From the NCBI RefSeq assembly GCF_016859125.1, contig NZ_CP069338.1:434001-498000 (forward strand): a stretch of 64,000 bases of DNA. Reading direction: 5' to 3'. Shown here in pieces: positions 1 to 64,000 of the stretch. Both the position numbers and the translations under genes were made by a program. Positions within the stretch are counted from its first letter, which is position 1, and every line of letters begins with the position of its first letter. The DNA is from Archangium violaceum (GTDB taxonomy: Bacteria > Myxococcota > Myxococcia > Myxococcales > Myxococcaceae). The notes beneath the pieces are model-generated. The model made no database searches and had not been told where the DNA came from. It saw nothing but the letters and a program-made list of their open reading frames with translations.

Positions 1-893
1 CCTCGGCCATCCTGTCCACCGCGTCGTGGCCCTGGCTCTTCGCCATCAACGTGCCCATGGGAACCGTCTCCCTGCTCATCGCGCGCCAGGCCCTGCCGCA
101 CACCCGGCGCTCGGGGCTCCCGTTCGATTTCACGAGCGCGCTGCTCAATGCCCTGACGTTCGGGCTGCTGATCATCGGACTCGAGAGCCTGACGACCGGT
201 GCGCTGCCTGGAGCCCTCGCGCTCGCCGGTGGCCTCACCGCGGGCATCGTGCTGGTGCGGCGCCAGCTCTCGAGGACCTCGCCGCTCGTCCCCGTGGACC
301 TGCTGCGCATCCCGGTCTTCGCCTTCTCCATCGCGGCGTCCATCTGCTCCTTCTCGGCGCAGATGCTCGCCTTCGTCTCACTCCCCTTCTACTTCCAGAA
401 CGTCCTGGGGCGCAGTCAGGTGGAGACCGGGCTGTTGATGACGCCCTGGCCGGTCGCCGTCGCCGTCATGGCGCCCATCGCGGGGCGGCTGGCGGATCGC
501 TTCTCGGCGGCCATCCTGTGTGGCGTGGGCTCGATGGTGATGGCGACGGGATTGACGCTGCTCGCGCTCCTGCCGGCACATGCGGCGAGCGGCATCATCG
601 TCCTCGGCATGACCCTCTGTGGCGTGGGCTTCGGATTCTTTCAGTCACCGAACAACCGCGCGATGCTCTCCTCCGCTCCGAAGGCGCGCAGCGGCGGCGC
701 GGGAGGCATGCAGGCGACGGCCCGGCTCCTGGGGCAGACATGCGGTGCCACCCTCGTCGCCGTGTGCTTCCGGGCGTTCTCGAGCCACGGGCCCACGGTG
801 GCCCTGGGACTCGGAGCGTGCGTCTCGGTCGCGTCGGCCGTGGTCAGCACCTTCCGGCACCATCGGCAGGTCGACGTCCAGGTGACACCGTAG
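1..893 (+). CDS. MFS drug-efflux transporter (DHA2/EmrB-QacA type), C-terminal part
   Basis: The reading frame is open from the first bases of the window, so the 5' end lies outside it. The first visible residues, WPWLFAINVPMG, match the conserved stretch of 14-helix DHA2 exporters that precedes TM7, so roughly the second half is present. Several hydrophobic helices follow, for example around SFSAQMLAFVSLPFYF and IIVLGMTLCGVGFGFF, with a loop AGRLADRF that resembles the MFS inter-helix motif. Family knowledge: proton-driven export of drugs or other hydrophobic compounds across the inner membrane. The substrate cannot be told. It ends convergently with the next gene. Confidence 0.85.
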   Translation, partial: SAILSTASWPWLFAINVPMGTVSLLIARQALPHTRRSGLPFDFTSALLNALTFGLLIIGLESLTTGALPGALALAGGLTAGIVLVRRQLSRTSPLVPVDLLRIPVFAFSIAASICSFSAQMLAFVSLPFYFQNVLGRSQVETGLLMTPWPVAVAVMAPIAGRLADRFSAAILCGVGSMVMATGLTLLALLPAHAASGIIVLGMTLCGVGFGFFQSPNNRAMLSSAPKARSGGAGGMQATARLLGQTCGATLVAVCFRAFSSHGPTVALGLGACVSVASAVVSTFRHHRQVDVQVTP

Positions 894-915
894 CGCCATG
901 CCACCTGGACGCCTC

Positions 916-942
916 GTGTCTCAACTCACCGGAGGGAGACAC
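916..942. terminator. Possible hairpin between convergent genes
   Basis: Inverted repeat GTGTCTC (916-922) and GAGACAC (936-942) with a 13-nt loop, just after the transporter stop and overlapping the 3' end of the convergent lipoprotein gene. There is no clear T-run, so a terminator role is only a suggestion. Confidence 0.3.
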
Positions 943-2236
943 CGAGCGGGCGCGGGTGCCCACTGGAGCCGAAGAGATTACGGTCCACCGACATCCAACC
1001 ACCACCGACGTAGCCGCTCCCACTATCGTAGGTCAGAGTGACGACACCGTGGCTCAGGCCCTCTTGTAGCGGCGCGAACGTCACGATCAGCGTGCAGCTC
1101 GCGCCGCTCTCGAGCGTCGTGCCGCAGGTGCCTCCGGTGCCTGGATAGGCTCCCCCCTTGAAGTCGAAGGGCGACCCAATGGGACGTGGCGTCATATTGC
1201 TGGCGGCCGTATCTCCTGTATTCCTGACCGTGAAGGTGTGCTCCGCGACCGCTCCGACGGCGACATCGCCGAAGTCGAACGGGTTCGCATCGGAGAGGGA
1301 GTCGGTGATGGAGAGGAAGGCGGGAGACACAACCGAACCGACGAGGGCGAGCGGGATGCTCCGGAAGGCGACGCCATCCTCATAGGAGATGGACAACGTG
1401 GTCTTCGCCACTCCCGTCTCGGAGGCAGTGAAGCCCAGGACGAGGGTGCAGCTCTCTCCAGCCGCCAGGGTGATCCAGCACGTGCCCCCCGTTCCAGGCT
1501 GGTAGCCGCCCTTGAAGGAGAAGGGCGCCGGAGGTGTACGAGCCGAGAGCTGGGTCGCGTCCACATCGCCGGTGTTCGTCAGGGTCACGGTGCGCCAACT
1601 CTGCCGTCCCTGAACCAGTGCTCCGAAGTCAACGATCGTGGACGTGGCCTGCACGAGCGCGGGAGCCAGCCCCTTCCCCGCGAGCGTCCGGACGACGGCC
1701 CCCTCCACCAGCCCCGTCGCGAACCGCACCGTGAGCGTTCCATTCGCGGCTCCTCGCTCGGTGGGATGGAACGCCACCGCGAACTGGCACGAGGCCCCGG
1801 GGGCGAGCTCCGCCCCGCACATACCTCCGATGCCCGGGAAGGTGCCGCCCGCGAACGTGAAAGGGGCGCCCGATAGCGACACCGCCAACGACGTCACCGT
1901 GCCCGCGCTCCGGTTGCGCAAGAAGAACCAGCGCTCGGCCGTGGTCCCGATGAGGGACGGGCCGAAGTCGAACCCGGGCGCATCGGAGACCTCGATCGCC
2001 CCCGTTTCCGAGGAGCCCGAGTCCCCTCCCGAACCCGAGCCCGAATCGGTACCCGGGCCCGCGCCCGCGTCCGGCTCCGGCGAGACCCTGCCCCCATCCA
2101 CGAGGACGTCACCGCCATTGTCGGCACCCTCGCCGGAGCCGGTCCCCGTCCCTGACGGCGGCCCTCCGCACCCGGCGAGCGCCACGACGGACGCGAGACC
2201 CAGAATCCACGGCTTGAAGAACACTCCCACCGACAT
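926..2236 (-). CDS. Lipoprotein with three choice-of-anchor D / Hydin-like beta repeats
   Basis: 436 residues. The N-terminus has a hydrophobic stretch and the lipobox LAGC at about residues 20-23, followed by a Gly/Ser/Pro/Asp-rich linker to about residue 80. Then come three repeats of about 95 residues, each beginning with (V/F)DFG and containing a (G)G-x-C...(L)x-G-x-SC segment (for example GIGGMC and LAPGASC). This is the pattern of the ASPM-SPD2-Hydin/choice-of-anchor D beta-sandwich family, here presumably displayed on the cell envelope. AGGGGGAAG lies just upstream of the ATG. It is monocistronic between a convergent transporter and a divergent peptidase. The specific role is unknown. 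Confidence 0.8.
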   Translation of the reverse strand: MSVGVFFKPWILGLASVVALAGCGGPPSGTGTGSGEGADNGGDVLVDGGRVSPEPDAGAGPGTDSGSGSGGDSGSSETGAIEVSDAPGFDFGPSLIGTTAERWFFLRNRSAGTVTSLAVSLSGAPFTFAGGTFPGIGGMCGAELAPGASCQFAVAFHPTERGAANGTLTVRFATGLVEGAVVRTLAGKGLAPALVQATSTIVDFGALVQGRQSWRTVTLTNTGDVDATQLSARTPPAPFSFKGGYQPGTGGTCWITLAAGESCTLVLGFTASETGVAKTTLSISYEDGVAFRSIPLALVGSVVSPAFLSITDSLSDANPFDFGDVAVGAVAEHTFTVRNTGDTAASNMTPRPIGSPFDFKGGAYPGTGGTCGTTLESGASCTLIVTFAPLQEGLSHGVVTLTYDSGSGYVGGGWMSVDRNLFGSSGHPRPLGVSLR

Positions 2237-2401
2237 TGCTTCCCCCTCTGCATTGGTCCCGCGTATCGAACGGGGACCCGGCGGCGTGCTCTATCCAACA
2301 TCGCCTTCCGGAGGGGAAGCCCCTTCACGCTGTGAACGAGGCACGCTCCACGTGCTCGGGCCTTTCCCCCCGAGGCCGAACTGTCTACCTTCCGGCCCCC
2401 C

Positions 2402-3922
2402 ATGGACCGTCCCCTCCCCACCCTGCGCGCGAGCCTGGACGACTTCCTCGCCGAGCTGGCCACCCTCCAGTACCGCCATGCCGCGGGCCTCGCCCAGGAG
2501 CTCCCCCTTCGCGAGCTCTACGAGGACTCGCCTGAAATCGCCTCCCCCGAGGCCTTCGCCGCCGCCACCGAGGCCGTTCCCAAGGCCCAGGCCAAGGGCG
2601 ACTCGCTCGGCGTGCGCCGTCTGCGGCTGCTGCGCGACTTCATCGCCACCCAGGTCGAGGAGGCCCTCGCCGCCCCCGACGCCGAGGCCGTGGCCCAGCT
2701 GGAGGCCCGCGCCCACCTCCCCGTGGATGACCAGACCCTCTCCTTCGGCGAGGCGCTCGGCCAGCTCCCCCATGAGCCGAACCGCGGCCGGCGCGCCCTG
2801 CTCGAGAGCGCCACGGGCGGCTTCCTCTGGGACAACCGGGGCCGCTATGGCGCCCGTCGCGAGGCCGCCTTCCGCGTCACCGAGAAGCTGCGCGCCCCCA
2901 GCTACGTCGCCCTGCGCGAGGACGTCTCCGGCATCGAGCTGAACAAGCTGGCCGAGGCCGCCGAGCAGACGCTGCGCCTCACCGAGGACGCCTACCGGGA
3001 CGTGCTCGGCTACGCCCTCAAGAAGGTGGAGCCCCTGCTGCGGCCCCTGCCCTCGGGCCACGCGCGCAGGCACGACCTGCAGGCGGCCACCCAGGTGCCG
3101 TGGATGAGCGGCTTCTTCCGGCGCGAGGACGGGCTGCCCGCCGTCATCCGGTGGCTCGGCGAGTGGGGTTTCCACCCGTCCGCCGAGGGCCGCATCCGCA
3201 TGGACGACGAGGAGCGACCCGGCAAGGCCTCCCGTCCCTTCACCGCCGCGGTGCGCATCCCGGGCGAGGTGCGCCTCGTCTTCCAGAAGCGCGCCGGCAT
3301 GGACGCGCTGGGCAGCCTGCTGCACGAGTACGGCCACGCCCTGCACCACGCCCACGTGTCGGAGCAGCTGCCGCTGGAGCTGCGCCGGCTGGGGGACGCC
3401 TCGGTGACGGAGGCCTTCGCCATCCTGCTCGAGCGGCTCCTCACGGACGAGGAGTGGCTGAAGCGCTACCTGCGCCTGCCCTCGGCCACCGCGCGGGACG
3501 CCACCCGCATGGCCGCCTTCCAGGGCCTCACGGTGCTGCGCCGGCACTGCGCGAAGCTGTCCTACGAGCTGTCCCTCTACACGCGCGGGCCCTCGCCCGA
3601 GCGGGCCGACGAGTACGCGGATGCCCAGCGGCGCGCGCTCTTCGTCGAGCCGCACCCGGGCTTCTTCCTCTTCGACGTGGACCCCCAGCTCTACGTGACG
3701 CGCTACCTGCGCGCCTGGGCGCTGGAGACACGGCTCACGGCGCACCTCACCGGGCGCTTCAACGAGGACTGGTGGCGCAACCCCACCGCGGGCCGCTGGC
3801 TCCAGGGCCTCTTCGCACGAGGCGGCACCGATGACGCCGAGACGCTCGCCACCGAGATTTCGGGAAAAGGGCTGACGATCCCCGAGGCGGGTGACCGCCT
3901 CGTGGCTCTGCTCAATCGCTGA
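2402..3922 (+). CDS. M3-like zinc metallopeptidase (gluzincin), cytoplasmic
   Basis: 506 residues with no signal peptide. A zinc-binding HEYGH sits at residues 308-312, within LLHEYGHALHH. A downstream Glu at residue 337 (SVTEAFAILLE) is at the distance expected for the third zinc ligand of the M3/M32 type. The N-terminal 280 residues are helical and charged, as in oligopeptidases, but diverged from PepF/thimet enzymes. The most likely role is hydrolysis of short peptides in the cytoplasm. It is convergent with the small gene that follows, so it stands alone. The peptidase call rests on the metal motif; the family assignment within the gluzincins is tentative. Confidence 0.7.
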   Translation: MDRPLPTLRASLDDFLAELATLQYRHAAGLAQELPLRELYEDSPEIASPEAFAAATEAVPKAQAKGDSLGVRRLRLLRDFIATQVEEALAAPDAEAVAQLEARAHLPVDDQTLSFGEALGQLPHEPNRGRRALLESATGGFLWDNRGRYGARREAAFRVTEKLRAPSYVALREDVSGIELNKLAEAAEQTLRLTEDAYRDVLGYALKKVEPLLRPLPSGHARRHDLQAATQVPWMSGFFRREDGLPAVIRWLGEWGFHPSAEGRIRMDDEERPGKASRPFTAAVRIPGEVRLVFQKRAGMDALGSLLHEYGHALHHAHVSEQLPLELRRLGDASVTEAFAILLERLLTDEEWLKRYLRLPSATARDATRMAAFQGLTVLRRHCAKLSYELSLYTRGPSPERADEYADAQRRALFVEPHPGFFLFDVDPQLYVTRYLRAWALETRLTAHLTGRFNEDWWRNPTAGRWLQGLFARGGTDDAETLATEISGKGLTIPEAGDRLVALLNR

Positions 3923-3953
3923 GCGCCAGCCCGGGAGAGAGACGACCGGGGGA

Positions 3954-4319
3954 CTACTTCTTCTTGCGCAGCGCGCGGACGATCTTGTCCTTCGTCGCGT
4001 TGGCGCCGGTCGTCGCCTTCGGCTTGCTGGCCGACTTCGTCTGGCCGGTGCGCTCGCGCATGGCCTTCATCAGCTGCATCTCGATGAGGAGCAGCTCGTC
4101 ACCCAGCTCCTCGTTGTTGCCCGCGGCACGAGGGAGCGGCGCGCTCTTCTTGGCGGCCCCGGCTCCGTGCCGCATGCGCAGCACCTTCTCCTCTTCGGAC
4201 GTCAGGGTCCGCGCCTTCTCCAGCGCTACCTCGACCTCCTTGGCCGTCACCGTCGTGCTGCTACCGACCTTGCGCTCCATCTCCGCTCCCTTGCAGTGGG
4301 CACCTGAACATCCGCTCAT
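3954..4319 (-). CDS. Small basic protein with a sigma-70 region 4-like segment
   Basis: 121 residues. The start at 4319 is chosen because a good promoter lies directly upstream; a longer reading frame to 4433 would begin upstream of that promoter. Residues 39-54, LTSEEEKVLRMRHGAG, look like the beginning of sigma-70 region 4 (typically LTxREEKVLRMRFG). They are followed at about 70-90 by ELGDELLLIEMQLMKAMRER, where a sigma factor would have its helix-turn-helix. The C-terminus is Lys/Ala-rich and ends RALRKKK, which could bind nucleic acid. No other sigma regions are present. The function is unknown; an anti-sigma-like, decoy or nucleoid role is speculation. Confidence 0.7.
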   Translation of the reverse strand: MSGCSGAHCKGAEMERKVGSSTTVTAKEVEVALEKARTLTSEEEKVLRMRHGAGAAKKSAPLPRAAGNNEELGDELLLIEMQLMKAMRERTGQTKSASKPKATTGANATKDKIVRALRKKK

Positions 4320-4350
4320 GTCGGATGCGTCCGAGCCGCAACCGTCGAGG

Positions 4351-4378
4351 ATTGTAGAGAACGCAAGAGTTGGGTCAA
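4351..4378 (-). promoter_or_regulatory. Sigma-70 type promoter for the small sigma-like gene
   Basis: Read on the minus strand: -35 TTGACC (4373-4378), 16-nt spacer, -10 TACAAT (4351-4356). Each hexamer matches the consensus at five of six positions. Transcription would begin near 4345, about 25 nt before the ATG at 4319. Confidence 0.7.
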
Positions 4379-4441
4379 ATTTTCTTCCAACAGGCCGCTG
4401 CCTCCCTGTAGCGGCCTGCTCCGCGCAGGACACCTGACGCG

Positions 4442-5488
4442 TCAGTTGCCCTCGTCGTCCCCGGGCTCGTCCGCGGGGGCACCGGCGGCACCGGAGGACC
4501 CGGCGCCCTCGGGCTTGTTGCGAGGGATGCCGAAGCGATCCAACGCATCCGCGATACCCTGCGGCTTGTCCGCGTCCGGAAGAAAATTCTCCGGCGGCTG
4601 CAACTTGGGGTCCTGGCCGATCTCACTCAGGGCGGACTCCAGCACCATGCGCAGCTCGGCGGCGCCCCCGGCGTCGTTGGCGGGGACGGCGATGCGCCCA
4701 TCCAGGCGGACCTTGAGGACGACGGACGTGGAGGCGTCCACCAGCACCTCGCCGCTGAGCGACTTGGGGGTGCGGTGCTCGAAGAAGGCCAGACGGCGCC
4801 TGGTGGTCTCATCCCGGCCGCCCTTGGGCTCGAGGAGGGCGGGCAGCACGGCGGGCGTGGTGCCGGTGTCGCCTTCCGGACCCAGGTCCACGGAGTAGCG
4901 CCAGGCGGTGCGGCCCTCGTAGGTGACGGTGCCCTGGGGCGCCAGGAGGATGCGGCCGCGGAAGAGCGCGTCCACATCCCGGATGGCGCCGGTGAGCTCG
5001 GCGCGGCTGCGCTCGGCCATGCCGCGGTCGCGCAGACGCTGGCGGAAGGTGCCGTAGCGGTTGCGGGCATACACCTTGCCCCCCACTCGCATCACCTCGA
5101 GGCCCTGGTCGCGATTGTTCTCCAGCACACCATGGAAGTCGCCGCTGACGCCGCCCGGACCGGCACGGAAGGTGCGGGTCTCGGTGAGCTTGACGGGGGT
5201 GGTGGTCCCCGGGGCGCCGGCCCACTCGTAGCTGACGGTGGCCTTGTAGGCGTGGGGCCCCAGACGCTCGGTGACCTCGGCTGCGTCCATGGAGAGGATG
5301 CGGCGGGCCACCCGGGGGTTGTCGGCCACGTCCTCAGGTGGAAGCTTCTCGGCAGCGGAGGCCACCACCTTGGGTGGGTCCTCGGGGGAGAAGATGCGAG
5401 CCTTGGCCGCCTTGTCGACGGGGTCCTGGCAGGCCACGGCGGCGAGCGCCAGGGCTGCGGCGATGGCGGACTTCGGGAAACGGGTCAC
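4442..5488 (-). CDS. Lipoprotein of unknown function
   Basis: 348 residues from a GTG at 5488, chosen because GGAGG lies a few bases upstream and the next residues form a lipoprotein signal (VTRFPKSAIAAALALAAVAC). A longer frame upstream encodes no signal peptide and would overlap the divergent gene's promoter region. The mature part is a soluble alpha/beta-looking domain with no motif I recognise; the last 60 residues are Pro/Gly/Asp-rich and end in an acidic tail. It is divergent from the DUF2058 gene. Myxobacteria carry many such envelope lipoproteins. Confidence 0.7.
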   Translation of the reverse strand: MTRFPKSAIAAALALAAVACQDPVDKAAKARIFSPEDPPKVVASAAEKLPPEDVADNPRVARRILSMDAAEVTERLGPHAYKATVSYEWAGAPGTTTPVKLTETRTFRAGPGGVSGDFHGVLENNRDQGLEVMRVGGKVYARNRYGTFRQRLRDRGMAERSRAELTGAIRDVDALFRGRILLAPQGTVTYEGRTAWRYSVDLGPEGDTGTTPAVLPALLEPKGGRDETTRRRLAFFEHRTPKSLSGEVLVDASTSVVLKVRLDGRIAVPANDAGGAAELRMVLESALSEIGQDPKLQPPENFLPDADKPQGIADALDRFGIPRNKPEGAGSSGAAGAPADEPGDDEGN

Positions 5489-5591
5489 GGTTCCTCCGGC
5501 TCCAAGCGGGGGGTTGCCCAAATTACGGGGTGGGTGATGGAGCGGCAAGGGACGGCTTGCGCGCGCCAATGTACGGGATAGAACGCCACCT

Positions 5592-6452
5592 ATGCAGAAC
5601 CTGCGTGACAAGCTCTTGAAGGCCGGCCTGGTCTCCGAGGACCAGGCGAAGAAGGCGGAAACCACCGCAGCTCCAAAGGCTGCCCGCCCTGCTCCCACCC
5701 AAGCGCCGCGCCGCGAGGGCCCGCCCCGTCGTGAGCACGACGAGCGAGACTCGCATGGGCGCGAGGAGCGGCCGCCGCGCCGCGAGGGCCAGGGAGGACG
5801 TCCGCAGGGAGGACGGCCTCAGGGAGGAGGTCGGCCCATGGGCGGAGGCCGACCCCAGGGAGGAGGCCGGCCCCAGGGAGGACGTCCGCAGGGAGGGCGT
5901 CCGGGCGGTGAGCCGGGGGGCGGCATCGTCCCCAAGCTGCCGCCGCTGCCGGGCTCGAAGGCGGCCCAGCGGATGGAGTCCAAGAAGCAGGTGGAGCAGG
6001 ACCGGAAGCTGCGCGAGCTGGTGCACGGCGGGCAGGTGCCGGTGGACGTGGGCGCCACCGTCTTCTACTTCATGACGCGCAAGGGGAAGCTGCGGCGGCT
6101 GGAGCTGACGGAGACGCAGGCGAAGCAGCTCGAGGACGGCACGCTGGCGGTGGTGGAGCGGCCGGAGCCGGCGCAGATCGAGCACTCGCTGGTGCCGGCG
6201 GCGGTGGCCGAGCAGATGTACGCCATCTCCAAGAAGTCGGTGCGCTTCCTGAACCGGAAGGATCTGCCCATCGGCTTCATGAGTGACGACGAGGTGAAGG
6301 AGAAGCAGGCGGCGGAGGCGCGGGGCGAGGAGCCGCAGGTGGAGGAGGACGACGAGTCCACCACCGAGGGCGGCGAGGAGACCGCGCAGGCCGAGGACAC
6401 GGTGAGCCCCGAGGGAAGCCCCGAGGGGGGCACGGAGCCGACGCCGTCCTGA
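5592..6452 (+). CDS. DUF2058 family protein (YaiL-like)
   Basis: 286 residues. The N-terminus MQNLRDKLLKAGLVSEDQAK is the hallmark of the DUF2058 (YaiL) family. A low-complexity Arg/Gly/Pro-rich linker (about 30-115, repeats of GGRPQGG and PRREG type) separates it from the conserved C-terminal domain with YFMTRKGKLRRLELT and a segment LVPAAVAEQMYAISKKSVRFLN. The protein ends in an acidic, Glu-rich tail. Family members have been suggested to associate with nucleic acid, and the RGG-like linker would suit RNA binding, but no activity is established. Confidence 0.8.
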   Translation: MQNLRDKLLKAGLVSEDQAKKAETTAAPKAARPAPTQAPRREGPPRREHDERDSHGREERPPRREGQGGRPQGGRPQGGGRPMGGGRPQGGGRPQGGRPQGGRPGGEPGGGIVPKLPPLPGSKAAQRMESKKQVEQDRKLRELVHGGQVPVDVGATVFYFMTRKGKLRRLELTETQAKQLEDGTLAVVERPEPAQIEHSLVPAAVAEQMYAISKKSVRFLNRKDLPIGFMSDDEVKEKQAAEARGEEPQVEEDDESTTEGGEETAQAEDTVSPEGSPEGGTEPTPS

Positions 6453-6480
6453 GTCACTGAACCCCCACTTGAGCCCCCAC

Positions 6481-6514
6481 CCCTCTCCCACCGGGAGAGG
6501 GACGGGGTGAGGGT
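6481..6514 (+). repeat. Palindromic intergenic element, copy 1
   Basis: Perfect inverted repeat CCCTCTCCC (6481-6489) and GGGAGAGGG (6493-6501) with loop ACC, followed by ACGGGGTGAGGGT. The same ~34-bp unit recurs near 30776 and (inverted) near 55327. It lies between two convergent genes, so it could also end transcription from both sides. Confidence 0.8.
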
Positions 6515-6544
6515 AACGAGCCCCCCGGGTTGCCCCGGAGCGCC

Positions 6545-7990
6545 CTACCGCGAGAAGTGAGAGGAGAGGACGCTGGCCACGCAGCAGGTGAGCTTCTTGC
6601 CGGTGGGGATGTGCAGGAACTCGTTGGGCCCGTGGGCGTTGCTGTTGGGCCCGAGCACGCCAGTAATGAGGAACTGGGCCTCGGGGAAGCGGCGGCCGAG
6701 CATCTCCATGAAGGGGATGGTGCCGCCCTCGCCCATGGCCATGAAGGGCTTGCCGAAGAAGGCGCACGAGGCCTCGTGGGTGGCCTTCTCGAGCCACTTC
6801 TCGAGCGGAGGAGCATCCCAACCGGCGCTGGCCTTCTCACCCTCGAAGGTCACCTTCGCGCCGTAGGGCGGATCCGCCTCCAGGGTCTGCTTGAGGGCCT
6901 GGGTGGCGGCCTTGGGGTCCAGCCGCGGAGGAATCCGCATGGACAGCTTCACCGAGGTGAAGGGGCGCAGCACGTTGCCCGCGCTGCCCAGGGCCGGCAT
7001 GCCCTCCACGCCGGTGACGGAGAGCGCCGGGCGCCAGGTGCGGTTGAGGATCTGCTCGGCGCGGTCGACCGTGACGGGGCGGGAGCCGGGGACCCAGGGG
7101 AACTTCGAGTACACCTCCTCGCCGAGCACCTCGGCCACGGCGGCGGCCTGCTCGCGGCGGGCCTGGGGGATGTGGACGTGGAGGCCGTCGACGCGGATGC
7201 GGCCGGTCTGCTCGTCCTCCACGCGCGAGAGGAGCTGCCGGAGGATCCGGAAGGACGAGGGCACGATGCCGCTGGCATCACCCGAGTGCACGCCCTCGTC
7301 GAGGATGTCCACGCGCAGGTTGCCGGAGATGAGTCCGCGCAGCGAGGTGGTCATCCACAGCTGCTCGTAGTTGGCACAGCCCGAGTCGAGGCACACCACG
7401 AGGGACGCCTTGCCGATGCGCGGGGCGAGGTGCTCGATGTAGGCGGGAAGGTCGTAGCTGCCACTCTCCTCGCACGCCTCGATGAGCACCACGCAGCGCG
7501 CGTGGGCAACGCCCTGCTCCTTGAGCAGGCGGATGGCGGCCAGTGACGCGAAGGCCGAGTAGCCGTCGTCGGCGCCACCGCGGCCGAAGAGCTTGTCGCC
7601 CTCGCGCACGGGCTCCCAGGGAGAGAGACCCGCGCGCCAGCCGGTCATCTCGGGCTGCTTGTCGAGGTGGCCGTAGAGCACCACGGTGTCGTCACCGGTG
7701 CCCGGAATCTCCATGTAGATGACGGGGGTGCGCTCCTCGCCCTTCTCGTTCTCGAGGGTGACCACCTCCACCTTGAGCCCGGGGATGTGCTTCGACTGGG
7801 ATTCGCACCAGCCGGCGATGAGCCTCACCGCCTTGTCCATGTCACCCTTCTTCTTCCAGTCCGGCTCGAAGGCGGGCGACTTGTTGGGGATGCGGATGTA
7901 CTCGTGGAGCCTGGGGAGGATCTCCTCCTCCCAGATGCGCTCGGACGAGGCGGTGGCGGTGGCGTTGTTCAGCCGGGGGCTGGTGCTCAT
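6545..7990 (-). CDS. M20 family metallopeptidase (dipeptidase-like)
   Basis: 481 residues from ATG 7990; the long upstream extension of the frame has no coding character. Metal-site motifs of the M20 family are all visible: GHLDKQP (His and Asp), RGGADDGYSA (bridging Asp), EACEESGS (general-base Glu and metal Glu), CLDSG (Asp) and a C-terminal PNEFLHI His. A central lid/dimerisation domain lies at about residues 210-370. Overall it resembles cytosolic carnosinase/CNDP-type dipeptidases, which use two Zn or Mn ions to hydrolyse dipeptides. It is transcribed convergently with the DUF2058 gene. Confidence 0.9.
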   Translation of the reverse strand: MSTSPRLNNATATASSERIWEEEILPRLHEYIRIPNKSPAFEPDWKKKGDMDKAVRLIAGWCESQSKHIPGLKVEVVTLENEKGEERTPVIYMEIPGTGDDTVVLYGHLDKQPEMTGWRAGLSPWEPVREGDKLFGRGGADDGYSAFASLAAIRLLKEQGVAHARCVVLIEACEESGSYDLPAYIEHLAPRIGKASLVVCLDSGCANYEQLWMTTSLRGLISGNLRVDILDEGVHSGDASGIVPSSFRILRQLLSRVEDEQTGRIRVDGLHVHIPQARREQAAAVAEVLGEEVYSKFPWVPGSRPVTVDRAEQILNRTWRPALSVTGVEGMPALGSAGNVLRPFTSVKLSMRIPPRLDPKAATQALKQTLEADPPYGAKVTFEGEKASAGWDAPPLEKWLEKATHEASCAFFGKPFMAMGEGGTIPFMEMLGRRFPEAQFLITGVLGPNSNAHGPNEFLHIPTGKKLTCCVASVLSSHFSR

Positions 7991-8370
7991 GGGAAATGGC
8001 TCCGGTTCGGAACGGAAGGCGTCTCCTCCTCTACACCACCCTGGGCCACAATGGGCGACCCACGCACGAGCGCAGGGCCGCTCCATAGCCAAGCCCACAC
8101 TCGGGGTGGAGGACGCGCGAGGCATGACGCGAAGCGCAACACCTTCCCTCCTGTCAGGTAGGCCGTCCCTTTCCCAACCCAAGGAAGCCATTCCACACCG
8201 AGGGGCACGCCCCTGCCCCATGTGTCACGGGCGGGTGGACAACCGGACCTCCAAGTAGGCCTCCTGACGGAAACCTTCCGGCGCACCTACACGTCACGAG
8301 GCTCCAGCGATCTGCTCTACTTCCAGCTGAAGCCGTAGGCCCGCGCTCGGGGCGGAGAGGACGGGATCGC
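7991..8370. other. 380-bp stretch without a supported gene
   Basis: This holds the divergent promoter area for the M20 peptidase and the downstream EEP gene. One short frame at 8264-8338 (+) reads like a C-terminal tail (LTETFRRTYTSRGSSDLLYF then QLKP and stop) but has no start or upstream coding. It may be the relic of a lost gene. I see no other structure. Confidence 0.4.
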
Positions 8371-9123
8371 ATGCTTAGGGTGCTCACGCTGAACATCGCG
8401 CACGGCGTGCCGTCGATTCCCGTCCCCCTGCCCTTCCTGCTCCCGCGCGGCAAGCTGCTGGGCCACCTGGACCAGATGGCCGGGCTGCTCGCACGGGAGA
8501 ACGCGGACGTGGTGGCGCTCCAGGAGGTGGACCGTGCGGGACTCTTCAGCGGAACCGTGGACCCGCTGGAGCGCCTGGCTACCCGCGCCGGCTACGCGCA
8601 CATGTTCCACGGCGCCCACCTCCACCTGCCAGGGCTCTGTACCCGGGGCACCGCCCTGCTCTCCCATCGGCCGCTGCTGGAGACCGACTCGCGACGCTTC
8701 GAGGAAGTCGCCTCCATCGACAAGGGCTATGTGGTGGCCGCGGTGGAGGACGAGGACCGCCTGTTGGACGTGGTGTCGACGCACCTGGACTTCGCCTCCG
8801 AGCGTCGGCGGCAACAGCAGGCGGTCCACATCATCGAGGCACTCCAACGCCGTCCCCACCGCCCACGCCTGGTGATGGGGGACATGAACTCGCGCCAGGG
8901 CAACCCGGGAGTGGGCATCGAGAGGATGATGAAGCAGTTGGCGCTGCACACTCCCGAGCCGGGTGGCGGCGAGCCCACCTACGAGGCCCGCGCGCCGACG
9001 ATGCGGCTGGATTGGATCCTGGCGTCTCCCGAGCTGCGCTTCACGCACTACCACCCCCTCGCCGAGCGAGTCTCCGATCACCTCGCGCTGAAGGCGGAGC
9101 TGGAGTGGACCGTCGGAGGGTAG
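8371..9123 (+). CDS. Endonuclease/exonuclease/phosphatase (EEP) family protein
   Basis: 250 residues, no signal peptide. The motifs of the DNase I-like fold are in order: LTLNIAHG at the N-terminus (metal Asn), VVALQEVD (catalytic Glu near 53), GDMNSR near 170 (Asp and Asn), DWILAS near 215 and SDHLAL near the end (Asp-His pair). Such enzymes hydrolyse phosphodiester or phosphomonoester bonds, with substrates ranging from nucleic acids to phospholipids and inositol phosphates. The substrate is not shown by the sequence. The gene stands alone. Confidence 0.85.
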   Translation: MLRVLTLNIAHGVPSIPVPLPFLLPRGKLLGHLDQMAGLLARENADVVALQEVDRAGLFSGTVDPLERLATRAGYAHMFHGAHLHLPGLCTRGTALLSHRPLLETDSRRFEEVASIDKGYVVAAVEDEDRLLDVVSTHLDFASERRRQQQAVHIIEALQRRPHRPRLVMGDMNSRQGNPGVGIERMMKQLALHTPEPGGGEPTYEARAPTMRLDWILASPELRFTHYHPLAERVSDHLALKAELEWTVGG

Positions 9124-9283
9124 CCAGGACACGGGGCCCTGGCCGTACGGCTGGCCTGGTGGGCTGCATGCAGGAGGAAGGTCGGCTCGACAGCCCCCGA
9201 GCCGAAGTACGAGTCCTGTAGGCCGGTATGTCATCGCGCGTCCGATACCTACCGTGTGGTGAACGTCACATGGAGAACGCGTG

Positions 9284-10240
9284 ATGAAACACTTCAGGGT
9301 CGTAGTCGTTGGGGCATTGGCGTCGGCGTTGCTCTGGGCACCGGCTTGCAGGTCTTCACCGCAGACCACTCCCTCGGGCCAGCAAGGCGCGGGAGCTACG
9401 GGCACGGACACGGGAGGCTCCACCACGGGCGGTACCGGCGGTGACGTAGGGACCTCGGGGACGAGTGGAGGTTCCGGGGGAGCCGGGAGCACCGGTACGG
9501 GAGGAACGGGCGGCACGGGAGGTATCGGCTCGGGAGGCGCAGGTGACCTGGGCGGCACCGGCATCGGCGGCGACGTAGGCGGCACCGGCACGGGTGGCGA
9601 TCTGGGTGGCACGGGCACCGGTACTGGCGGCGACGTGGGCGGCAGCGGCACCGGCACCGGCACCGGCACCGACCTGGGTGGCACCGGTACTGGCACGGGC
9701 ACCGGTACTGGCGGCGACGTGGGCGGCAGCGGCACCGGCGGCACCGGCACGGGTGGTGACCTGGGTGGAACCGGCACCGGCACCGGCACCGACCTGGGCG
9801 GCACGGGCACCGGCACCGACCTGGGCGGCACGGGCACCGGCACCGACCTGGGCGGCACCGGCGGCTCGGGCACTGGGACCGACCTGGGTGGCACTGGCAC
9901 CGGTACCGGCACCGACCTGGGTGGCACGGGCACCGGCACCGGCACTGGTACCGACCTGGGTGGCACCGGCACCGGAACCGGCACTGGTACCGACCTGGGT
10001 GGCACCGGCGGAGCGGGCACGGGTGACGATCTGGGCGGCACCGGCACGGGCACCGGCGGCACGGGTACCGGCACCGACCCGGGTGGCACCGGCACGGGAA
10101 CGGGTACCGGCGGCATCGGCGGCGACATGGGCACCGGCACCGGCACGGGCGGCACGTCGGGCGGGGCCACGAGTCCGGGGACCGGAACCGGCACGGGGAC
10201 TGGTACGGGCGGCACGGGCGGCGGCGGCACGGGCCGTTGA
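9284..10240 (+). CDS. Low-complexity Gly/Thr-repeat lipoprotein
   Basis: 318 residues. ATG 9284 follows GGAGAAC; a GTG at 9281 is a one-codon alternative. The N-terminus [20 protein letters not shown] followed by AC looks like a lipoprotein signal, though APAC is an imperfect lipobox. From about residue 30 to the end the protein is almost only Gly and Thr with periodic Asp-Leu, in units such as GTGTDLGG and [10 protein letters not shown]. The mature protein would be an extended, flexible, lipid-anchored surface polymer. Repeats of this kind expand and contract easily, so length probably varies between strains. Confidence 0.65.
9400..10236 (+). repeat. Tandem GGCACCGGCACC / GACCTGGG minisatellite in the coding region
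   Basis: Near-perfect multiples of GGCACCGG(C/T)AC mixed with GACCTGGGCGGC or GACGTGGGCGGC, running for over 800 bases. Variation is mostly at third codon positions (GGC/GGT, ACC/ACG/ACT), so selection appears to preserve the Gly-Thr protein repeat. Confidence 0.8.
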
Positions 10241-10286
10241 GCCCGGAATGCCGGCGTCACCTCACCGTTGAGTTGGAAGAGGGCCT

Positions 10287-10305
10287 CGGGTTCATGGAGA
10301 ACCCG
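10287..10305. terminator. Hairpin between convergent genes
   Basis: Perfect 7-bp stem CGGGTTC/GAACCCG with loop ATGGA, in the 80-bp gap between the Gly/Thr lipoprotein stop and the convergent DUF2188 gene stop. There is no T-run; a bidirectional terminator is plausible. Confidence 0.45.
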
Positions 10306-10321
10306 GGGCCCGAGCCTTGGC

Positions 10322-10597
10322 TCACTCCTCGAACCAGGCCAGCTCCTCCACCCCGCTCGCGTGATGGACGACGAGGCACGAGGGTTTGTTCTGATGCGCC
10401 AGCTTCCGTCCGCGATGGATGGCCTGGGTCACGTTGGGGTAACGGTCGACCTGACCGCTCCCCTCGAGCCGGACCCACCAGCCCAGCGCGTCCTCCGCCA
10501 CGGTCACCCTCCACCGAGCGGACTTCGGGTTCACTTCCCTCGGCTTGCCCTCGCTCCTCGACTCGACGGGAACGCGGAGATCCGGGGCTGAATCCAT
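10322..10597 (-). CDS. DUF2188 family small protein
   Basis: 91 residues from ATG 10597. The segment WRVTVAEDALGWWVRLEGSG, then YPNVTQAIHRGRKLAHQNKP and SCLVVHH, has the DUF2188 pattern (WxVxxxxxGWxVxxEG...A...ARxLA...G..LVVH). That is a small alpha/beta domain of unknown function found in many bacteria. Here it has a short basic N-terminal extension. The longer frame upstream (to 10783) is not needed and lacks coding character. Confidence 0.75.
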   Translation of the reverse strand: MDSAPDLRVPVESRSEGKPREVNPKSARWRVTVAEDALGWWVRLEGSGQVDRYPNVTQAIHRGRKLAHQNKPSCLVVHHASGVEELAWFEE

Positions 10598-10709
10598 GTG
10601 AGGTGCTCCTCGCGAAAGGTGAACCAGCTCCCTGGAAGCTGGTGGGCGAGGGCCGGGAACACACCTGATCCGCGGAACAAGAAGCGCCGTCTGTCCAATG
10701 GTCAACCCA

Positions 10710-12575
10710 TCACTCCGCGATGGGCAGGGTGAAGAAGAAGGTGCTGCCCCGCCCCACCTGGGTCTCCACCCAGAGAGAGCCACCGTGCGCCTCCACGATG
10801 CTCTTCACGATGCTCAGCCCGAGCCCCGTTCCGCGCTCGCTCACGCTAGAGGCCCGCCAGAAGCGCTCGAAGAGGTGCGGCACATCCTCGGGTGAAATGC
10901 CCGGTCCGTTGTCCTTCACCGAGATGCGCACCATCCCATCCACCTTCCGGGCGCGCAGGATGACGGTGCCGCTCGAGGGGGTGAACTTGATGGCGTTGCC
11001 CACGAGGTTGGAGAGCACCTGGAGGACGCGCTCCCGATCGGCACGCACGCGCGGCAGCCCCGGGCCCACCTCCACCACCAGGTCCTGGTGCTTGTTCGAG
11101 GCGAGCGGCCGGAGCACCTCGAGCGCCTGATGGAAGAGCTCGTCCACCGTCCACGGCTGGGGCGCCAGCGGCATGGGCATCCCCTGCAGGCGGGCCCGGT
11201 CGAGGATGCCCGCGATGAGCTCCCTCATCTGATCCGTCGCGCGCAGGATCATCTCCACATGGCGGCGGCCATGGCGTCGGCGCTCCTCGTCGGGAGGCCG
11301 CGCTGCCTTGAGAAGCAGCTCGGCATTCATCCTCACCACGAGCAGCGGCGTCTTGATGTCGTGGGAGACGACCGCGAGCAATTCCTCGCGCCATCGCACC
11401 GCATCCTGCGCCTGCTGGAAGAGCAACGCCGAGTCCACCACCGCCGCGATGCGCTGGGCGAGCGCCTCGAAGAGCACGACATCGGCGGAGCCATAGCGCT
11501 CCGGCCGGGCGGAGATCAGGCTCATCACCCCGAGCGTGCGGCCCCGCACGCGGATGAGCAGCCGGAGGTTGGAGGGGAAGCCGGTCCACTCGGCCCGCTC
11601 CACCGACACGTGCCCGTCCTGCAACCCCGCGGCACTCGCCGGGAGGGCCACCCAGGGATGCGAGGAGAGGACCCGGGCCACGAAGGACTCGCTCCCACGG
11701 GGATGGAGGGGAGGCTCGGCGGCCATCATGGCGATGCGCTCGGCGCCGCCGGGGTCATCCTGGAAGAGGTCGATGGCGCAGCAGTCAGCCCACGAGGGCA
11801 CCAGCAGGCGAGCGATCTCGGGCAACGAGGCGCGGTAGTCCAGCGAGGCACCAAGGAGGGCACTGGCCTCGGACAGGAAGGCCTGGCGCCGGTGGGATTC
11901 CTCGGCCTCCAGACGCGCCTGACGCTCCCGCTCCAGGTGCTCGCGTTGGGCCAGCTCGAGTGCTTCCGCGCGCTCACGCAGCCGCACCTCGCGCCGCAGG
12001 GCGCAGTGCCGGTCCAGGGCCACCGCGAGCTGGTTGGACACCGCGTCGAGGAAGGCGAGCCCCTCCTCGGCCATCACCCCGGCCGCATCCACCTGGAGCG
12101 CGCCGAAGACACTCCCCTTGGACACCAGCGGAAGGGTGATGACGGTTGGCCCGGAGCTCTCGGGAGGCTCCGGGAGGAGCCAGGTCTCCGGCTCACCCAA
12201 CCCGACCACCACCTCGCCCAGGGGCACCACGGCCTTCACCCCCACCAGCCAGGCATACGTAGAAGCGGCCCGTTCGACGGCCAGGGAGAGCTGCGCGCTC
12301 GGTACATCCGCCGCGTGCCAGACGAGCAGATGGGGGTGCGCCCGGACGAACTCGCCGCTCGGGTCCATCCCCACGAGCAGCAAGGCCGTGCGCAGCGGCA
12401 ACACCTCGGAGGCGAGCGCCATCACCTCGGGGAAGGTGCGCTCCGCCCCCTCGAAGGCGGCGAGCCGCTTGCTGATCTCATACAGGTGGTCGAGATGACG
12501 CCAGGCATGCTCGAGCTCGCGGAAGACCCGGGGCCCACATCCGGGCGACTCACGCGACAAGCTTCCATCCTCCAC
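10710..12575 (-). CDS. Soluble sensor histidine kinase (GAF-GAF-HisKA-HATPase)
   Basis: 621 residues from GTG 12575, preceded by GGAGG at good spacing. There is no membrane segment. A GAF-like domain at about 30-190 and a second at about 225-375 are joined by a Glu/Arg-rich coiled coil (REHLERERQARLEAEESH). The phosphoacceptor SHDIKTPL lies near residue 405, the N box QVLSNLVGNAIKF near 530, and the G boxes VKDNGPGI and GTGLGLSIVKSIVEAHGG near the end. No receiver is attached. It lies 38 bp downstream of the KaiC-like gene in the same direction, so the kinase is probably co-transcribed with, and may be controlled by, the KaiC-like ATPase. Confidence 0.88.
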   Translation of the reverse strand: MEDGSLSRESPGCGPRVFRELEHAWRHLDHLYEISKRLAAFEGAERTFPEVMALASEVLPLRTALLLVGMDPSGEFVRAHPHLLVWHAADVPSAQLSLAVERAASTYAWLVGVKAVVPLGEVVVGLGEPETWLLPEPPESSGPTVITLPLVSKGSVFGALQVDAAGVMAEEGLAFLDAVSNQLAVALDRHCALRREVRLRERAEALELAQREHLERERQARLEAEESHRRQAFLSEASALLGASLDYRASLPEIARLLVPSWADCCAIDLFQDDPGGAERIAMMAAEPPLHPRGSESFVARVLSSHPWVALPASAAGLQDGHVSVERAEWTGFPSNLRLLIRVRGRTLGVMSLISARPERYGSADVVLFEALAQRIAAVVDSALLFQQAQDAVRWREELLAVVSHDIKTPLLVVRMNAELLLKAARPPDEERRRHGRRHVEMILRATDQMRELIAGILDRARLQGMPMPLAPQPWTVDELFHQALEVLRPLASNKHQDLVVEVGPGLPRVRADRERVLQVLSNLVGNAIKFTPSSGTVILRARKVDGMVRISVKDNGPGISPEDVPHLFERFWRASSVSERGTGLGLSIVKSIVEAHGGSLWVETQVGRGSTFFFTLPIAE

Positions 12576-12613
12576 GAGACGACCTCCTGGCTATGGCCCC
12601 TGGCCCTCGGGCG

Positions 12614-14827
12614 TTATTTCCGACGCCCCTTCTTGGACACCGGGCGACGTCTCTTCGCCGGTCCCTTCCCGGAAGGTGGAGATGCCGTCCCGGGCTGGCC
12701 ACCCGGCAGCAGCAGCCCCCCCTCCCCGATGGTGAAGCGATGGGTCGCCCGGTCATGGCTGCTACCGCGGGTCTTCACCACCGTCAGGATGGGAACGAGC
12801 CGGCCCTCCTCCTGGGCATAGCGGAACATGAGGATGTTGTCGGCGAGCGGAGACAGCCCGCGCTCGCTGATGGTTTCGGACAGGAAGAGTGAGCGGGCCT
12901 CGAGGGTGAAGAGGCTCGTCACCCCCAGGCCGCGCAGGCGGATGACCAGGCCGTAGAGCAGCAACCGCAGCTCATCGGAAACCAGGCCCTGGACCTCGAT
13001 GTCGCTGGCGCTGTCGAGCACCACCCGGGAGGGCTTGAGCCTGGTGATCCGCTCCTCCACGACGCTGAGGAAGCGCGCCGCGTGCAACTGCTCGCGAGGC
13101 AGGAAGAGGATCTCCACCGTCCCGGCATCGAGCGCCTCCCGCAGCGGCAGCCCCAGCGACTCGGCCCCCTGGAGGATCTGGGTGGGGCCTTCCTCCAGGC
13201 CGATGTAGAGCGCGCGCTCCCCGTTGCGCGCCGCCTCGAGCACGAAGTGCAGACCGAGCGTGCTCTTGCCCGTCCCGGGGCTGCCCGACACCAGTGTCAC
13301 GCTGCCATCGAGCAGCCCGCCGCCCACCAGCGCATCGAGTTGCGGCACGCCGGAGGAGAGCCGCCGCCGGCTGGGCGCGAGCGGAGTGGACTCCACCTGG
13401 GGCAGCGCCTCATCGACGCGCGGGAAGACGCGGATGCCCCCGCGGCTGATGCTCATCGCGTGCCGGCCCCTGGCATGACCGGTGTTGCGCAGCTTGTTCA
13501 CCTCGATGTAGCGATGGCGCTCGAGGCCCTCCTGCTCCCACGTGAGGAGGATGAGCCCGTCCATCACCGTCTCCTCCACACCGAAGCGGGTGGCCTGCGT
13601 CGTGCCGGAGGGGATGTCATTGGCGAAGAAGCCCACCGCCTCCTGGTTCTGCACGATGTTCGCCAGCCAGAACACCTTGTCGCGCACGACGCGCTTGTCC
13701 TCGATCTTGTGGAGGAAGACCGACATCGAGTCGAGCACCACGCGCCGGGCCTCGAAGGACTCGACGTGGCGCTGAATCTCCAGCAGGTGCCGATCCACCA
13801 GGATGTCCGGTTGGGGGATGAAGACGATCCGCACCAGCCCCCGCTCGATCTCCCGGTCCAGCTCCCAGCCCATCCCCCGGGCGGTGGAGCGCAGGCGCTC
13901 CTCCGTCTCCTCGAAGGAGAAGTAGATGCCCCTCTCGCCCTGCTCCCGGGCACCCCGGTAGACGACCTCCAGCCCCAGCATCGTCTTGCCGGAGCCCGCC
14001 ACTCCCGAGACGATGACGCTCGAGCCGTAGGGGATGCCCTCGCCGAGGAGCTCATCGAGCCTGGAGACGCCCGTCTTCAAACGGCGGACCTCTTCCGGAC
14101 GCTGCCCGGTGACACGCTTGCGCCGCAAGGTGACGCTCGGCGCGTAGACCTCCACGCCGCTCTCGGTGATGATGAACGGGTGCTCGTCGCGGCTGTGCGA
14201 GGTGCCGCGCATCTTGATGATCTGCACCAGCCGCTGCTGCTCCCCGGACTGTTCGCGCTGCTTGAGGGTGATGATGCCGTCGATGGCGGAGAAGGCCGGG
14301 TGCTCGAAGTGCTCGGGGTTGTACTCCCCGATCAAGAAGGTGGTGCACTCCCAGGCCATCAGCCGGACGGTGAGCTCGTAGGTGAACTTGCGCAGCTCCT
14401 CGGCTGACTTGGCGAGGTCGTCGAAGACCTTGAAACTGTCGATGACCACCATCGAGGGCTTGAACTGCTTGAGCTGCTCCATCACCAGGTTGGCCGTCAG
14501 CTCCAGGCCCTTGGTGCGCAGAATCAGGCCGAGGTCGACGAAGCGGATGTGCGACTCGAGCAACGCCGGCTGGAAGAAGGAGAAGGGCCGCAGGTAGAGC
14601 AGCGTCTTCGCGGTCGGCTCGGAGAGGGTGTTGAAGTAGAGGACCCGGCCGCCCTGGGCGGCGTGGTGGAAGCACAGCTGCTGGGTGAGGATGGTCTTGC
14701 CCGAACCCGGAGGGCCGGCCATGACCGCCACCACGCCCTTGGGAAGGCCGCCGTGGAAGATGGCATCCAGGTTGGGGATGCCGGTCTCCAACCGGGACAG
14801 TACCGGCTGCTCACCTGGACCACTCAT
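12614..14827 (-). CDS. KaiC-like ATPase with three RecA-type domains
   Basis: 737 residues. Three KaiC/RadA-type domains each begin with a G(I/V)xxLDx(I/L) segment and a Walker A: GPPGSGKT (38-45), GVAGSGKT (275-282) and GSPGTGKS (514-521). Walker B-like strands are MVVIDS, VVLDS and VVLDS. The Glu pair typical of KaiC after strand 2 is present in domains 2 (FEETEERL) and 3 (LEEGPTQIL), but domain 1 has TLSEPTAK instead. Cyanobacterial KaiC has two domains, so three is an expanded form. The C-terminal 30 residues are basic (KRRRPVSKKGRRK). The start overlaps the stop of the upstream small gene (ATGA). A signalling ATPase feeding the downstream histidine kinase is the likely role; a circadian function is not implied. 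Confidence 0.9.
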   Translation of the reverse strand: MSGPGEQPVLSRLETGIPNLDAIFHGGLPKGVVAVMAGPPGSGKTILTQQLCFHHAAQGGRVLYFNTLSEPTAKTLLYLRPFSFFQPALLESHIRFVDLGLILRTKGLELTANLVMEQLKQFKPSMVVIDSFKVFDDLAKSAEELRKFTYELTVRLMAWECTTFLIGEYNPEHFEHPAFSAIDGIITLKQREQSGEQQRLVQIIKMRGTSHSRDEHPFIITESGVEVYAPSVTLRRKRVTGQRPEEVRRLKTGVSRLDELLGEGIPYGSSVIVSGVAGSGKTMLGLEVVYRGAREQGERGIYFSFEETEERLRSTARGMGWELDREIERGLVRIVFIPQPDILVDRHLLEIQRHVESFEARRVVLDSMSVFLHKIEDKRVVRDKVFWLANIVQNQEAVGFFANDIPSGTTQATRFGVEETVMDGLILLTWEQEGLERHRYIEVNKLRNTGHARGRHAMSISRGGIRVFPRVDEALPQVESTPLAPSRRRLSSGVPQLDALVGGGLLDGSVTLVSGSPGTGKSTLGLHFVLEAARNGERALYIGLEEGPTQILQGAESLGLPLREALDAGTVEILFLPREQLHAARFLSVVEERITRLKPSRVVLDSASDIEVQGLVSDELRLLLYGLVIRLRGLGVTSLFTLEARSLFLSETISERGLSPLADNILMFRYAQEEGRLVPILTVVKTRGSSHDRATHRFTIGEGGLLLPGGQPGTASPPSGKGPAKRRRPVSKKGRRK

Positions 14828-15252
14828 ACCTTTCCACCCTTCCCATCCGCCGGCCGGGCCTGGACCTTGCGCAGCTCCGCATGCAGACCCGGCGTCAGGA
14901 TTTCCGCGGTGAGAGCCCCGAACACCCGCAGCAACTCGATCACCAGGTACGAGAGGGAGTCCTCGAGCAACGTCCTATCGAGCGAGGACACGACCTGGCG
15001 CAACTCTCCGAACTGCACTCCGCTCGTCTCGACCTTGAGCGCCGCGAGGTGTGGGAACTGATCGGTCCCCTGGTGGAGCACCCGGTCCACGATGGCCATC
15101 AGGGAGACCTCTCCCAGGCTCATGTGGGCCCGGCGCCAGAGCGCATCCAGGGCTCGCTCATAGACGTCGAGCAACTCCTGCTGAGACAGGGTTCCCGCCC
15201 AGCCGTCCCGCCAGGCCTTCACCGCCTCGCTATGGACCTTCCGCTCAGGCAT
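14824..15252 (-). CDS. Small helical protein, first gene of the KaiC-like operon
   Basis: 142 residues, no signal peptide, predicted mostly helical and with no family I recognise. Its stop overlaps the KaiC-like start by four bases (ATGA), which points to translational coupling and to a protein that works with the ATPase, perhaps as an adaptor or sensor. The segment VSLMAIVDRVLHQGTDQFPH and the following VETSGVQF resemble parts of a ligand-binding fold, but this is not enough for a call. Confidence 0.75.
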   Translation of the reverse strand: MPERKVHSEAVKAWRDGWAGTLSQQELLDVYERALDALWRRAHMSLGEVSLMAIVDRVLHQGTDQFPHLAALKVETSGVQFGELRQVVSSLDRTLLEDSLSYLVIELLRVFGALTAEILTPGLHAELRKVQARPADGKGGKV

Positions 15253-15437
15253 CTCGGGTTGTACGCGCAGCAGTGGGGATCTGAGCCACGGCCCTGGCCC
15301 TTATCGGGAGTGACCGGGGAAGTCCACTCCCGAGACACAAGCCCACCACGCCCCGGCCCGGGGCGGACCCCTCCGCCCTCCAGAGCATGGCCTACAGGAC
15401 AATAGGAGTATTCCCTACCGACCTCGGAGGTGGTGTG

Positions 15438-16616
15438 TCAGCTGAAGGCGTCGTAGCCGGTGATGGCCTTGCCGAGCACCAGCGTATGCACCTCATGGGT
15501 GCCCTCGTAGGTAAAGACACTCTCCAGGTTGAGCATGTGACGGATGGGCGGGTAGGCGTCGGTGACGCCGTTGGCGCCGTAGATGCTCCGGGCCACGCGG
15601 GCGATCTCCAGCGCGGCCTTCACGTTGTTGCGCTTGGCCAGGCTCACCATGACGGGCGTCACCTTGCCCTCGTCCTTGAGGCGCGCCAGCCGCAGCGAGA
15701 GCAGCTGTGCCTTCACGATCTCCTGCAGCATGTCCGCCAGCTTCTCCTGCGTGAGCTGGTAGGCGGCGATGGGCTTGTCGAACTGGCCCCGGGAGAGCGC
15801 GTACTCACGGGCACCCTCGAAGCACGCGATGGCGGCTCCGGTGACGGCGAAGGCGATCGTCATGCGCGCGTTGTTGAGACAGGACAGGGGCCCGCGCAGC
15901 CCCTTCACTCCGGGCAGCACGTTGGCGTCCGGTACGCGCACGTCCTCGAAGAACAGCTCACTGGTGGTGGAGGCGCGCAGGGAGAACTTCCCCGGAATCT
16001 CGCGGGCGGTGAAGCCGGGCATGCCCTTCTCCACGAGGAAGCCGCGGATGGACTCGGGGCCGCCCTCGTCCGTCTTCGCCCACACGACGGCCACGTTGGC
16101 GAGGGTGCCATTCGTAATCCACGTCTTGGAGCCATTGAGCACCCACGTGTCGCCATCGCGGCGGGCCCGGGTGCGCATGCCGCCAGGGTTGGAGCCGAAG
16201 TCCGCCTCGGTGAGGCCGAAGCAGCCGATGAGCTCGCCCCGGGCCATGCCGGGCAGGAAACGTTGCTTCTGCTCCTCGCTGCCATGGGCGTGGATGGGGA
16301 ACATGCAGAGCGAGCCCTGCACGGACGAGAAGGAGCGCAGCCCCGAGTCCCCACGCTCCAGTTCCTGGAGGATGAGGCCGTAGCTGACGGTGTTCATTCC
16401 CGCACAGCCGTAGCCCTGGAGGTTGGCGCCGAGCACGCCCATCTCGCCGAGCCGGGGCACGAGGTGCGCGGGGAAGGTGCCCTCGCGGAAGTGCTTGCCG
16501 ATGATGGGGAGCACCTCGGTGTCGACGAAGCGGGCGACGGTGTCACGGGCGGCCTTCTCCTCGTCGGAGAGCAGGTCGTCGATGCGGAAGAGATCGGTGA
16601 TGTCCGCGCGAGGCAT
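15438..16616 (-). CDS. gcdH: Glutaryl-CoA dehydrogenase (acyl-CoA dehydrogenase family)
   Basis: 392 residues, the usual length. RSFSSVQGSLCMFPIHAHGS corresponds to the substrate-binding Arg segment of human GCDH ([20 protein letters not shown]). CFGLTEADFGSNPGGMRTRA and WITNGTLANVAVVWAKT are the FAD-contacting strands. The catalytic Glu lies in YEGTHEVH at about residue 371, the position that distinguishes the GCDH group. It oxidises and decarboxylates glutaryl-CoA to crotonyl-CoA in lysine/tryptophan breakdown, passing electrons to ETF. It is divergent from an SDR gene, separated by about 80 bp. Confidence 0.92.
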   Translation of the reverse strand: MPRADITDLFRIDDLLSDEEKAARDTVARFVDTEVLPIIGKHFREGTFPAHLVPRLGEMGVLGANLQGYGCAGMNTVSYGLILQELERGDSGLRSFSSVQGSLCMFPIHAHGSEEQKQRFLPGMARGELIGCFGLTEADFGSNPGGMRTRARRDGDTWVLNGSKTWITNGTLANVAVVWAKTDEGGPESIRGFLVEKGMPGFTAREIPGKFSLRASTTSELFFEDVRVPDANVLPGVKGLRGPLSCLNNARMTIAFAVTGAAIACFEGAREYALSRGQFDKPIAAYQLTQEKLADMLQEIVKAQLLSLRLARLKDEGKVTPVMVSLAKRNNVKAALEIARVARSIYGANGVTDAYPPIRHMLNLESVFTYEGTHEVHTLVLGKAITGYDAFS

Positions 16617-16699
16617 GGGGGCGTCCTCCAGGGGTGGGCGGGAGGGGCTTGTATCACCGGGCGGGCCAGCCGAACGAGGTCCGGGTATCCTCCGGGGCC

Positions 16700-17461
16700 A
16701 TGACGACGACCAAGAAGACGGCGGTGGTGACGGGGGCGAGCCGCGGTATCGGGCGCTCCCTGGTGCAGGCCTTCGTGAAGGAGGGCTACGAGGTATGGGC
16801 GCTGGCGCGGGCGGCGGACGCGCTGGAGTCGCTGGAGCGCGAGTCGGGAGGCGCGGTGCGCCCGCTGGCGATCGACGTGGCGGACGAGGCCGCGGTGGTG
16901 GCGGCGAGCAAGCGGATTCTGGAGGAGGGGACGCCGCGGGTGCTGGTGAACAACGCGGGCATCACCGTGTCGGCGCCGCTGCACAAGACGTCCACGCAGG
17001 ACTTCCAGAAGGTGATGGCGGTGAACGTGACCGCGCCGTTCCTCTTCAGCCGCGAGCTGATTCCGGCGATGGCGGCGGCGGGCGGAGGCCGGGTCATCAA
17101 CATCGGGAGCATCGCGGCGACGAGGGGCGTGAAGTACACGTCGGCCTACTGCGCCTCCAAGCACGCGCTGCTGGGGCTGACGCGCTCGCTGGCGGTGGAG
17201 TGGGCGCGCAAGAACGTGACGGTGAACATCGTGAACCCCGGCTGGGTGGAGACGGACATGCTCACGAGCGCGAAGGCGGCGATCTCCAAGACCACGGGGC
17301 GCTCGGAGCAGGAGGCGCACGCGGCGCTGGCGAACATGAACGCGCTGGGCCGGGTCATCCAGCCGGAGGAGGTGGCGGCGCTGTGCGTCTTCCTGACCAC
17401 GGACGCGGCGGCCAGCATCACGGGAGCGGCGTACAACATCGACGGCGGCGAGGCGGGCTAG
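16700..17461 (+). CDS. Short-chain dehydrogenase/reductase (FabG-like)
   Basis: 253 residues from ATG 16700; an upstream frame to 16634 lacks homology to the Rossmann start. Classical SDR motifs: TGASRGIG near residue 10 (NAD(P) binding), NNAG near 86, active-site Ser in NIGSIA with YCASK about 14 residues later, and PGWVETDM. The closest functional relatives are 3-oxoacyl-ACP or 3-hydroxyacyl-CoA reductases. Its position divergent to glutaryl-CoA dehydrogenase suggests a 3-hydroxyacyl-CoA role in the same acyl-CoA pathway, which is inference only. Confidence 0.9.
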   Translation: MTTTKKTAVVTGASRGIGRSLVQAFVKEGYEVWALARAADALESLERESGGAVRPLAIDVADEAAVVAASKRILEEGTPRVLVNNAGITVSAPLHKTSTQDFQKVMAVNVTAPFLFSRELIPAMAAAGGGRVINIGSIAATRGVKYTSAYCASKHALLGLTRSLAVEWARKNVTVNIVNPGWVETDMLTSAKAAISKTTGRSEQEAHAALANMNALGRVIQPEEVAALCVFLTTDAAASITGAAYNIDGGEAG

Positions 17462-17576
17462 CTCGCTCGAACGTTCCCCCTCCCCACCGTGCTGTTCAGA
17501 ATCCGCTATACGTTCAAGACTGCGGTGCGGTTGACTTCCCGCTTTGCTACGAAATGGGGACGTAGGGAGAGGTCCT

Positions 17577-19460
17577 TTGTCACTGGAGTATCGAAGGAGC
17601 AGGAGGTGGGGCGAGTCCCCTCTCGCGGCTCACGGCTTCGCCGTCCTCGTCACGACCGCGGCGCTGCTGATCCAACTCGCCGTCCAGCCCTACGTCCGGG
17701 CCTCGCCCTTCCTCCTCTTCGTCGGAGCGGTGATGCTCTCGGGGTGGAAGGGGGGATGGGGCCCTGGGCTCTCGAGCACCGGCCTCTCCGTCCTGCTGGC
17801 CGACTACGTCTTCCTGCCCCCGAGATACTCACTGTCCGTGAGTCCCCAGGACGCCCTGTCGGTCATCATCTTCGTTGGCATCTCCTGCCTCATCACCCGG
17901 CTGAACGTGCGCGAGCGGGCCGCGCGGGCCGAGGCCGAGGCACAACGCGAACGGGTCCTCGCGCTCTTCAAGAACGCCCCGGCCATCATCGCCATCCACC
18001 GGGGGCCCGAGCACGTCATCGAGTTCAGCAACCTCTTCCATGCGCGGCTCCTCGGCCACCGGGAGTTGTTGGGCAGGAACATCAGGCAGGCGCAGCCCGA
18101 GCTGGAGGGACAGGGTATCTACGAGCTGCTGGACCGGGTGTACCAGACGGGTGAGCCCTACATCGGTAAGGAAGTCCCCGCCCACGTGGGAGACCCGGCG
18201 AACCCACGCACGGGCTACTTCGATTTCGTCTACCAACCCCTGCCCGGGCCGAACGGAAAGCCAGACGGGGTGATGCTCTTCGGCTTCGAGGTGACCGAGC
18301 AGGTGCTGGCGCGGCGGAGCCTCGAGAACGCCGAGCGCCGCCTCACCGCCATCACCCACAACGCCACCTTGGGACTCGTCATGATGGACGCGCGCCAGCA
18401 CTGCGTCTTCATGAACCCCGCGGCCGAGAAGATCACCGGCTTCACCCTGGACGAGCTGCAGGGCAGGCCCCTCCATGACTTCATCCATCACACCCGGCCC
18501 GATGGAACGCACTACCCCATGTCGGAGTGCCCCATCGACCGGGCACTGCCGACGCGTGCCCAGGAGCAGGGGGAAGACGTGTTCATCCGCAAGGACGGCA
18601 GCTTCTACCCGGTCGCCTTCACCGCGAGCCCCATCATCGAGGACGGGAAGGCGACGGGCACCGTCATCGAGCTGCGGGACACCACCTGGGACAAGAGCCA
18701 GCAGGCCGAGCGGGAGCGCCTCCTGGTGGAGCTTCAAGAGGCGGTGCGCCTCCGGGACGAGTTCCTCTCCATCGCCAGCCACGAGCTGAACACGCCGCTC
18801 ACCCCGCTGAATCTCAGGCTCCAGTCGCTCGCGAGGCGCCTGGCGGCCGAGCCGGACGCCCCCCTGGCCGCGCGCATCACCAAGGAGGTGGAGGTGATGC
18901 GCCAGCAGGTGAAGCGCCTGGCGGATCTCGTGAGCAACCTCCTGGACGTGTCGCGGATCAGCACCGGACGCATGAGGCTCCGGGTCGAGGAAGTGGACCT
19001 CTCGGAGGTGACGCGCGAGGTCGTCGCCCGGTTCAAATCCGAGGCGGAGCGCGCCGGGTGCGCGCTCGAGCTCCACGCGAGGGAGCCGGTCGTCGGGATG
19101 TGGGATCGGCTCCGGCTGGAGCAGATCCTGACGAACCTGCTGTCCAACTCCATCAAGTATGGGGCCGGTAGACCCATCCACATCCATGTCGAGGAGGACG
19201 ACAACCAGGCCCGGCTCGAGGTCCGGGATGAAGGGATTGGCATCAAGCCCGAGGCGATGGGGCGCATCTTCAATCGCTTCGAGCGTGCCGTATCGGAGCG
19301 GCACTACGGAGGGCTCGGCCTGGGGCTGTACGTGACGCGGCAGATCGTCGATGCGCTGAGCGGAACGGTGAGGGCGGAGAGCACCCCAGGCCAGGGAGCC
19401 ACCTTCACGGTGGAGCTGCCGCGCCAGCCGCTCGAGCGGGAAGAGACCTCCGCGGGATGA
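17577..19460 (+). CDS. Membrane sensor histidine kinase (DUF4118-PAS-PAS-HisKA-HATPase)
   Basis: About 627 residues. I chose TTG 17577 because GGGAGAGG lies 4-10 bases upstream; the frame is open to another TTG at 17544 that has no ribosome site. Residues 15-110 form a KdpD-like (DUF4118) membrane domain of about four short helices, including LLFVGAVMLSGWKGGWGPG. Two PAS domains follow (LFKNAPAIIAIHRG... and ITHNATLGLVMMD...). The phosphoacceptor is in ASHELNTPLTPL, the N box is ILTNLLSNSIKYG, and the G boxes are VRDEGIGI and GGLGLGLYVTRQIV. There is no receiver nearby, so it is an orphan kinase in this window. Confidence 0.88.
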   Translation: MSLEYRRSRRWGESPLAAHGFAVLVTTAALLIQLAVQPYVRASPFLLFVGAVMLSGWKGGWGPGLSSTGLSVLLADYVFLPPRYSLSVSPQDALSVIIFVGISCLITRLNVRERAARAEAEAQRERVLALFKNAPAIIAIHRGPEHVIEFSNLFHARLLGHRELLGRNIRQAQPELEGQGIYELLDRVYQTGEPYIGKEVPAHVGDPANPRTGYFDFVYQPLPGPNGKPDGVMLFGFEVTEQVLARRSLENAERRLTAITHNATLGLVMMDARQHCVFMNPAAEKITGFTLDELQGRPLHDFIHHTRPDGTHYPMSECPIDRALPTRAQEQGEDVFIRKDGSFYPVAFTASPIIEDGKATGTVIELRDTTWDKSQQAERERLLVELQEAVRLRDEFLSIASHELNTPLTPLNLRLQSLARRLAAEPDAPLAARITKEVEVMRQQVKRLADLVSNLLDVSRISTGRMRLRVEEVDLSEVTREVVARFKSEAERAGCALELHAREPVVGMWDRLRLEQILTNLLSNSIKYGAGRPIHIHVEEDDNQARLEVRDEGIGIKPEAMGRIFNRFERAVSERHYGGLGLGLYVTRQIVDALSGTVRAESTPGQGATFTVELPRQPLEREETSAG

Positions 19461-19645
19461 GGGATGTCCCCCCGCCCACGCTACGTGTCCTCGAGGCAGC
19501 GGCGCGAGGACCTGCCCCTGTTGGTGGCGGAGTTGCCGCGCCGCAGGGGCTTCGAGCCCGGACCCATCCGGGGCCCGGGAGAAGAGCTCATGAAGTCGAA
19601 TCCTCCAGAGTCGAAGTAGACGGCGCTTCGGTGCTCCAAAGCCAT

Positions 19646-19672
19646 GGCACGGGAGCAGCCCAGCCCCGTGCC
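19646..19672. terminator. Hairpin between convergent genes
   Basis: Eight-base perfect stem GGCACGGG (19646-19653) and CCCGTGCC (19665-19672) with an 11-nt loop, just beyond the PP2C stop. It sits in the 226-bp gap between the convergent histidine kinase and phosphatase genes, which otherwise holds nothing I can call. Confidence 0.5.
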
Positions 19673-19686
19673 TGGCCCTGGAACAC

Positions 19687-20442
19687 TCAGGCAGCGTGTC
19701 CCTCCCCCACCGCGACCACGATGGCGGTGATGTTGTCCGTGCCGCCCAGCGCGTAGGCCTCCTGCACCAACCGCTCGGCCACGCCGAACGCGCGCCCCAT
19801 CCCCAACCGCGCGGCGATCCGCTCCGGCCCGAGCGGCTCGTACAACCCATCCGAGCACAGCAGGTACACGTCGCCCTCCCGCACCTCGAGCCTCCGCACG
19901 GTGGGCTCCGCGTTCTCCGTCCCCAGCGCGCGGGTGATCAGGTGCCCGTAGGGGCTCCGCCCCCGCTCGAGCACCTCGCCACTGGCCTCGCGCATCTCCT
20001 CGAGCACCGAGTGGTCGCGGGTCAGCGCCTCCAACCGCCCGTCCCGCAGCCGGTAGAGCCGGCTATCCCCCACGTGCGCCACGGCCGCGCTCCGCGTCCC
20101 CAGGGCGAGCGCCACCACCGTCGAGCCCATCTCCCGCAGGTGACCCACGCGGCGCGCGAGCACGGCGCGCTGGGCGAGCAGCGTGCAGTTGAAGAGCAGC
20201 TCCTCCTCGCGGCTGTAGCCCCGCCGGAGATTGTGGGGCCAGGTGGCCTCGGGGTCGTGGGTCACGCGTTCGCAGAAGCCGGTGAAGGTGTCCACCACGC
20301 AGCGGCTGGCCACCTCTCCGCCCTCGTACCCACCGAGCCCGTCGGCCACGACGAACAGGCCCAGGTCCTCGCGGACCATCCAGGAATCCTCGTTGTGGGA
20401 GCGGCGTCCCACGTGCGTCCATCCCGCGCTGTCGATTCGCAT
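19687..20442 (-). CDS. PP2C-type Ser/Thr protein phosphatase
   Basis: 251 residues from ATG 20442 with GGAGGAA upstream; the extended frame to 20508 is not needed. Motifs in order: RSHNEDSW near residue 15 (metal Asp), VVADGLGGYEGGEVAS near 35, GDSRLYRLRDG near 125, CSDGLYE near 200 and GGTDNITAIVV near the C-terminus. All metal-binding Asp residues are present, so it should be an active Mn/Mg-dependent phosphatase of the PstP/Stp family. It likely opposes the Hanks-type kinases of the cell; one such kinase gene lies 4 kb away. Confidence 0.92.
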   Translation of the reverse strand: MRIDSAGWTHVGRRSHNEDSWMVREDLGLFVVADGLGGYEGGEVASRCVVDTFTGFCERVTHDPEATWPHNLRRGYSREEELLFNCTLLAQRAVLARRVGHLREMGSTVVALALGTRSAAVAHVGDSRLYRLRDGRLEALTRDHSVLEEMREASGEVLERGRSPYGHLITRALGTENAEPTVRRLEVREGDVYLLCSDGLYEPLGPERIAARLGMGRAFGVAERLVQEAYALGGTDNITAIVVAVGEGHAA

Positions 20443-20597
20443 CGGCTGTTCCTCCAGCACCCGGGCAAGAGCAAGGAGAAGGCCGACGCCAACCCCGCGA
20501 AAGGACATGGGCCCCTGGGGTCTCCAGACTCCAGCGCACCGGCCAGGGAGTCCACGCCCCGGGGACGCCAGACCCCAGTCCGTTAAGGTAGCGGCCC

Positions 20598-20915
20598 ATG
20601 GCCCAACCTCCCGCCTATGTCGTCCGCACCGAGCACCTCGAGCTCACGCGCAGCCTGCGCGGCAGGTTCGATCTGGACCAGGACCGAATCTACGCGGTGC
20701 TCGATACGAACGAGAAGGAGCTGCTCGGCGAAGCGGCGCTCCTGACGCGCGCGGGAGAGGGCGCCCGGGAGATGGGATATCGGGTGAGTTCCCTGCTGGC
20801 CAGCGAGTATCCCGCGAGCCCCGCCGCACGCCTCCCCGTGAAGGCCCATGACATCGTGGGCGAGCTCCTCTTCGAGGCAGGTGCCCACCGGCCGTCAGGG
20901 CGCGAGTTGATCTAA
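20598..20915 (+). CDS. Hypothetical small protein
   Basis: 105 residues, soluble, mixed alpha/beta, no recognised domain. It starts ATG shortly after the divergent promoter region shared with the PP2C gene and ends 29 bases before the large helical-repeat gene, so the two are probably one transcript. The C-terminal segment KAHDIVGELLFEAGAH is amphipathic. Confidence 0.6.
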   Translation: MAQPPAYVVRTEHLELTRSLRGRFDLDQDRIYAVLDTNEKELLGEAALLTRAGEGAREMGYRVSSLLASEYPASPAARLPVKAHDIVGELLFEAGAHRPSGRELI

Positions 20916-20944
20916 CGTCACCGGGGGGCCAGGAGGGAGCATTC

Positions 20945-23900
20945 ATGAGGGTACCGTCGCGCGAAGCGCTGCTGTCGGAGCTGGACTCGTTGGGCCACGG
21001 AGCACGCATCGCGCGAGCCGCCACACTGGGACGTGACAGCCGGGGCGACCCCGCGCTCACGCGGCTCATGGCCGAGCTCCTGTCTGGAGAGGCCTACGAG
21101 GCGTGCCTGGCGCTCGAGCTCGCCCGGGGCGCGCGCGACGAGGCCCTGTTGCTGCGAGGCCTCACCCACCCGTCCAGTCTCGTCCGCGGCCGGGCCGCCG
21201 CCTTCGCCGGAAGCTTCATCCAGGACGACGCGGCTCTCGAGAAGGCCCTGCCGGAGCTGGCCCCCTTCGTCCGCCGCCGCATCCTCAAGGGCGTGGCACT
21301 GACCCGGAGGAGCGCGCTCGCGGCCCGGCTGTTCCCCCTCGTCCTCTCCCGCCACGGTGCCGCGGAAGCCGCCCTGCTCCTCCCCGCCCTCGACGCGGAC
21401 GCGGTGCGCCGCCTGCTCCCCGAGCTCGAGCACACGGTCCACACCTGGCGCACGCTGGTGCACCGCTACCCGGACGAGGTGCTGGCCTTCTTCCGCTCGC
21501 GCCTCGCCAACGCGCCGGAGCGCGAGCGCGACCTCCTCTTCTACGTCTACCACGCTCCGCTCACCGAGCTGACGCTCCACCAGGGCGAGGCCGTGCTGGT
21601 GCTCGTGCGCGACTTCTGCCCGCCGAACACGCTGCCGTTCTTCGTGACGAACACCCTTCGGCGGCTCACGCGGCGCCACCCCGAGCAGGTCCTCGCGCTC
21701 CTCACCCGTCCGGCCTTCCGGGCGACGCTCCTCTCCCAGGGGCTCTCCAACGGCCTGCTGCGCCAGGCAAGGGCCTTCTCCCAGGACCAGCGGCTCGCCC
21801 TCGCGCGGCTCCTGGCGGAGGCCCCGCAGCACCTCGCCCGCTTCCTGGGGGCCCTGCCCCCTTCCGAGCGCCCCGCCCTCTTCGCCCATGCCTTCGAGGG
21901 CACGGCGCCGCGGGTCCTTCCCTGGGCCCTGCTCGCCGTGCTCCCCCACGAGCTGCGTGACTCCGTCGCCGCGCGCCAGCTCGGCCTGCGCGAGGTGCAG
22001 GAGGACAGGGAGCTGCAGCTCACCACCCAGTCGCTGCGCACCATCGAGCACGCACGCGAGCCCCTCCAGAAAGCCGCCTTCGCCAGCAAGGCCGAGGACC
22101 GGGCCCGGGCGCTCGCGCTGCTCGTGTACAGCACCGGCCTGTCCCGCCGGGGCCTCACGGAGACGCTCGCGCACCTCGCCCGGCTGAAGAACGAGCAGGA
22201 CCCGGTGCGCCTCGCGGCACTGACCGAGCTCGCGCGGGTGCCTCCGTCCCTCGTCGCGCCCGAGCACATCTCCGCCCTCGAGTCCCTGGTGACGTACGTC
22301 GTCGAGGCGCGGGACACCTCGCGCGGCACGCAGATGGCGCTGCAGGAGCTGGCCTTCCGGCTCATCCGCGCCCACGCCACCGCGCCCGAGGGTCCCCTCT
22401 TCCGCTTCGCCCTCGACACGCTGAAGCGGCTGGCCGGCCAGTCCGGTACGCTCGTCCTGCCCCCGCTGGAGCACAACCTGCCGCGCGGCGCCGAGCACCA
22501 CCTCTTCGCGACGCTGCTCCCGATGATCCGCTCGGCCAGCCAGCGCGAGAGCTACGGCCTCATCCTCACGCTCACCCAGGCGCTCGGCCGGCGCGCGTGG
22601 AACGTGGACATGCTCCAGGCCCTGCTCGAGCCCATCACCGAGGCCGTGCCCGCCATGCTCGCGCAGTCGGCCATCGAGCTGTGGCTCGCCCCGCCGCGCA
22701 CGCGGGACGTCCGGGTGCGCGGGCTGCTCGACCGGGACGAGAGCATCGCCACCTTCCCCTTCGTCTTCGAGCACCTCCACCGGCGCCGGCAGGAGTGGTT
22801 GGACCCCTACATCCAGGGCCGGCGCCTGCGGGGGCGCTTCAGCACGGGGAAGACGGGACAGGTGCCCCAGGTCCGAGACGGCTTCCACCGCTGGCTGCCG
22901 CGTCAGCAGCGGCGCTTCCTCGACGTGCTCCTGAGCATCGCCCAGGACACCGAGCGCAGCGCCTGGGAGCGGATGAACGTGCTGTCCATCCTCCCGCGCA
23001 TGCAGGTGGTGACGGTGGACACCCTCACGCCCTTCCTCGGCTCGAAGGACGTGCCCACGGTGGAGGCCGCGCTCGGTGCGCTCGCGGGGATGGATCGACC
23101 GGAGCCCGCGCTGCCCCTGTTGCTGGAACACCTCGACGGGGACCGCGCCCGGGTGGCGATGTACGCGGTGCCCCGCGTGGCCAGGCGCCTCTCCCCGGAG
23201 ACACTCTCCTCCGCGCTCGGTGCGCTGCTCTCGCGCGAGAAGCTCAAGGTGACGGTGCACAAGGAGGCACTGCGACTGCTCGGGACCTTCCGCTCCGCGC
23301 ACAGCGTGGCCCTGCTCCGCCAGCAGTGGGACAAGCCCCAGCTCCACCGGGACGTGCGCATCGCCGTGGGCCACGCCGCGCGCCAGTTGCTCGATGACGC
23401 GGCCGCCTGGGAGTTGCTGGAGGCCATGGCCCGGAGCCCGGACGCGGACGTGGCCGCGAGCCTCCTCGACCCGCATTCGGGAGCACTCCCCCCGGATGCC
23501 CGTCCCCGCTACGCGGCGCTCCTCCTCCAGGTCTCCCGCCACCCGGAGCTCACCGTGCGCCGCAGGGCCTTCACGACCCTCCCGGCCTGGTCCGCGGGCG
23601 TGGAGGAGCCGGTGGCGCGCGAGGCCACCGGGCGGGTGCTGGACCTCGCCCACGGCGCCGAGTGGCGAGAGGCCACGCGGGCGCTGGTGAACGCGACACG
23701 GGAGGGCAAATCCTTCGAGCACGTGGTGACCTGCATGGCGGAGCTCCTCTCCGCCCCCGTCCCCGAGTCCCAGGACGCCACGCCCGAGCGGGACGTCCCC
23801 GCCCGCCAGCGGCTGAGGGTGCTCCGCCAGGAGTTGCTGTCCCTGCCCAGACCGACGCGCGTGCGACTGCGCACGCACCTGGACGAGGCGGCCCGGGTGC

Positions 23901-24283
23901 TCGCCCGGGAGCCCTCGCTCTGGCCCGAGAGCGCCTCGCTCCGGCTCTCCTGCCTCGAGTGGCGCGACGCGGGGAGCGCCGCGAAGGGAGTGCTCGAGCT
24001 GGCGGCCGAGGCACGCGAGGAGCCCCTCTTCGCCCCGGCCCTCGCAGCCGCGGTGGCCGCCTCGGTGGGAGACGCGCTCGCGGAGTGGACTCCCGAGGCC
24101 CTGCTGGAGGTCGCGGCCCAGGTGGGCTCCGAGGCCCCGCTCGCCGCGGTGGAGCTCGTCTCGGCCGCGGGACAACGGCTCCACTGGCGCGAGGACGCGG
24201 CCCGCCACCTGCGCGCCCTGCGTCAGCACCCGAGCGCCGCCGTCCGGGCGTCCGCCTACGCCACCGTCACCGCGAGCGAGTAG
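20945..24283 (+). CDS. Giant helical-repeat (HEAT-like) protein of unknown function
   Basis: 1112 residues, no signal peptide, no membrane segment. The whole length reads as paired amphipathic helices rich in Ala, Leu and Arg, typical of HEAT/ARM solenoids; clear examples are VEAALGALAGMDRPEPALPL and HPELTVRRRAFTTLPAW. No enzymatic domain is visible. Such solenoids are protein-binding scaffolds. It sits between a PP2C phosphatase and a Ser/Thr kinase, so a scaffold role in phosphosignalling is an attractive guess. The 105-residue gene just upstream is probably co-transcribed. The next gene converges after six bases. Confidence 0.75.
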   Translation: MRVPSREALLSELDSLGHGARIARAATLGRDSRGDPALTRLMAELLSGEAYEACLALELARGARDEALLLRGLTHPSSLVRGRAAAFAGSFIQDDAALEKALPELAPFVRRRILKGVALTRRSALAARLFPLVLSRHGAAEAALLLPALDADAVRRLLPELEHTVHTWRTLVHRYPDEVLAFFRSRLANAPERERDLLFYVYHAPLTELTLHQGEAVLVLVRDFCPPNTLPFFVTNTLRRLTRRHPEQVLALLTRPAFRATLLSQGLSNGLLRQARAFSQDQRLALARLLAEAPQHLARFLGALPPSERPALFAHAFEGTAPRVLPWALLAVLPHELRDSVAARQLGLREVQEDRELQLTTQSLRTIEHAREPLQKAAFASKAEDRARALALLVYSTGLSRRGLTETLAHLARLKNEQDPVRLAALTELARVPPSLVAPEHISALESLVTYVVEARDTSRGTQMALQELAFRLIRAHATAPEGPLFRFALDTLKRLAGQSGTLVLPPLEHNLPRGAEHHLFATLLPMIRSASQRESYGLILTLTQALGRRAWNVDMLQALLEPITEAVPAMLAQSAIELWLAPPRTRDVRVRGLLDRDESIATFPFVFEHLHRRRQEWLDPYIQGRRLRGRFSTGKTGQVPQVRDGFHRWLPRQQRRFLDVLLSIAQDTERSAWERMNVLSILPRMQVVTVDTLTPFLGSKDVPTVEAALGALAGMDRPEPALPLLLEHLDGDRARVAMYAVPRVARRLSPETLSSALGALLSREKLKVTVHKEALRLLGTFRSAHSVALLRQQWDKPQLHRDVRIAVGHAARQLLDDAAAWELLEAMARSPDADVAASLLDPHSGALPPDARPRYAALLLQVSRHPELTVRRRAFTTLPAWSAGVEEPVAREATGRVLDLAHGAEWREATRALVNATREGKSFEHVVTCMAELLSAPVPESQDATPERDVPARQRLRVLRQELLSLPRPTRVRLRTHLDEAARVLAREPSLWPESASLRLSCLEWRDAGSAAKGVLELAAEAREEPLFAPALAAAVAASVGDALAEWTPEALLEVAAQVGSEAPLAAVELVSAAGQRLHWREDAARHLRALRQHPSAAVRASAYATVTASE

Positions 24284-24289
24284 CCCTCC

Positions 24290-25318
24290 CTACCGGGACA
24301 CGGCCTTCGGTGGCAGGGCGAGGGGCCACAGCCGGGCCAGGTCCGTGCGCAGCGCGGCGGCACTCGGGTAGCGCTGCTCCGGGTGCTTCTGCATCAGCTT
24401 CAACACCATGCGCTCGAAGGGCTCGGGCAGGTTCGGATTGAGCGTGCGCGGCGGCGTGGGCGGCTGCTGCACGTGCAGGAACATGAGCGGCACGGGCTGC
24501 GGGTGGCGGAAGGGCAGCTGCCCGGTGAGGACTTCGTACGCCACCACGCCCAGCGAGTAGAGGTCGGACGCGGGCGACACGGGGTGCGCGCCGGAGATCT
24601 GCTCGGGGGCCATGTACTCGGGGGTGCCGAGCACCGCGCCCTGCGCCGTCACGCCGGCCACGTGCCCACTCTTGGCGAGCCCGAAGTCCATCAACTTGAG
24701 GATGCCGGGCTTCGTGAGGAAGAGGTTGCCCGGCTTGACGTCGCGGTGCAGCACGCCGCACCCGTGTGCGAACTCCAGCGCGGCCGCCGCGTGGGTGAGC
24801 CACCGCAGCGCCTCGGCCAGCGTCGGGCGCACGCCCAGCAGGCGGTGCTTGAGATCCATCCCCACCAACAGCTCCGTGGTGAGGAAGTGCCGGTCCCCAT
24901 CCACGCCCACGTCGTACACGCGCACGATGTTGGGATGGTCCAACCCGCGGGCGTGCTCCACCTCCTGGCGGAAGCGGGCGATCTGCGAGGCGTCCGCGCT
25001 CGGCACGGCGAGTACCTTGAGCGCCAGGTGCTCGCCGGTGGTGAGGTCCTTCACCTCGTGCACCATGGCGCTGCCACCGGCGCCCAGCCAGCGCTCCACC
25101 TGGTAGCGCCCGGCCACCACCTGACCCGGGACGAGCCCGCGCACCGCGGGGTGGCCCTGCTCGCCCCCCGGGTGCTCGCTGCTCCCCAGCAACAACGTGC
25201 GCGCCGGCCCGCTCCCTCGCGACTGACGCGTGGGCGCCAGCGCTTCGGGAGGCGGAACCACCGCCCCCTCCTCGAGGTTCAGGTACGCCACATCGCTGTC
25301 GTGCCCGTTGTCCTTCAC
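24290..25318 (-). CDS. Hanks-type serine/threonine protein kinase
   Basis: About 342 residues from GTG 25318, which has GGAGG five bases upstream; another GTG at 25342 is possible. After a 65-residue N-terminal extension the kinase domain shows GAGGSAMVHEV (Gly loop), ALKVL (ATP Lys), a Glu in the C-helix, HRDVKPGNLFL (catalytic loop), DFGLAK, GTPEYMAPE and SDLYSLGVVAYEV. All catalytic residues are intact. It ends soon after the kinase domain, with no transmembrane helix or sensor domain, so it is cytoplasmic. It follows the di-iron ODP gene by 27 bases and is surely co-transcribed with it. Confidence 0.92.
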   Translation of the reverse strand: MKDNGHDSDVAYLNLEEGAVVPPPEALAPTRQSRGSGPARTLLLGSSEHPGGEQGHPAVRGLVPGQVVAGRYQVERWLGAGGSAMVHEVKDLTTGEHLALKVLAVPSADASQIARFRQEVEHARGLDHPNIVRVYDVGVDGDRHFLTTELLVGMDLKHRLLGVRPTLAEALRWLTHAAAALEFAHGCGVLHRDVKPGNLFLTKPGILKLMDFGLAKSGHVAGVTAQGAVLGTPEYMAPEQISGAHPVSPASDLYSLGVVAYEVLTGQLPFRHPQPVPLMFLHVQQPPTPPRTLNPNLPEPFERMVLKLMQKHPEQRYPSAAALRTDLARLWPLALPPKAVSR

Positions 25319-25345
25319 GGCAGCCTCCCCTCCTCTTCCCACGGG

Positions 25346-26533
25346 CTAACCGACGAGCAGCGACACGTTCGAGGCCCCGCCATTGCCCTCGATGTCCAGG
25401 TGGGGCGTGGGCAGGTTGTATTCGGCGGCGGCCGTGGTGGCCTCCATCATGATGGGGCCGGCGATCTCCGGCGGCTCGCCGCGGCACAGAAGCTCCACGA
25501 CGTGCTCCACCGTCCACCGCCCCAGCCGCTGGATGGACACCTGGCCGTTCTGCACCCGGGCCGTCTCCGCCAGCTCCGTGCTGCCCATCAGCTTCTCTTC
25601 CACCGAGCCCGCCAGGTAGCCGCGCGCCAGCGTCAGCACCCGCTCCAGCACCGCGTTCCACGCCTGCAGGTGCGAGCGATCCTGGGCCTCGTCCATGATG
25701 TCCAGGCCCACCGGCAGCTTCTCCATCCGGTCCAGGAACGTCTGGATGAGCGGCCCGCGGATGAGCCGTCCGTGCTGCGGAGCGATGATCTCCACCGCCG
25801 GATCCAGGGCGCGGATGACGGCCACCACGCGCTGCAGCGCCAGGTTCACCGGCATATAGATTTGATGGAAGGCGCGGATGCCGTTCCAGTCGGACTCATC
25901 CGCCCACAGGCCCTGCGCGTTGACGTCCGTGATGCCGCCGAACAGGTCTCCGGTGAAGAGCACGCGCGTCTGCGGATCGTAGAGCATCACCGCGCCGCGG
26001 AAGTGGCAGAAGGGCGAGGGCACCGGCATCAACCGGTGGCCGGTGGGCACGTTCAGCCCGTGGCTGAACTTCTCCGTGGCGATGAAGCGGTTGCGCGGCA
26101 GGTTCTGGTGGACGATGAGCCGCCAGGTGTCCTCGGAGCAGAGGATGCCCGCCTTGGGCGCGTAGCGCGCGGAGATGATGCTCGCCGACGAGCCCACATC
26201 CGGATCCTGGTGGTTGATGAAGACGGCGCTCAGCCGATCCAACCCCCCGATGAGCGACGTCACCTTGGTGGACACCGTGGCGAAGTCACTGCTCGAGCCC
26301 GGGTCGATGAGCAGGTTGAACTCGTTGGGCCGGCCCGTCTTGGGGTCCGACCCCCGGAAGCGGCGCAGGTACGGGTTGGCGTAGAAGATGTTGCCCGGGT
26401 CACGCTTGCCCACCCAGAAGGTATCCGGAGCGATCTCCACGGGAACGAGCCGCAGGTCGCTCGTCTGACTGTCGGAGGGACGGACGTTGCTCGGCGGGGT
26501 GTTTCGATTCGGGAACGCCTGGACGCTGCTCAT
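25346..26533 (-). CDS. Oxygen-binding di-iron protein (ODP), metallo-beta-lactamase fold
   Basis: 395 residues from ATG 26533. The fold matches the FprA/ODP group: NEFNLLIDPGSSSDFA (strand preceding the metal site), INHQDPDVGSS (in place of HxExDH), SPFCHFRGA (metal His), LFTGDLFGG (Asp) and APQHGRLI (final His). NHQDPD instead of H-x-E-x-D-H is the pattern of the ODP subgroup, which binds oxygen at a di-iron site and lacks the flavodoxin domain of flavodiiron proteins. About 150 C-terminal residues (from MDEAQDRSH) are extra. The Ser/Thr kinase downstream in the same operon suggests an oxygen or redox sensing unit. Confidence 0.85.
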   Translation of the reverse strand: MSSVQAFPNRNTPPSNVRPSDSQTSDLRLVPVEIAPDTFWVGKRDPGNIFYANPYLRRFRGSDPKTGRPNEFNLLIDPGSSSDFATVSTKVTSLIGGLDRLSAVFINHQDPDVGSSASIISARYAPKAGILCSEDTWRLIVHQNLPRNRFIATEKFSHGLNVPTGHRLMPVPSPFCHFRGAVMLYDPQTRVLFTGDLFGGITDVNAQGLWADESDWNGIRAFHQIYMPVNLALQRVVAVIRALDPAVEIIAPQHGRLIRGPLIQTFLDRMEKLPVGLDIMDEAQDRSHLQAWNAVLERVLTLARGYLAGSVEEKLMGSTELAETARVQNGQVSIQRLGRWTVEHVVELLCRGEPPEIAGPIMMEATTAAAEYNLPTPHLDIEGNGGASNVSLLVG

Positions 26534-26764
26534 ACGGGCACTCGATGCTGGGAGGTGAACCCCTGGGGAAAGGGGGTGGGAACACCTCCTGGCATAGCAA
26601 GGCGCGGGCCGACCCCTTCGGAGCCCCCGAACCCCGCAATCACCCCGAAGTCCGGATCCTGTGCGCACCCCCCCACGCAACCGCTGCGCGATCCCGCGTC
26701 ACGGCACCGCAAATCGTGCGCCGGGAATCATGAGCCAAACCCTCTCAATCCATGAGCCTTTCTT

Positions 26765-28039
26765 TCAAGGAGTGGGAGACCTCCCCGTCCGGCCGGCCAG
26801 CTCGTCCCGCCGTTTCTCGGCCTCGTTCACGTCCTTGGAGAACTCGTCCAGGTAGCGCTGGCGCTCCTCGCTCGTCCACTCAGCGGGTGAGAAACGCTCC
26901 AGGCCGTACTGTTGGGTGGTGTGCACATCGCCAGAGAGCGATTTCATCACCTCGCGGTCCGGGTCGCCCTGCTCCCTGAGCAGGAACCCCTCCACGTCCC
27001 GCAGCTTGAGGGGGAAGTCGGGCTTCTCGTCATGGAGGAGCAGTCCGAAGACGGTGAACTTCACCTCGCGCGCGCCGGCCTCCAACTCCTCGTTGAAGGA
27101 TACATAAGCAAAAGGAATACCCGCCCCGTCGTCCACGCGCCCCGCCATCACGTAGCGGCCGGGCTTGCGAACCTGGAGGCCGACGTAGAGTTGCAACGAG
27201 CCGTGCTCCACCGCCTCGCGCACCCGCCCGGTGAAGGTGGCGGGCGGAGCCGGGGTGAACATGACGTCGAAGAAGGCGCCTCCCTCGGCGTTGCCATTCG
27301 CGCGCACGCGGAACTCCACGCGCAGCGTCCCCTCGAACATGGCGAAGCCCTGGCGGGACGGCTGGAAGCGCCCCGTCCACGTGCCATCACCGGCCACGTC
27401 GTCGCCGTCACGGCCCGAGTCATTGAAGTCCAGCGGCACCGAGCCGAGCTGCCCGGCCGCCTCCATGTGCGGCGCCTCGTGGGCGAAGGCGGAGTGCACC
27501 TCGCACGACAGCGGCTGGCCGGTGTGCGCGTTCTCGCAGCCCACGAAGAAGCGCACCACCTCGTCGCCCACGACGAAGACCTTCTCCTGCTTCAGGCGCA
27601 GCGAGATGTCCCGCTGCTCCTTGCCGAGGGGCTGCTTGCGCTCCGGGGAGGCCGGGTACACCTGATCCGGGTGCTCCTTGATGGAGCGCGACTCGGGCGG
27701 GTAGCGCGTGGACCGCCGGTAGGAGTCGAGGGTGAAACGAGCCCGCTCCAGCCGCTGCTCCCAGAGTTGCCGCTGTGCCTCGCGCTCGGCGTCCTCGGGT
27801 GAGAGCGGAGCGGCATCGGGCCGCACGGGAGCTCCCGCGGACGGACGCGCCGAGGCACGAGGCGGTGGGCCCTCGGGCGCGCGACCCGCGGGAGAGGACT
27901 CCGGACCGGGCGCGGACACATCCGCCACACCCGACCCGGGACGGATGAGCCCCACGGAGAGAAGCAACCCTCCCACTCCCAGCGCGAGAGGAACAAGCAG
28001 GAGGAGCCAACGACCACGGAGGGAAGGGCGCTGATTCAT
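26765..28039 (-). CDS. Membrane-anchored choice-of-anchor X-type secreted protein
   Basis: 424 residues from ATG 28039; a codon three residues upstream is an alternative. One hydrophobic helix at about 10-30 (WLLLLVPLALGVGGLLLSVG) is an uncleaved anchor or signal. A Pro/Ser/Ala/Gly-rich linker runs to about 80 and is followed by a charged segment. The main domain, about 120-400, is beta-rich; DFNDSGRDGDDVAGDGTW is a Ca-binding-like Asp/Gly motif of the choice-of-anchor X family. It is probably exposed in the periplasm or on the surface. A 30-bp gap follows before the lipase-like gene, but whether the pair is one operon is unclear because both are on the minus strand and the lipase-like gene lies upstream. 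Confidence 0.65.
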   Translation of the reverse strand: MNQRPSLRGRWLLLLVPLALGVGGLLLSVGLIRPGSGVADVSAPGPESSPAGRAPEGPPPRASARPSAGAPVRPDAAPLSPEDAEREAQRQLWEQRLERARFTLDSYRRSTRYPPESRSIKEHPDQVYPASPERKQPLGKEQRDISLRLKQEKVFVVGDEVVRFFVGCENAHTGQPLSCEVHSAFAHEAPHMEAAGQLGSVPLDFNDSGRDGDDVAGDGTWTGRFQPSRQGFAMFEGTLRVEFRVRANGNAEGGAFFDVMFTPAPPATFTGRVREAVEHGSLQLYVGLQVRKPGRYVMAGRVDDGAGIPFAYVSFNEELEAGAREVKFTVFGLLLHDEKPDFPLKLRDVEGFLLREQGDPDREVMKSLSGDVHTTQQYGLERFSPAEWTSEERQRYLDEFSKDVNEAEKRRDELAGRTGRSPTP

Positions 28040-28068
28040 GGGGCACATCCCATGCTGCCAGAAGCGGT

Positions 28069-28947
28069 TCAGTAGGCGTAGGAGACCATGTCGGCGCGCA
28101 CGGGCCCGACGATGCCCGCCCAGTTGCCAGCGGCGTAATGGTCGTAGGCCTCGCCGTCATCGCGCAGCTCGACCGTGTGGTAGGACCACTTGGCCTTGCC
28201 GTTGCTGGTGGCCGAGGTGCCGGTGTTCAGCGTGCCGTCGCAGAACCAGTCACCGGGGTTGCAGAAGCCGCCGGTGACGGAGACGCCGCCGGTGGAGTGG
28301 TAGGCCACGGCCTCGTCGTCCTGGCCCGGCAGCGTCCCGGAGTAGGCCGTCCCCCTGGCGCCGGCGAACATGTAGAACCACTTCGAGCGCGTGGTGTTGT
28401 GGTTGTACATGGCGCGCGCGGTGGAGGTGACCAGGTCGCTCGTGAGCGGCTCGCTCGACGCCCAGTCCCCCATGTTGGCCAGCTCGCTGCCGCCGCCGGC
28501 GCCCGAGGCGATGTCCACCCACTTGATGTTCCAGCCCACCTGGGTGGTGCCATCCTTGTTGCCGCACACGCCCGAGGAGTTGGGGATGGCGTTCTTCTTG
28601 TAGCGCGTGGAGCCGCCGTACAGGGACAGCGCGTAGCCGATCTGCAGATTGCCCGCGCTGTGCGCCGCGATGTAGCACCAGTTGGCGCCGGTGCAGAAGC
28701 AGTCGAGCGCGTCACGGATGCGGTAGTTCTCCACGGAGATCTTCTGCGTGCCGAGCCAGTTGACTGCCTTCTTGTTCACACCGGCCGCGGTGCTGCTCGG
28801 GCCCCAGTAGCTGAAGTCGGCGTAGTTGCCGCGCTGGGTGGTGCCGCTGTTACGGCCGTGAATCCAGAGGGAGTAGTTGGTGGCCGAGGCCTCCGCGCCG
28901 ACCAGGGCGGTGGCGGCGATGATGGCCGTGCTGAACAGCTTCTTCAT
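28069..28947 (-). CDS. Secreted lipase-like alpha/beta hydrolase
   Basis: 292 residues with a clear Sec signal (MKKLFSTAIIAATALVGAEA, cleavage after ASA). AHSAG at residues 95-99 is a nucleophile elbow with Ala in the first position, as in Bacillus LipA (AHSMG). An oxyanion-like HGRN lies at residues 30-33. Several Cys residues (CFCTGANWC and others) suggest disulfides in the exported protein. The strong ribosome site AGGAGG precedes the ATG. Substrate unknown. The upstream region is unusually AT-rich for this genome, suggesting a regulated promoter. Confidence 0.7.
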   Translation of the reverse strand: MKKLFSTAIIAATALVGAEASATNYSLWIHGRNSGTTQRGNYADFSYWGPSSTAAGVNKKAVNWLGTQKISVENYRIRDALDCFCTGANWCYIAAHSAGNLQIGYALSLYGGSTRYKKNAIPNSSGVCGNKDGTTQVGWNIKWVDIASGAGGGSELANMGDWASSEPLTSDLVTSTARAMYNHNTTRSKWFYMFAGARGTAYSGTLPGQDDEAVAYHSTGGVSVTGGFCNPGDWFCDGTLNTGTSATSNGKAKWSYHTVELRDDGEAYDHYAAGNWAGIVGPVRADMVSYAY

Positions 28948-29050
28948 GAGACAGCCTCCTGCTCGAACCTGCATGGGGGGACCCGCTCGGCTGGCCGCCG
29001 GGCAGGTGGAGGCACTGTACTTTTATTTTCTCAAAAACTGAATTACGGCC

Positions 29051-29088
29051 ATTCTCATAAAGGGAGAATATTCTGACACAACGTGTCA
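29051..29088. promoter_or_regulatory. Cluster of inverted repeats in an AT-rich regulatory region
   Basis: Three overlapping palindromes: ATTCTC-N7-GAGAAT (29051-29069), the perfect AGAATATTCT (29065-29074) and TGACAC-AAC-GTGTCA (29074-29088). They lie about 100 bases upstream of the lipase-like gene (minus) and about 140 bases upstream of the thioredoxin-like gene (plus), in a stretch far less GC-rich than its surroundings. Likely transcription-factor sites. Confidence 0.5.
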
Positions 29089-29224
29089 CCCATGGATTCC
29101 TGGATGCGGCGCGTCAGGGACTCGTATGGGCAGGGAGCGGGCGGAGGGGCGTCCGGCACGGGGACGCGGGAGGCGGATGCATAGCTTGAATCGCGTCCTT
29201 GCATCCCTTGAGGAGGCCCTACCC

Positions 29225-29707
29225 ATGTCCTCACTCGACGTACCCTTGACGCTGCTGGATCCCGAAGGCGGATGGATCAACGCCCCCGTGCACGTGCACG
29301 ACCTGCGCGGCCGGCCGACGCTCCTCTACTTCTGGTCCGAGCTGAGCCCGGCCAACGAGCAGCAACTGCCGAAGATCAAGACGCTGCTGGACGAGTTCCT
29401 GCCCAAGGGCCTCCAGGTCATCGGCGTCCACGTGCCCATGGCGGGAGAGGACCTGGAGCACGCGCTGGACACCAACGACATCGAGGCCATCGTGAAGCGG
29501 ATGGGCTTCCGCCACCCGGTGGCGGTGGATGATGGCTCGATGGAGCAGGCCTACGGCGTGACCGACGTGCCGACCTTCCTGGTGTACGACGGCTTCGGAA
29601 TCCTGCGCTTCCGCGTGGCGGGCGAGGACGCGTTGAACCCGGAGCTGCGGCGGATACTGGAGCGGCTCACCGGACCCGAGGCCAACACCGGCGCGTTCGC
29701 GCCCTGA
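29225..29707 (+). CDS. Thioredoxin/AhpC-TSA-fold protein lacking the active cysteines
   Basis: 160 residues from ATG 29225 with a GAGGAGG site upstream. Thioredoxin-fold landmarks are present: TLLYFWSELSPANEQQLPKI, VIGVHVPM and the cis-Pro loop VTDVPTFLVYD. The redox motif WCxxC is replaced by WSELS (residues 37-41), so both Cys are Ser. A disulfide reductase activity is therefore not possible in the usual way. It is probably a binding or scaffold protein, co-transcribed with the SDR gene 24 bases downstream. Confidence 0.8.
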   Translation: MSSLDVPLTLLDPEGGWINAPVHVHDLRGRPTLLYFWSELSPANEQQLPKIKTLLDEFLPKGLQVIGVHVPMAGEDLEHALDTNDIEAIVKRMGFRHPVAVDDGSMEQAYGVTDVPTFLVYDGFGILRFRVAGEDALNPELRRILERLTGPEANTGAFAP

Positions 29708-29730
29708 ACCCGACACGAGCGAGGAGCCAT

Positions 29731-30771
29731 ATGGCAGGCAGGAAGAAGAAGGAGGCCTCCCGTTTGTCGCTGGGGGCCCTGGGCGCGGCGGGAATGGGCG
29801 CGGTCATGGGGCTCCGGGCACTGATGCGGGAGAAGGTGAGCTTCGAGGGCCGCACGGTGCTGCTGACGGGCGGCTCGCGCGGGCTGGGCCTGGTGATGGC
29901 GCGCCAGTTCCTGAACGAGGGAGCGCGGGTCATCCTCAGCGCGCGGGAGGAGGTGGAGCTGTCCCGGGCGCGAGACGAGCTGGTGCGCGATGGGGGCGAG
30001 GTGCTGGCCATCCCCTGCGACGTGAGCGACCGGGTGCAGGTGGAGGCGATGGTGGCGCAGGTGCACGAGCGCTTCGGCGTGGTGGACGTTCTGGTGAACA
30101 ACGCCGGCATCATCCAGGTGGGCCCGCTGGAGTCGATGACCGAGGAGGACTTCGAAGAGGCGATGAACGTGCACTTCTGGGGACCGCTCTACACGACGCT
30201 GGCGGTGCTGCCGGAGATGAAGCGGCGGGGCTGGGGACGCATCGTGAATATCTCGTCCATTGGCGGGAAGGTGAGCATCCCGCACCTGCTGCCCTATAGC
30301 GCGAGCAAGTTCGCGCTGGTGGGCCTGTCGGACGGGCTGCGGACGGAGCTGGCGCAGGACGGCATCCTGGTGACGACGGTGTGCCCGAGCCTCATGAGGA
30401 CGGGCAGCCCGCCCAACGCCTATTTCAAGGGCAACCACGAGGCGGAGTACGCGTGGTTCGTGCTGGGAGACTCGCTGCCGGGGATGTCGATGAACGCGGA
30501 GCGGGCGGCGCGGAAGATCCTCGAGGCGTGCCGCCGGGGCGACGCGGAGGCGTTGGTGGGCATGCCGGCGAAGGTGGCGGCGCTGGCCCGGGCGCTGGCA
30601 CCGGGCCTGACGGCGGCGGTGCTGGCGCACGTGAACCGGATGATGCCACAGGACAGCAGCACGGACCGGCACCGGGGAAGCGAGAGCGAGACACCACTCA
30701 CACGCTCCTGGGTGACGAGGCTGACGAGGCAGGCGGCCCAGAAGAACAACGAGGAGGACCTGCTGCACTGA
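29731..30771 (+). CDS. Short-chain dehydrogenase/reductase with N-terminal hydrophobic helix
   Basis: 346 residues. A Lys-rich start and Gly/Ala-rich hydrophobic helix (LSLGALGAAGMGAVMGLRAL) come first, possibly a membrane anchor. The SDR domain follows: TGGSRGLG near 45, NNAG near 123, Ser in NISSIG with YSASK about 15 residues later, and a C-terminal region of about 90 extra residues ending in a polar tail. The whole resembles membrane-associated DHRS7-like dehydrogenases. Substrate unknown. It is preceded by the thioredoxin-like gene. Confidence 0.88.
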   Translation: MAGRKKKEASRLSLGALGAAGMGAVMGLRALMREKVSFEGRTVLLTGGSRGLGLVMARQFLNEGARVILSAREEVELSRARDELVRDGGEVLAIPCDVSDRVQVEAMVAQVHERFGVVDVLVNNAGIIQVGPLESMTEEDFEEAMNVHFWGPLYTTLAVLPEMKRRGWGRIVNISSIGGKVSIPHLLPYSASKFALVGLSDGLRTELAQDGILVTTVCPSLMRTGSPPNAYFKGNHEAEYAWFVLGDSLPGMSMNAERAARKILEACRRGDAEALVGMPAKVAALARALAPGLTAAVLAHVNRMMPQDSSTDRHRGSESETPLTRSWVTRLTRQAAQKNNEEDLLH

Positions 30772-30775
30772 CGCT

Positions 30776-30808
30776 CCCTCGCCCCTGGGAGAGGGCCGGG
30801 GTGAGGCT
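30776..30808 (+). repeat. Palindromic intergenic element, copy 2
   Basis: CCCTCGCCC (30776-30784), loop CT, GGGAGAGGG (30787-30795), then CCGGGGTGAGGCT. One arm mismatch relative to the other copies. It fills nearly the whole gap between the SDR stop and the convergent glycosyltransferase stop. Confidence 0.75.
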
Positions 30809-31911
30809 CACGCTCCGGACGGCTCCGGCTCCTCCCACCAGCGGCCCTTGTACTCGGCGGCGCGGGCGAGCTGCTCGCGCAGCGCCTCGAGCATCTTCAC
30901 GTTCCCCTCCTGCGAATAACCCTTCAGCGCCTCCTGGCACCGGGGCACGCGCTGGAGGAAGTCGCGCAGGCGCTCGAGGGTGAGCTCGGGCGCGTACATG
31001 CCGTAGCCCAGCTTCTCCAGATAGAGCGCGTTGAGCACCTGCTCGAACTGTCCCTTCACGGGCAGGGAGAGCAGGGGCTTGCGCAGGTACACGGCCTCGC
31101 TCATGAGCGTGTAGCCGCCACCGGCGACGACGGCCCGGGAGGTGCGCAGGTCGTCGATGAAGCCCTTCTCGCTGAAGGGGCGGTAGAGGAGGTTGCCGTC
31201 GCGCACGTCCTCGGTGAGGTCGCGGCGCAGGCCGTAGATGTGGCACGGCAGGCCGCTCTGCTTGAGGATCTCCGGCAGGGCCGTGTTGGTGGTGGCGGTC
31301 TGGTAGACGAGCAGATGCTCACCGGGCTCGGAGCTCGCCGAGAGGATCTCCGGCCGCAGGATGGAGGGCAGGAGCGTGGTGCGCTCCTTGCGGACGGGCG
31401 GGTAGAAGAACGTGGTGACGAGGTAGTGGAAGCTGCCGGGCAGCTTGGACTTCACGAGGGCGCGCGAGGCCTCGAAGTCATCCTCGAAGCCGGCGATCAG
31501 CGAGGGATCATGCTTGCAGCGGTTGATGATCTGCATGTTGTCCACGCTGATGACGGGCAGGCGGTGGTTGCGGGCGAAGAGGTAGCTGAAGCTCTCGAAG
31601 TCGCTCACCACGACGTCGGGCTTGAAGTCCTCCACGAGCTCGAAGTACTGGCGGACGTTCTGCGGCCAGCCCTTCACGGCGCCGGAGAGGTTCTGCAGCA
31701 CCGTCTGCCACTTCTTCACCGAGTTGCCTTCGTAGGCGATGGTGAGGCCCCAGATGCCGTGCACGTTCTCGAAGCGCCTGGCCAGGTAGTCCTTGGCGCG
31801 GCCCGAGACGACGATGTGGACCTCGTGCTCCTTTGTGAGCTCCTCGAGCAGCACACGGGAGCGGGTGGCATGTCCCATGCCTTCGCCAACGACACCGTAG
31901 AGGATTCGCAT
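30808..31911 (-). CDS. Glycosyltransferase family 28-like protein (MJ1255-type)
   Basis: 367 residues from ATG 31911. The N-terminus MRILYGVVGEGMGHATRSRV is the acceptor-side Gly loop of MJ1255/VC2487-type glycosyltransferases, related to MurG and UDP-glucuronosyltransferases (GT-B fold). The nucleotide-sugar side has AVVAGGGYTLMSEAVYLRKP followed by LLSLPVKGQFEQVLNA, as expected for the donor site. Probably a cytoplasmic or peripheral enzyme modifying a lipid or polysaccharide. The gene is alone, divergent from a small membrane protein gene 60 bases away. Confidence 0.85.
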   Translation of the reverse strand: MRILYGVVGEGMGHATRSRVLLEELTKEHEVHIVVSGRAKDYLARRFENVHGIWGLTIAYEGNSVKKWQTVLQNLSGAVKGWPQNVRQYFELVEDFKPDVVVSDFESFSYLFARNHRLPVISVDNMQIINRCKHDPSLIAGFEDDFEASRALVKSKLPGSFHYLVTTFFYPPVRKERTTLLPSILRPEILSASSEPGEHLLVYQTATTNTALPEILKQSGLPCHIYGLRRDLTEDVRDGNLLYRPFSEKGFIDDLRTSRAVVAGGGYTLMSEAVYLRKPLLSLPVKGQFEQVLNALYLEKLGYGMYAPELTLERLRDFLQRVPRCQEALKGYSQEGNVKMLEALREQLARAAEYKGRWWEEPEPSGA

Positions 31912-31971
31912 GGGTGCGCAGCATACGCGGGATGTGGCGCGCGAGCCCATGCGGCGGTAGCGTCCCGGGCC

Positions 31972-32271
31972 ATGCAACACGAAGGTACGGACACCAAGGG
32001 GCGGGCCTCCCTCGCGGGAGTCACCCGGGCGGCCCTGCTGGGGCTCAGTGGCGGCCTGCTGCTCGGGGGCCTCTTCCTGCTGGGCGTGGGCCTGAAGACG
32101 CGCTTCTCCCCGGCGGACTGTGCGGACCTCTCCGAGATCGAGTGCGGCTTCGCGCGGGAAGCCGCCCTGGAGATGAGCCGCATGCAGACCCTCTCCGGAG
32201 CCGCCCTGCTGTCCCTGGCGGCGGCCATGGTGGTGCTGGTGCGCTCGAAGGTACGCCCGGCCTCGAACTGA
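31972..32271 (+). CDS. Small two-helix membrane protein
   Basis: 99 residues. Two hydrophobic segments, about 18-42 (VTRAALLGLSGGLLLGGLFLLGVGL) and about 72-90 (LSGAALLSLAAAMVVLVRSK), flank a loop with two Cys (ADCADLSEIECGFAREAA), which probably form a periplasmic disulfide. No known family. The start ATG is preceded by no strong ribosome site. Confidence 0.65.
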   Translation: MQHEGTDTKGRASLAGVTRAALLGLSGGLLLGGLFLLGVGLKTRFSPADCADLSEIECGFAREAALEMSRMQTLSGAALLSLAAAMVVLVRSKVRPASN

Positions 32272-32383
32272 GAGCGAACTCCCCTCCTCCGAATACGCCC
32301 TCCTACCCCCCTGGCGGCCCTCCGACGTCAAGCGGCAGGGCGAGCGGGCGAGGTAAGTGGTTTTGCCGGTGGGACGTAGACCG

Positions 32384-32393
32384 GCTAATTAGC
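32384..32393. promoter_or_regulatory. Palindrome GCTAATTAGC upstream of the LysR gene
   Basis: Perfect 10-bp palindrome, 41 bases before the LysR start. It also reads as CTAATTAG followed by CTCTAG, an AT-rich island in GC-rich DNA. LysR proteins commonly bind just upstream of their own gene, so it may be an autoregulatory site. Confidence 0.4.
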
Positions 32394-32434
32394 TCTAGCC
32401 TCGACATTAGGCTTCGGTTAGGAGAGGCGCCCTC

Positions 32435-33334
32435 ATGCAGCTTGAATCCCTGAAGATGTTTTGTGACGTGGTCGAGACGGGCTCCTTCTCGCGGGCCGCG
32501 CAGCTCAACCACGTGACCCAGTCGGCGGTGAGCCAGCAGATCCGCGCGCTGGAGAACCGCTACGAGCAGAAGCTCCTGTCGCGCAGCGCGCGCCAGGTGA
32601 CTCCGACGCCCGCGGGCGAGCGCCTGTTTCGCGGGTGCAAGGAGATCCTCGCCCGCTTCGCCGAGGTGGAGAACGAGATCCGCGAGCAGTCCACGGAGGT
32701 GGCGGGCACCACGACGGTGTCCACCATCTACTCGGTGGGCCTGCACGAGCTGCGCAGCGTGCAGAAGCAGCTCCTGAAGACGCACCCCAAGGTGAACATG
32801 CGCCTGAACTACCGGCGCAACGACCAGGTGTACGACGACGTCATCCTGGGGGCGGCGGAGATTGGCATCGTGGCGTACCCGCAGCCGCGCGCGGGCGTGG
32901 ACATCCACCCGTTCCGCGACGACAAGCTGGCGGTGGTGTGCTCGCCCAGCCACCCGTTCGCCACCAAGGCGAAGGTGAGCCTCACGGCGCTCTCGGGCGT
33001 GCCCTTCATCGCCTTCGATCGCGAGGCCCCCACGCGCAAGGCGCTGGACCGGCTCTTCCGCGAGAAGAACCTGGACCTCAACCCGGTGATGGAGATCGAC
33101 AACGTCGAGACCATCAAGCGCGCGGTGGAGATGGGCATCGGCGTGGCCATCCTCCCCATGGCGACGGTGGCGGCCGAGGTGGCGCAGGGCTCGCTGGTCT
33201 CCAAGCCCTTCGCCGAGGGTCCGGTGTCGCGCCCCATCGGACTGCTCATCCGCAAGGGCAAGTACCTGGACCGGGCGTCGGCCGCGGTGCTCGAGGCCTT
33301 CAAGCTCGCCGAGGTCACCACCGACGAGGCGTAG
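32435..33334 (+). CDS. LysR-family transcriptional regulator
   Basis: 299 residues, AGGAGAGG before the ATG. The N-terminal winged helix-turn-helix MQLESLKMFCDVVETGSFSR then AAQLNHVTQSAVSQQIRALE is canonical. The rest is the two-lobed periplasmic-binding-type effector domain (about 90-295), with TVSTIYSVGLHEL at its start and IGVAILPMATV in the second lobe. It most resembles CbbR/CysB-type activators. It has no divergent metabolic partner, so the target is not given by context. Confidence 0.93.
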   Translation: MQLESLKMFCDVVETGSFSRAAQLNHVTQSAVSQQIRALENRYEQKLLSRSARQVTPTPAGERLFRGCKEILARFAEVENEIREQSTEVAGTTTVSTIYSVGLHELRSVQKQLLKTHPKVNMRLNYRRNDQVYDDVILGAAEIGIVAYPQPRAGVDIHPFRDDKLAVVCSPSHPFATKAKVSLTALSGVPFIAFDREAPTRKALDRLFREKNLDLNPVMEIDNVETIKRAVEMGIGVAILPMATVAAEVAQGSLVSKPFAEGPVSRPIGLLIRKGKYLDRASAAVLEAFKLAEVTTDEA

Positions 33335-33340
33335 CCCTCC

Positions 33341-34099
33341 TCAAGCAACGGACTCGACGCCGCTGGCGGGCGCCAACGCGTCCAGCCACGGCGTCAGCAG
33401 CCGCGCGCACTCCTCGGGGTGCGTGAAGTAGGGAACGTGGCCCGCGCCTCGCAGCAGGTGTTGGGGTGTCCCCGGAGGCAGCGAGGCCGCCAGCCGCGCC
33501 ATCGACGAGGGGGGAACCAGCACGTCCCGGTCCCCCTGCACGCACACACACGAGACGGGCAGCTTCCGCAGCTCCGGTGGAGGCGGCTCGCCGCCGATGG
33601 CGAAGGCGCGGTGGAGCGTGGTCATCCGCTCCAGCCACGTGGTGGGCACCACGTCGGGGACGCGCGCCAACGGAATGGGCTTCCACGAGGCCAGGGCCGC
33701 CGTGAGCGGGCCCGGGCGCCCCAGGACGGCGATGGGCCCCATCATCGCGAGGAGGTTGCCGCGCAGGCCCAGGTGCTCGGGCCGGGTGAAGGCGCAGAGG
33801 AAGGCCACGCCCCGTGCCGCCCCCCCCGCCGCCAGGTGCGCGGCCACCATGCCCCCGAAGGAGCTGGCCACCACCGCGTCCACCGGACCGGCCGCCCTCA
33901 GCACCTCGTTGGCGAGCGCCCCCGCCCCCCGAGCGGCATGCTCGCCTTCCGGGTACTCGACGAGAATGGGACGGGCCACGCGGGAGAGCCGCTCGGCGAG
34001 TGCCCGGAAGCCCGCCCCCCGAGCTCCCAGCCCGGGGAGCAACAACACCCGGGGACCCACTCCTCGACCCAGCTCCGTCAGCTCGACCACCTGGCGCAT
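33341..34099 (-). CDS. Alpha/beta hydrolase
   Basis: 252 residues, no signal peptide. Oxyanion segment LLLPGLGARG, nucleophile elbow VVASSFGGM near residue 80 (Ser in A-S-S-F-G), acid in QGDRDVLVP near 195, and catalytic His in GAGHVPYFTHPEE near 225. All three triad residues are present. The C-terminus of this protein converges with the LysR gene after six bases. Substrate unknown. Confidence 0.85.
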   Translation of the reverse strand: MRQVVELTELGRGVGPRVLLLPGLGARGAGFRALAERLSRVARPILVEYPEGEHAARGAGALANEVLRAAGPVDAVVASSFGGMVAAHLAAGGAARGVAFLCAFTRPEHLGLRGNLLAMMGPIAVLGRPGPLTAALASWKPIPLARVPDVVPTTWLERMTTLHRAFAIGGEPPPPELRKLPVSCVCVQGDRDVLVPPSSMARLAASLPPGTPQHLLRGAGHVPYFTHPEECARLLTPWLDALAPASGVESVA

Positions 34100-34174
34100 G
34101 TGCCTCCTCGCGAACGCGCTCGGAACAGCGCCCGTGCGCGCATTCTGCCCGCCCCTCCCCGCATGCCCCCCTGG

Positions 34175-34759
34175 TTACCAGGAGACCTCGATCTCCGTGT
34201 CGCTCAGGCTCAATTGTCGCCCGGTGGCCCTCACGTTCGCCACCTTCGTGGACTCGAAGATGCCCCGCACCGCGCCCTCGAAGTACTCCATCGGGAGGGT
34301 GCTCCCCTTGATGGAGACGATGCCCGAGCCCGGTCCCGTCCAGTGCACCGAGCAGTCGCCATGCCGCAGCGAGGTCCGGAACGCCGAGGGAAAACCATTG
34401 AGCATCCGCCTCGGCTCGCCTCCGGCCAGCATCAACAACACGCGCCCCGCCCCCGACTCCAGGTAGGACGGAGCCACCCGCTGCCCCAGGTGCCGCATCG
34501 CCGCGGCGAAGCCCTCATGCTTCTCGCTCAGCGCCCAGGCCGCGGTGTAGAGCAACCGGTTCAACGCCCCCACCGGGTAGCTGAAGAAGGTCATGAACCG
34601 CGCGCCGCCCGCCGCCTCGATGCAGCGCTCCAGCACCAGAGGCTCCTCCAGCTCGCGCACCACCTCCAGCGCGCCGGTGAAGAAGAAGCCACGCAGGGTG
34701 TCCTCGGGCCCGCATAGGGCCAGCCGCTGTTCCAACTCCCGCTGTGAGCCCTTCTCCAT
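34175..34759 (-). CDS. DUF2378 family protein (TIGR02265), myxobacteria-specific
   Basis: 194 residues from ATG 34759. The segments LRGFFFTGALEVVRELEEPL, MTFFSYPVGALNRLLYTAA and LESTKVANVRATGRQLSLSD-like C-terminus match the TIGR02265/DUF2378 paralog family, which occurs in many copies in Myxococcales and almost nowhere else. The fold resembles heme-NO/V4R-type sensor domains in length and pattern, but I would not assign a ligand. It is divergent from the pseudokinase gene, 125 bases apart. Confidence 0.8.
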   Translation of the reverse strand: MEKGSQRELEQRLALCGPEDTLRGFFFTGALEVVRELEEPLVLERCIEAAGGARFMTFFSYPVGALNRLLYTAAWALSEKHEGFAAAMRHLGQRVAPSYLESGAGRVLLMLAGGEPRRMLNGFPSAFRTSLRHGDCSVHWTGPGSGIVSIKGSTLPMEYFEGAVRGIFESTKVANVRATGRQLSLSDTEIEVSW

Positions 34760-34884
34760 GGCTCCTCCGAGTATTGGCTCCCCGATTCCAGGGTCAAGAC
34801 ACCTCCGCCTCGTGTTGGAGGCTGGACGTCTCATGGGGGGGGCCCCCGGTGTCCACGGAGGTCTCCCGGTCTACACTTCCAACC

Positions 34885-35733
34885 ATGAGCGCACTGACCA
34901 CAGGAGACGTCCTCGGAGGGAAGTGGCGCATCGTCCGTCCGGCCCTCGGCGACGAGCCCGGCTCGGAGTTCCGGGTGGAGCCCTCTGGAGGCGGTGGAGC
35001 CCGGCGGCTCACACTGTGGCGAACATTGCGCGCACCCGCCCCGGCCGAGCTGGAGTGCTTCGAGCGGCTCGTGCACACGGGTGAGCGGACGGAGAACCCC
35101 TCGTTCCAGCCCGTGGAGGACGTGGGGTACGACGTGGCCCGGGAGGTGCTGTGGTGGGTGCGCCCCTGGTGGAATGGCGAATCGCTGCCCTCGATGTTGG
35201 GGGGACTCCATGAGGTAGGGCTCGAGCTTGCCTACCTCTACTCACTCGCCGAACAGCTGGCTCAGGCGCTCACCGCCGCCCAGGCCTCCGGCGTCGTCCA
35301 TGGTCGGCTGAGGCCCTCGCGGTTGCTCGTCGCCCCCGGGCCCCAGGGCGTGCGGCTGTCCATCCTCGACCTGGGGCTGGAGCTCTTCCGGCGCAACCAC
35401 GCCCACGCCTGGATGAAGCCTCCCCAGGTGGGGAGGGCCTACGTGGCGCCCGAGCTGGACGACGCGGGTCCCGTGTCCGCCTCCGCCGATGTCTTCTCCT
35501 TCGGGCTCATCGTGCGGGACATGCTGGCCTCGCGGCGGGACGGGGTGTGGCGGGGGCGATGGGAGCACTGGGTGGAGCGGGCCACGGCCGCGGCTCCACG
35601 CGCACGCTTCGGCAATCTCACCGAGGCCATGCGGGCCCTGAAGCCGGTGCTGAAGTCCCTGCCCGACCCCATCCCCCCACCGCCGGAGAACCATCAACGC
35701 GAGCACCCCGTCCCCGAGGAGCGCGATCGCTGA
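34885..35733 (+). CDS. Protein kinase-fold pseudokinase
   Basis: 282 residues from ATG 34885. The C-lobe of a protein kinase is clear: VVHGRLRPSRLLVAPG (residues 137-151) aligns with HRDLKPxNIL, ILDLGLELF with DFG, AYVAPELDD with the APE motif, and ASADVFSFGLIVRDML with helix F. The catalytic Asp is Arg (HGR for HRD), the N-lobe has no Gly-rich loop (GGKWRIVRPALGDEP) and no VAIK lysine. Transfer of phosphate is therefore unlikely. A Pro-rich tail follows. It may bind and regulate an active kinase. Confidence 0.85.
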   Translation: MSALTTGDVLGGKWRIVRPALGDEPGSEFRVEPSGGGGARRLTLWRTLRAPAPAELECFERLVHTGERTENPSFQPVEDVGYDVAREVLWWVRPWWNGESLPSMLGGLHEVGLELAYLYSLAEQLAQALTAAQASGVVHGRLRPSRLLVAPGPQGVRLSILDLGLELFRRNHAHAWMKPPQVGRAYVAPELDDAGPVSASADVFSFGLIVRDMLASRRDGVWRGRWEHWVERATAAAPRARFGNLTEAMRALKPVLKSLPDPIPPPPENHQREHPVPEERDR

Positions 35734-35751
35734 CGCCCGGACGGGCCCCGC

Positions 35752-37074
35752 TCAGTACATCTTGCGCAGGCGCGCGGCGAAGAAGCCGTCCCAGGCCTCG
35801 GGGCCCGGCAGCGTGCGCAGGTACGCCTGGGTGAGCGGGAGCTTCACCGCCTCGTGCAACACCGGCGGCTCCGCCGTCCACTCGGGGTGGCTGCGCAGGA
35901 ACATCTCCACCTGATCCTGCCCCTCCTGCGGCTCCGACGTGCACACCGCGTACACCAGCAGCCCTCCGGGTGGCACCGCCTCCTGACAATTCTCCAGGAT
36001 GCGCCGCTGCAGCACCGCCAGCCGTCCGATGTCCTCCTGCGTGCGCCGGTAGCGCAGCTCCGGGTGGCGCCGCAGCGTCCCCAGCCCCGAGCACGGCGCG
36101 TCCACCAGGAACGCGTGGAACTCGCCCCACTCCTCCGGGTAGGGCTGCGACGCATCGTGCGCCCTGGCGCTCAGGCGCTCGGAGAGGCCCAGCCGCTTCG
36201 CCTCGGATTCGATCTTCCTCAGCTTGTTGGCGTGGAGGTCCGTGGCCACCACCTCCTCGTGCTTCTCGGCCAGGTGACACGCCTTGCCGCCCGGCGCCGC
36301 GCACGCATCCAGCACCCGCGCCGTCTCCGGGATGTCGCCGTAGACGCCCACCAGTTGCGCCGCCTCGTCCTGTACCTGCCACAGCCCCTCGGCGTAGCCG
36401 TACACGTCCTCCAGCCGCCCCACCGGGGGCAGCACGATGCCCACCGGCGACACCGCCGTGGGCCGCACTTCCAGCCCCGTCTCGCGCAGCTGCTCCACCA
36501 GCGCGTCCCGCGTCACCTTCGCGCTGTTGGCGCGGATGACCACCGGCGGCGTCTGGTTGTTGGCGACGAGCATCGCCTCGGCGCGCTCGCGGCCGAACTG
36601 GCGCAACCAACGCTCCACCAACCACCGGGGGTGGCTCTCGCGCACCGACAGGAACCCGGCGAGGTCATCCTCCGGAGGCAGCGGCTGCGAGGGCAGCGAG
36701 GACAGCTTGCGCAGGATGGCGTTGGCGAAGCCCGCCGCGCGCGACAGCCCCACGTCCTTGAGGGCCTGTACCGTCTCGGCCACGGCGGCGCGTGCCGGCA
36801 CCCGCGTGTAGAAGAGCTGGTAGGCCCCCACGCGCAGCGCGGCCAGGACCTTGTCCTCCAGCGCGTCCAGCTTGCGGTCGGCGAAGCGGGTGATGGCGTA
36901 GTCCAGCGCGAGCTGGCGGCGGGTGGTCCCATAGGCCAGCTCGGTGATCAGCCCCGTGTCCCGAGGGTCGGCCGGAGGCGACTCCGAGAGCACCGTATCG
37001 AGAACGACATTGAGGTACGCATCCGTGGCCCGGACGCGGCTCAGAACCTGGATGGCGATGGCGCGTGCGTTCAT
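35752..37074 (-). CDS. rsmB: 16S rRNA m5C967 methyltransferase
   Basis: 440 residues, normal family length. An N-terminal NusB-like RNA-binding domain (about 1-140, MNARAIAIQVLSRV..., ITELAYGTTRRQLALD) is followed by the SAM domain: DACAAPGGKACHLAE (motif I), a Cys pair in VDAPCSGLGTLRRHPE (motif IV) and VYAVCTSEP (motif VI). It methylates C967 of 16S rRNA. It is the last gene of an operon with fmt, with a degenerate dehydroquinase-like gene between them, which is a departure from the usual fmt-rsmB pair. Confidence 0.95.
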   Translation of the reverse strand: MNARAIAIQVLSRVRATDAYLNVVLDTVLSESPPADPRDTGLITELAYGTTRRQLALDYAITRFADRKLDALEDKVLAALRVGAYQLFYTRVPARAAVAETVQALKDVGLSRAAGFANAILRKLSSLPSQPLPPEDDLAGFLSVRESHPRWLVERWLRQFGRERAEAMLVANNQTPPVVIRANSAKVTRDALVEQLRETGLEVRPTAVSPVGIVLPPVGRLEDVYGYAEGLWQVQDEAAQLVGVYGDIPETARVLDACAAPGGKACHLAEKHEEVVATDLHANKLRKIESEAKRLGLSERLSARAHDASQPYPEEWGEFHAFLVDAPCSGLGTLRRHPELRYRRTQEDIGRLAVLQRRILENCQEAVPPGGLLVYAVCTSEPQEGQDQVEMFLRSHPEWTAEPPVLHEAVKLPLTQAYLRTLPGPEAWDGFFAARLRKMY

Positions 37075-37084
37075 CCGTCCCCTC

Positions 37085-37951
37085 TCACCCTTCCAACCGG
37101 GTCATCATGTCCACGAGCTCCGATTCCGACAGCTTGCTGGCGGGCATGGTGGACAGGGTGAGGCGCTGCAGGGACTCCTCCAGCATGTCCCGGTAGCCAC
37201 TCTCCGCCGGAGCGCCACGCTGCACCTCCGTCCACTTCGAACGGGCCCAGGTGGCCAGCTCCGCGGGCGTCAGCCGGCCCGCCAGCCGGTCGGCGATCTT
37301 CTGCCGCACCAGGGCCCGGGTGAGGAAGTCCGCCGCGGGCGTGCCCTTCACCTTGCGGCCCAGCGTCTTCACCGGGGCATCGGCGGAGCGCGCCAGGGCC
37401 CTCGACGGAGACACGGCCAGGGATTTCTCCCGGGGAATGTCCTTCTTCCGGCGGCCGAGCGTCTTCACCCGCCCCTCCGACTCCTCCCCTTCCTCGCCCT
37501 CCTCCACCGGCTCCTCGTCCTCCTCCGTCAGCTCCCCGGCGAGCTCCCCGCTCGCGAAGCGCTCGAGGGCCTCGAGGTACGAGTCGAAGCCCTGGCCCTC
37601 GATGGTGGCGGCGCAGGCCTCGGCCACCACGGACTCACGCCCGCCGAGCTCCTCCAGGTACACCTCGATGGCGGGCACGCCCACGGCCTCCAGCGCCTCC
37701 ATCAGCGGGTACGAGCCGAACAGCCCCGCGGGGCTCACCACCACGCCGTCCAACCGGGAGCGCTCGGCCTGGAGCGTGTCGATGAGAACGCCCTCGTGGT
37801 TGGACTGCACCACCTTCAGCTCCAGCCCCAGCTCCGCGGCCCGGGCATTCAGGGCGGCATCGAGGTCCGCGAGCCGTCCCCCCTGCCTGCCCTCCCGCTC
37901 GCCCAGCAGGTTCAGGTTCGGCCCATGCAGTACCAACAACCTCTTGCCCAT
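37085..37951 (-). CDS. Degenerate type II dehydroquinase-like protein with C-terminal extension
   Basis: 288 residues; true AroQ enzymes have about 145-150. Residues 1-135 follow the AroQ fold: LLVLHGPNLNLLGEREG, VVQSNHEGVLIDTLQ, VVVSPAGLFGSYPLMEALE, AIEVYLEELGGRES. Compared with AroQ, the catalytic Tyr loop is lost (RQGGRL), the substrate Asn is Ser73, the general-acid His is Gly79 and the EVH His is Tyr98; Arg19 and Arg105 are kept. Dehydratase activity is therefore very unlikely. Residues 140-288 are acidic then basic, with two VKTLGRK-type repeats and a helical C-terminus. It sits between fmt and rsmB, 10-15 bases from each, so a role in translation or rRNA modification is a guess. Confidence 0.85.
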   Translation of the reverse strand: MGKRLLVLHGPNLNLLGEREGRQGGRLADLDAALNARAAELGLELKVVQSNHEGVLIDTLQAERSRLDGVVVSPAGLFGSYPLMEALEAVGVPAIEVYLEELGGRESVVAEACAATIEGQGFDSYLEALERFASGELAGELTEEDEEPVEEGEEGEESEGRVKTLGRRKKDIPREKSLAVSPSRALARSADAPVKTLGRKVKGTPAADFLTRALVRQKIADRLAGRLTPAELATWARSKWTEVQRGAPAESGYRDMLEESLQRLTLSTMPASKLSESELVDMMTRLEG

Positions 37952-37966
37952 GTCGCGTGTCCTCTC

Positions 37967-38902
37967 CTACGTGTCGAATGGCCGGCTGCCCGGCGCCAGC
38001 TTGCGGCCCGCGAGGAACTCGCCCGCCGCCATCACCCGCTTGCCCTCGGGCTGCACCTCCAGCAGCACCAGGGAGCCCTCCCCGCACGCCACCTCCAACC
38101 CCTGCGGGCCCGCGGATACCACCGTCCCCGGCTCGCCACGCCCCTGCCCCACCTTCGCCCGGTGCACCTTGAACAGCTTGCCGTCCAGCGTGGTGAAGGC
38201 TCCCGGCCACGGGGTGAAGGCGCGCAGCCGCCGCTCCAGCTCCACCGCCGGCCGCTTGAAGTCGAGCTTCCCATCCTCCTTCTGGATGATGGGGGCGAGC
38301 ACCATGCCCTCCGAGGGCTGTGGCACCGGCTTCAGCTCGCCGCGCAGGTACGCGGGGAGGCACTCGCGCAGCAGCTCCCCGCCCAGCTTGGAGAGCTTGT
38401 CGTGCAGCGTGGCACTCGTCTCGTCCGGGGCGATGGGCAGGCGCTTCTCCGCGAGGACCGGGCCGGTGTCCAGGCCCTCGTCCATCACCATCAACGCCAC
38501 GCCCGTCTCCGTGTCCCCATGGGCGATGGCCCACTGGATGGGGGCTGCGCCGCGGAAGCGCGGGAGCAGCGAGGCGTGCACGTTGAGGCACCCCTTCACC
38601 GGCGTCTCCAGCAGATCCTTGGGGAGGATCTTCCCGTAGGCCGTCACCACGGCGACATCCGGGGCGAACCTACGCAGCTCCTCGGAGAAGGGAGGGGTGC
38701 GCAGCTTCTGCGGCTGCAACACGGGCACCCCGCGCTCGAGCGCGTAGGCCTTCACGGGGGAGACGGCCAGCGCCTGGCCACGGCCCTTGGGCTTGTCCGG
38801 CTGGGTGACGACGGCCACCACGTCTCCGATGTCGAAGAGGGCGGCCAGGGAGGGCACGGCGAACTCGGGGGTGCCCATGAAGACGATGCGGGGGCGGGTC
38901 AT
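37967..38902 (-). CDS. fmt: Methionyl-tRNA formyltransferase
   Basis: 311 residues from ATG 38902. The formyltransferase core shows RIVFMGTPEFAVPSLAAL, LNVHASLLPRFRGAAPIQWA (with the catalytic Asn-His pair and the SLLPxxRGAAP loop) and MDEGLDTGPVL. The C-terminal tRNA-binding domain spans about 205-311. It formylates initiator Met-tRNA with 10-formyl-THF. It is second in an operon: HAMP-like protein, fmt, AroQ-like protein, rsmB. Confidence 0.96.
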   Translation of the reverse strand: MTRPRIVFMGTPEFAVPSLAALFDIGDVVAVVTQPDKPKGRGQALAVSPVKAYALERGVPVLQPQKLRTPPFSEELRRFAPDVAVVTAYGKILPKDLLETPVKGCLNVHASLLPRFRGAAPIQWAIAHGDTETGVALMVMDEGLDTGPVLAEKRLPIAPDETSATLHDKLSKLGGELLRECLPAYLRGELKPVPQPSEGMVLAPIIQKEDGKLDFKRPAVELERRLRAFTPWPGAFTTLDGKLFKVHRAKVGQGRGEPGTVVSAGPQGLEVACGEGSLVLLEVQPEGKRVMAAGEFLAGRKLAPGSRPFDT

Positions 38903-38934
38903 ATTGGGGGAGCCTTCTGCTGTACCCGGGCGCG

Positions 38935-39534
38935 TCAGGCAACGGACTTCAGCGCACCCGAGGTGGGACCTTCGATGGCCTGACGTTTGCGAGCGCGGAT
39001 GGAGCCGAGGATGCTGAGCGCGGCCTGGGCATCCTGGGTGGTGGCCAGGGGCCGCAGGGCCTCGATGACCTCGGCGAGCAACCGGGCCTCCTCCGCCTCG
39101 CGCTCGCGGATGCGATCCACCGCCTCGCTGAAGCGGTTGAAGAAGCCGAGCAACTCGTCCTTCTTGCGCAGCGGGCGCATGCGCGGGTAGCGGCCGGCGG
39201 CGAGCGTCGCGATGTAGAGGCTCATCACATGGATGGGGCCGGCCACGCGGTGGGTGAGCACGAGCCCGAGCAGGGCCATCAACCCCGCCATGAGCAGGGC
39301 GCCCAGCCCGATGAGCCACAGCATCGTCTCGCCACCGGCGGCGAGGGCCTCGGGGGACGCACCGCTCTCCACCGCTTCCCGGTGGGCCCGGTACGCCAGC
39401 ACTCCGACGAGCATCACCCCGCCTCCGCCGAGCGCGGCGAGCCGGAGCATGTACCGGAGCTGGAACCCGGTATCGATCAGATATTTCCGGCGCATGACAT
39501 GAGGACGCGTGGAAGGTTGAGTATCGACGGACAT
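38935..39534 (-). CDS. Membrane protein with HAMP-like domain
   Basis: 199 residues from ATG 39534. Two transmembrane helices (about 27-47 and 70-96: MLWLIGLGALLMAGLMALLG-like) are followed by a HAMP-like segment, HRVAGPIHVMSLYIATLAAG then RYPRMRPLRKKDELLGFFNR, and a charged coiled coil (RIREREAEEARLLAEVIEAL). There is no kinase or receiver domain, so it would be a signalling stub or an adaptor. It lies 32 bases upstream of fmt and probably shares its transcript. Confidence 0.75.
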   Translation of the reverse strand: MSVDTQPSTRPHVMRRKYLIDTGFQLRYMLRLAALGGGGVMLVGVLAYRAHREAVESGASPEALAAGGETMLWLIGLGALLMAGLMALLGLVLTHRVAGPIHVMSLYIATLAAGRYPRMRPLRKKDELLGFFNRFSEAVDRIREREAEEARLLAEVIEALRPLATTQDAQAALSILGSIRARKRQAIEGPTSGALKSVA

Positions 39535-39639
39535 GGCGTTGGGCAGCGTACTCCAATCTCCTGGGTCGGTTTGATCCTTCCGACAGGACGGGTTTAGGAC
39601 GGAACGCACGTACAACCCGTAGTCCCTTGGGGGGCCCAC

Positions 39640-41235
39640 ATGTCTCGCCTTCTTGCCGCGTCGAGCCTGGCGCTCATGCTCGTTTTTTCCGGGTGCAAGG
39701 TGGACCCGACCTCTCCGGAGTATTGGGAGAAGACATTGGGCAGGGCCCGGAGGGCCCAGGACCAGGTACGGGTCATCGAAGCCCTCCGCAGCTCCGGCAC
39801 CCTCAACGCGAGCTTCCTCCCCTTCCTGCACGAGCAGCTCGCGTCGGACAAGAAGCCCGAGGTGAAGGCGGCGGTGGCGCGGGCGCTCGGGGATGTGAAG
39901 AACGTGGCCTCGGTGGAGCCGCTGGGGAAGGCGGTGGACCTGGGAGCGACGGACTCGGCCGGCAACCTGATGAACAAGGCATTGGCGTCGGCATTGGGAG
40001 AGATTGGCGACCCCAGGACCGTGCCGGAGCTGATGAAGCTGCTGAAGGCGCGGGACAACTACACACGCATCGAGGCCGTGGACGCACTGGGACGCCTGCG
40101 CGCGAAGGAAGCGGTGGAGCCCCTCATTCAAATCACCCTGGATGAGACCGCGGAGCCCTTCCTGAACAAGAAGGCCATCGAGGCCCTGGGGCGTATCGGG
40201 GACGCGCGGGCAGTGCCGGTGCTGATGCGGATGCTGACGAAGGAGCGCCGGGGCGTCTCCTTCTACGTGGAGAGCTCGTTCTCCCTCTTCCAGATGGGCC
40301 AGCCGGCGGCGGATGCGCTGCTCGCGGTGCTGGAGGGCAAGGACGAGGAGCTGTCGCGCTGGGTGAAGCAGAACGGCATCAACCCGGCGAGCTACTCCTT
40401 CAAGGCGGCGGAGATCCTCGGGGACCTGCGGGAGCGCCGGGCGGAGGGAGCCCTCGTGCAGCAGCTCGCCTTCAAACATGAGGATCCCCGCATCCAGGCG
40501 GGCGTGAGGGCGCGAGCGGCGGACGCACTGGCGAGGATGCGCTCGACGGCGGCGGTGAAGCCCCTGGCGGCGCTGGTGTCCGAGCCGGACGCGGGGTTGC
40601 GGCGGCAGTACACGCACGCGCTGGCGCGGCTGGGCGGACGCGACGCGCTGCCGGCCCTGGAGAAGGCGGCGGGCCAGGGAGACTGGTACGCGCGCGAGGC
40701 GGCCATCGACGCCCTGACGATGCTGGGAGACGCGCGGGAGCAGCCGGCGCTGGAGAAGCTGGCGGCGGCGGAGCCGGCGAAGGCGGCGGCCGAGTGCGCG
40801 GAGCTGGGCGGCGAGGGGTGCGAGGATCCGGCGGCGCTGGGGAAGAAGCGGGCGGAGATGATTTCCCGGTACGGCCAGCGTCTGGAGGCGGCGAAGACGT
40901 GCGGTGCGGACCCGGCCTGCTGGGCGAAGAGGCTGGAGGACGCGGACAAGGGCGTGGTGGCGCGCGCGGCGCTGGAGGTGGGGCGCGGTGGAGCCGCGGC
41001 ACACCTGGGGGCCCTGCTGTCACGGATGACGGAGAAGGACCCGGACACGCGGATGGCGCTCATCCTCGGAGCGGAGTGGCTGGTGGAGGACAAGAAGGAG
41101 GCCGCGGCCCAGGCGAGGGCCTCGCTGCCCACACTGGAGAAGCAGCTCTCCGAGGAGAAGAGCCGCACGGAGTATGTGAGGGCGAACGAGGACCTCCGGC
41201 GGCTCGTGGCCAGGCTTCAGAGACAGAAGACCTGA
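39640..41235 (+). CDS. HEAT-repeat lipoprotein
   Basis: 531 residues. Lipoprotein signal MSRLLAASSLALMLVFSGC with lipobox FSGC. The mature protein is a run of HEAT/PBS-lyase-type helix pairs, for example VKAAVARALGDVKNVASVEP, LASALGEIGDPRTVPELMK and KKAIEALGRIGDARAVPVLM. Such solenoids bind partner proteins; being lipid-anchored, it probably acts at the periplasmic face of a membrane. It is divergent from the HAMP-like gene and ends 13 bases before the convergent DJ-1 gene. Confidence 0.85.
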   Translation: MSRLLAASSLALMLVFSGCKVDPTSPEYWEKTLGRARRAQDQVRVIEALRSSGTLNASFLPFLHEQLASDKKPEVKAAVARALGDVKNVASVEPLGKAVDLGATDSAGNLMNKALASALGEIGDPRTVPELMKLLKARDNYTRIEAVDALGRLRAKEAVEPLIQITLDETAEPFLNKKAIEALGRIGDARAVPVLMRMLTKERRGVSFYVESSFSLFQMGQPAADALLAVLEGKDEELSRWVKQNGINPASYSFKAAEILGDLRERRAEGALVQQLAFKHEDPRIQAGVRARAADALARMRSTAAVKPLAALVSEPDAGLRRQYTHALARLGGRDALPALEKAAGQGDWYAREAAIDALTMLGDAREQPALEKLAAAEPAKAAAECAELGGEGCEDPAALGKKRAEMISRYGQRLEAAKTCGADPACWAKRLEDADKGVVARAALEVGRGGAAAHLGALLSRMTEKDPDTRMALILGAEWLVEDKKEAAAQARASLPTLEKQLSEEKSRTEYVRANEDLRRLVARLQRQKT

Positions 41236-41248
41236 GAGGGATTGGACG

Positions 41249-41908
41249 TCAGGCCCGGCCCACGCGGAACTCCGCCCCCACCTGCTGCAGGGCGGCGGTC
41301 TCCGCGGCCATGTCGAAACCGACCGCCGTGGAGAGAGCGGGTAGCTGGGCCAGAACCTCCGCCGATACCACCTCGGGACGTCCGGCGTTGAAAGGAGGCG
41401 CGGGAGCGTACTCGAGCAGGAGTTGGATGGACTGGGCGACGACGGGGCCCGCCAGCTCGGCCGCCAGCGTCAGTCCGAAATCGATTCCCGCCGTGACGCC
41501 TCCGCCCGTCAGGACATTGCCATCCCGCACCACGCGCCCCGCATCCGGGATGGCACCGAAGAGAGACAACTGCTCGCGCACGGCCCAATGACTCGCGGCT
41601 CGCCGGCCCTCGAGCAACCCCGCCGCCGCCAGGATGACCGAGCCCGAGCACACGGACGTGACGAAGCGCGCCGTGGAAGCCAGACGGCGGATCGCGTCCA
41701 TGAAGACGCGATCCTTCACCACGTTCGCGATGGGCCCGCCCGGGACACAAATCACATCACACCGCTCCACGTCCTCCAGCCGGGTCAGGGGATCGAGCGT
41801 CAGGGAGCCCTCACGGATCGGCTGCCCTCCCATGGAGGCGAAGATCTGCCTCGCACCGGGAAGCATCCCGAACACCGCCTGCGGTCCCATGAAATCCAGA
41901 AACGACAC
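41249..41908 (-). CDS. DJ-1/PfpI family protein (isonitrile hydratase-like), start unclear
   Basis: The Cys nucleophile elbow is VTSVCSGSVILAAAGLLEG near residue 85, with VPGGPIANV and SHWAVREQLS completing the active-site loops; this resembles isonitrile hydratase/AraC-coupled DJ-1 proteins. The first ATG/GTG/TTG is the GTG at 41908, but the frame is open upstream and encodes IVFPLYPG, the first beta strand of the fold. The real protein probably begins a little upstream at a non-canonical codon (an ATT lies at 41932-41930), or the start has been lost. It is divergent from a GlxA-like regulator of the same superfamily. Confidence 0.75.
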   Translation of the reverse strand: MSFLDFMGPQAVFGMLPGARQIFASMGGQPIREGSLTLDPLTRLEDVERCDVICVPGGPIANVVKDRVFMDAIRRLASTARFVTSVCSGSVILAAAGLLEGRRAASHWAVREQLSLFGAIPDAGRVVRDGNVLTGGGVTAGIDFGLTLAAELAGPVVAQSIQLLLEYAPAPPFNAGRPEVVSAEVLAQLPALSTAVGFDMAAETAALQQVGAEFRVGRA

Positions 41909-42036
41909 ACCCGGGTAGAGAGGAAAGACAATCTCGAGGCTGGAAGCCCTTGCGTGGACTCCTTGTTGGGTTTGACGAAGCCACTCTGTCCTGTCAGCCT
42001 CATGTCCGAAAGGACGTAGTTCCCTCGTTTTCCGTC

Positions 42037-42996
42037 ATGGCCCGTGACATTGGCTTCCTCCTCTTCCCCTCGTTCCAGATCCTCGATTTCACCGGTCCGG
42101 TGGCGGTCTTCGAGGAGCCCCCAGGCGACCGGGGGCCGTCCCCCTACCGGCTGCGGATACTGTCCGCGAAGGGAGGACTGGTCACGAGCTCCTCCGGCGT
42201 CGCGGTCATGACGGAGCGGTTCGGCGAGCCCGCGTTCGACACGCTCGTGGTCGTGGGGGGAGCGGGGACGCTCGCGGCGATGCAATCGCCCCCGGTGCTG
42301 GACTTCGTCCGGGCCGCTGCGGCGGTGTCCCGGCGGGTCGCGAGCATCTGCTCCGGCGCCGGCATCCTGGCCGCCGCGGGGCTGCTCGACGGCCGGCGAG
42401 CGACCACCCACTGGCGGTTCGCCGCGTATCTCCAGCGCCACTACCCGCGCGTGCGCGTCGACGAGGAGCGGATCTTCATCCAGGACGGTCCCATCTGGAC
42501 ATCGGCGGGAGTCACCGCCGGCATCGATCTCTCGCTCGCACTGCTCGAGGAAGATCTCGGCCTCGACGTGTCGCGGGCCAGGGCGCGCGCGCTGGTGGTC
42601 TACCACCGCCGTCCGGGAGGACAGTCCCAGTTCTCCACACTGCTCGAGCTCGACCCGCCCTCGGATCGGATCCGCCAGGCGTTGACCTTCGCGCGCGAGC
42701 ATCTCCATGAGCCGTTGAAGGTGGAGCGGCTCGCGGAGGTGGCGTGTCTGAGTCCGCGTCAGTTCGGACGGGCCTTCCTGGCGGAGACCGGACAGACACC
42801 CGCCAAGGCGATCGAGCGGCTGCGCGCCGAGGCGGCCCGGGTGCGGCTCGAGACGGGCTCCGAGTCCATCGAGCAGGTGGCTGACGCGGTGGGGTTCTCG
42901 GACCCCGAACGGATGCGCCGCGCCTTCGTGCGGTTGTTCGGACAGCCGCCCCAGGCGATCCGGCGGAGCGCACGGGCGGCGGAGGCGGTCCGCTGA
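42037..42996 (+). CDS. GlxA-family transcriptional regulator (DJ-1/PfpI plus AraC HTH)
   Basis: 319 residues from ATG 42037. The N-terminal DJ-1/PfpI domain (about 1-190) has DIGFLLFPSFQILDFTGPVA, VVGGAGTL and ASICSGAGILAAAGLLDG with the Cys in place. The C-terminal AraC-type double helix-turn-helix (about 215-310) has LAEVACLSPRQFGRAFLAET and IEQVADAVGFSDPERMRRAF. It is likely a regulator of the divergent DJ-1 gene. Confidence 0.92.
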   Translation: MARDIGFLLFPSFQILDFTGPVAVFEEPPGDRGPSPYRLRILSAKGGLVTSSSGVAVMTERFGEPAFDTLVVVGGAGTLAAMQSPPVLDFVRAAAAVSRRVASICSGAGILAAAGLLDGRRATTHWRFAAYLQRHYPRVRVDEERIFIQDGPIWTSAGVTAGIDLSLALLEEDLGLDVSRARARALVVYHRRPGGQSQFSTLLELDPPSDRIRQALTFAREHLHEPLKVERLAEVACLSPRQFGRAFLAETGQTPAKAIERLRAEAARVRLETGSESIEQVADAVGFSDPERMRRAFVRLFGQPPQAIRRSARAAEAVR

Positions 42997-43038
42997 GAGC
43001 ACAACAGGCCGCCGGATGTTGCGCTATAGCTCGCTTCG

Positions 43039-43194
43039 ATGACCCTCGCTCCAACGATGTACGACTTCCAGCGCGCACTCTCCGGCTTCGACTCACGGCG
43101 AATCAAACTGTCGCTGACCCTCGTGGGCGATCACTTCTACGCCGAGTGCGAGGGGCAGAGCTTCGACGGTCCACTGACCCGCGCGGCCCTGTGA
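43039..43194 (+). CDS. Very small protein, coupled to the next gene
   Basis: 51 residues from ATG 43039, or from a second ATG six codons later. MYDFQRALSGFDSRRIKLSL then TLVGDHFYAECEGQSFDG reads as a beta-rich mini-domain. The stop TGA (43192-43194) overlaps the GTG start of the next frame (GTGA), so both are made together. No family recognised. Confidence 0.55.
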   Translation: MTLAPTMYDFQRALSGFDSRRIKLSLTLVGDHFYAECEGQSFDGPLTRAAL

Positions 43195-43550
43195 AGCTCG
43201 AGCGTCACGTCGGAGGGCTCTCACTCGCCCGCAAGGCCAACTACCTGCGCGCGAGGGGCTGGCGCGAGCAGGACGGCGGCTGGTCGAGCGAGATCTTCGG
43301 CCTGTTGCCCATGGCCAAGGCCGTCCACCACCAGCTCACCGACGACCTCAGCCAGGCGCTCTGCGAGCGGGGGTGGCAGGTGCTCGGTTTCTCCGAGCGA
43401 GGCTATGTGCAGATGCGCGATGGCGAGCGTGGCAGACCGTGCTCGCTGCCCAAGGCCCTGCGCACCCAGGCCCGCCGCGAGAAGCGCCCGGTCGCCGAGC
43501 TGACCTATGAGCTGTTCCTCGCGGCGCTGCTCGCGGTGGAAGGCGCGTAG
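43191..43550 (+). CDS. Hypothetical protein, second of a coupled pair
   Basis: 119 residues from GTG 43191, overlapping the upstream stop by four bases. KLERHVGGLSLARKANYLRA begins a basic, helical N-terminus; later GFSERGYVQMRDGERGRPCS and LPKALRTQARREKRPVAELT are also basic. A nucleic-acid-binding role is possible but unsupported. The 51-residue gene and this one form a compact two-gene unit downstream of the GlxA-like regulator. Confidence 0.6.
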   Translation: MKLERHVGGLSLARKANYLRARGWREQDGGWSSEIFGLLPMAKAVHHQLTDDLSQALCERGWQVLGFSERGYVQMRDGERGRPCSLPKALRTQARREKRPVAELTYELFLAALLAVEGA

Positions 43551-43670
43551 ACGTTCGCCCACGATGTTCGAAGGTGAGCGTGCGAGCCCCGGCCGCTACT
43601 CGTTGCCGGTGCAGTAGGACAGACTCCGAAGAAGGCCCTGGCCCATACCTGGGGGCCGGGAGCAGACACG

Positions 43671-44453
43671 ATGAAGCACAAGGAAGCGACGACGGTAACC
43701 GTCCCCGGACCCGCGGGGCGGCTGATGGCGACAACGGAAGGCGACGGGGGCATCCCCGTCCTCTTCGTGCACGACTTCGCCGCCGACCGGACGCACTGGG
43801 CCGAGACGCAGCACGGCCTCGCGACTCGAAGCGTCGCATTCGACTTGCGCGGGATGGGCGAAAGCGGCGGCGCCCACGGCCCATTCGGTGTGGAGGCCTC
43901 GGTGGAGGATGTCGCCGCGGTCGCCGACGCGCTGCTGCCCCAGAAGTTCGTCCTGGTGGGCCATGGCTTCGGGGCCGCGGTAGCCGGAGCCTTCGCCTCG
44001 TACTACCCCGAGCGGCTCGCTGGACTCCTCTACGTCGAGCCGGTGGGAGACCTGCGCCGACAGGAGAAGGCCGACGTGGACGCCTGGCTCGAGAACTTCA
44101 GCGAGGCGAAGTATGGCGGCTTCCACGAGCACTGGCTCACACCCCTGCTCCTCGATGCGAAGGAGAAAACGCGCGCGCTGGTCATGAAGACGCTGCGGAC
44201 CTCGCGGCGGGAGGCCATCGCCGGAAACATGGAGTCGCTCTTCCACTACAACCCGGACGAGGCCTTCGAGCGCTTCACCGGACCCACCCACGCCCTGGTG
44301 ACAGCCACCGGCCCGGAGACGCTGGTGGCCCAGCGACCCGAGCTGCCCCGCTCCGTGCTGCCGCACGCGAGTCACTGGCCGATGCTGGACGCGCCGCAAT
44401 GGTTCCACTCGGAACTGGTCCGCTTCCTCGGCCGCTGCAAGCACGAGCACTGA
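43671..44453 (+). CDS. Alpha/beta hydrolase-fold protein without the nucleophile Ser
   Basis: 260 residues. The fold is clear: VLFVHDFAADRTHW (oxyanion loop), VAFDLRGMGESGG, VLVGHGFGAAVAGAF near 97-106 and HASHWPMLDAPQWF at the C-terminus. The nucleophile position of the GxSxG elbow is Gly99 (GHGFG, codon GGC; the usual Ser AGC is one base away). The usual acid-bearing loop reads TATGPETLV, with no clear Asp. It is therefore probably not a serine hydrolase; binding or perhaps lyase chemistry remain possible. GGGAGCAG precedes the ATG. Confidence 0.8.
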   Translation: MKHKEATTVTVPGPAGRLMATTEGDGGIPVLFVHDFAADRTHWAETQHGLATRSVAFDLRGMGESGGAHGPFGVEASVEDVAAVADALLPQKFVLVGHGFGAAVAGAFASYYPERLAGLLYVEPVGDLRRQEKADVDAWLENFSEAKYGGFHEHWLTPLLLDAKEKTRALVMKTLRTSRREAIAGNMESLFHYNPDEAFERFTGPTHALVTATGPETLVAQRPELPRSVLPHASHWPMLDAPQWFHSELVRFLGRCKHEH

Positions 44454-44467
44454 GAGGAGGTCGAGGC

Positions 44468-44641
44468 ATGTCCACCTGGAACATGAGTCCATGGCCGCGA
44501 GTCAGGCAACAGCGTCAACTCGCCTCGAACGCACCGGGCCTGCTCTTCCCCTTGCTCCTGGCCGGATGCGCCACGAGTGTGCCTGCAGGGGGCATGTCAG
44601 GTCTCCGCACGGCGACGAGCCGAGACCTGTCCTTCCGCTAA
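44468..44641 (+). CDS. Very short lipoprotein, possibly truncated
   Basis: 57 residues with a good GAGAGGAGG site upstream of ATG 44468. NAPGLLFPLLLAGC gives a convincing lipobox (LAGC), but only about 22 residues follow before the stop. It opens a degraded stretch, so it may be the intact 5' part of a gene that has since lost its frame. Confidence 0.45.
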   Translation: MSTWNMSPWPRVRQQRQLASNAPGLLFPLLLAGCATSVPAGGMSGLRTATSRDLSFR

Positions 44642-44832
44642 CCCCGGCCTCGACATTCCCGAAGTGCAGTTGAAGCAGGAGATACGGAGCAGGGCCACAC
44701 GCTCCCCGAGCACCGCGAACTGGCACGCGTGCTCAAGCCCTGGTTGCTCCCTGGTTGTTCATGGGCCGCGCTCCCTTCGATGGCTTCTCCGAGGCGGACA
44801 TGCGTCGATGGGAGCGCCGCTTCCTCGACTGA
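44642..44832 (+). pseudogene. Frame-broken coding remnant
   Basis: In one frame EQGHTLPEHRELARVLKPWL (about 44687-44750), and in the next APWLFMGRAPFDGFSEADMR then RWERRFLD and stop (to about 44832), read like real protein with high GC3 codons, but no single frame joins them and no start is present. Upstream LDIPEVQLKQEI looks like another piece. This fits a decayed gene, perhaps the body of the short lipoprotein just upstream. Family not recognised. Confidence 0.35.
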
Positions 44833-44842
44833 CGCGCGTTGC

Positions 44843-44929
44843 ACACCCACTTTCACAGTGGCCCGCGGTGAGAATCCAGGTGCTGTTCAGGATGGAGCCA
44901 CCACACCAGTGGTCGTAGCTCTCTTCATG
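44843..44929 (-). pseudogene. Trypsin-like serine protease fragment
   Basis: About 29 residues contain CGGSILNSTWILTAGHC, which is the S1 (chymotrypsin) family signature around the catalytic His (CGGSLIxxxWVLTAAHC). The frame continues as ESGCATRVSRGSG with no protease character, and no Asp or GDSGG segment lies nearby. Both ends are lost, so it is a fragment of a secreted protease gene. The divergent remnant and this one make 44642-45076 a graveyard between two intact genes. Confidence 0.65.
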
Positions 44930-45076
44930 ACGATTCCTTTCGCGTGATTCACGATGATGGCAACGGAGACCTCCGCTGAAGCACCGGGCCCGCGTCATCG
45001 TGGGATGGGGCCCATGAACATCACGGGCGGCCCTCGGAAAAGGGCCGCCCGCTACGACAGCGACTCCGGGGAACGG

Positions 45077-46543
45077 TTACGGCTTGGTGTAGCTGATGGC
45101 CAGGCTATAGGTGGCCGCGGTGTAGCCGCGCACCATGATGTACGCGCTGCTCTCGCCCGCGGGCACGGTCAGTTCGCACGTCTCGGCGGCTCCGTCGCGG
45201 TACGGACGGCAATCATAGGAGGAAGTGGTGGGGGCCGAGCCGAACCGGACATACAGGTCCGGGTCACCCGAGCCACTCATCACCACCTTGAAGGTGGTGC
45301 CGGCCACCACGCTGTAGGGGCCGTGGTTCTTGTTCTGGCTCGCGGACACGCTACCGGTGACCGTCTCGGATACCGGGGTGCTCGTGCTGGAGGGCTTGGT
45401 GTACTCGATGTTGAGGCTGTAGGTGCCCGCGGCGTAGCCACGCACCATGATGTAGGCCGAGGTCTGGCCCTCGGGCACGGTCACGTTGCACGACTCGGAG
45501 GCGCCGTTGGCGTACGGACGGCAGGCGAAGGAGGAGCTGGTGGGGGCCGAGCCGAACTGCACATACAGGTCCGGGTCACCCGAACCCGTCATGGTCACCT
45601 TGAAGGTGGTGCCAGCCACCACGCTGTAGGGGCCATGGTTGACGTCCTGGTTCTTGGCCACGCTGCCGCTGACCGTCTCGGTCACCGGGGTGCCGCTCGG
45701 CGGAGGCGGCTCCGTCGGAGGCGGCTCGCCGTTCGGCGTGCCGTAGAGGGTGGCGGCGCCAATCTCGTCCTTTGCGGTGATGACCAGGTCACCCGTCTGG
45801 CTGCCGTTGCACTGCGGGTAGTGCATCACGGAGGAAGAGTCATACGTCGTCAGGGCGCGCCAGTTGCTGTCCTCGAAGCAGGTGCCCGACTCGGGGCGGG
45901 TGTGCTCGTGACGGAAGCCCAGCGTGTGGCCCAGTTCGTGACGCAGGATGCCGGTCAGCGTCCACGGGCTGGTGTTGCCGAAGGCGGTGGTGTCGATGAG
46001 GACGTTGCGCGCGGAGCGCGGCGAGTCCGGGAAGAAGGCGCGCGCCAGGTACTGGCCTCCCGAGTTCACCGGCCGCACGTCGAAGACGACGTTGGAGTTG
46101 CTGGCGGTGCAGTTGGAGTCCTGGGCGCTCACATACACGAACTTGATGTTGGCCACCGCCTCCCAGGCGGCGGCAGCGCTCGCCATCTCCTGCACCGCGC
46201 GGCTGTAGTTGGTGCCGAAGGTGCTGCTCACGCAGTAGGTGATGTTGAGCTTCTGCGTATCGTTCCACTTCGCGTCCGTTCCACCCGAGGTGTGGACGAT
46301 GAGCTGCCCGGGCTTCACGTACTGCTCGTAGAACTCACGCAGCAGCTTCTCGTTGTGGATCGGGGTATCCCCGTTGACGATGAACACGCCCTCGGGGTCC
46401 TGGTAGACCTGGGCGCGGAACTCCTCCCACGAGAGCGCCTGGCCAACGGGGCCGGTGTCAGGGAGGCCATCGGCCCCGCCGCAGCCAACGGTGGCCAGCA
46501 GCGAGAGTCCGGCAAGGGATGCAACGATGCGGGATTTGGTCAT
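45077..46543 (-). CDS. Secreted zinc metalloprotease (metzincin) with two PPC domains
   Basis: 488 residues. Lipoprotein-like signal (LSLLATVGC, then GG). The pro-region runs to about 95. The catalytic domain, about 98-270, has HELGHTLGFRH (residues 202-212, all three zinc His) and the Met-turn SVMHYP at about 239-244, as in astacin/matrixin-like metzincins. After a Pro-rich linker (GEPPPTEPPPPSG), two bacterial pre-peptidase C-terminal (PPC) domains of about 90 residues follow; they are near copies of each other (HGPYSVVAGTTFKV in both). It is likely a secreted predatory or scavenging protease. Confidence 0.9.
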   Translation of the reverse strand: MTKSRIVASLAGLSLLATVGCGGADGLPDTGPVGQALSWEEFRAQVYQDPEGVFIVNGDTPIHNEKLLREFYEQYVKPGQLIVHTSGGTDAKWNDTQKLNITYCVSSTFGTNYSRAVQEMASAAAAWEAVANIKFVYVSAQDSNCTASNSNVVFDVRPVNSGGQYLARAFFPDSPRSARNVLIDTTAFGNTSPWTLTGILRHELGHTLGFRHEHTRPESGTCFEDSNWRALTTYDSSSVMHYPQCNGSQTGDLVITAKDEIGAATLYGTPNGEPPPTEPPPPSGTPVTETVSGSVAKNQDVNHGPYSVVAGTTFKVTMTGSGDPDLYVQFGSAPTSSSFACRPYANGASESCNVTVPEGQTSAYIMVRGYAAGTYSLNIEYTKPSSTSTPVSETVTGSVSASQNKNHGPYSVVAGTTFKVVMSGSGDPDLYVRFGSAPTTSSYDCRPYRDGAAETCELTVPAGESSAYIMVRGYTAATYSLAISYTKP

Positions 46544-46829
46544 GCGCCCGCCTTGAGCAGCCGGCGTGCCAGACCGCAGACCCCTGTAATCATTGGAGTC
46601 AGTTTGTGGGATCGGTAGCTCCGGACTCCATCTTCAGTTCCAAACCTGTAAAGCAGGCTGACAAACTCCGTCCCATCCATCTGAATTCATTGGGGTTTCC
46701 TTCCGAATCGAGTTCTGTCCTCGAAAAGGACACCCCTGTCCGAATCCACGACAGTCGCTCCACCGCACCGCGGGAGCAGCGTCTCGTGCTTCTCTCCGAC
46801 TTTCGAGGCTCCCGCCCGGACAGCGCGCG
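46544..46829. other. 286-bp gap with no gene
   Basis: The upstream region of the metalloprotease gene and the end of the next lipoprotein gene. It is noticeably more AT-rich than its surroundings, as expected for a promoter, but no hexamers stand out and no strong inverted repeat is visible. Confidence 0.5.
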
Positions 46830-47360
46830 TTACATCGAAACACCAACGGACACCGTGCTGGTGAACACGCACGGAATGTCGTTGGCCAGCGTGGTGCAAC
46901 CCGACGGCTGCGCCGGGGTCCACGTCGTCGCGTTGAGCTTGATCGCCGCCTGGGCGCGCTGGCGGAAGTCCCCCGAGGTGTAGACAGTGCGGTTCGCCGT
47001 CTGACCACCGAAGTCGAGGTTCTTCTCGGGGTAGCAGCTGCGGCTGCCCTCCACGGGTGTCCAGGTGACAGTGCCCGAGCTGCTCACCGACCGCTTCTCC
47101 AACATCGAGCAGACGTAGATGATCGGATACGACGTGCTGCAATCATAGACAGACGCCTGGGCGCTCATCGTACCGTCACCGTATGAATAGGGCCCCGTCG
47201 CCTCGACAAGGCACGTCGTGTTTGGAATACGCCTCGTCGTCAGCTCCGTCTGCGTGACTCCGGTTCCGTTCCCGGCCGGCTCCACTCCTTCCTGGGCGGG
47301 ACCGCACGCGCTGAAAGCGATTGAAACCACTGCGAGGCAACACGTCTCGAGCTTGCTCAT
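46830..47360 (-). CDS. Small Cys-containing lipoprotein
   Basis: 176 residues from ATG 47360; another ATG lies two codons upstream. MSKLETCCLAVVSIAFSAC is a lipoprotein signal with lipobox FSAC. The mature part has several Cys (YDCS, VCSM, RSCYPE, GCTT, IPCVF) that likely pair, and reads as a beta domain. No family recognised. Same direction as the metalloprotease, 286 bases upstream of it. Confidence 0.65.
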   Translation of the reverse strand: MSKLETCCLAVVSIAFSACGPAQEGVEPAGNGTGVTQTELTTRRIPNTTCLVEATGPYSYGDGTMSAQASVYDCSTSYPIIYVCSMLEKRSVSSSGTVTWTPVEGSRSCYPEKNLDFGGQTANRTVYTSGDFRQRAQAAIKLNATTWTPAQPSGCTTLANDIPCVFTSTVSVGVSM

Positions 47361-47383
47361 GGTCATTCTTCTCGGGGGATGCG

Positions 47384-47749
47384 ATGCTTGTCGACTACCC
47401 GCCAACCATGCCATCCATGGAATACCAGAATGTGCTGAACATCCCACGAACGCAAGAACTCACGCAATTGATTGCGTCGGCTCCAGAAATGTTCCGCGGT
47501 ACCGGAGTTCCCCCGCCGAGCCGGAACATCGTGATGAACGCCACCACCGCACGAGCCCTGACCTCCCCCGTGGACGAGCGGCGGCAGCAACACCGCGGGT
47601 CGGACACGGTGTACACCCGAGGTGGCGGACGCGCGTTCGTCGTGGGCACCCGGCGCGCCGTCCAACGCCGGATCGGCGTGGACACCTGGGAGCGCATCGA
47701 CAACGACTGCTTGCCGCTCCGCGTGCGGTACCCGCCGTACCAGGCGTGA
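47384..47749 (+). CDS. Hypothetical basic protein
   Basis: 121 residues. GGGGGA lies just upstream of ATG 47384, and codon third positions are strongly GC-rich in the second half, which supports coding. RQQHRGSDTVYTRGGGRAFV is followed by a basic segment and WERIDNDCLPLRVRYPPYQA. No domain known. Its start is only 23 bases from the divergent lipoprotein start, so promoter signals must overlap the genes; this lowers confidence. Confidence 0.4.
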   Translation: MLVDYPPTMPSMEYQNVLNIPRTQELTQLIASAPEMFRGTGVPPPSRNIVMNATTARALTSPVDERRQQHRGSDTVYTRGGGRAFVVGTRRAVQRRIGVDTWERIDNDCLPLRVRYPPYQA

Positions 47750-47846
47750 AGTACGCGTGCCACACGTGAAAGGGCGAGGCCGGCGCGCTGCTGAAAAGTG
47801 CCTTGCCCACTCTCGTCCCGTGCGAAATGGCCCGAAATGTGGAAAT

Positions 47847-47863
47847 GTTGCTATTCTAGCAAC
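47847..47863. promoter_or_regulatory. Perfect inverted repeat upstream of a sensor kinase gene
   Basis: GTTGCTA-TTC-TAGCAAC, 7-bp arms with a 3-nt centre, 84 bases before the histidine kinase start and within an AT-rich patch. It is typical in size for a repressor or activator dimer site. Confidence 0.5.
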
Positions 47864-47946
47864 GGCTCACTTTTCCCTCCGACCTACAATTCATCTCGCG
47901 GCATGCACTCCAGCCCGTTCATGGGAGCAGGCAGGAGGGTCCTACC

Positions 47947-50217
47947 GTGAGCGAGCACAGGTCGCCCGGTCCTTCAATGCCGTCCGCCCCCCTCCGTGCA
48001 CCCCTGGCCCGTTCGACGCTCATCCACATGGGTGTGCGCATCGGGGTGGTCATCGCGCTGACCACCTTCCTGAGTTACCTCCACATCCTCCACACCCTTC
48101 GCGACGAAGCGCTCGTCCATCTGGAGCGGTACGTCACGGAGCGTAGCCAGCGGGAGCAGACCATCTTCCTGCTGGCCAGGGACAACCACACCTTCCTGAA
48201 GAAGGCCCTGGAGGAACGAATCCAGTCGCTCACGCAGGAGGAGGTAGGCGCCCGCTTCGATCGGATGTTCGCCCATCTGCCCGATGGCTCGGTCCGCAAC
48301 CGCGCCGAGGGCTTCGATGGAACGAAGATGCCGGGCGTCTTCGTTCCCCGGCGGGTCACCCCCGACGCGGACATGCGCCGGAGGATTCTCGCCGCGTACG
48401 ACGTGCTCTCCTGGTATGGACCCGCCTTCCATACCCGTTTCGCGAACACGTACATCACCCTGCCCGAGGGGCCGCTCGTCATCTACTGGCCCGAGTACCC
48501 CACCTGGACCCAGGAAGCCGAACCGGACTTCTGGAACCCCGACTTCGATTTCTTCTCCATCAGCCTTCCCAAGAACAATCCGGCGAGGAAGACGGCCTGG
48601 AGCCAGATCATCCTCGATCCGGTGGCCAGGAGCGCGATGGTCTCCGTCTCCACTCCGCTGGACATGGAGGGCCACCATGTCGCGACACTCAGCCATGATG
48701 TGTCACTCGAGGAGATGGAGGCCCGGACCTTCAGCGATGTCCTGCCCGCCGCATACAACGTGATCTTCCGCGACGATGGGCAGCTCATCGCTCATCCCTC
48801 GATGGCGGAGCAAGGCCCCGCGGGGATCTACAACGTCCTGGAGACCGCGAAGCAGCCCGACGAAGCATCCGCACGGCCCGGCTCCGCGGAGCAGAGGACC
48901 CACATCCGGGACATCATCGAGCGGGTGAAGAAACACCCGCCTGGCGACACCGTGCTGGAGCTCCCCGAACACGGCGAGTACCTCGCCACCGCCCGGCTGG
49001 AGGGGCCCGGTTGGAACTTCGTGACCGTGCTCCCCGAAGCCACGGTGACCCAGCCCGCCCTCCAGGCCGCACGCATCGTCCTGCTCCTCGGCCTCGGTTC
49101 CCTCCTCCTCGAGCTGATCATCCTGTACTGGGTGCTCCAGCAGCAGATCACCCGTCCGCTGCACTCCTTCACTCGAGCCACCGACCGGGTGGCCTCCGGT
49201 GATTTCCACGTCGAGCTGGACACCTCACGGGGCGACGAGCTGGGACAGCTCGCTCACGCCTTCCGGCTCATGGCCGATCAGGTGCAACGGCGCGAGGAGG
49301 AGCTGCGCCAGGCCAACGAGGGCCTCGAGCAGCGCGTCGAGGAGCGCACCCGCGAGCTCAAGGAGCTCCACACGCAGTTGGTACAGACCGCCCGCCGCGC
49401 CGGCATGGCGGAGATCGCCACCAACGTGCTGCACAACGTGGGCAACGTGCTCACCAGCGTCTATACCTCCGCGCAGCTCGCCAAGGAGCGCATGGAGGAG
49501 ATGCGCCTGGAGCACGTGGGCCGCGTGGCCACCCTGCTGAGGGAGAACCAGGAAGACCTCACGGGCTTCGTCACCCGGGACGAGCGGGGCCAGCACGTCC
49601 TGCCATTCCTGGGCAAGCTGGGGCGGAACCTGCTCGACGAGCAACGCGAGATCGTCTCGCTGCTCGAGGATGTGGGACGCTACACCGAGCACGTGGGCGA
49701 CATCGTCAAGGTGCAGCAGAACTACGCGCGCACGCCCCGGCTGCATGAACCCGTGCAACTGGCCGACCTGGTGGAGGACGCGCTGCGCATCAACTCGGCC
49801 GGGCTCTCCCGCCACCAGGTGAAGGTGGTGCGCCACCTGGCGGCCCTGCCCCCCCTTCTCACCGACAAACACAAGACGTTGATGATCCTCGTCAACCTGG
49901 TCAGCAATGCCAAATACGCCCTGGATGGGGTGTCTCCAGCCGAGCGGATGCTCTCCCTGCGGATGGAGCGCACCGACACCGGCCATGTCCGCATCCAGGT
50001 GCATGACAATGGCATGGGCATCGCACCGGAGATGCTCACCCGTATCTTCCAATACGGCTTCACCACCCGCGACGAGGGGCATGGCTTCGGTCTGCACTCC
50101 AGTGCCCTCGCGGCCCAGGAGCTGGGCGGCTCACTGACCGTCCACAGCAACGGACCCGGGCACGGGGCCACCTTCACGTTGGAAATCCCCTATGCCCCGG
50201 TCCAGGGGAAGACCTGA
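47947..50217 (+). CDS. dCache-HAMP sensor histidine kinase
   Basis: 756 residues from GTG 47947 with AGGAGG upstream. First transmembrane helix at about 28-46, a large periplasmic dCache-like sensor (about 50-370) and a second helix at about 375-397 (IVLLLGLGSLLLELIILYWV). HAMP follows (RPLHSFTRATDRVASGDFHV), then a coiled coil. The phosphoacceptor region is AEIATNVLHNVGNVLTSVY, the variant HisKA typical of myxobacterial kinases. The ATPase has LVNLVSNAKYALDG, VHDNGMGI and GHGFGLHSSALAAQELGG. Orphan: no receiver adjacent. Confidence 0.9.
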   Translation: MSEHRSPGPSMPSAPLRAPLARSTLIHMGVRIGVVIALTTFLSYLHILHTLRDEALVHLERYVTERSQREQTIFLLARDNHTFLKKALEERIQSLTQEEVGARFDRMFAHLPDGSVRNRAEGFDGTKMPGVFVPRRVTPDADMRRRILAAYDVLSWYGPAFHTRFANTYITLPEGPLVIYWPEYPTWTQEAEPDFWNPDFDFFSISLPKNNPARKTAWSQIILDPVARSAMVSVSTPLDMEGHHVATLSHDVSLEEMEARTFSDVLPAAYNVIFRDDGQLIAHPSMAEQGPAGIYNVLETAKQPDEASARPGSAEQRTHIRDIIERVKKHPPGDTVLELPEHGEYLATARLEGPGWNFVTVLPEATVTQPALQAARIVLLLGLGSLLLELIILYWVLQQQITRPLHSFTRATDRVASGDFHVELDTSRGDELGQLAHAFRLMADQVQRREEELRQANEGLEQRVEERTRELKELHTQLVQTARRAGMAEIATNVLHNVGNVLTSVYTSAQLAKERMEEMRLEHVGRVATLLRENQEDLTGFVTRDERGQHVLPFLGKLGRNLLDEQREIVSLLEDVGRYTEHVGDIVKVQQNYARTPRLHEPVQLADLVEDALRINSAGLSRHQVKVVRHLAALPPLLTDKHKTLMILVNLVSNAKYALDGVSPAERMLSLRMERTDTGHVRIQVHDNGMGIAPEMLTRIFQYGFTTRDEGHGFGLHSSALAAQELGGSLTVHSNGPGHGATFTLEIPYAPVQGKT

Positions 50218-50241
50218 TCAACCCCAGCTCGCGGCAGGGGG

Positions 50242-50374
50242 CTACAGCTTCGCGAGGGCCGCGTCGTAGTTGGGCTCCTGGGCGATCTCCGGCACCTGCT
50301 CGGCGTGGAGGACCTTGCCGCTCTCGGTTGCCTTCGGTCTCGACCGGGTTGCCCTTCAGGGTGATCTTGGCCAT
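50242..50374 (-). pseudogene. tpx: Remnant of a thiol peroxidase gene with a large internal deletion
   Basis: The start reads MAKITLKGNPVETEG, the N-terminus of Tpx (MAxVTLKGNPV). The end, in another frame, reads HAEQVPEIAQEPNYDAAL then AKL and stop, which is the Tpx C-terminus. Between them about 120 codons are missing, including the peroxidatic Cys, and the 133-bp length implies a frameshift too. A full gene would be about 165 codons. The rest is too short to work as a peroxidase. Confidence 0.8.
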
Positions 50375-50562
50375 GACAGGTCTCCTTGGAAACGAGGGGG
50401 TGCGAAGTGGCTGGCCGTTTCGAACCTCACAGCCCAATGGCCAGCGGCGGCACCCGCCCCCGTCACGACGCCGCGACCGGAGCGGGTGTTCTCAGACATT
50501 CAGCCGAGGGTGTTGGCGCTCAGAACTTGCACTCGTCGAGCGCGAGCACCAGTGATAAGTAT

Positions 50563-50621
50563 TTTCACGGACGTCACGTGAAATCACAAACACCACGCGG
50601 TTTCACGGGCGTCACGCGAAC
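50563..50621. promoter_or_regulatory. Tandem 21-bp palindromic operator-like repeats
   Basis: Site 1, 50563-50583: TTTCACG-N7-CGTGAAA, perfect arms. Site 2, 50601-50621: TTTCACG-N7-CGCGAAC, with three differences over 21 bases; spacers are GACGTCA and GGCGTCA. The starts are 38 bases apart. They lie about 190 bases upstream of the dead tpx start and just downstream of the TerB/LETM1-like gene. Confidence 0.6.
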
Positions 50622-50648
50622 GATACCGGCCGTCGCGGACGGGGCAGC

Positions 50649-52058
50649 TCAGCCCGCCTTGCGCGCCGGAGGCTCGCCGCCACCGCCCGTGCCCTCTTCC
50701 TCGGGAGTCACGGGCGCGGGCTCATCCCGGAAGGAGCTCGGCAATAGATTGAAAGGCAACACTTTCGCCAGGGCGATCAACAGCAGCATCCCTCCCGGCG
50801 CCGCGAAGATGGCAATCGCCGGAATCGCCTTGGCCACGTCAATCAATTGCGCCCGCATCCGCTGGCGCTCCTCGGCCGTCAGCGGCTGCCTGCGCGCGGC
50901 CTTGGTGAGCAGGTGGTACAGCTCGCCCGTCTCCCGGACCTCCTGCATGAGCCGGTAGAAGTTGCGCTCCAGCGTGTCCTGCATGCTGGACACGAGGTCC
51001 TCCCCCAACAGGTTCGCGGCCGAGGACACCGTGAAGACATCCACCACGGAGCGGTTCTTCGCGTAGAACTCGGCCACCTCCAGCTCCAGGTGGTGCACCG
51101 TGCTCTCGGGCACCCGCAGCGCCCGGGCGAGCCGCTCGATGAAGGCGCGCTCGCCTCGCGAGCACCGGCCATCCACCAGAGAGGCCAGCAGCGTCTGCTC
51201 CAGGATGAAGCGCCGCAGGTCCACGCTGCGCACGTCCTTCACCGCCGCGCTCAGGGAGCGGCGACGCTCGAAGGACTGCTTCACCGCGGCGCGCAGCTCG
51301 CCCTCGAGCGTGTCTGGCAGTCCCAGGTCCTCCACCTGCCGGAGGATGGCGCGGCGCGCGGAGAACGACGGTTGCCGGTCCGCGCAGGCCAGGCCCGTGA
51401 GCACCTCCACGAGCAGCGCCTTCTGCCGGGCGGCGAAGTCGATGCGGCGCCGGGCCATCTCACGGTTCAACCCACCGCGGGCGAAGTAGTCGAGCGCCTG
51501 CCGGCCGAACATGTGCGCGTCGGCGTAGAGGGCACCGTTGTGCAGGACGAGCCCATAGGCCGGATCTCCCGACAACGAGATGGCACGGCGCGCCAGCGCG
51601 TCCTCTACCCTCCCCCACCACTTCCGCGGCGCCTCGTGCTGCCGTTGCACCTTCTCCTCGATGGCCTGGGCCTCGTCGAGCTGGCCGGTGAGGACGGCGA
51701 AGAGGAGCAGGAGCTGCTCGCGGCGGGGGCCCGCGGGCGTGCCGGCCAGGGACGCGATGTCCAGGGCCATGCGGGCGAAGGTGCGCACCACGGCCCGGAA
51801 GAGCACCTCCTCGGGAGCGCCCGTAGCCGTCCCCGGAGACTCGGAGGACATGCCCTCCTGAGGAGCGCCCCCCTCGGCGGGCGTGCCGTAGAGCAGTCCG
51901 CTGGCGCGCAGCATCCGGCGCAGGTACGAGCGGGCACGGGCACGGCCGGAGCTGGATTCGGAGAGACCCGGAGGCACGACGGGCCCGGGCGCGCGCGCAT
52001 GGGCCGCGACCGCCTCCTCGAGCAACGAGGAGAGCCAACCCGCCTTACCTAGGTCCAT
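50649..52058 (-). CDS. TerB-like and LETM1-like domain protein
   Basis: 469 residues from ATG 52058. An internal stretch, TLLASLVDGRCSRGERAFIE then RLARALRVPESTVHHLELEV, has the TerB pattern. The C-terminal part, PLTAEERQRMRAQLIDVAKA then IPAIAIFAAPGGMLLLIALA and KVLPFNLLPSSF, resembles the LETM1 ribosome-binding/membrane segment (IPfxxfxxxPfxexLxPxxxKxfPxxLPSxF). The hydrophobic helix there may sit in the membrane. The two domains together suggest a membrane-associated stress or ion-homeostasis protein; function not established. Confidence 0.7.
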   Translation of the reverse strand: MDLGKAGWLSSLLEEAVAAHARAPGPVVPPGLSESSSGRARARSYLRRMLRASGLLYGTPAEGGAPQEGMSSESPGTATGAPEEVLFRAVVRTFARMALDIASLAGTPAGPRREQLLLLFAVLTGQLDEAQAIEEKVQRQHEAPRKWWGRVEDALARRAISLSGDPAYGLVLHNGALYADAHMFGRQALDYFARGGLNREMARRRIDFAARQKALLVEVLTGLACADRQPSFSARRAILRQVEDLGLPDTLEGELRAAVKQSFERRRSLSAAVKDVRSVDLRRFILEQTLLASLVDGRCSRGERAFIERLARALRVPESTVHHLELEVAEFYAKNRSVVDVFTVSSAANLLGEDLVSSMQDTLERNFYRLMQEVRETGELYHLLTKAARRQPLTAEERQRMRAQLIDVAKAIPAIAIFAAPGGMLLLIALAKVLPFNLLPSSFRDEPAPVTPEEEGTGGGGEPPARKAG

Positions 52059-52318
52059 TGGAAGTCCACCCCGGATGCCGCGCCGAACGGCGTGCGGGAG
52101 ATACCCCACTCACCGCCCTGGCGCCACCGGCCGTCCTGTCGAGGAGCCGATGGGGGTGTTCGAAACCGTGCGTCCCGCCCGTCTCCGGACGCGTGGCCGC
52201 ATATCCGGCGGACAAGCAGCCGTCCAGAAGCAAATCCGGCGGCCCTACGCGCCATGGTGGACAGGTCACCAGTGAGGTCGTACGGGTCGCGAACCATTCG
52301 CTATAGGCTGCTCCGCCC

Positions 52319-54148
52319 GTGGACCATCGCTTCCAGGTCAACCTCCGGGGGGTCATCGACCTCCTCTCCCACCACCTCTACAGCACGCCCGGCGTGTTCG
52401 TGCGCGAGCTGCTGCAGAACGCCACGGACGCCATCCGCGCCCGGCGGAACCAGGAGCCCGCGCACCGGGGCTCGGTCCGGGTGGAGCTCATCGAGAAGCA
52501 GGACGGTGGCCTGCCCACCCTGCTCTTCACCGACGACGGGGTGGGGCTGACGGAGGAGGAGCTGCACCGCTTCCTGGCCACCATCGGCGAGAGCTCCAAG
52601 CGCGAGACGCTCGAGGCCCGCCGCAATGACTTCATCGGCCAGTTCGGTATCGGCCTGCTGTCCTGCTTCATGGTGTGCGACGAGCTGCTGGTGGTGACGC
52701 GCTCGGCCAGGGGAGACGGTCGCACCCTGGAGTGGCGGGGCCGGCATGACGGCACGTACGCCGTGCGGCCCTCCGAGCACCCGCTCGAGCACCCGGGGAC
52801 CCAGGTGTTCCTCGTCGCCCGGGCGGATGCCGCCGAGTACTTCACCGCGGAGCGGGTGCGGCAGCTCGCGGTGCACTACGGCGGCCTGCTGCCCTTCCCC
52901 ATCCACCTCTCCGCGAACGGCGACACCGAGCACCTCAACCCGGCCCCGCCCCCCTGGCGCCTCACGTACGAGAGCGTGGCGGAGCGCCGCTCGGCGCTGC
53001 TGGCCTACGGGCGCGAGGTGTTCGGCATGGACTTCGTGGACTGCATCCCGCTGCGCGCGGAGGCGGGCCAGGTGGAGGGGATCGCCTTCGTGCTGCCCTT
53101 CTCGCCCCACTTCAACGCGCGCCAGAAGCACCGCGTGTACCTCAAGGACATGCTGCTGTCCGAGAGCGCGGAGAACCTGCTCCCGGAGTGGGCCTTCTTC
53201 GTCAGGTGCGTGGTGAATGCCCAGGGCCTGCGCCCCACCGCCAGCCGCGAGGCCTTCTACGAGGACGCCACGCTGGCGCGCGCCCGCGAGTCGCTCGGCC
53301 AGTCGCTGCGCCAGTACCTGGTGGACCTGGCCCACAGCGACCCGCGCAACCTGCAGCGGCTCATCGCCCTGCACGGCCTGTCCGTGAAGGCGCTCGCGCT
53401 GGATGACGACGACTTCTACCGGCTCGTCATCCACTGGCTGCCCTTCGAGACGACGACGGGGATGATGACGCTGGGGCACTACCGCCAGGCCTCCCCCACG
53501 GTGCGCTACGTCAGCAGCCTGGATACCTTCCGGCAGGTGGCGCGCGTGGCGGCGGCGCAGGGGTTGTGCATCATCAACGCGGCCTATACGCATGACACGG
53601 CCCTGCTGGAGAAGCTGCCTCGCGTGCTGCCGGATGCCCAGGTGGAGCTCTTCTCCGCGGCGCAGCTCCCCCAGGGTTTCGAGGCGCTGACGGCGGAGGA
53701 GCTCCAGACGGTGGAGCGGCTGCGCCAGGTGGCGGAGGAGGCGCTGGAGCCGTTCCGCTGCGAGGTGACGCTCAAGAAGTTCCTCCCCGCCGAGGTGCCC
53801 ACGCTCTACGGAGACGTGGACGACGGGGCCTTCCGGCGTGACGTGGAGCGCGCCCGCGAGGAGACGGACGAGCTGTACGCCTCGGTGCTGGAGGGAGCGC
53901 TGGCCGAGTCCCGCGAGGAGGAGCGGCCTCAGCTCTGCTTCAACTTCCGCAACCCGGTGGTGCGCCGGCTCGCGAGGGTGCGGGACGTGGCGCAGCTCAA
54001 GCTGTCCGTGGAGATGCTGTACGTGCAGGCGTTGCTGCTGGGACACCGGCCGCTGAACGCGCGAGAGATGGCGCTGCTCAACCGGGGGCTGCTCGGCCTC
54101 ATCGAGGCACGCCTGGACGAGGACGAAGGCACAGGGGGCGTACATTGA
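52319..54148 (+). CDS. HSP90 family chaperone (divergent, HtpG-like)
   Basis: 609 residues from GTG 52319. The N-terminal GHKL ATPase is intact: VRELLQNATDAIRA (Glu and Asn of the Bergerat fold), DDGVGLTEEEL, TIGESSK and GQFGIGLLSCFM. The middle domain has NARQKHRVYLKDMLL and LRPTASREAFYED. The C-terminus is shorter and unlike HtpG, ending LLGLIEARLDEDEG. Divergent HSP90s of this type occur in bacteria beside a helical-repeat gene. The stop overlaps the next start by four bases. Confidence 0.9.
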   Translation: MDHRFQVNLRGVIDLLSHHLYSTPGVFVRELLQNATDAIRARRNQEPAHRGSVRVELIEKQDGGLPTLLFTDDGVGLTEEELHRFLATIGESSKRETLEARRNDFIGQFGIGLLSCFMVCDELLVVTRSARGDGRTLEWRGRHDGTYAVRPSEHPLEHPGTQVFLVARADAAEYFTAERVRQLAVHYGGLLPFPIHLSANGDTEHLNPAPPPWRLTYESVAERRSALLAYGREVFGMDFVDCIPLRAEAGQVEGIAFVLPFSPHFNARQKHRVYLKDMLLSESAENLLPEWAFFVRCVVNAQGLRPTASREAFYEDATLARARESLGQSLRQYLVDLAHSDPRNLQRLIALHGLSVKALALDDDDFYRLVIHWLPFETTTGMMTLGHYRQASPTVRYVSSLDTFRQVARVAAAQGLCIINAAYTHDTALLEKLPRVLPDAQVELFSAAQLPQGFEALTAEELQTVERLRQVAEEALEPFRCEVTLKKFLPAEVPTLYGDVDDGAFRRDVERAREETDELYASVLEGALAESREEERPQLCFNFRNPVVRRLARVRDVAQLKLSVEMLYVQALLLGHRPLNAREMALLNRGLLGLIEARLDEDEGTGGVH

Positions 54149-55272
54149 GGGAGCAGGACTGGCGCGAGCAGGTGAAGACCTTGCTCGGGCGGGCGGAGCG
54201 GCTGGAGCCGGGCGAGGCCAAGGTGATGGCCCTGGAGGAAGCGGCGCGGCTGGCGGACGCACACGGGGACGTGCCACTCGCCTTCGAGGTGCGGGACGCG
54301 CTCATCGACGCGGCCACCTTCGGCGGCTTCCCGGACCGGGCCCTGGTGGCCTTCGCGTGGTGCCGGGGTCAGCAGCAGCGCGATCCGGAGCGTTTCTCGC
54401 CGGAGCAGCTCCTGTGGAAGCAGAAGTGGGTGGTGGGCCGGCTGGACGAGTTCCCCCACATCAGCCGCAAGCAGATAGAAGGCGCGCTGGACGACGTGGA
54501 GCAGTGCTTCGCGAAGGCCGGGGCCGGACAGCGGGCCCTGCTCAAGCTGCGCTACCAGGCCGCTCGGGACATGGGCGACGATGCTCTGGCCGGGTCGCTG
54601 TGGGCCCGGTGGGTGGAGACGCCGCGAGATCACCTCACGGACTGCCGGGCCTGTGAGCTGGACGACGAGCTGGACCACCACATCGACCAGGGTGAATACG
54701 ACGTGGTGCTGCACAAGGCGCGGCCCCTGCTCGAGGGGCGCAGCACGTGCGCGGAGGTGCCCCACCTGACGCTCGGCAGCGTGCTCTACCCGCTCTTCAA
54801 GTTGGGACGGCTGGAGCAGGCTCGGGACAGCCACCTGCGCGGCTATGCGCTCGTGCAGCGCAACCGGGAGTTCCTCGCCACCGTGGGTGAGCACCTGGAG
54901 TTCCTCACCCTGACGGTCAACGTCGAGTGGGGACTGAAGCTCTTCGAGCGACATCTGGGGTGGGCGCTCGAGCACGCGAGCCATCGGGACCGCTTCACCT
55001 TCCTCTCGGCCGCGCTCGCCTTCATGGAGCGGGTGCTGGCGGAAGGACGGGAGCGGGTGGCGCTTTCCCTGCCTCGCACCTTTCCTTTGTACTCGCCCGA
55101 GGGCTCGTATGAGACGCGGGCGCTGCGCGGCTGGCTCGCGTCACAGGCGGAGGGCATCGCCGCGAAGTTCGATGCGCGTAACGGGACGAACCGCTTCCAC
55201 AAGCTGCTGGCACGCGCTCGCCGTCTCAACGACGAGGTCGTCCCCTTCCCCATCGCCGCGCCTTCCCTTTAG
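54145..55272 (+). CDS. Helical-repeat (TPR-like) partner of the HSP90
   Basis: 375 residues from TTG 54145, overlapping the HSP90 stop (TTGA). Successive helix pairs, for example AKVMALEEAARLADAHGDVP, LAFEVRDALIDAATFGG and RALLKLRYQAARDMGDDALA, are TPR-like in length and pattern though not textbook TPRs. No signal peptide, no enzymatic motif. Translational coupling makes it very likely that the two proteins act together, which mirrors TPR co-chaperones of eukaryotic HSP90. Confidence 0.75.
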   Translation: MREQDWREQVKTLLGRAERLEPGEAKVMALEEAARLADAHGDVPLAFEVRDALIDAATFGGFPDRALVAFAWCRGQQQRDPERFSPEQLLWKQKWVVGRLDEFPHISRKQIEGALDDVEQCFAKAGAGQRALLKLRYQAARDMGDDALAGSLWARWVETPRDHLTDCRACELDDELDHHIDQGEYDVVLHKARPLLEGRSTCAEVPHLTLGSVLYPLFKLGRLEQARDSHLRGYALVQRNREFLATVGEHLEFLTLTVNVEWGLKLFERHLGWALEHASHRDRFTFLSAALAFMERVLAEGRERVALSLPRTFPLYSPEGSYETRALRGWLASQAEGIAAKFDARNGTNRFHKLLARARRLNDEVVPFPIAAPSL

Positions 55273-55326
55273 GGGTGGAACCCGGGGTCCCTCTTCTGGG
55301 CCACGGGTTCTGATTGGGGAGACATA

Positions 55327-55360
55327 CCCTCACCCCGACCCTCTCCCAGGGGGAGAGGGA
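55327..55360 (-). repeat. Palindromic intergenic element, copy 3 (inverted)
   Basis: ACCCTCACCCCG (55327-55338 region) precedes CCCTCTCCC (55339-55347), loop AGG, GGGAGAGGG (55351-55359). Read on the minus strand this is the same unit as copies 1 and 2. It lies between the convergent helical-repeat gene and aldo/keto reductase gene. Confidence 0.8.
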
Positions 55361-55361
55361 G

Positions 55362-56360
55362 TCAGGGTCTCTTCGCGGGGCTCTCCGTCCTCTTCGGGTC
55401 GCGCTCCACGATGGGGCCCAGGATCTCGTCGATCCGGCTCATCACGTCCCCACTCAGCTTCACTCCCGCCGCCTTCACGTTCTCCTTGACCTGCTCCGGC
55501 CTCGAAGCTCCGATGATCGCCGAGGAGACGTTCGGGTTCTGCAGCACCCACGCCACCGCCAGCTGCGCCAGCGACAGCCCCACCTCGTCCGCCACCGGCT
55601 TCAACCGCTGTACCCGGTCGAGGAGGTCATCCCTCAGGAAGCGCTGGACGAAGCGCGAGCCTCCCTTGTCGTCCGTCGCTCGGCTTCCCTCCGGCGGCTT
55701 CTGGCCCGGCTTGTATTTGCCCGTCAGCACCCCCTGCGCGATGGGCGAATAGACGATCTGTCCCACGCCCAGTTCCTGCGAGGTCGGCACCACCTGCCCC
55801 TCGATGACCCGCCACAACATCGAGTACTGCGGCTGGTTCGAGACGAGCTGGATGCCCAGCTGCCTCGCCAACGTCACGCCCGCGCGGATCTGCTCCGCCG
55901 TCCACTCCGACACGCCGATGTAGAGCGCCTTGCCCTGGCGGACCACGTCCGCGAAGGCCTGCATCGTCTCCTCGAGCGGCGTCTCGTAGTCGTAGCGGTG
56001 CGCCTGGTACAGGTCCACGTAGTCCGTCTTCAGCCGCCGCAGCGAGCCGTTGATGGACTCCAGGATGTGCTTGCGCGACAGGCCCCGGTCATTCGGCCCC
56101 GGGCCCGTCGGCCAGTACACCTTGGTGAAGATCTCCAGGCCCTCGCGGCGCTGCCCCTGGAGCGCCCGGCCCAGCACCTCCTCGGCGCGCGTGCCGGCGT
56201 ACACGTCGGCGGTGTCGAAGGAGGTGATGCCCTCCTCGAGCGCGGCGCGGACACAGGCGAGCGCCGCCTCCTCCTCGACCTGGGAACCGTGCGTCAGCCA
56301 GTTCCCATAGGAGAGTTCGCTGACCATGAGCCCGCTCTTGCCAAGATGTCGGAAGTTCAT
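55362..56360 (-). CDS. Aldo/keto reductase (Kv-beta-like group)
   Basis: 332 residues. The AKR tetrad is present: FDTADVYAG (Asp and Tyr near 49-54), FTKVYW (Lys near 80) and YQAHRYD (His near 120). NADPH-binding segments SNQPQYSM, YSPIAQGVLTGKY and IIGASRPEQVKEN follow. Closest in pattern to bacterial YghZ/voltage-gated K-channel beta-like reductases, which reduce aldehydes such as methylglyoxal. Monocistronic. Confidence 0.92.
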   Translation of the reverse strand: MNFRHLGKSGLMVSELSYGNWLTHGSQVEEEAALACVRAALEEGITSFDTADVYAGTRAEEVLGRALQGQRREGLEIFTKVYWPTGPGPNDRGLSRKHILESINGSLRRLKTDYVDLYQAHRYDYETPLEETMQAFADVVRQGKALYIGVSEWTAEQIRAGVTLARQLGIQLVSNQPQYSMLWRVIEGQVVPTSQELGVGQIVYSPIAQGVLTGKYKPGQKPPEGSRATDDKGGSRFVQRFLRDDLLDRVQRLKPVADEVGLSLAQLAVAWVLQNPNVSSAIIGASRPEQVKENVKAAGVKLSGDVMSRIDEILGPIVERDPKRTESPAKRP

Positions 56361-56406
56361 GCGCGGAGACTTAACCCGCGACGTCCCATGGCACCACCGG
56401 AACTCG

Positions 56407-57975
56407 TCAGCCCTCCGCCAGTGAACGGGTCGGCAATGAAACGGTGAACACAGTCCCGTCTCCCGGAATGCTGCTCACCTCGATGTCGCCCCCGAAGCGG
56501 CGCACGATGTTCCGGCTGATGGAGAGCCCCAGCCCCGTGCCCGTCGCCCCCTTCGTGGTGAAGAAGGGCTGGAAGAGCCGGGGCAACAGCTCGGGCGGGA
56601 TGCCCGGCCCCGTGTCGCTCACCTCGATGACGGCCCGCCCCTCCTCTCGCCGGGTGATGACGCGGATCTCCTTGCGCGAGCCCTTCCATCCATCGAGCGC
56701 CTGCGCCGCGTTGACGAGCAGGTTGACGAAGACCTGGGAGACGGGCCCCGGGCTCCCCCTCACCTCGAGCCCATCCAGGAGATCGGCCTGCACGATGGCC
56801 CGCCGCGTCGTCTCGATGCGGGCGATGCGCAGCGCCGAGCGGATGGCCTCGTTGAGGTCGAACCAGCCCCCGGCCTCGTCGTCCGTCCGCGCCAGCGAGC
56901 GCATGTCCCGGACGATGTCGCTGATGCGCAGGGCGCCCTCGCGTGCATCCAACACGGCCTGCTCCAGCTCCGCGAGGTCCACCTGGGCCCCCTGGCGCAG
57001 CGCCAGCACCTGCTCCCGGATGAAGCCGAGGTTGCTCAGGACGTAGGCCGACGGGTTGTTGATCTCATGTCCGATACCCGCCGCCACCTGACCCAGGGTC
57101 GCCAACCGCTCGGAGGCCGCGAGCTGGAAGGCCAGGCGCCCGTTCTCCAGCGCGAGCACCACGTGGCTCACGAGCACCGCCATCCGATCCAGCTCCTTCT
57201 TGCTGAAGAGGCGCGGCAGATCCCTGCGCAGCAGGCCCATCACCCCGAGCAGCCGCTCCCCTACGAGCAGGGGCTGCAGGATGAGCGAGGTCTCCGGCCC
57301 CAGGGCCCGGATGGAGCCGAGTCGTGGATCCTCGAGGCCCGGCACCACCAGGGCCGCCGTGCGATCCGAGGGCAGCGCCTGGATCAGCCGCTCGCCGAGC
57401 GCGCACAGCAGCGGTCCCTCCACCTCGGAGGCCAGGCCGATCGCGTGCGCCACCGCGAGCCGGCCCTGCACGTCCGGCATCAGGAGCGCCACCGCGTCCG
57501 CCGCCATGATTCCCTGGCTCCCCTCCACGATGGCCTGGGGCAGGCGATCGAACTCGTTCGTCGCGAAGAAGGACTGGCTGACCCGCACCAGGTCCGCCGA
57601 GGCGTTGAGCCGGTAGCGATCGAGCGCGCGCGCCACGCACGAGTACATCTCATGGATGTCGAACGGCTTGCGGATGAGGTCGAACGCACCGGCCCGCATG
57701 CACTCGATGGCCGTTTCGATCTCCGCGTACCCGGTGGCGACGATGACCTCGGTGGCCGGCAGCAGCTGCTTCACCTCGCGCAGCAGCTCGAGCCCGCCCA
57801 TGAAGGGCATCCGCACATCGGTGATGACCAGGCCGGGTGAGCACTCACGCAGCAGCTTCAGGGCGGCCCTGCCGTCGGAGGCCTCGGTGACGGCGTACCC
57901 CTCCTGCTCCAGCTGATACCGGAGGAGCAGGCGCATGTCCCGCTCATCGTCCACGACGAGGATCTGCTCAGGCAT
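56407..57975 (-). CDS. Response regulator-histidine kinase hybrid (REC-GAF-HisKA-HATPase)
   Basis: 522 residues from ATG 57975, which has CGGAG upstream; a second ATG at 58008 overlaps the upstream stop (ATGA) and is also possible. Receiver at 1-120: ILVVDDERDMR, phosphoacceptor Asp in LVITDVRMPFMGG, Lys in IRKPFD. GAF-like domain at about 145-305. Phosphoacceptor His in GIGHEINNPSAYVL, N box FVNLLVNAAQALDG, G boxes VSDTGPGI and GTGLGLSISRNIVRRFGG. A receiver at the N-terminus lets it accept phosphate from another kinase, probably the product of the gene just upstream. Confidence 0.9.
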   Translation of the reverse strand: MPEQILVVDDERDMRLLLRYQLEQEGYAVTEASDGRAALKLLRECSPGLVITDVRMPFMGGLELLREVKQLLPATEVIVATGYAEIETAIECMRAGAFDLIRKPFDIHEMYSCVARALDRYRLNASADLVRVSQSFFATNEFDRLPQAIVEGSQGIMAADAVALLMPDVQGRLAVAHAIGLASEVEGPLLCALGERLIQALPSDRTAALVVPGLEDPRLGSIRALGPETSLILQPLLVGERLLGVMGLLRRDLPRLFSKKELDRMAVLVSHVVLALENGRLAFQLAASERLATLGQVAAGIGHEINNPSAYVLSNLGFIREQVLALRQGAQVDLAELEQAVLDAREGALRISDIVRDMRSLARTDDEAGGWFDLNEAIRSALRIARIETTRRAIVQADLLDGLEVRGSPGPVSQVFVNLLVNAAQALDGWKGSRKEIRVITRREEGRAVIEVSDTGPGIPPELLPRLFQPFFTTKGATGTGLGLSISRNIVRRFGGDIEVSSIPGDGTVFTVSLPTRSLAEG

Positions 57976-58004
57976 GGGGGGACTCCGGGGGGGAGTGCAC
58001 GGAT

Positions 58005-60146
58005 TCATACGGAGGCCTCCTTGGGGAGTACCGGCGCCACCGGGAACCACAACCGCATCGTGGTTCCGGCGCCGGCGGCCGTCTCCACGTCGATGCGACC
58101 GCCATGAGACTCGATGATGCTACGCGTGATGGACAGCCCCAGACCCGTCCCCTGTCCGACGGGCTTGGTGGTGAAGAAGGGATCGAAGATGCGCTGGAGC
58201 ACATCCGGAGGGATGCCGCTCCCCGTGTCCGCCACGAACAGCTCGACCCCGTCACGCGCCGGAGTGACGCGCGCCCCGACGGACACCGTGCCCCCCGGAG
58301 GCGTCGCATCCAGCGCGTTGCCCACCAGGTTCAGCAACGCGGACTCCATCTCCGGGACGTTGGCCTCCACCCCGGGCAGGCCGTTCGGGAGCTCGACGAT
58401 CTCCAGCCGCACCTGCCCGCGCCGCGCCTGCCCACTGGCCAGCTCGAGCACGCGCTCGAGCATCGACGCCACATCGACGCGCTCGCGCGCCGGTCCACTC
58501 TTGCGCGAGAAGTCCAGCAGCGTTCGCACCAGCCGGGCACAGCGCTGGGTCTGACTCTCGATGGTCAGCAGCCCCTTGCGCGACGCATCGTCCAGGGAGG
58601 GCCTCCTCAACAGGCCCTGCGCGAAGCCGAGGATGATGCCGAGCGGGTTGTTGAGCTCGTGCGACAACCCGGCCACGAGCGTGCCCACCGCCGCCATCTT
58701 CTCCGAATGCACCAGCGACTCGCGCAGCCGCTTGACCTCGCGCAGATCCCTCGCGATGCAGACGTGCCCCTGCACCTGCCCCACCGCGTCGAGGATGCGC
58801 GACACGGTGAGCTGCACGGGGATGGTGCCCGACTGCCAGGTGAGCAGGGAGAGCTCGGCCTCCACGGGATTGCCCTCGTCGGCGCGGGCGAGCAGCGCGG
58901 AGAAACGCTCACGCGCATCCCCGGGCACCACCCGCTCCAGGAAGGAGACGCCCAGCATCTCCAGCCGCGGCCATCCGAAGAGCCTCTCCGCCGCCTCGTT
59001 CCACACGAGCGTCCACCCCTCCCTCCCCAACATGACGATGGCGTTGGGTGAGCTGGAGGTGATCTGCGCCAGCAGCGAGAGGTGGTCGCGCGAGCGCTCC
59101 AGCTCCGCGGTGCGGTGCGCGAGCCGCTCGAGCATCAGGTTGAAGGTGCCCGCGATGGCGCCCAGCTCGTCCCGCGATTGGACCTGGACGCGCTCGCCCA
59201 GGTCTCCCCCGTCGATGATGCGACGCATGGAGACCCGCAGCTGATGGAGCGGACGCAGGAGCAGCCGGGTGCGCCAGGCGACCAGCAGCGCCACCAGGAC
59301 CACCGCCCCCGCGCCCACCTGGCTCACCCGCTGGCGCAACGCCTCCACCGGGCCGGAGATGCGCTCCGCCGGCACGGAGAGGACCAGGGACCAACCGAAG
59401 CCATGCTCCCGCGCGAAGCCCTCCACCGGCACGAGCAGGTAGAACATCCCGTCGATGAGGGCCGTGTTCCGCTGCCCGGGCTTGGAGTCCAGGGAGCGCA
59501 GCTCGCCAATCACCTGCTCGGGCAGCGTCCCGGCCAGCGGCTTGTCGTCGTCCAACAGCACCACCTCGAGCCCCTGACGCGCGGCACCTCCCCGCACGAA
59601 CGAGAGATCGAAGCCCGCGACCAGGACCCCTTCCGCGTCCTGAGGGGAGAGCAGGGGGAAGGCGAAGAACACGCGCGACAGGCCCTCCTCCGAGACGACC
59701 CATGCCTGGGGCACCCCGCCGCGGAGCTTCGACCACCAGGGCGCGTCCGCGAAGGAGCCCACGCTCGGACCCGGACCATTCCGGGCGATGACGTTCCCCC
59801 TGGCATCCAACAGCCAGAGGTCCGCGTCCCTCCCCTGCTGCCCCGGCAGACTCAGCCGCCGCATGAGGGGCGCGAGCGGATCGCCCCGGCCCAACGCGTT
59901 GATGACACCGTGGGTCATGAACGGGTTGGAGGCGAGCGACTGCGCCAGGGCCCATCGCAGCTGGAGCTGCTCGTCGATGTCGTGCGAGGCGAAGCGCGCC
60001 AGCTCCCGCAGATGCTCGCGGCTCGCCGTCTCGAGCGCCTCGCGCGCGCCACTGGACACCGTGGCGATCAGGAACCCGACCAGCGCCACGTCGATGAGCA
60101 GGAAGAAGAGGAGGAGCTTGCCTTGGAAGCTCCGGAGGATGTTCAC
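58005..60146 (-). CDS. Membrane sensor histidine kinase (Cache-HAMP-PAS-HisKA-HATPase)
   Basis: About 713 residues from GTG 60146; an open frame continues to 60251 and the start is uncertain. First helix LLLFFLLIDVALVGFLIATV, periplasmic Cache-like sensor (about 40-270), second helix near 285-305, then HAMP (LRPLHQLRVSMRRIIDGGDL). A PAS domain follows (ITSSSPNAIVMLGREGWTLV). Phosphoacceptor GLSHELNNPLGIILG, N box LLNLVGNALDATPP, G boxes VADTGSGI and GTGLGLSITRSIIESHGG. Its stop overlaps or nearly touches the next kinase gene, so the two are an operon and a likely phosphorelay. Confidence 0.9.
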   Translation of the reverse strand: MNILRSFQGKLLLFFLLIDVALVGFLIATVSSGAREALETASREHLRELARFASHDIDEQLQLRWALAQSLASNPFMTHGVINALGRGDPLAPLMRRLSLPGQQGRDADLWLLDARGNVIARNGPGPSVGSFADAPWWSKLRGGVPQAWVVSEEGLSRVFFAFPLLSPQDAEGVLVAGFDLSFVRGGAARQGLEVVLLDDDKPLAGTLPEQVIGELRSLDSKPGQRNTALIDGMFYLLVPVEGFAREHGFGWSLVLSVPAERISGPVEALRQRVSQVGAGAVVLVALLVAWRTRLLLRPLHQLRVSMRRIIDGGDLGERVQVQSRDELGAIAGTFNLMLERLAHRTAELERSRDHLSLLAQITSSSPNAIVMLGREGWTLVWNEAAERLFGWPRLEMLGVSFLERVVPGDARERFSALLARADEGNPVEAELSLLTWQSGTIPVQLTVSRILDAVGQVQGHVCIARDLREVKRLRESLVHSEKMAAVGTLVAGLSHELNNPLGIILGFAQGLLRRPSLDDASRKGLLTIESQTQRCARLVRTLLDFSRKSGPARERVDVASMLERVLELASGQARRGQVRLEIVELPNGLPGVEANVPEMESALLNLVGNALDATPPGGTVSVGARVTPARDGVELFVADTGSGIPPDVLQRIFDPFFTTKPVGQGTGLGLSITRSIIESHGGRIDVETAAGAGTTMRLWFPVAPVLPKEASV

Positions 60147-60293
60147 GCGAACACCCGTGGCAACAGTCGTCGCATGGCACCCCTGAAATGCCTGGGAGGC
60201 TTGAATATACAGGCCCAGGCCCGTCCAGGGCCACGCGACGGAGAGCGACAAGGACGCCGGCTGAATCTTTCCGGCGTCCTCGAACGCGTGCTC

Positions 60294-62603
<2,310 letters not shown>

Positions 62604-62678
62604 GGCGACACAAACCCTACACCATCCCACACAAAATGGCGAGTCCCCCGGACGGCCGCCAGGGGACCCGGCCGGGGA

Positions 62679-63464
62679 CTACGGGACGGAGGGCACCTCA
62701 CCGGTGAGCACGCAGATGAGGGCGTCCGGGTCGCACTTCACCGGGAAGCTGGGGTTGATGCCCGAGCCGCGCAGGCGGCCATTCTCCGGATCCGGGTCCG
62801 GGTCGCACTTCGGCTCATCCGGCACCTTCACCTTGTCCTTCTTGCCATCCCCATCGGCATCGGTATCGAGCTCGACTTCCTTCCAGCAGCTCACCACCGG
62901 CCAGATGCCCTTCACCGTGTACTCGGCGGTGCAGTCGTTCTCGGTGTAGCGCAGGTCCGCGACGAACTGCGTCCCCGGGACGTCGGGCGTGTTGTAGATG
63001 CGCAGGTTGGACCACGCATAGGTGAGGTCCAGGGCGGGAGTCCGCGCCACCAGCCGCGTCGGCGTGAGCGTGGGCACCTCGCAGAAGTTGTCCGGGCCCG
63101 GAGCGTCCGTCGTCAACTCGCCCACGGAGTTCGGCTGGCTCGGCGCATCCGGATCCAACACGACATCGGAGTCGGCCATCAGCGTGCCCACGGGCTCGGT
63201 GCGGATGGCCACCGTGTCCTTCGCATTGGGGTCCTGGCTGAAGTACTTCTGCAGGCCCACCTTGCCCGGCTTGTGCTGGGAGCACGAGGCCGTCGCGTCC
63301 TGCCCCGGCTTCAACGTGTAGGTGGCCGCGAACGAGCCGGTGGAGCCGTCCGACACGGCGCGAGCCACCACGCACTGCGCGTCCTGCTGGACGGAGCCGC
63401 AGGCGCCCAGGGTGGCGGCGAGCACCACCCCACCCGTACCCAATCCCATCAGTCGAAGATTCAT
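62679..63464 (-). CDS. Lipoprotein paired with a TonB-dependent receptor
   Basis: 261 residues. Signal MNLRLMGLGTGGVVLAATLG then AC, lipobox LGAC. Cys residues in CSQHK, NFCEV, NDCTAEY, SCWKE and the C-terminal region suggest disulfides; DTDADGDGKKDKVK is a Ca-binding-like Asp/Gly stretch. It starts 18 bases after the receptor stop, so it is in the same operon and may capture the receptor's substrate at the outer membrane surface. No family recognised. Confidence 0.8.
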   Translation of the reverse strand: MNLRLMGLGTGGVVLAATLGACGSVQQDAQCVVARAVSDGSTGSFAATYTLKPGQDATASCSQHKPGKVGLQKYFSQDPNAKDTVAIRTEPVGTLMADSDVVLDPDAPSQPNSVGELTTDAPGPDNFCEVPTLTPTRLVARTPALDLTYAWSNLRIYNTPDVPGTQFVADLRYTENDCTAEYTVKGIWPVVSCWKEVELDTDADGDGKKDKVKVPDEPKCDPDPDPENGRLRGSGINPSFPVKCDPDALICVLTGEVPSVP

Positions 63465-63482
63465 GGTGTCTCTCCCGGGTGC

Positions 63483-64000
63483 CTAGAAGCTCAGCTTGAC
63501 GCCGAAGCGGATGGAGCGGGGCGCCTGATACGCGATCGGCTTCTTGAAGTTGGGGTTGATGTCCGCGTTGGTGATGGCCGTGTTGGTGCTGGTGGCCAGG
63601 ACGCGGCAGCTGGAGCTGGGCTCATCCGTCCGGCAGCTCTCGACGTCCGCCGGCTTGCCATCCACCTCGATGGCGTGGACGCGGGTGGTGGTGAAGGTCT
63701 GGTCCACGGCCGTCACCTGCTGGAAGTTGAAGACGTTGAAGACGTCCATGGAGATGCTGAGCGTGTAGTCGCCGGAGAGCCGCTGACTGACGCCCACGTG
63801 CCCGTCGACGTTGTGGACCCAGGGCATCCGGCCCGCGCTGCCTCGCGGCAGGATGAACGTCTCCGAGCCGCTGCGCCGGGGGTGGTAGCCCAGGTAGTTG
63901 AGCGGCGAGCCCGAGCGGGCACGGTAGCCACCGCCGATGTCGAGGCTCAGGTCCCGGCTCAGCCGGAACTCCTTGGCGCCGAAGGCCTTGAAGGCATGCG
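63483..64000 (-). CDS. TonB-dependent receptor, C-terminal part
   Basis: The frame is open to the window end, so the 5' part lies beyond it. Visible residues form beta strands of an outer-membrane barrel (LSLDIGGGYRARSGSPLNYL, HVGVSQRLSGDYTLSISMDV, FNVFNFQQV) and the protein ends RSIRFGVKLSF with the C-terminal Phe that marks outer-membrane barrels. The substrate (siderophore, vitamin or carbohydrate) cannot be judged from this part. Confidence 0.85.
   Translation of the reverse strand, partial: HAFKAFGAKEFRLSRDLSLDIGGGYRARSGSPLNYLGYHPRRSGSETFILPRGSAGRMPWVHNVDGHVGVSQRLSGDYTLSISMDVFNVFNFQQVTAVDQTFTTTRVHAIEVDGKPADVESCRTDEPSSSCRVLATSTNTAITNADINPNFKKPIAYQAPRSIRFGVKLSF

Follow-up and report, generated by a model that had tools for sequence, protein, structure and literature searches.

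The gene that lies between fmt and rsmB in the window (the whole stretch of 64,000 nucleotides of the Archangium violaceum genome that was analysed), here called X, encodes a pseudoenzyme: its catalytic residues have been lost and its fold is under purifying selection. Judged from its sequence and from those of its relatives, the protein is almost certainly not a dehydroquinase, and it very probably has a selected protein function. Our best explanation as a whole, to which we give about an even chance, is that X is a pseudoenzyme kept across a bacterial family, that it is a relic of aroQ, and that it works as a multivalent display platform. The features of the locus are collected in Table 1.

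Table 1 Features of gene X and its neighbours in the window, with the aroDE gene of the host genome
Feature	Position	Strand	Basis
Gene X, 288-aa pseudo-dehydroquinase	37085..37951	(-)	ORF with ATG start, PF01220
X, AroQ-fold domain, residues 1-134, catalytic residues gone	37550..37951	(-)	alignment, model, structure comparison
X, former catalytic lid loop, approximately residues 18-28; R19 present, Tyr24 absent	37868..37900	(-)	alignment
X, charged linker, residues ~135-207, pLDDT mostly <60	37331..37549	(-)	model; evolves fast
X, KTLGR motif 1, residues 163-167	37451..37465	(-)	
X, KTLGR motif 2, residues 195-199	37355..37369	(-)	
X, C-terminal four-helix domain, residues 208-288; no Pfam/NCBIfam family	37088..37330	(-)	
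fmt, methionyl-tRNA formyltransferase, upstream neighbour of X	37967..38902	(-)	TIGR00460, 310 bits
rsmB, 16S rRNA m5C967 methyltransferase, downstream neighbour of X	35752..37074	(-)	NF011494, 393 bits
Small conserved gene upstream of fmt	38935..39534	(-)	no Pfam match; weakly like sensor-kinase models
aroDE, divergent type I dehydroquinase fused to AroE	L242:7725-8996, host genome ~C1:9.294-9.295 Mb		

Fold and active site of X

The first-pass annotation, made from the letters of the window, had placed X between fmt and rsmB with gaps of 10-15 bp and had described a C-terminal extension with repeats. Both descriptions were borne out: the gaps are 15 bp between fmt and X and 10 bp between X and rsmB, and the extension takes up approximately residues 135-288, which meant about 154 extra residues with two copies of KTLGR. 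A scan of positions 35000-40000 for promoters and terminators found none. The small gene upstream of fmt (38935-39534) is in the same gene run in most loci that reach that far. Convergent with rsmB there is a protein-kinase-like gene (34870-35733, + strand; PF00069, 35 bits), which reads VHGRLRP and DLG at the positions of HRD and DFG, the letters that we take to be the standard kinase motifs, and its sequence is probably that of a pseudokinase. As a general partner of X this gene was rejected, because a scan of 65 loci, most of them stretches of 8 kb, found it at only 6, which all belong to genera g1 and g6.

Residues 5-132 of X matched the Pfam family DHquinase_II (PF01220) with 104.2 bits (E 5.9e-30; Pfam cut-off 23.3). 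The protein stayed below the NCBIfam equivalog cut-off of type II dehydroquinase (TIGR01088; 86.2 vs 169.85 bits) and below the cut-off of each of the four PRK05395 subfamily models. The structure model, which was built from 48 sequences, had a pLDDT of 82, mostly above 90 in the AroQ part outside the lid, and its residues 1-138 aligned with solved type II dehydroquinases at Z scores of about 20-22 (8idr 21.0, 8idu 21.2). In the model, X has the flavodoxin-like AroQ fold, and residues 208-288 form four helices.

The residues were numbered, and their roles assigned, by alignment of X to the C. glutamicum dehydroquinase 8idr and with the help of PMC10772564, whose accessible part gives Tyr24 as the general base of that enzyme. 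X shares with the type II dehydroquinases (PF01220; 8idr/8idu) the fold, the HGPNL and QSN.E motifs, and the residues N12, R19, E99 and R108, all of which are retained in the window. It differs from them in Y24 (replaced by G), N75 (by S), H81 (by F), H101 (by Y) and R112, which falls in a deletion, and in its ~154 extra C-terminal residues; D88 is also changed, to E. The first-pass annotation had read the Tyr loop, the Asn and both His as replaced and two Arg as kept, which was correct by alignment to 8idr, and the third Arg, the substrate-binding R112, is missing as well.

Alignment A1 comprised the window X and 47 of the 58 fetched loci with an X-like frame, that is, 48 X. It omits six rows whose close relatives were already included (L125, L132, L134, L168, L170 and L172), L147 (cut by a contig end), L160 (584 aa) and the short forms L178-L180, and in all eleven of these frames Tyr was found by eye to be absent. 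Among the 48 X, Y24 was retained in 0/48, H81 in 4/48, H101 in 10/48 and N75 in 34/48, and the three Arg in 31/48 (R19), 30/48 (R108) and 14/48 (R112); the lid was shortened or absent in many. Position 88 was D or E in 46 of the 48, which is compatible with the AroQ dodecamer. Since Tyr was lost in 48/48 X and substrate-binding residues in most, Tyr was probably lost first. The least derived X, those of G103 and G107, retained N12, R19, N75, H81, E99, H101, R108 and R112 but had no Tyr and had E instead of D88, and the X of G156 and G157 was without R19 too. One or more of N75, H81, H101 and R112 was replaced or deleted in the host genus and in most of the family. The positions common to X and the enzymes (HGPNL, QSN.E, E99, Y125 and others) are for the most part in neither the lid nor the carboxylate pocket.

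In the 17 intact AroQ of the phylum, Y24, N75, H81, H101, R108 and R112 were present in 17/17, and R19 was R in 15 and K in 2. The objection that these residues vary in active enzymes, which the first-pass annotation had raised against its own reading, was checked on 77 bacterial AroQ, a panel that was chosen by likeness to X and is hence non-random, and it found no support there: Y24, N75, H101, R19, R108 and R112 were invariant (77/77), and H81 was H in 68 and Q in 9.

Distribution, selection and the dehydroquinase of the cell

We surveyed 195 genomes of the phylum, including 96 of the host's family (f1), and traced X by its C-terminal domain. This analysis showed the domain in 91 of the 195 genomes, once in each, namely in 88 of the 96 family genomes and in G155 (f7), G156 and G157 (both f8). 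The named members are Pyxidicoccus fallax, Corallococcus praedator and Myxococcus eversor, from which we take f1 to be, presumably, the Myxococcaceae. Gene order was counted at 48 X loci, one of them that of the window. The start of rsmB was at most 150 bp downstream of X in 45 of the 47 loci where rsmB could be located, the two genes overlapping by 4 bp in 23 of them, and the end of fmt was at most 150 bp upstream in 39 of the 43 loci with fmt found. At four loci fmt was 0.3-3.5 kb from X and at five it was not found in the fetched stretch, and X was still present.

Eight of the 96 family genomes were without X (G066, G071, G102, G139, G143, G144, G145 and G152), and six of these eight were also without a clear rsmB ortholog (best match at most 38% identity, or none at E 1e-20). 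In G139 (L344:1-2300; Fmt 89% identical), fmt was followed directly by rsmB on one contig without N, and X was absent. This close relative has lost X cleanly, so X is not indispensable. In G071, there were ~870 bp between fmt and rsmB without a recognisable X.

Fourteen pairs of relatives were analysed for selection. In the AroQ part dN/dS was 0.03-0.29 and in the C-terminal domain 0-0.35, and the linker, which is fast evolving and very variable, gave 0.17-1.8. In the 13 of those pairs that were compared for the neighbouring genes, the values were 0.07-0.15 for Fmt and 0.08-0.25 for RsmB, which means that the dead fold is constrained nearly as strongly as these housekeeping proteins. The low dN/dS of the AroQ part together with the presence of X in 88/96 family genomes indicated that the X frame is not a product of chance.

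The Pfam type I dehydroquinase family (PF01487) matched 12 of the 195 phylum genomes at E 0.001, none of them in f1, and a separate intact AroQ was present in just 8 of the 88 f1 genomes with X (G000, G063, G090, G091, G092, G104, G140 and G141). The idea that X would be the only dehydroquinase in most of the family was nevertheless dropped, since the frame beside aroB is a divergent AroD-AroE fusion. The aro operon of the host (L242) reads aroK-aroDE-aroC-aroB-aroA and is separate from the X locus. In the N-part of AroDE, the residues E33, R35, D37, S95, H97, K122, R167 and Q191 were present in 27/27 aligned sequences, and these invariants aligned with the invariants of 8 true AroD (hhalign probability 94.4, E 8.5e-8); the letters (E.R.D, S.H, K, R, APGQ) are presumably the catalytic positions of type I AroD. 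PF01487 itself gave 16.6 bits in one relative (cut-off 22.2) and no match for the host protein. On the strength of these residues, the dehydroquinase of the cell is probably this AroDE fusion with its divergent type I AroD, in active form.

Of the 96 f1 genomes, 87 matched the profile of the AroDE N-part, and 82 of these belong to the 88 that have X. Further matches were in G057, G059 and G011. Six X genomes were without AroDE: G104, G140 and G141 have an intact AroQ, and G077, G107 and G133 show no other dehydroquinase. Another candidate dehydroquinase was thus present in 85 of the 88 X genomes (82 AroDE, 3 intact AroQ without AroDE), which means that X need not do the dehydroquinase step there. 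The assemblies of G077 and G133 consist of about 960 and 1010 contigs, and in G133 aroB stands at a contig start. In G107 (L150; genome 90% complete), the searches turned up neither aroB nor a shikimate dehydrogenase nor another dehydroquinase.

A check for a second aroQ or aroD in the host genome, as proposed by the first-pass annotation, found a nearly intact aroQ as well as the divergent type I AroD. This free-standing AroQ (L250:6130-6585, C1 ~2.872 Mb) has all listed catalytic residues except for a Lys in place of Arg19; the same position is also Lys in L155/L100 and is Arg in L089, L092, L095 and L098. Its gene adjoins Coq4-like and AMP-binding genes, and the enzyme perhaps serves a special pathway.

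Probable origin between fmt and rsmB

A tree with 24 of the 48 X placed all 24 on one side of a branch (support 99/98, and 100% of the 200 bootstrap trees), and by these sequences the X family is of single origin. In G161 and G162 (f9, a related family of the same order), the gene order is fmt-aroA-aroE-aroC-aroK-aroB-aroQ-TerC-rsmB, so an intact aroQ ends an aro operon that lies between fmt and rsmB. A weak hint came from G027 (f2) and G055 (f4), in which aroQ and rsmB are ~7 kb apart on one strand, and in G031, G042 and G163 fmt directly adjoins rsmB with nothing between. The tree put X outside the enzyme clade and not beside the f9 AroQ, a position of which fast evolution may be the cause; descent from an f9-type aro operon is therefore read from gene order.

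In four genomes (G104, G140, G141 and G155), X is accompanied by an intact aroQ in an aro operon elsewhere, so a duplication is needed in the origin of X. The coexistence of dead and live copies also means that the loss of Tyr preceded the change to type I or was independent of it, and the idea that X arose as a side effect of a swap from type II to type I was rejected, since these four genomes hold a Tyr-less X together with an intact aro-operon AroQ. In the course of events that we propose, an aro operon would have entered between fmt and rsmB and later left, and a copy of its last gene, aroQ, would have stayed as X. From the gene order in related genomes, we consider it likely that X is such a relic of aroQ in place.

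The tail and the possible role of X

The strict motif KT[LI]GR was found in 102 copies in the linkers of the 48 X, whereas 500 shuffles gave 0.028 copies on average and never more than 1, and since the 48 proteins are related by descent these copies are no independent count. It was present in 47 of the 48, the remaining one, L149, having KSIGR; two X had four copies, 17 had three, 15 had two, 13 had one and one had none. If S was allowed, there were 125 copies, in which position 2 was T (102) or S (23) and nothing else, and position 3 was almost always L or I. In the four genomes searched for the motif, only X had at least two clustered matches, and the 12 other KTLGR matches there stood against 16 for the reversed pattern (G/C-ending codons searched). 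The strings KTLGR, KTLGRK, KTIGR and KTLGRKV were in no paper of the open-access literature searched.

Scans of the C-terminal domain members against Pfam and NCBIfam gave nothing usable on its identity; EAD2 (PF19956) matched 3 of 40 members, weakly (best E 0.0052). Against the PDB, the best E was 1 by profile search and 1.6 by Foldseek, and the best Z by VIA-align was 5.5, which is within background. The domain had no significant likeness to any ribosome-binding family, and a search of 18 genomes for other proteins that carry it gave only weak partial matches, with E 0.0066 or worse. The short X-like proteins of G158-G160 contain such motifs, gave no match to the C-terminal domain, and are not beside rsmB in the stretches fetched. 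The one of G158 (L264:9029-9610) consists of an AroQ part and KTLGR motifs without the C-terminal domain; convergent to it is the gene of an ordinary Ser/Thr kinase (L264:9746-11239, 126 bits), and rsmB is on another contig of this genome.

The AroQ enzyme of C. glutamicum is a dodecamer of four trimers, according to the accessible part of PMC10772564. In our proposal X would still assemble as AroQ does, into trimers and perhaps a dodecamer, and the dodecamer would present twelve tails, each of them bearing a four-helix domain and between one and a few motifs. Such a platform would offer the motif and the helical domain in many copies to its partner, and the run with fmt and rsmB would couple the level of X to the translation machinery. 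We favour the multivalent platform because it uses all conserved features of X, from the AroQ fold to the motif on its flexible linker and the four-helix domain; that X is an oligomeric display scaffold, a reading drawn from the motif array and from how the enzyme family folds, is still tentative, and we put it just short of an even chance. A more specific proposal is that X is a phospho-switchable hub, in which the T or S of the motif is targeted by a kinase and its phosphorylation switches the recruitment of the partner, linking signalling to the fmt-rsmB operon. T or S at position 2 in 125/125 copies would suit a phosphorylation site, and the host dodecamer would carry 24 motif copies, with more in relatives. 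Myxobacteria have many eukaryote-like kinases, and the kinase in question would be one of these. As it stands, we think this hub quite unlikely.

The display scaffold has to be weighed against readings that give the same gene another task or none. X could be a translation-linked factor, whose basic KTLGR(K) motifs bind Fmt, RsmB, 16S rRNA or the ribosome and which tunes initiation or ribosome maturation. The first-pass annotation had proposed a pseudoenzyme in a translation-linked role, of which the pseudoenzyme is well supported by sequence, whereas the translation link was drawn from operon position. fmt and rsmB are indeed within 150 bp at most loci (with the 4-bp rsmB overlap in 23), and 6/8 f1 genomes without X also have no clear rsmB ortholog, but the gene order is also explained if X is an aro-operon relic at that place. 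Moreover, G139 keeps fmt-rsmB without X, X persists at the loci with fmt 0.3-3.5 kb away (four) or not found (five), and the C-terminal domain is without significant likeness to a ribosome-binding family, so we regard a translation factor as unlikely. Decay would account for the overlap or very short gaps to rsmB, the clean loss in G139 and the very variable linker, if X were a functionless protein kept only through translational coupling to rsmB. A dN/dS of at most 0.35 in the AroQ part and C-terminal domain in 14/14 pairs, and the conservation of the motif letters and of the domain across 48 proteins, make this very unlikely.

The remaining readings keep X closer to the aromatic pathway. A sensor that binds dehydroquinate or a similar acid without turnover and signals the state of the pathway via its tail would fit the X of G103 and G107, which keep all listed active-site residues but Tyr and D88; with one or more of N75, H81, H101 and R112 altered in most of the family, the host genus included, such a role could not be general, and we hold it to be decidedly unlikely. 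It is highly improbable that X is still an enzyme in which other residues do the dehydroquinase or a related lyase reaction, although the host protein keeps N12, R19, E99 and R108 and 3/88 X genomes (G077, G107 and G133) show no other dehydroquinase: the general base Tyr24 is gone in 48/48, the lid is shortened or absent in many, 85/88 X genomes have another candidate, and two of the three exceptions, G077 and G133, are fragmented assemblies. That the second AroQ of the host genome has nearly all catalytic residues could suggest a regulatory subunit which mixes into dodecamers of active AroQ in a prozyme-like manner, but with a separate intact AroQ in only 8/88 X genomes of the family, this is barely credible.

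Pseudoenzymes are already known, and the nearest precedent for X in the literature searched is the dead Aro1 domain of Candida albicans, with the types reversed. The accessible part of PMC9074039 describes a catalytically dead type I dehydroquinase domain in Aro1, which is compensated by the type II Dqd1 and is still structural, since it mediates the homodimer. As far as that part goes, Aro1 is like X in that the dehydroquinase with active-site substitutions has a counterpart of the other type, encoded elsewhere in the genome, and the two cases are mirrored, with type II dead and type I AroDE as the candidate enzyme in X genomes. Unlike Aro1 as described there, X stands as a gene of its own away from the pathway operon, has a motif array and an added domain, and is kept over most of a bacterial family. 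The scaffold pseudoenzymes in the accessible part of the review PMC10211241 resemble X in that catalytic residues are gone, the fold is retained and accessory regions are added, and no example of a type II dehydroquinase was found in that part. The accessible part of PMC11528492 deals with a dead TrpC-TrpF and with a DHQ dehydratase-shikimate dehydrogenase fusion of an alga, neither of which is X, and the corresponding parts of PMC1173090, PMC7311316 and PMC4314829 contain nothing on a Myxococcus dehydroquinase. Among the matches listed in the open-access literature, none was on the X gene or on a dead type II dehydroquinase, and among those listed for the amino-acid requirements of Myxococcus, none named Myxococcus.

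Pfam labels X a type II dehydroquinase though it is almost surely not one, and the likely enzyme, AroDE, falls under the Pfam cut-off, so automatic pathway maps could put the dehydroquinase step on the wrong gene. The X family is a readable series from enzyme to pseudoenzyme at one genomic place, with the loss of Tyr in all and then of His, Asn and the third Arg in most, and some related genomes still have a candidate for the arrangement from which this series started. The strict K-[T/S]-[L/I]-G-R array and the four-helix domain point to a binding partner in these well-studied social bacteria, and the phospho-switch hub, if true, would be a new use of a metabolic-enzyme shell together with a new peptide motif.
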